Of a DNA stretch of 6,219 bases, positions 1 through 6,219 are shown in pieces. A program made the translations under genes and the position numbers. Each line of letters begins with the position of its first letter. Positions within the stretch are counted from its first letter, which is position 1. The stretch comes from Bacteroidales bacterium UBA1256 (GTDB lineage Bacteria; Bacteroidota; Bacteroidia; Bacteroidales; Paludibacteraceae). The stretch is from contig DBVU01000031.1 of assembly GCA_002308195.1 (NCBI GenBank), positions 1 to 6,219 on the forward strand. The letters are read 5' to 3'. Below the pieces are notes generated by a model that was given only the letters and a program-made list of their open reading frames with translations, searched no databases and was not told where the DNA came from.

Positions 1-6
1 AAAAAA

Positions 7-35
7 GTTGTACCTTTGCGCCCGCAAAGGTCAAC
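7..35 (+). other. Inverted repeat overlapping the promoter box and start of leader
   Basis: The 8-bp arms at 12-19 (acctttgc) and 24-31 (gcaaaggt) are perfectly complementary around a 4-nt gccc loop. Pairing extends by four more bases, 7-10 gttg with 32-35 caac, if t11 is bulged out. The left arm contains most of the -7 box. This could be an operator-like palindrome, or partly a by-product of a common Bacteroidales promoter sequence followed by its complement. The sequence does not decide its role. Confidence 0.5.
11..18 (+). promoter_or_regulatory. Candidate Bacteroidota -7 promoter box
   Basis: The sequence tacctttg fits the Bacteroidota primary sigma factor -7 consensus TAnnTTTG. The matching -33 TTTG would lie about 20 bp upstream, beyond the left edge, so the promoter cannot be confirmed. 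A second match (tacttttg, 52-59) has no TTTG at the right distance upstream and is the weaker candidate. From the first box, transcription would begin near 25 and give a leader of roughly 85 nt before the first LRR gene. Confidence 0.45.
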
Positions 36-111
36 CGGGGTCCCCGACAAATACTTTTGCCGCATATTTGGGTAATTAACACCATACATATAACTTAAAA
101 TTAACAATGTC

Positions 112-2343
112 ATGAGAAAAATCTCCTTATTTTTTTGCGCATTGCTAGTTGCCGTGTGCATGAATGCCACTATCATCAATGGCATCACCTATTCTCTTGA
201 TCCGTCCGACTCTACTGCCTGGGTTTCGGCTGACGAGAGCGGCGAGAGTCTCTATCAGGGCGACATGGTTATCCCTGCTACGGTCGAGTACGAGGGTATC
301 CCCTACCGCGTAACAGGAATCTACTCCTATGCTTTTTCGTATGAGAACCGACTCAAATCGATTGTTCTGCCCGAAGGACTGGAGTCTATCGAGTACGGTG
401 CTTTCGACCATTGCGACAGTCTCCTGTCTATCACGCTGCCTAGCACGTTGAAGTCCATTGCTAAGACAGCCTTCCAGTATTGTTTGCAACTGGATTCCAT
501 CGGTTTGCCGGACAATCTGGAAGTAATCGATGAAGAAGTCTTTCTTGATTGCTACAATCTGCGCGCCATTCATCTGCCGGCCAATCTGAAAACGATCGGC
601 TATGAGGCGTTCCACAATTGCTACAAACTGGCCAACATCACTTTCCCGGAAGGACTGCAAAAGATCATGAGGGATGCTTTCTGGGACTGCTGGAGTCTGA
701 CCGAAATCACCCTGCCTAGCACGCTGACCGTATTGAGTGACTATGCGTTTGAGCAGTGTATCAATCTGCGTAGCATCAATCTGCCGGAATCGATCACCGA
801 TATGGGTAACTATCTGTTCCAGGGCGACACCTTGCTGCCTGAGCCTATCTACAACAGCAAGTATTTTGCCTACTGCCCGCCTAAGTACGCTACTTCTTAC
901 GCCGTACCTGATGGCATCCAGGTAATTCAGGGTGGTGCTTTCTTTGATCCTAAAGGATATTCTACCCTCGAGAGCGTTACCCTGCCTTCTTCGGTCCGCA
1001 TCATCTACAACGATGGCTTCAACAACTGTACCCAACTAAGCTCGGTTACACTCAACGAAGGACTGACAGACATCGGAAGCAATGCCTTTGCCAACACCCA
1101 CCTCACGTCGCTCGCCCTGCCGGCTTCGCTGACTTATGTCTCAGCCACTGCTTTCCCTGCCAGCCTGACCACTCTGACCATTGCTGAGGGGAATACCACA
1201 TACCAGGTAGTCAACAATTGCTTGATCGAGAAAAACTCGGGCGCATTGGTTTGGTCGCCTGTAGGGGCTGCGCTGCCGGAAGGAATCACCGAAATAGCCG
1301 ATTACGCTTTCAATAATCGTACCGACCTGACCGAGTTTACCATTCCGTCCACCGTCACCAAGATTGGCGAATACGCGTTCTCCCATTGCGACAACCTGAC
1401 CTCTATCGTTGTTCCCGAAGGAGTAACGGAGATGGGCTACGGAGTATTCGAATCTTGCTCGCACCTGAGGGAGGTAACCCTGCCTTCTTCGTTGACCGAG
1501 TTGAGCGGTTTTATGTTCTACTATTGCTACCGCTTGGAGACCGTTCATCTGCCGGCCAATCTGAAATCGATCGGTGAGTATGCCTTCTATGTGTGCGACA
1601 GTCTGAAATCGCTCGACCTGCCTAATTCGGTACAGAATATTGAAGATTATGCGTTCAGTGACTGCTATCATCTGACTTCGCCTATCTACAATGATCATCT
1701 CTTTGTCCGCATGCCGACGAGCTACGAAGGCGCGTATACCATACCTGAAGGCATCGAGACGATTGAGAGCTATGCGTTCCATATTTGCGAGAAACTGACA
1801 GGCGTTACTTTCCCGTCTTCGCTCAGACGTATCGAGCGAGAAGCTTTCTGGTTGTACAACGAATCTCCGCTGACCGTCATCGACCTGTCGAAAGGCTGCG
1901 ACACGATCGACTCATACGCCTTTGAGGATGTCTATGGTGTGGAGAAACTCCTCCTGCCGGCTTCGCTGAAGTATATTGAAGACTATGCTTTCTCGTTCTA
2001 CGATTTCACCAACCTAAAGGAGATTTGGAACTACGCTGCTACGCCGCTTGATATGCATGCACAGGGCATCTATGATATTAATGTGGCTTGGTATTATATC
2101 GAAAACGATGTAGACCCTGCTGACGTCATACTCTATGTTCCGGAAGGTTCGGTCGATGCCTACAAGGCCGCAGATATCTGGAAAGAATTCGATGTACAAC
2201 CGATGCCTGGAAGCCATACGGGTATCGACAATGTCGATGGTCAAGAGTCGAATGTCGAAGGTCGAAAGATTTTGCGCAATGGCCAATTGCTCATCGAGCG
2301 CGATGGACGCGTTTATAACGTCCTTGGCACGCAAGTCCGTTAA
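112..2343 (+). CDS. Secreted BspA-like leucine-rich-repeat protein (LRR_5 family), 743 aa
   Basis: A predicted exported protein. Residues 1-19 form a signal peptide (basic MRK, then a hydrophobic core ending near CMNA). From residue 81, seven consecutive 23-residue LRR_5 repeats start at L81, L104, L127, L150, L173, L196 and L219. They follow the pattern LxxIxLPxxLxxIxxxAFxxC, with a cysteine recurring in most units. A further repeat block lies at about 281-640. Two interrupting segments contain PIYN...Y motifs (about 244-266 and 523-543), and a third variable insert lies near 355-390. After the LRRs come a YVPEGSVDAYKAA motif (675-687), a short acidic linker (about 704-718) encoded by heptamer repeats, and a conserved tail (719-743). 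The family includes Tannerella BspA, a surface protein that binds host matrix proteins; the ligand here is unknown. The chosen ATG gives the signal peptide directly, and no Shine-Dalgarno is visible, as is usual in Bacteroidota. An ATG at 107 opens only a two-codon ORF. The gene is probably cotranscribed with its paralog at 2461. Confidence 0.93.
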   Translation: MRKISLFFCALLVAVCMNATIINGITYSLDPSDSTAWVSADESGESLYQGDMVIPATVEYEGIPYRVTGIYSYAFSYENRLKSIVLPEGLESIEYGAFDHCDSLLSITLPSTLKSIAKTAFQYCLQLDSIGLPDNLEVIDEEVFLDCYNLRAIHLPANLKTIGYEAFHNCYKLANITFPEGLQKIMRDAFWDCWSLTEITLPSTLTVLSDYAFEQCINLRSINLPESITDMGNYLFQGDTLLPEPIYNSKYFAYCPPKYATSYAVPDGIQVIQGGAFFDPKGYSTLESVTLPSSVRIIYNDGFNNCTQLSSVTLNEGLTDIGSNAFANTHLTSLALPASLTYVSATAFPASLTTLTIAEGNTTYQVVNNCLIEKNSGALVWSPVGAALPEGITEIADYAFNNRTDLTEFTIPSTVTKIGEYAFSHCDNLTSIVVPEGVTEMGYGVFESCSHLREVTLPSSLTELSGFMFYYCYRLETVHLPANLKSIGEYAFYVCDSLKSLDLPNSVQNIEDYAFSDCYHLTSPIYNDHLFVRMPTSYEGAYTIPEGIETIESYAFHICEKLTGVTFPSSLRRIEREAFWLYNESPLTVIDLSKGCDTIDSYAFEDVYGVEKLLLPASLKYIEDYAFSFYDFTNLKEIWNYAATPLDMHAQGIYDINVAWYYIENDVDPADVILYVPEGSVDAYKAADIWKEFDVQPMPGSHTGIDNVDGQESNVEGRKILRNGQLLIERDGRVYNVLGTQVR
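2233..2267 (+). repeat. Five-unit heptamer tandem repeat in the linker coding sequence
   Basis: Five head-to-tail 7-bp units of the form gtcgann (one is gtcaaga) encode the linker between the LRR domain and the C-terminal tail. Because 7 is not a multiple of 3, the peptide repeats only after three units, giving VDGQESN followed by VEGRK. Gain or loss of one unit would put the tail out of frame. The units are not identical, which should reduce slippage. Confidence 0.85.
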
Positions 2344-2405
2344 AAGGCTAGAGGTTAAAGGCTAGAGGTTAGAGCTTTTCGCCGCTCGCCTCTCGCCTCT
2401 CGCCC
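2343..2405 (+). repeat. Intergenic heptamer repeat tract, nine units in phase
   Basis: Starting at the last base of the stop codon, nine 7-bp units run in register. Two perfect copies of a 14-bp unit (aaaggctagaggtt, 2343-2356 and 2357-2370) are followed by agagctt and ttcgccg, then three near-identical units, ctcgcct twice and ctcgccc once. The left part is purine-rich (agagg) and the right part pyrimidine-rich (cctct), so the halves could pair imperfectly. No T-run follows, so it does not look like an intrinsic terminator. Confidence 0.8.
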
Positions 2406-2437
2406 TTCACTAACTCACTAATTCACTAACTCATTAA
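2406..2437 (+). repeat. Intergenic octamer repeat tract, four units
   Basis: Four 8-bp units, alternating ttcactaa and ctcactaa (the last is ctcattaa), directly follow the heptamer tract and lead into the AT-rich leader of the second LRR gene. No TAnnTTTG box or -33 TTTG is visible anywhere in 2344-2460, which favours readthrough from the upstream gene. Confidence 0.8.
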
Positions 2438-2460
2438 ACATTAACCAATAACAAACGCGT

Positions 2461-4455
2461 ATGAAGAAAATCTCCTTATTGTTTTGCGCATTATGCGCGC
2501 TTGCGATGACCGGTAAGGCACAGACCTATATCGATAACATCGCGTATGATTATTACGGAAGCGGTAGCTCACGCTACGCCGTGGTAACCAACAACTACAT
2601 GACCGGGTACGAGGGTGACATAGTCATTCCCGATACTATCGAGATTGATGGCGACAAATACCCTGTAACAGCTATTGGTACCTATGCCTTTGAGTACGCT
2701 CACGATCTTACCAGTGTCACTCTGCCAAACACTATCAAAGTGATTTATGGCGAGGCTTTCCACGAATGTTATAAGCTCCGCAGCATCAACCTGCCGGAAG
2801 GACTGGAACAGATCATGCAAGATGCTTTCTGGGATTGCCAGAGTCTGACCGAACTCACGTTGCCTAGCACCCTGAAGCGAATCGAGGCCTACGCCTTCGA
2901 AGGATGTTACAGCCTGCGTACCATCAATTTCCCTGAGTCTTTGGAATACGCAGATGGCTTTTTGTTCCAGGGTGACACCTTGTCGGCGCCTGTCTACAAC
3001 AGCAAGTATTTTGCCCATTTCCCGCCTAATTATGCAACCAGTTACACTGTGCCTGATGGCATCGTGACCATTCTGGATGGCGCTTTCCAAGATGCTGAGT
3101 CGCTGACCAGCGTCACGCTCCCTTCGTCGGTTAAATATATCAAGAACGATGCATTCAATGGTACGGGCCTAACCGCCATCACGTTGCCCGAGGGAGTGGA
3201 AACCATCGGAAGCCAGGCTTTCCTCGGGACCAACATTGCTTCGCTCCATCTGCCTGCTTCGCTGACTTATATTGAGCCAAATGCTATACCTACCACGGTC
3301 ACCACTATCACGGTGGACGAGGCTAACTCGGAGTACTATATCGCTAACAGCTGCCTGGTACGGAAATACAATAATGCGCTAGTCTATGCTCCGGAGGGAG
3401 CTACGCTGCCGGATGTTATCACCGAGATTGGCGATCAAGCATTCATGGGACGTACCTTCACTTCGTTCACTATTCCTTCTACGATAACGCGCATCGGTGC
3501 CGAAGCGTTTGCATACTGCTACTTGCTAGATTCCATCATCATCCCTGAGAGTGTCACCGCTATCGCAGGCAATGCGTTCTTTAGCTGCTACAATCTGAAG
3601 AAAGTGGTGCTGCCGGATGGATTGAAAGAGATATCTCCGTACACTTTCTACGAATGTCAAAGCCTGGCGGAAATCAATGTTCCCTCTTCGTTGGAAAGCA
3701 TTGGTTCAGGTGCTTTCGGATATTGCTACGCGCTCAAGTCGTTCAACCTGCCTGAGTCGACTACGCAGCTTGGGACAGAGATCTTCGCTGCTTCCGGCGT
3801 GGAGCATCCGATCTACAACAGCAAGTATTTTGCTTATATGCCGCCCGCGTACAAAGGTGTCTATACCATGCCTGATGTAAGGGAGATCTGTCCGTACGCT
3901 TTCTACTACTGCGACAGCCTGACCGAGGTCATCTTCCCTGAGACGCTTCGCAAAATCGGCAATGAGGCTTTCTGGGGTTGTACGGCCCTGCAGCGAATTG
4001 ACCTGCCTGCCAGCGTTGATACGCTCGAGTCGTACGCGTTTGAGGACTGCGAGAGCGTAGAGACCTTGATTCTCCGTGGCGCACCTTCCTTCTACGATAA
4101 CTATGTCTTTGCTTTCTATGACCAGTCAAAGCTGAAAGAGGTATGGAACTACGCCGAGACACCGTTCGCATTCATTTCGCAGGGCGATCCGTTCTATGAT
4201 GTGCCGAATAAGGACCAAATCAAGCTCTACGTACCGGAAGGTTCGGTCGATGCCTACAAAGCTGCGAATTACTGGAAAGAATTCGACGTGCAACCGATGC
4301 CGGAGATCCATACGGATATCGACATTGTCGATGGTCAAGAGTCGAAAGGTGCTTCCGAGCACTCCGGAACAAGTCGAAAGACTCTCCGCAATGGCCAATT
4401 GCTCATCGAACGCGATGGACGCGTTTATACAGTTGATGGACGTCCAGTCCGTTAA
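2461..4455 (+). CDS. Secreted BspA-like leucine-rich-repeat protein (LRR_5 family), 664 aa, paralog of upstream gene
   Basis: A second exported LRR protein. The signal peptide is residues 1-20, with likely cleavage before Q21 (GKA/QTY). LRR_5 repeats fill about 83-168, 213-275, 333-445 and 485-560, with the same LxxIxLPxxLxxIxxxAFxxC pattern. They are broken by PxYNSKYFA segments near 177-196 and 450-465. A third insert (about 282-318: ANSEYYI, then NALVYAPEG) matches the one in the upstream protein. YVPEGSVDAYKAA (590-602) precedes the linker and tail. Compared with the 743-aa paralog it has fewer repeats and a linker six residues longer. The first ~25 bp and the last ~120 bp are nearly identical to the paralog, while the repeat region has diverged. 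This points to tandem duplication followed by remodelling of the binding surface. No promoter is visible in the 117-bp gap, so it is probably in an operon with the upstream gene. The likely location is the outer surface or exterior; the ligand is unknown. Confidence 0.93.
   Translation: MKKISLLFCALCALAMTGKAQTYIDNIAYDYYGSGSSRYAVVTNNYMTGYEGDIVIPDTIEIDGDKYPVTAIGTYAFEYAHDLTSVTLPNTIKVIYGEAFHECYKLRSINLPEGLEQIMQDAFWDCQSLTELTLPSTLKRIEAYAFEGCYSLRTINFPESLEYADGFLFQGDTLSAPVYNSKYFAHFPPNYATSYTVPDGIVTILDGAFQDAESLTSVTLPSSVKYIKNDAFNGTGLTAITLPEGVETIGSQAFLGTNIASLHLPASLTYIEPNAIPTTVTTITVDEANSEYYIANSCLVRKYNNALVYAPEGATLPDVITEIGDQAFMGRTFTSFTIPSTITRIGAEAFAYCYLLDSIIIPESVTAIAGNAFFSCYNLKKVVLPDGLKEISPYTFYECQSLAEINVPSSLESIGSGAFGYCYALKSFNLPESTTQLGTEIFAASGVEHPIYNSKYFAYMPPAYKGVYTMPDVREICPYAFYYCDSLTEVIFPETLRKIGNEAFWGCTALQRIDLPASVDTLESYAFEDCESVETLILRGAPSFYDNYVFAFYDQSKLKEVWNYAETPFAFISQGDPFYDVPNKDQIKLYVPEGSVDAYKAANYWKEFDVQPMPEIHTDIDIVDGQESKGASEHSGTSRKTLRNGQLLIERDGRVYTVDGRPVR
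4327..4379 (+). repeat. Heptamer repeat in the linker of the second LRR gene, interrupted by a 25-bp hairpin-forming insert
   Basis: Three gtcgann-type heptamers (4327-4347) and one more (4373-4379) flank 25 bp of unrelated sequence at 4348-4372. The insert contains gtgct-tccg-agcac (4349-4362), a 5-bp stem with a 4-nt loop. Relative to the upstream paralog the linker is 18 bp longer, so the frame of the C-terminal tail is kept. Confidence 0.8.
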
Positions 4456-4476
4456 GTCGATAGTCGATAGTTTAGA
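4456..4476 (+). repeat. Heptamer repeat directly after the stop codon
   Basis: Two perfect gtcgata units and a degenerate third (gtttaga) start at the base after the TAA stop. They belong to the same gtcgann family as the linker heptamers 76 bp upstream, so the motif family crosses the coding boundary. Confidence 0.75.
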
Positions 4477-4477
4477 G

Positions 4478-4511
4478 AAAAAAGGAGTGGCCCGAAAGCC
4501 ACTCTTTTTTT
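4478..4511 (+). terminator. Strong intrinsic terminator, probably bidirectional
   Basis: A 14-bp stem forms between 4478-4491 and 4498-4511, with one G-T wobble (4484/4505) and the loop ccgaaa. The GC-rich part is gagtggc/gccactc. Seven T's (4505-4511) follow on the + strand, and six A's (4478-4483) supply a U-run on the - strand. It sits 22 bp after the second LRR stop codon and downstream of the convergent glycosyltransferase unit, so it can serve both. Confidence 0.9.
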
Positions 4512-4569
4512 GTTTACGCTTCGCTGTTTATAGGCTTCGCCGTTTAGTCGCTGCGCTGTTTAATTAAAC
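4512..4569 (+). repeat. GTTTA-spaced short tandem repeats ending in a 12-bp palindrome
   Basis: Three units, each gttta plus a 9-11 bp GC-rich block (cgcttcgct, taggcttcgcc, gtcgctgcgct), start at 4512, 4526 and 4542. They end in the perfect palindrome gtttaattaaac (4558-4569). Beyond it the spacer appears in the opposite orientation (actaaac), so the palindrome is a switch point in the convergent intergenic region. A near copy of the first unit (gtttacgctacgct) is on the - strand at 6086-6099. Confidence 0.75.
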
Positions 4570-4577
4570 CTCTAAAC

Positions 4578-4636
4578 GCTGCGTAGCAGCACTAAACGCA
4601 GCTCTGCTGCACTAAACGCAATCCATTACGGATTGC
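4578..4636 (-). repeat. Array of three hairpins with exact 20-bp period (array 1)
   Basis: Hairpins start at 4578, 4598 and 4618. The first two are 13 bp, with 5-bp perfect stems and 3-nt loops (gctgc-gta-gcagc and gcagc-tct-gctgc). The third is 19 bp (gcaatcc-attac-ggattgc). The 7-bp spacer actaaac is identical each time. On the - strand the array follows the small ORF, whose stop codon lies in the third hairpin. It resembles REP/BIME-type 3' palindromes in general form, but I recognise no named family. Confidence 0.8.
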
Positions 4637-4697
4637 TCTGGTCATACGCTGCTCCGCAGACTTTCCACAGATACGCCGCGAAGGTCTTCTTGCCATC
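4618..4697 (-). repeat. 80-bp direct repeat, copy 1 (partner 6140-6219)
   Basis: This block aligns without gaps to 6140-6219, with 72 of 80 bases identical by hand count. The first 26 bases (hairpin plus ctctggt and c) and the last 19 are fully identical, and the differences cluster between. It covers the third hairpin and the 3' part of the small ORF. The right-hand copy is cut by the window edge, so the true repeat may be longer. Confidence 0.9.
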
Positions 4698-4721
4698 GGT
4701 ATGAAGTCTGTCGTTATGCAT
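4626..4721 (-). CDS. Small ORF (31 aa) overlapping the glycosyltransferase stop codon
   Basis: I do not recognise this peptide. It reads MHNDRLHT, then DGKKTF, an AYLW segment, one cysteine and the end AAYDQSNP. Its ATG (4719-4721) overlaps the end of the glycosyltransferase gene in the arrangement atgcataa, which is typical of translational coupling, and a purine-rich stretch (aagaagaga) lies just upstream. The main evidence for coding is the second copy at 6148-6219. Over 24 shared codons there are eight base differences. Six are at third positions and five are silent, giving only two amino-acid changes (A/V and K/M), and the stop is shared. It has no signal peptide or membrane segment. Instead it could be a decayed or frameshifted C-terminal extension, or part of a repeat element. 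The start codon is less certain than the reading frame, because the homology cannot be followed beyond DGKK. Confidence 0.5.
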   Translation of the reverse strand: MHNDRLHTDGKKTFAAYLWKVCGAAYDQSNP

Positions 4722-5886
4722 GATTCTCTTCTTGGTTTTCTGTTTCCTCTATCGCTTCGCGGAACATCTGTTCGCAGAGACGGACAGAGGTGTCGATGTC
4801 GTAATTTTTGGCGGCTTCTGCATACTCGCGTTCCATTTTCGCTTTCTCGTCGGGATGGTCAAGCCACCAGTCGATGGCGCGTGCAAGGTCTTTGGGGCGG
4901 CCGGGAGCAAAGAGACTTCGCCCGTCCAAAGCAAACTGCGGCGTGGCACTGTCCTCGCTGTTGGCTATTACGGGCACCAAGCCCGTAGCAAACGCCTCGA
5001 TACAGGATATTGCTTCGCTCTCCATATCCGAAGCATGCACATAGAGGTCTGTGTGCAGCAAAAGGTCAATGAGCTCCGGTTTGGAGAGGAAGACGAACTG
5101 CGGCGGGTTCTTGAGTTGCTTGCCTAATTCCACGTACTCGTCGTATTTGGGACCTTTGCCCGCAAAAAACAGCTGAATGCGGTCGGCGTACTTGCTGAAC
5201 GGCACGGCATTGATGATGACATCCTGCCGTTTCTCGCCGGACAGACGTCCGACCATGACGATGGTGATGAGACTGCCATCGCTGCGGGATGTATGACCGC
5301 CATCGCTGTTAGAGAGTTTCCGCTGCCCAGCGGCGATAAAATCCGGGTCAATGCCGTTGGAAATCACATGTATCTTCGCCTTATAGCCGCGTTTGATGAG
5401 TTCGTCCGCCATGAACTGCGAGGGCACATGGATGTGGTTGAAATGTTGGTAGAGCAGGAAACGGAAGGTATGATAGAAACGATCGTTGAGCCATTCCGCC
5501 TTGCCCAGACCGATAGAAGAAGTCATGTTTTCCGGTTGGATGTGGAACGCTGCCGTGGACGGTTTGTGCATCTGGTCAGCTATGAGTTTGGTGGCTGTCT
5601 CCAGCGCGAAAGGCATCATACAATGCACGATGTCCGCCCATGCCACCGCCTCGCGGATGATGTCCAGATCGACTTGCGCGAACTGGAAACCGTGTGAGTG
5701 AATGAGGTCGTTGAAAATGGGCACTTTGAACTCCTTGAGGACGAACTTGTCAGGTGCCGGTTCGCCGGTAGTAAGGATGCGCACTTCGTTGCCGTGCTCG
5801 CGGAGTACCGCCGCAAAACGCTGGGCGGAGATGGACGTGCCGTTGTTATTGGTGTCGTACGTGTCAATGACGAGAAGTATTTTCAT
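4714..5886 (-). CDS. Glycosyltransferase family 4 (GT-B fold), 390 aa
   Basis: A retaining GT4-type enzyme that transfers a sugar from a nucleotide donor. The N-terminal Rossmann domain begins MKILLVIDTY and has the acceptor-side loop NNNGTSISAQRFA (13-25). HIQPEN lies at 115-120, and SNGID (176-180) marks the end of the N-domain. The C-terminal donor domain has VGRLSGEKRQD (212-222), with the usual R214 and K219, and AGKG (242-245). The EX7E signature is E289/E297 in the segment ending IEAFATGLVPV. There is no signal peptide or membrane span, so it acts in the cytoplasm, probably at the membrane face. The HxQPEN motif and overall pattern resemble diacylglycerol or surface-glycan glucosyltransferases, but the acceptor is not established. 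Length is normal for GT4. Residues 192-205 are an unusual S/D/G-rich insert. The ATG is supported by the Rossmann strand starting directly at MKILLV. The gene is convergent with the LRR pair and followed by the overlapping 31-codon ORF. Confidence 0.92.
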   Translation of the reverse strand: MKILLVIDTYDTNNNGTSISAQRFAAVLREHGNEVRILTTGEPAPDKFVLKEFKVPIFNDLIHSHGFQFAQVDLDIIREAVAWADIVHCMMPFALETATKLIADQMHKPSTAAFHIQPENMTSSIGLGKAEWLNDRFYHTFRFLLYQHFNHIHVPSQFMADELIKRGYKAKIHVISNGIDPDFIAAGQRKLSNSDGGHTSRSDGSLITIVMVGRLSGEKRQDVIINAVPFSKYADRIQLFFAGKGPKYDEYVELGKQLKNPPQFVFLSKPELIDLLLHTDLYVHASDMESEAISCIEAFATGLVPVIANSEDSATPQFALDGRSLFAPGRPKDLARAIDWWLDHPDEKAKMEREYAEAAKNYDIDTSVRLCEQMFREAIEETENQEENHA

Positions 5887-6010
5887 GTATAAATAGTTAT
5901 AATTTTTATTTTGTGCTGTGGGTTCGGCTGGAGGAACGGTATGGGTGGGCGGTCATGCCGAGGTGTTTCTCATAAGGGCATGTGTTTTTTACCGTTTGCG
6001 TTTCCGGCTG
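5887..6010 (-). promoter_or_regulatory. 5' leader of the glycosyltransferase gene with a possible 16-aa upstream ORF
   Basis: The roughly 120-nt leader has no recognised riboswitch. It contains an ATG-led ORF of 16 codons plus stop (5906-5956 on the - strand, MTAHPYRSS...), out of frame with the enzyme, and a two-codon ORF before it. The complementary segments catgcc and ggcatg (17-nt loop, about 5954-5982) could form a modest stem. The last 30 nt are AT-rich without a Shine-Dalgarno, as is common in Bacteroidota. Any regulatory role is inference. Confidence 0.3.
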
Positions 6011-6042
6011 CGAAATTACAACAAAAATTGCACATATGCAAG
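6011..6042 (-). promoter_or_regulatory. Candidate promoter for the glycosyltransferase gene
   Basis: On the - strand, taatttcg (6011-6018) is one mismatch from the -7 consensus TAnnTTTG. It is preceded at a 20-bp spacing by cttg (6039-6042), one mismatch from the -33 TTTG. An inverted repeat, ttgca-cata-tgcaa (6028-6041), lies between and overlaps the -33 element, so it could be an operator. The site is just downstream of a terminator for the preceding - strand unit, which is where a promoter is expected. Confidence 0.55.
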
Positions 6043-6052
6043 TTTTCGAGCG

Positions 6053-6078
6053 AAAAAAAGAGCGCCGAAGCGCCCTTT
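6053..6078 (-). terminator. Intrinsic terminator of the - strand unit entering from the right
   Basis: Read on the - strand, gggcgc-ttcg-gcgctc forms a 6-bp stem closed by a UUCG tetraloop. It is extended by three A-U pairs and followed by seven U's (complement of 6053-6059). The single G-U wobble (6061/6074) would be an A-C mismatch on the + strand, so the terminator is oriented for - strand transcription. Confidence 0.88.
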
Positions 6079-6158
6079 CCTAAACAGCGTAGCGTAAACG
6101 CGCTGAAAGCGCACTACACGCGACGTAGTCGCACTACACGCAATCCATTACGGATTGC
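6079..6158 (-). repeat. Array of three hairpins with exact 20-bp period (array 2)
   Basis: Hairpins start at 6100, 6120 and 6140. They are gcgct-gaa-agcgc, gcgac-gta-gtcgc and the same 19-bp hairpin as in array 1 (6140-6158), each separated by the spacer actacac. On the - strand the array is followed by a gtttacgctacgct unit and gtttagg (6079-6099), then the terminator. The first two stems share no base-for-base identity with array 1 beyond the GC ends, yet the geometry is identical. Confidence 0.8.
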
Positions 6159-6219
6159 TCTGGTCGTAGGCTGCGCCACAAACCATCCACAGATACGCCA
6201 CGAAGGTCTTCTTGCCATC
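6140..6219 (-). repeat. 80-bp direct repeat, copy 2 (partner 4618-4697)
   Basis: Aligns without gaps to copy 1 and differs at eight positions. Both copies lie at the 3' end of a - strand unit, between the coding sequence and a terminator. The window edge cuts this copy, so its full length is unknown. Confidence 0.9.
6148..6219 (-). CDS. 3' end of a - strand reading frame, homologous to the 31-aa small ORF (partial)
   Basis: Only the last 23 codons and the TAA stop (6148-6150) are visible, running from DGKKTF at the right edge to AAYDQSNP. The peptide differs from the 31-aa ORF at two residues (V for A, M for K), while five other codons differ silently. In the + strand frame that keeps the same third positions, this copy has an in-frame TAG, so the - strand frame is preferred. 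Whether it is another small ORF or the C-terminus of a larger protein depends on sequence outside the window. Confidence 0.5.
   Translation of the reverse strand, partial: DGKKTFVAYLWMVCGAAYDQSNP

Follow-up and report, generated by a model that had tools for sequence, protein, structure and literature searches.

A 31-codon reading frame behind a Bacteroidales glycosyltransferase gene, probably a scar left by a mosaic multi-copy gene family

Multigene families under concerted evolution, with gene conversion between dispersed paralogs, hold copies that are more alike within a genome than copies of the same type elsewhere. The Rhs and polymorphic toxin modules have one half that is constant per genome and another that is exchangeable. 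Some integrative elements enter a gene at its 3' end, rebuild it and displace its old end, and free-standing HNH homing endonucleases provide a further comparison for the locus described here. In Bacteroidales, the BrickBuilt MITEs of Porphyromonas gingivalis are repeats with internal short tandem units (PMC4596501).

The stretch of DNA analysed here (the window, 6,219 nucleotides of contig DBVU01000031.1 of Bacteroidales bacterium UBA1256) contains a 31-codon ORF that is very probably not a stand-alone gene, being instead a scar that joins two gene pieces in frame. The fused tail appears to have broken off the end of a larger gene, present in many copies in gut and rumen bacteria, which encodes proteins of about 130 aa. 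Like the members of concerted-evolution families, copies of this gene are more alike within a genome than copies of the same type elsewhere; however, the effect is strongest in the C-terminal half (C-half), an N-terminal half (N-half) retains its type from one species to the next, and the gene tends to lie where a module ends. As in Rhs and polymorphic toxins, one half is genome-constant and the other exchangeable, yet the polarity is reversed (the C-half is constant), the length is about 130 aa and no Pfam, PHROG or NCBIfam domain was found. The likeness to 3'-end integrative elements is that at two loci (L156 and L161) the gene's 3' end is altered and a tail typical of that genome comes after it, whereas none of 52 Phage_integrase matches lies within 12 kb upstream of a family copy and one lies within 12 kb on the other side. 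The likeness to homing endonucleases consists of HNH_3 matches at 2.1-3.9 kb upstream of 12 copies, while the right border here falls inside a protein gene that varies by genome. In contrast to the BrickBuilt MITEs, the hairpin arms in the window vary yet stay palindromic, and a coding tail is attached. A module gene at another locus (L143) resembles the smalltalk protein (NF033879; E 0.0011) at 18.7 bits, under the cut-off of 24.7 bits.

The chimeric reading frame and the second tail copy

The features of the window are as follows.

4626..4721, minus strand, chimeric ORF of 31 codons (from the ORF list; its junction recurs in protein P0241)
4701..4721, minus strand, first seven codons (MHNDRLH), start of the native downstream gene (10 of 13 relatives; block edge at 4700)
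4626..4697, minus strand, orphan 3' end (24 codons with the stop) of the terminal-gene family of about 130 aa (tblastn match)
6148..6219, minus strand, copy 2 of the tail, from the 3' end of a family gene that is presumably full-length but truncated by the window edge
4578..4636, no strand, three-hairpin array over the last codons of the orphan tail (array-finding rule)
6100..6158, no strand, three-hairpin array over the last codons of copy 2 (array-finding rule)
4714..5886, minus strand, glycosyltransferase gene, 390 aa (Glycos_transf_1, Glyco_transf_4)
4700..5970, minus strand, block collinear with relatives (97.2% to L003 over 4700-5966)
5983..6058, minus strand, upstream region in common with L007 (92%)

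The ORF has as its start codon the ATG of ATGCATAA, which overlaps the stop of the glycosyltransferase gene, as the original prediction had it. Its first seven codons belong to another gene, which had been missed. These codons are assigned to the native gene start because relatives share the start and collinearity breaks at 4700. Eighty loci around relatives were retrieved and 13 close relatives were compared downstream, 10 of which have a gene start M[RH]NDRLH that overlaps the glycosyltransferase stop. The native downstream gene in L005 is a 228-aa ORF (L005:5667-6353), by eye a membrane protein. By eye, it is truncated, rearranged or missing in three of the 13 relatives (L004, L023, L007). 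The collinear block stops abruptly at both ends (4700 and about 5970) and takes in the final codons of a regulator gene on its upstream side (by eye AraC-like, judged from L005) as well as the first seven codons of the downstream gene. Among database proteins, the best 120 listed are 95-100% identical to the glycosyltransferase, and two of them are named Paludibacteraceae. On the plus strand, 112-4455 holds two adjacent BspA-type leucine-rich-repeat proteins (743 and 664 aa) that have many repeats in common, and this pair ends convergent with the glycosyltransferase unit.

The orphan tail is homologous to the C-terminus of the module-terminal family of about 130 aa, whose 130-aa protein from L007 matches it with 77.8% identity over 18 aa (tblastn, E 5.7e-5). 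L007 has a family gene on the upstream side of its glycosyltransferase gene, and the two share one orientation. At the DNA level the orphan tail was matched in 33 of 178 genomes of the genus, every listed match falling inside the coding part of the query. The N-half of the family is absent from the window's first copy, which is therefore not full-length.

The fusion itself recurs in P0241, a 31-aa glycosyltransferase-linked protein on a different contig that has the same junction, two changed residues and an open frame, and that one source labels a hypothetical protein. Of the two members of its cluster, which are on two contigs, one could be the ORF of the window itself. The same fusion is thus found on at least one other contig, which makes an assembly error unlikely. 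A 40-aa query spanning the ORF, in a search covering proteins of about 22-70 aa with exact words in common, retrieved P0241 as the single protein; within that size range, recurrence as a short protein in differing contexts was not found, the one 31-aa protein showing the same fusion. The ORF may be translated by coupling to the glycosyltransferase, and the resulting peptide is expected to be without a function of its own.

The predicted recurrence at 6148-6219 holds as well, with eight of 72 bases differing from 4626-4697, six at third and two at second codon positions. For this third-position excess, the predicted p of about 0.02 was reproduced in the given frame (binomial p = 0.0197) and became 0.059 with any codon position allowed, so that the excess is weak taken alone. 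Over the 23 codons the two copies gave dN 0.048 and dS 0.47, from very few sites. Copy 2 abuts the window end, so it is the window that caps the length at 23 codons. It is presumably the end of an intact family gene, since L007 has a family gene upstream of its glycosyltransferase and shares 5983-6058.

The full repeat measures 125 nt with 81% identity (4573-4697 and 6095-6219), extending past the ORF stop into the hairpins. Each copy has three hairpins, one of which is identical between the copies, while the other two differ on both arms, which are still palindromic, and have similar spacers. Under the rule applied, these two arrays are the only ones in the window. The hairpin array was rejected as a general mark of the family, strict arrays being found behind 2 of 40 other family copies. 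A search of the window against Rfam gave two sub-threshold matches, neither at the tails.

The parent family and its mosaic copies

The motif DGKKTFxAYLW..CGxxYD, at the core of the tail, is the C-terminus of a family of about 130 aa with 1645 proteins (90% clusters) at E<=0.01. The original prediction of an unannotated small-protein family therefore survives in part: the core is protein-coding and the family is unannotated, but the core is the end of a much longer protein, and the small-protein part of the claim found no support with the 40-aa query, whose single hit was the same fusion. No match was obtained in Pfam at E<=10 or in NCBIfam at E<=0.5, and none was significant in PHROG (best E 0.24). 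A literature search covering titles and the beginnings of abstracts, for part of the papers found, gave no description, and the mosaic family is undescribed in the Pfam, PHROG, NCBIfam and literature listings searched. In the predicted structure (pTM 0.46) the C-half is helical, with block means of pLDDT 76-88 against 43-58 in the N-half. Foldseek found no match in PDB or BFVD at E<=0.001, and no function could therefore be derived from the fold.

The family was matched in 17 of the 28 genomes first searched (E<=1e-3), with up to 25-26 matches per genome, fragments counted, in one Paludibacteraceae-like genus. Of the 178 genomes of this genus, 129 gave a match (E<=1e-5), and in 96 of these the best E was <=1e-20 (own count); paralogs at a greater distance may account for the weaker matches. 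When 393 genomes sampled from the order were searched and up to 10 candidates were scored in each, three matched, all belonging to the same genus. Contigs of G124 (C4, C7, C10, C30) and G132 (C17, C14, C1) repeatedly break off inside a family gene or a short way upstream of one; the family loci are therefore probably undercounted and cut in short-read assemblies.

The family copies are mosaics, with an N-half common between species and a C-half tending to match within the genome. For a first set of 23 full-length copies from five genomes, median identities were 52% (N-half) and 94% (C-half) within genomes, and 51% and 62% between genomes. Seven more genomes extended the set to 62 genes from 12 genomes, a count that leaves out four penultimate-type genes (MAKATYAPMFET...). 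Over all pairs of the 62 genes, the N- and C-half medians were 86% and 93% within genomes, and 71% and 57% between genomes. When the N-halves were at least 85% identical between genomes (157 pairs), the median C-half identity was 57%; when they were at most 60% identical within a genome (32 pairs), it was 91%. The observed C-minus-N difference was reached in 0 of 1000 label shuffles. Adding the four penultimate-type genes (66 genes) gave all-pair C-half medians of 56% between and 91% within genomes, and 83% for the 56 within-genome pairs with N-halves at or below 60%, the observed value again being reached in 0 of 1000 shuffles. Two genomes count against the mosaic rule, G182 and G141, each with two C-half types, and G183, G044 and G172 show no contrast because their N-halves are alike too.

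At the DNA level, L150 (G009) and L158 (G023) are 87-100% identical from 330 nt before the gene to base 150, 83% over the next 30 bases and then 57-83% to the stop. Downstream of a fixed tryptophan, the final 13 or so codons also look by eye like exchangeable blocks. The dN/dS check that had been proposed for the coding core was run on the family and agrees with a coding core, the medians being 0.19 for the N-half between genomes (156 usable pairs) and 0.16 for the C-half within genomes (132 usable pairs), both biased low because the pairs were selected by identity. A separate subtype (MAKATYAPMFET...) stands in tandem directly upstream of the terminal gene in L153, L231, L248, L252 and L253, and departs from the rule of a genome-specific C-half.

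Gene context and displaced tails

Family copies tend to be the 3'-terminal gene of small modules. The content of the modules varies and includes an HNH nuclease in part of them, a DUF5675 protein and small paralogous proteins; in some, restriction or abortive-infection genes lie farther upstream. Context was counted for the 90 strongest of 132 family rows, leaving out one second piece and weaker rows. All rows were used for HNH_3, DUF5675 and Phage_integrase; for N6_Mtase, 51 of 62 rows were used, with nine second gene pieces and two rows below the cut-off omitted. Within 4.5 kb of a copy lie 12 of 40 HNH_3 matches, all upstream and on the same strand, and within 2.5 kb lie 14 of 26 DUF5675 matches, 12 of them upstream and all 14 on the same strand; 0.57 at most and 0.43, respectively, were expected under the only roughly true assumptions that genomes are single pieces and hits independent. 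Eight of the 51 N6_Mtase matches lie within 12 kb, all upstream and six on the same strand (P 0.029 for both sides; 0.0005 for upstream only, a side chosen after seeing the result). Upstream enrichment is thus far above chance for HNH and DUF5675, moderate for methylases and absent for integrases. The majority of the 90 copies have no HNH_3 match that near, and the majority likewise have no methylase that near. Integrase-driven insertion was unsupported, no tyrosine recombinase match being found in the 12 kb upstream of the copies. Ten upstream proteins, hand-picked by eye from 17-kb loci, were searched with PADLOC, and seven matched at E<=1e-5 (type I and IIG restriction systems, AbiLi, a methyltransferase and PifA-like), so some modules carry defence genes; since the ten were picked by eye, seven of ten is no rate. 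No defence cargo was seen by eye in L181 and L185.

Further tails of the same genome type occur within 400 nt behind 7 of 41 copies, and behind 5 of 41 when the copy's own tail is the query; one more hit, the eighth, proved to be a second, complete gene in L153. In L156 and L161, which come from two genomes, the last block of the gene is of a different kind, in part common to L165 of G007; behind it come first a structured element of about 115-145 nt and next a tail like those of the same genome's other copies. An element of 105-145 nt, containing by eye a long imperfect hairpin, stands right behind the stops of family genes in four genomes (L156:2841-2985, L141:2905-3011, L161 and L174), with similar stretches in L092, L094 and L096. 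It gave no match in Rfam for the eight loci searched.

Twenty C-terminal fragments were retrieved, of which 8 run into a contig end and 12 are contig-internal. Three are orphan 3' ends (L290, about 17 codons; L294, about 35; L302, about 50), seven are rearranged or broken copies (L298, L299, L300, L301, L303, L304, L308), and L305 and L306 are a divergent paralog. No long open frame precedes the three orphans, where by eye there are short in-frame stretches or a stop. Orphan tails besides the window's are few, in a small sample. Exact tail patterns had no match in viral contigs or genome contigs; with one mismatch allowed, a 15-base tail pattern hit 25 of the 178 genomes of the genus, all 26 listed matches being inexact, the reversed-pattern control hit 12 (own count), and no conclusion was drawn. 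Distant blastn searches gave no match in phages and three 27-base matches (E 0.5) in plasmids.

Explanations and proposed working

A real small protein of 31 aa, translationally coupled to the glycosyltransferase, under selection and recruited from the tail of a larger gene, would agree with the open frame and its native coupled start, with the same ORF in P0241, still open after two residue changes, and with the mostly silent differences to copy 2. Silent differences are, however, also expected if the tail derives recently from a gene that is under purifying selection; P0241 is the one such protein found, and the native gene start stands in its place in 10 of 13 relatives, so that this explanation is improbable. 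The original prediction also offered a repeat bringing a coding tail to different genes. This happened here once, but the orphans L290, L294 and L302 follow no long gene. A MITE- or REP-like mobile 3'-end repeat, made of hairpin array and coding tail and inserting behind genes, is highly improbable: tail and array recur together within the window, and further tails lie behind 7 of 41 copies, whereas the listed genus matches fall in the coding part and not in the array, strict arrays are rare behind other copies (2 of 40) and none of the three examined orphan tails follows a long open frame. Family copies are often found at contig ends, as is copy 2 at the window end, and a contig misjoined at a repeat could have produced the chimera. 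The break near 4700 is not within a longer stretch common to both sides, though, and the junction recurs, with a different tail, on at least one other contig (the second cluster member may be the window's ORF); a misjoin is accordingly barely credible.

We therefore hold with considerable confidence to the account of a scar and a mosaic family, in which the ORF is a native seven-codon start fused to a displaced family tail and recombination would take place in the C-terminal block (C-block). Each copy combines a module-typical N-half common between species, a C-block that is for the most part homogenised in its genome and a short last block that is exchangeable as well. Since the C-block is alike in most genomes, it would be a natural site for recombination between resident and arriving modules, which would link the arriving modules to the resident C-half. 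Such exchange would hand the host's C-half to a travelling N-half and keep the C-halves of a genome alike, while uneven exchange or partial insertion would leave duplicated or orphan 3' ends. In the window, one shed tail with its hairpin array would have become fused to the first codons of the gene that follows the glycosyltransferase. The chimera, the family, its mosaic make-up, the gene context and the further orphan and tandem tails are observed; we infer from these patterns that C-half recombination swaps modules and sheds tails. That the HNH nuclease drives the exchange is a guess, and with C-halves just about 57% alike in protein, ordinary homologous recombination would not be easy.

It is conceivable, if rather unlikely, that the genus has a cassette system that works without an integrase, in which modules, some with HNH and anti-phage cargo, move between species and dock into the C-half of the gene. 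The many similar C-halves per genome would then be docking arms and the orphan 3' ends footprints of past exchanges; because many like C-halves would be kept in each genome, arriving modules would gain the host's C-half.

If the mosaic reflects module uptake, one marker gene would help to locate exchangeable gene blocks, some carrying defence genes, in a group of rumen and gut bacteria, and would hint at a way for such blocks to move without an integrase. Short conserved frames, moreover, can be shed 3' ends of larger multi-copy genes and not small proteins.
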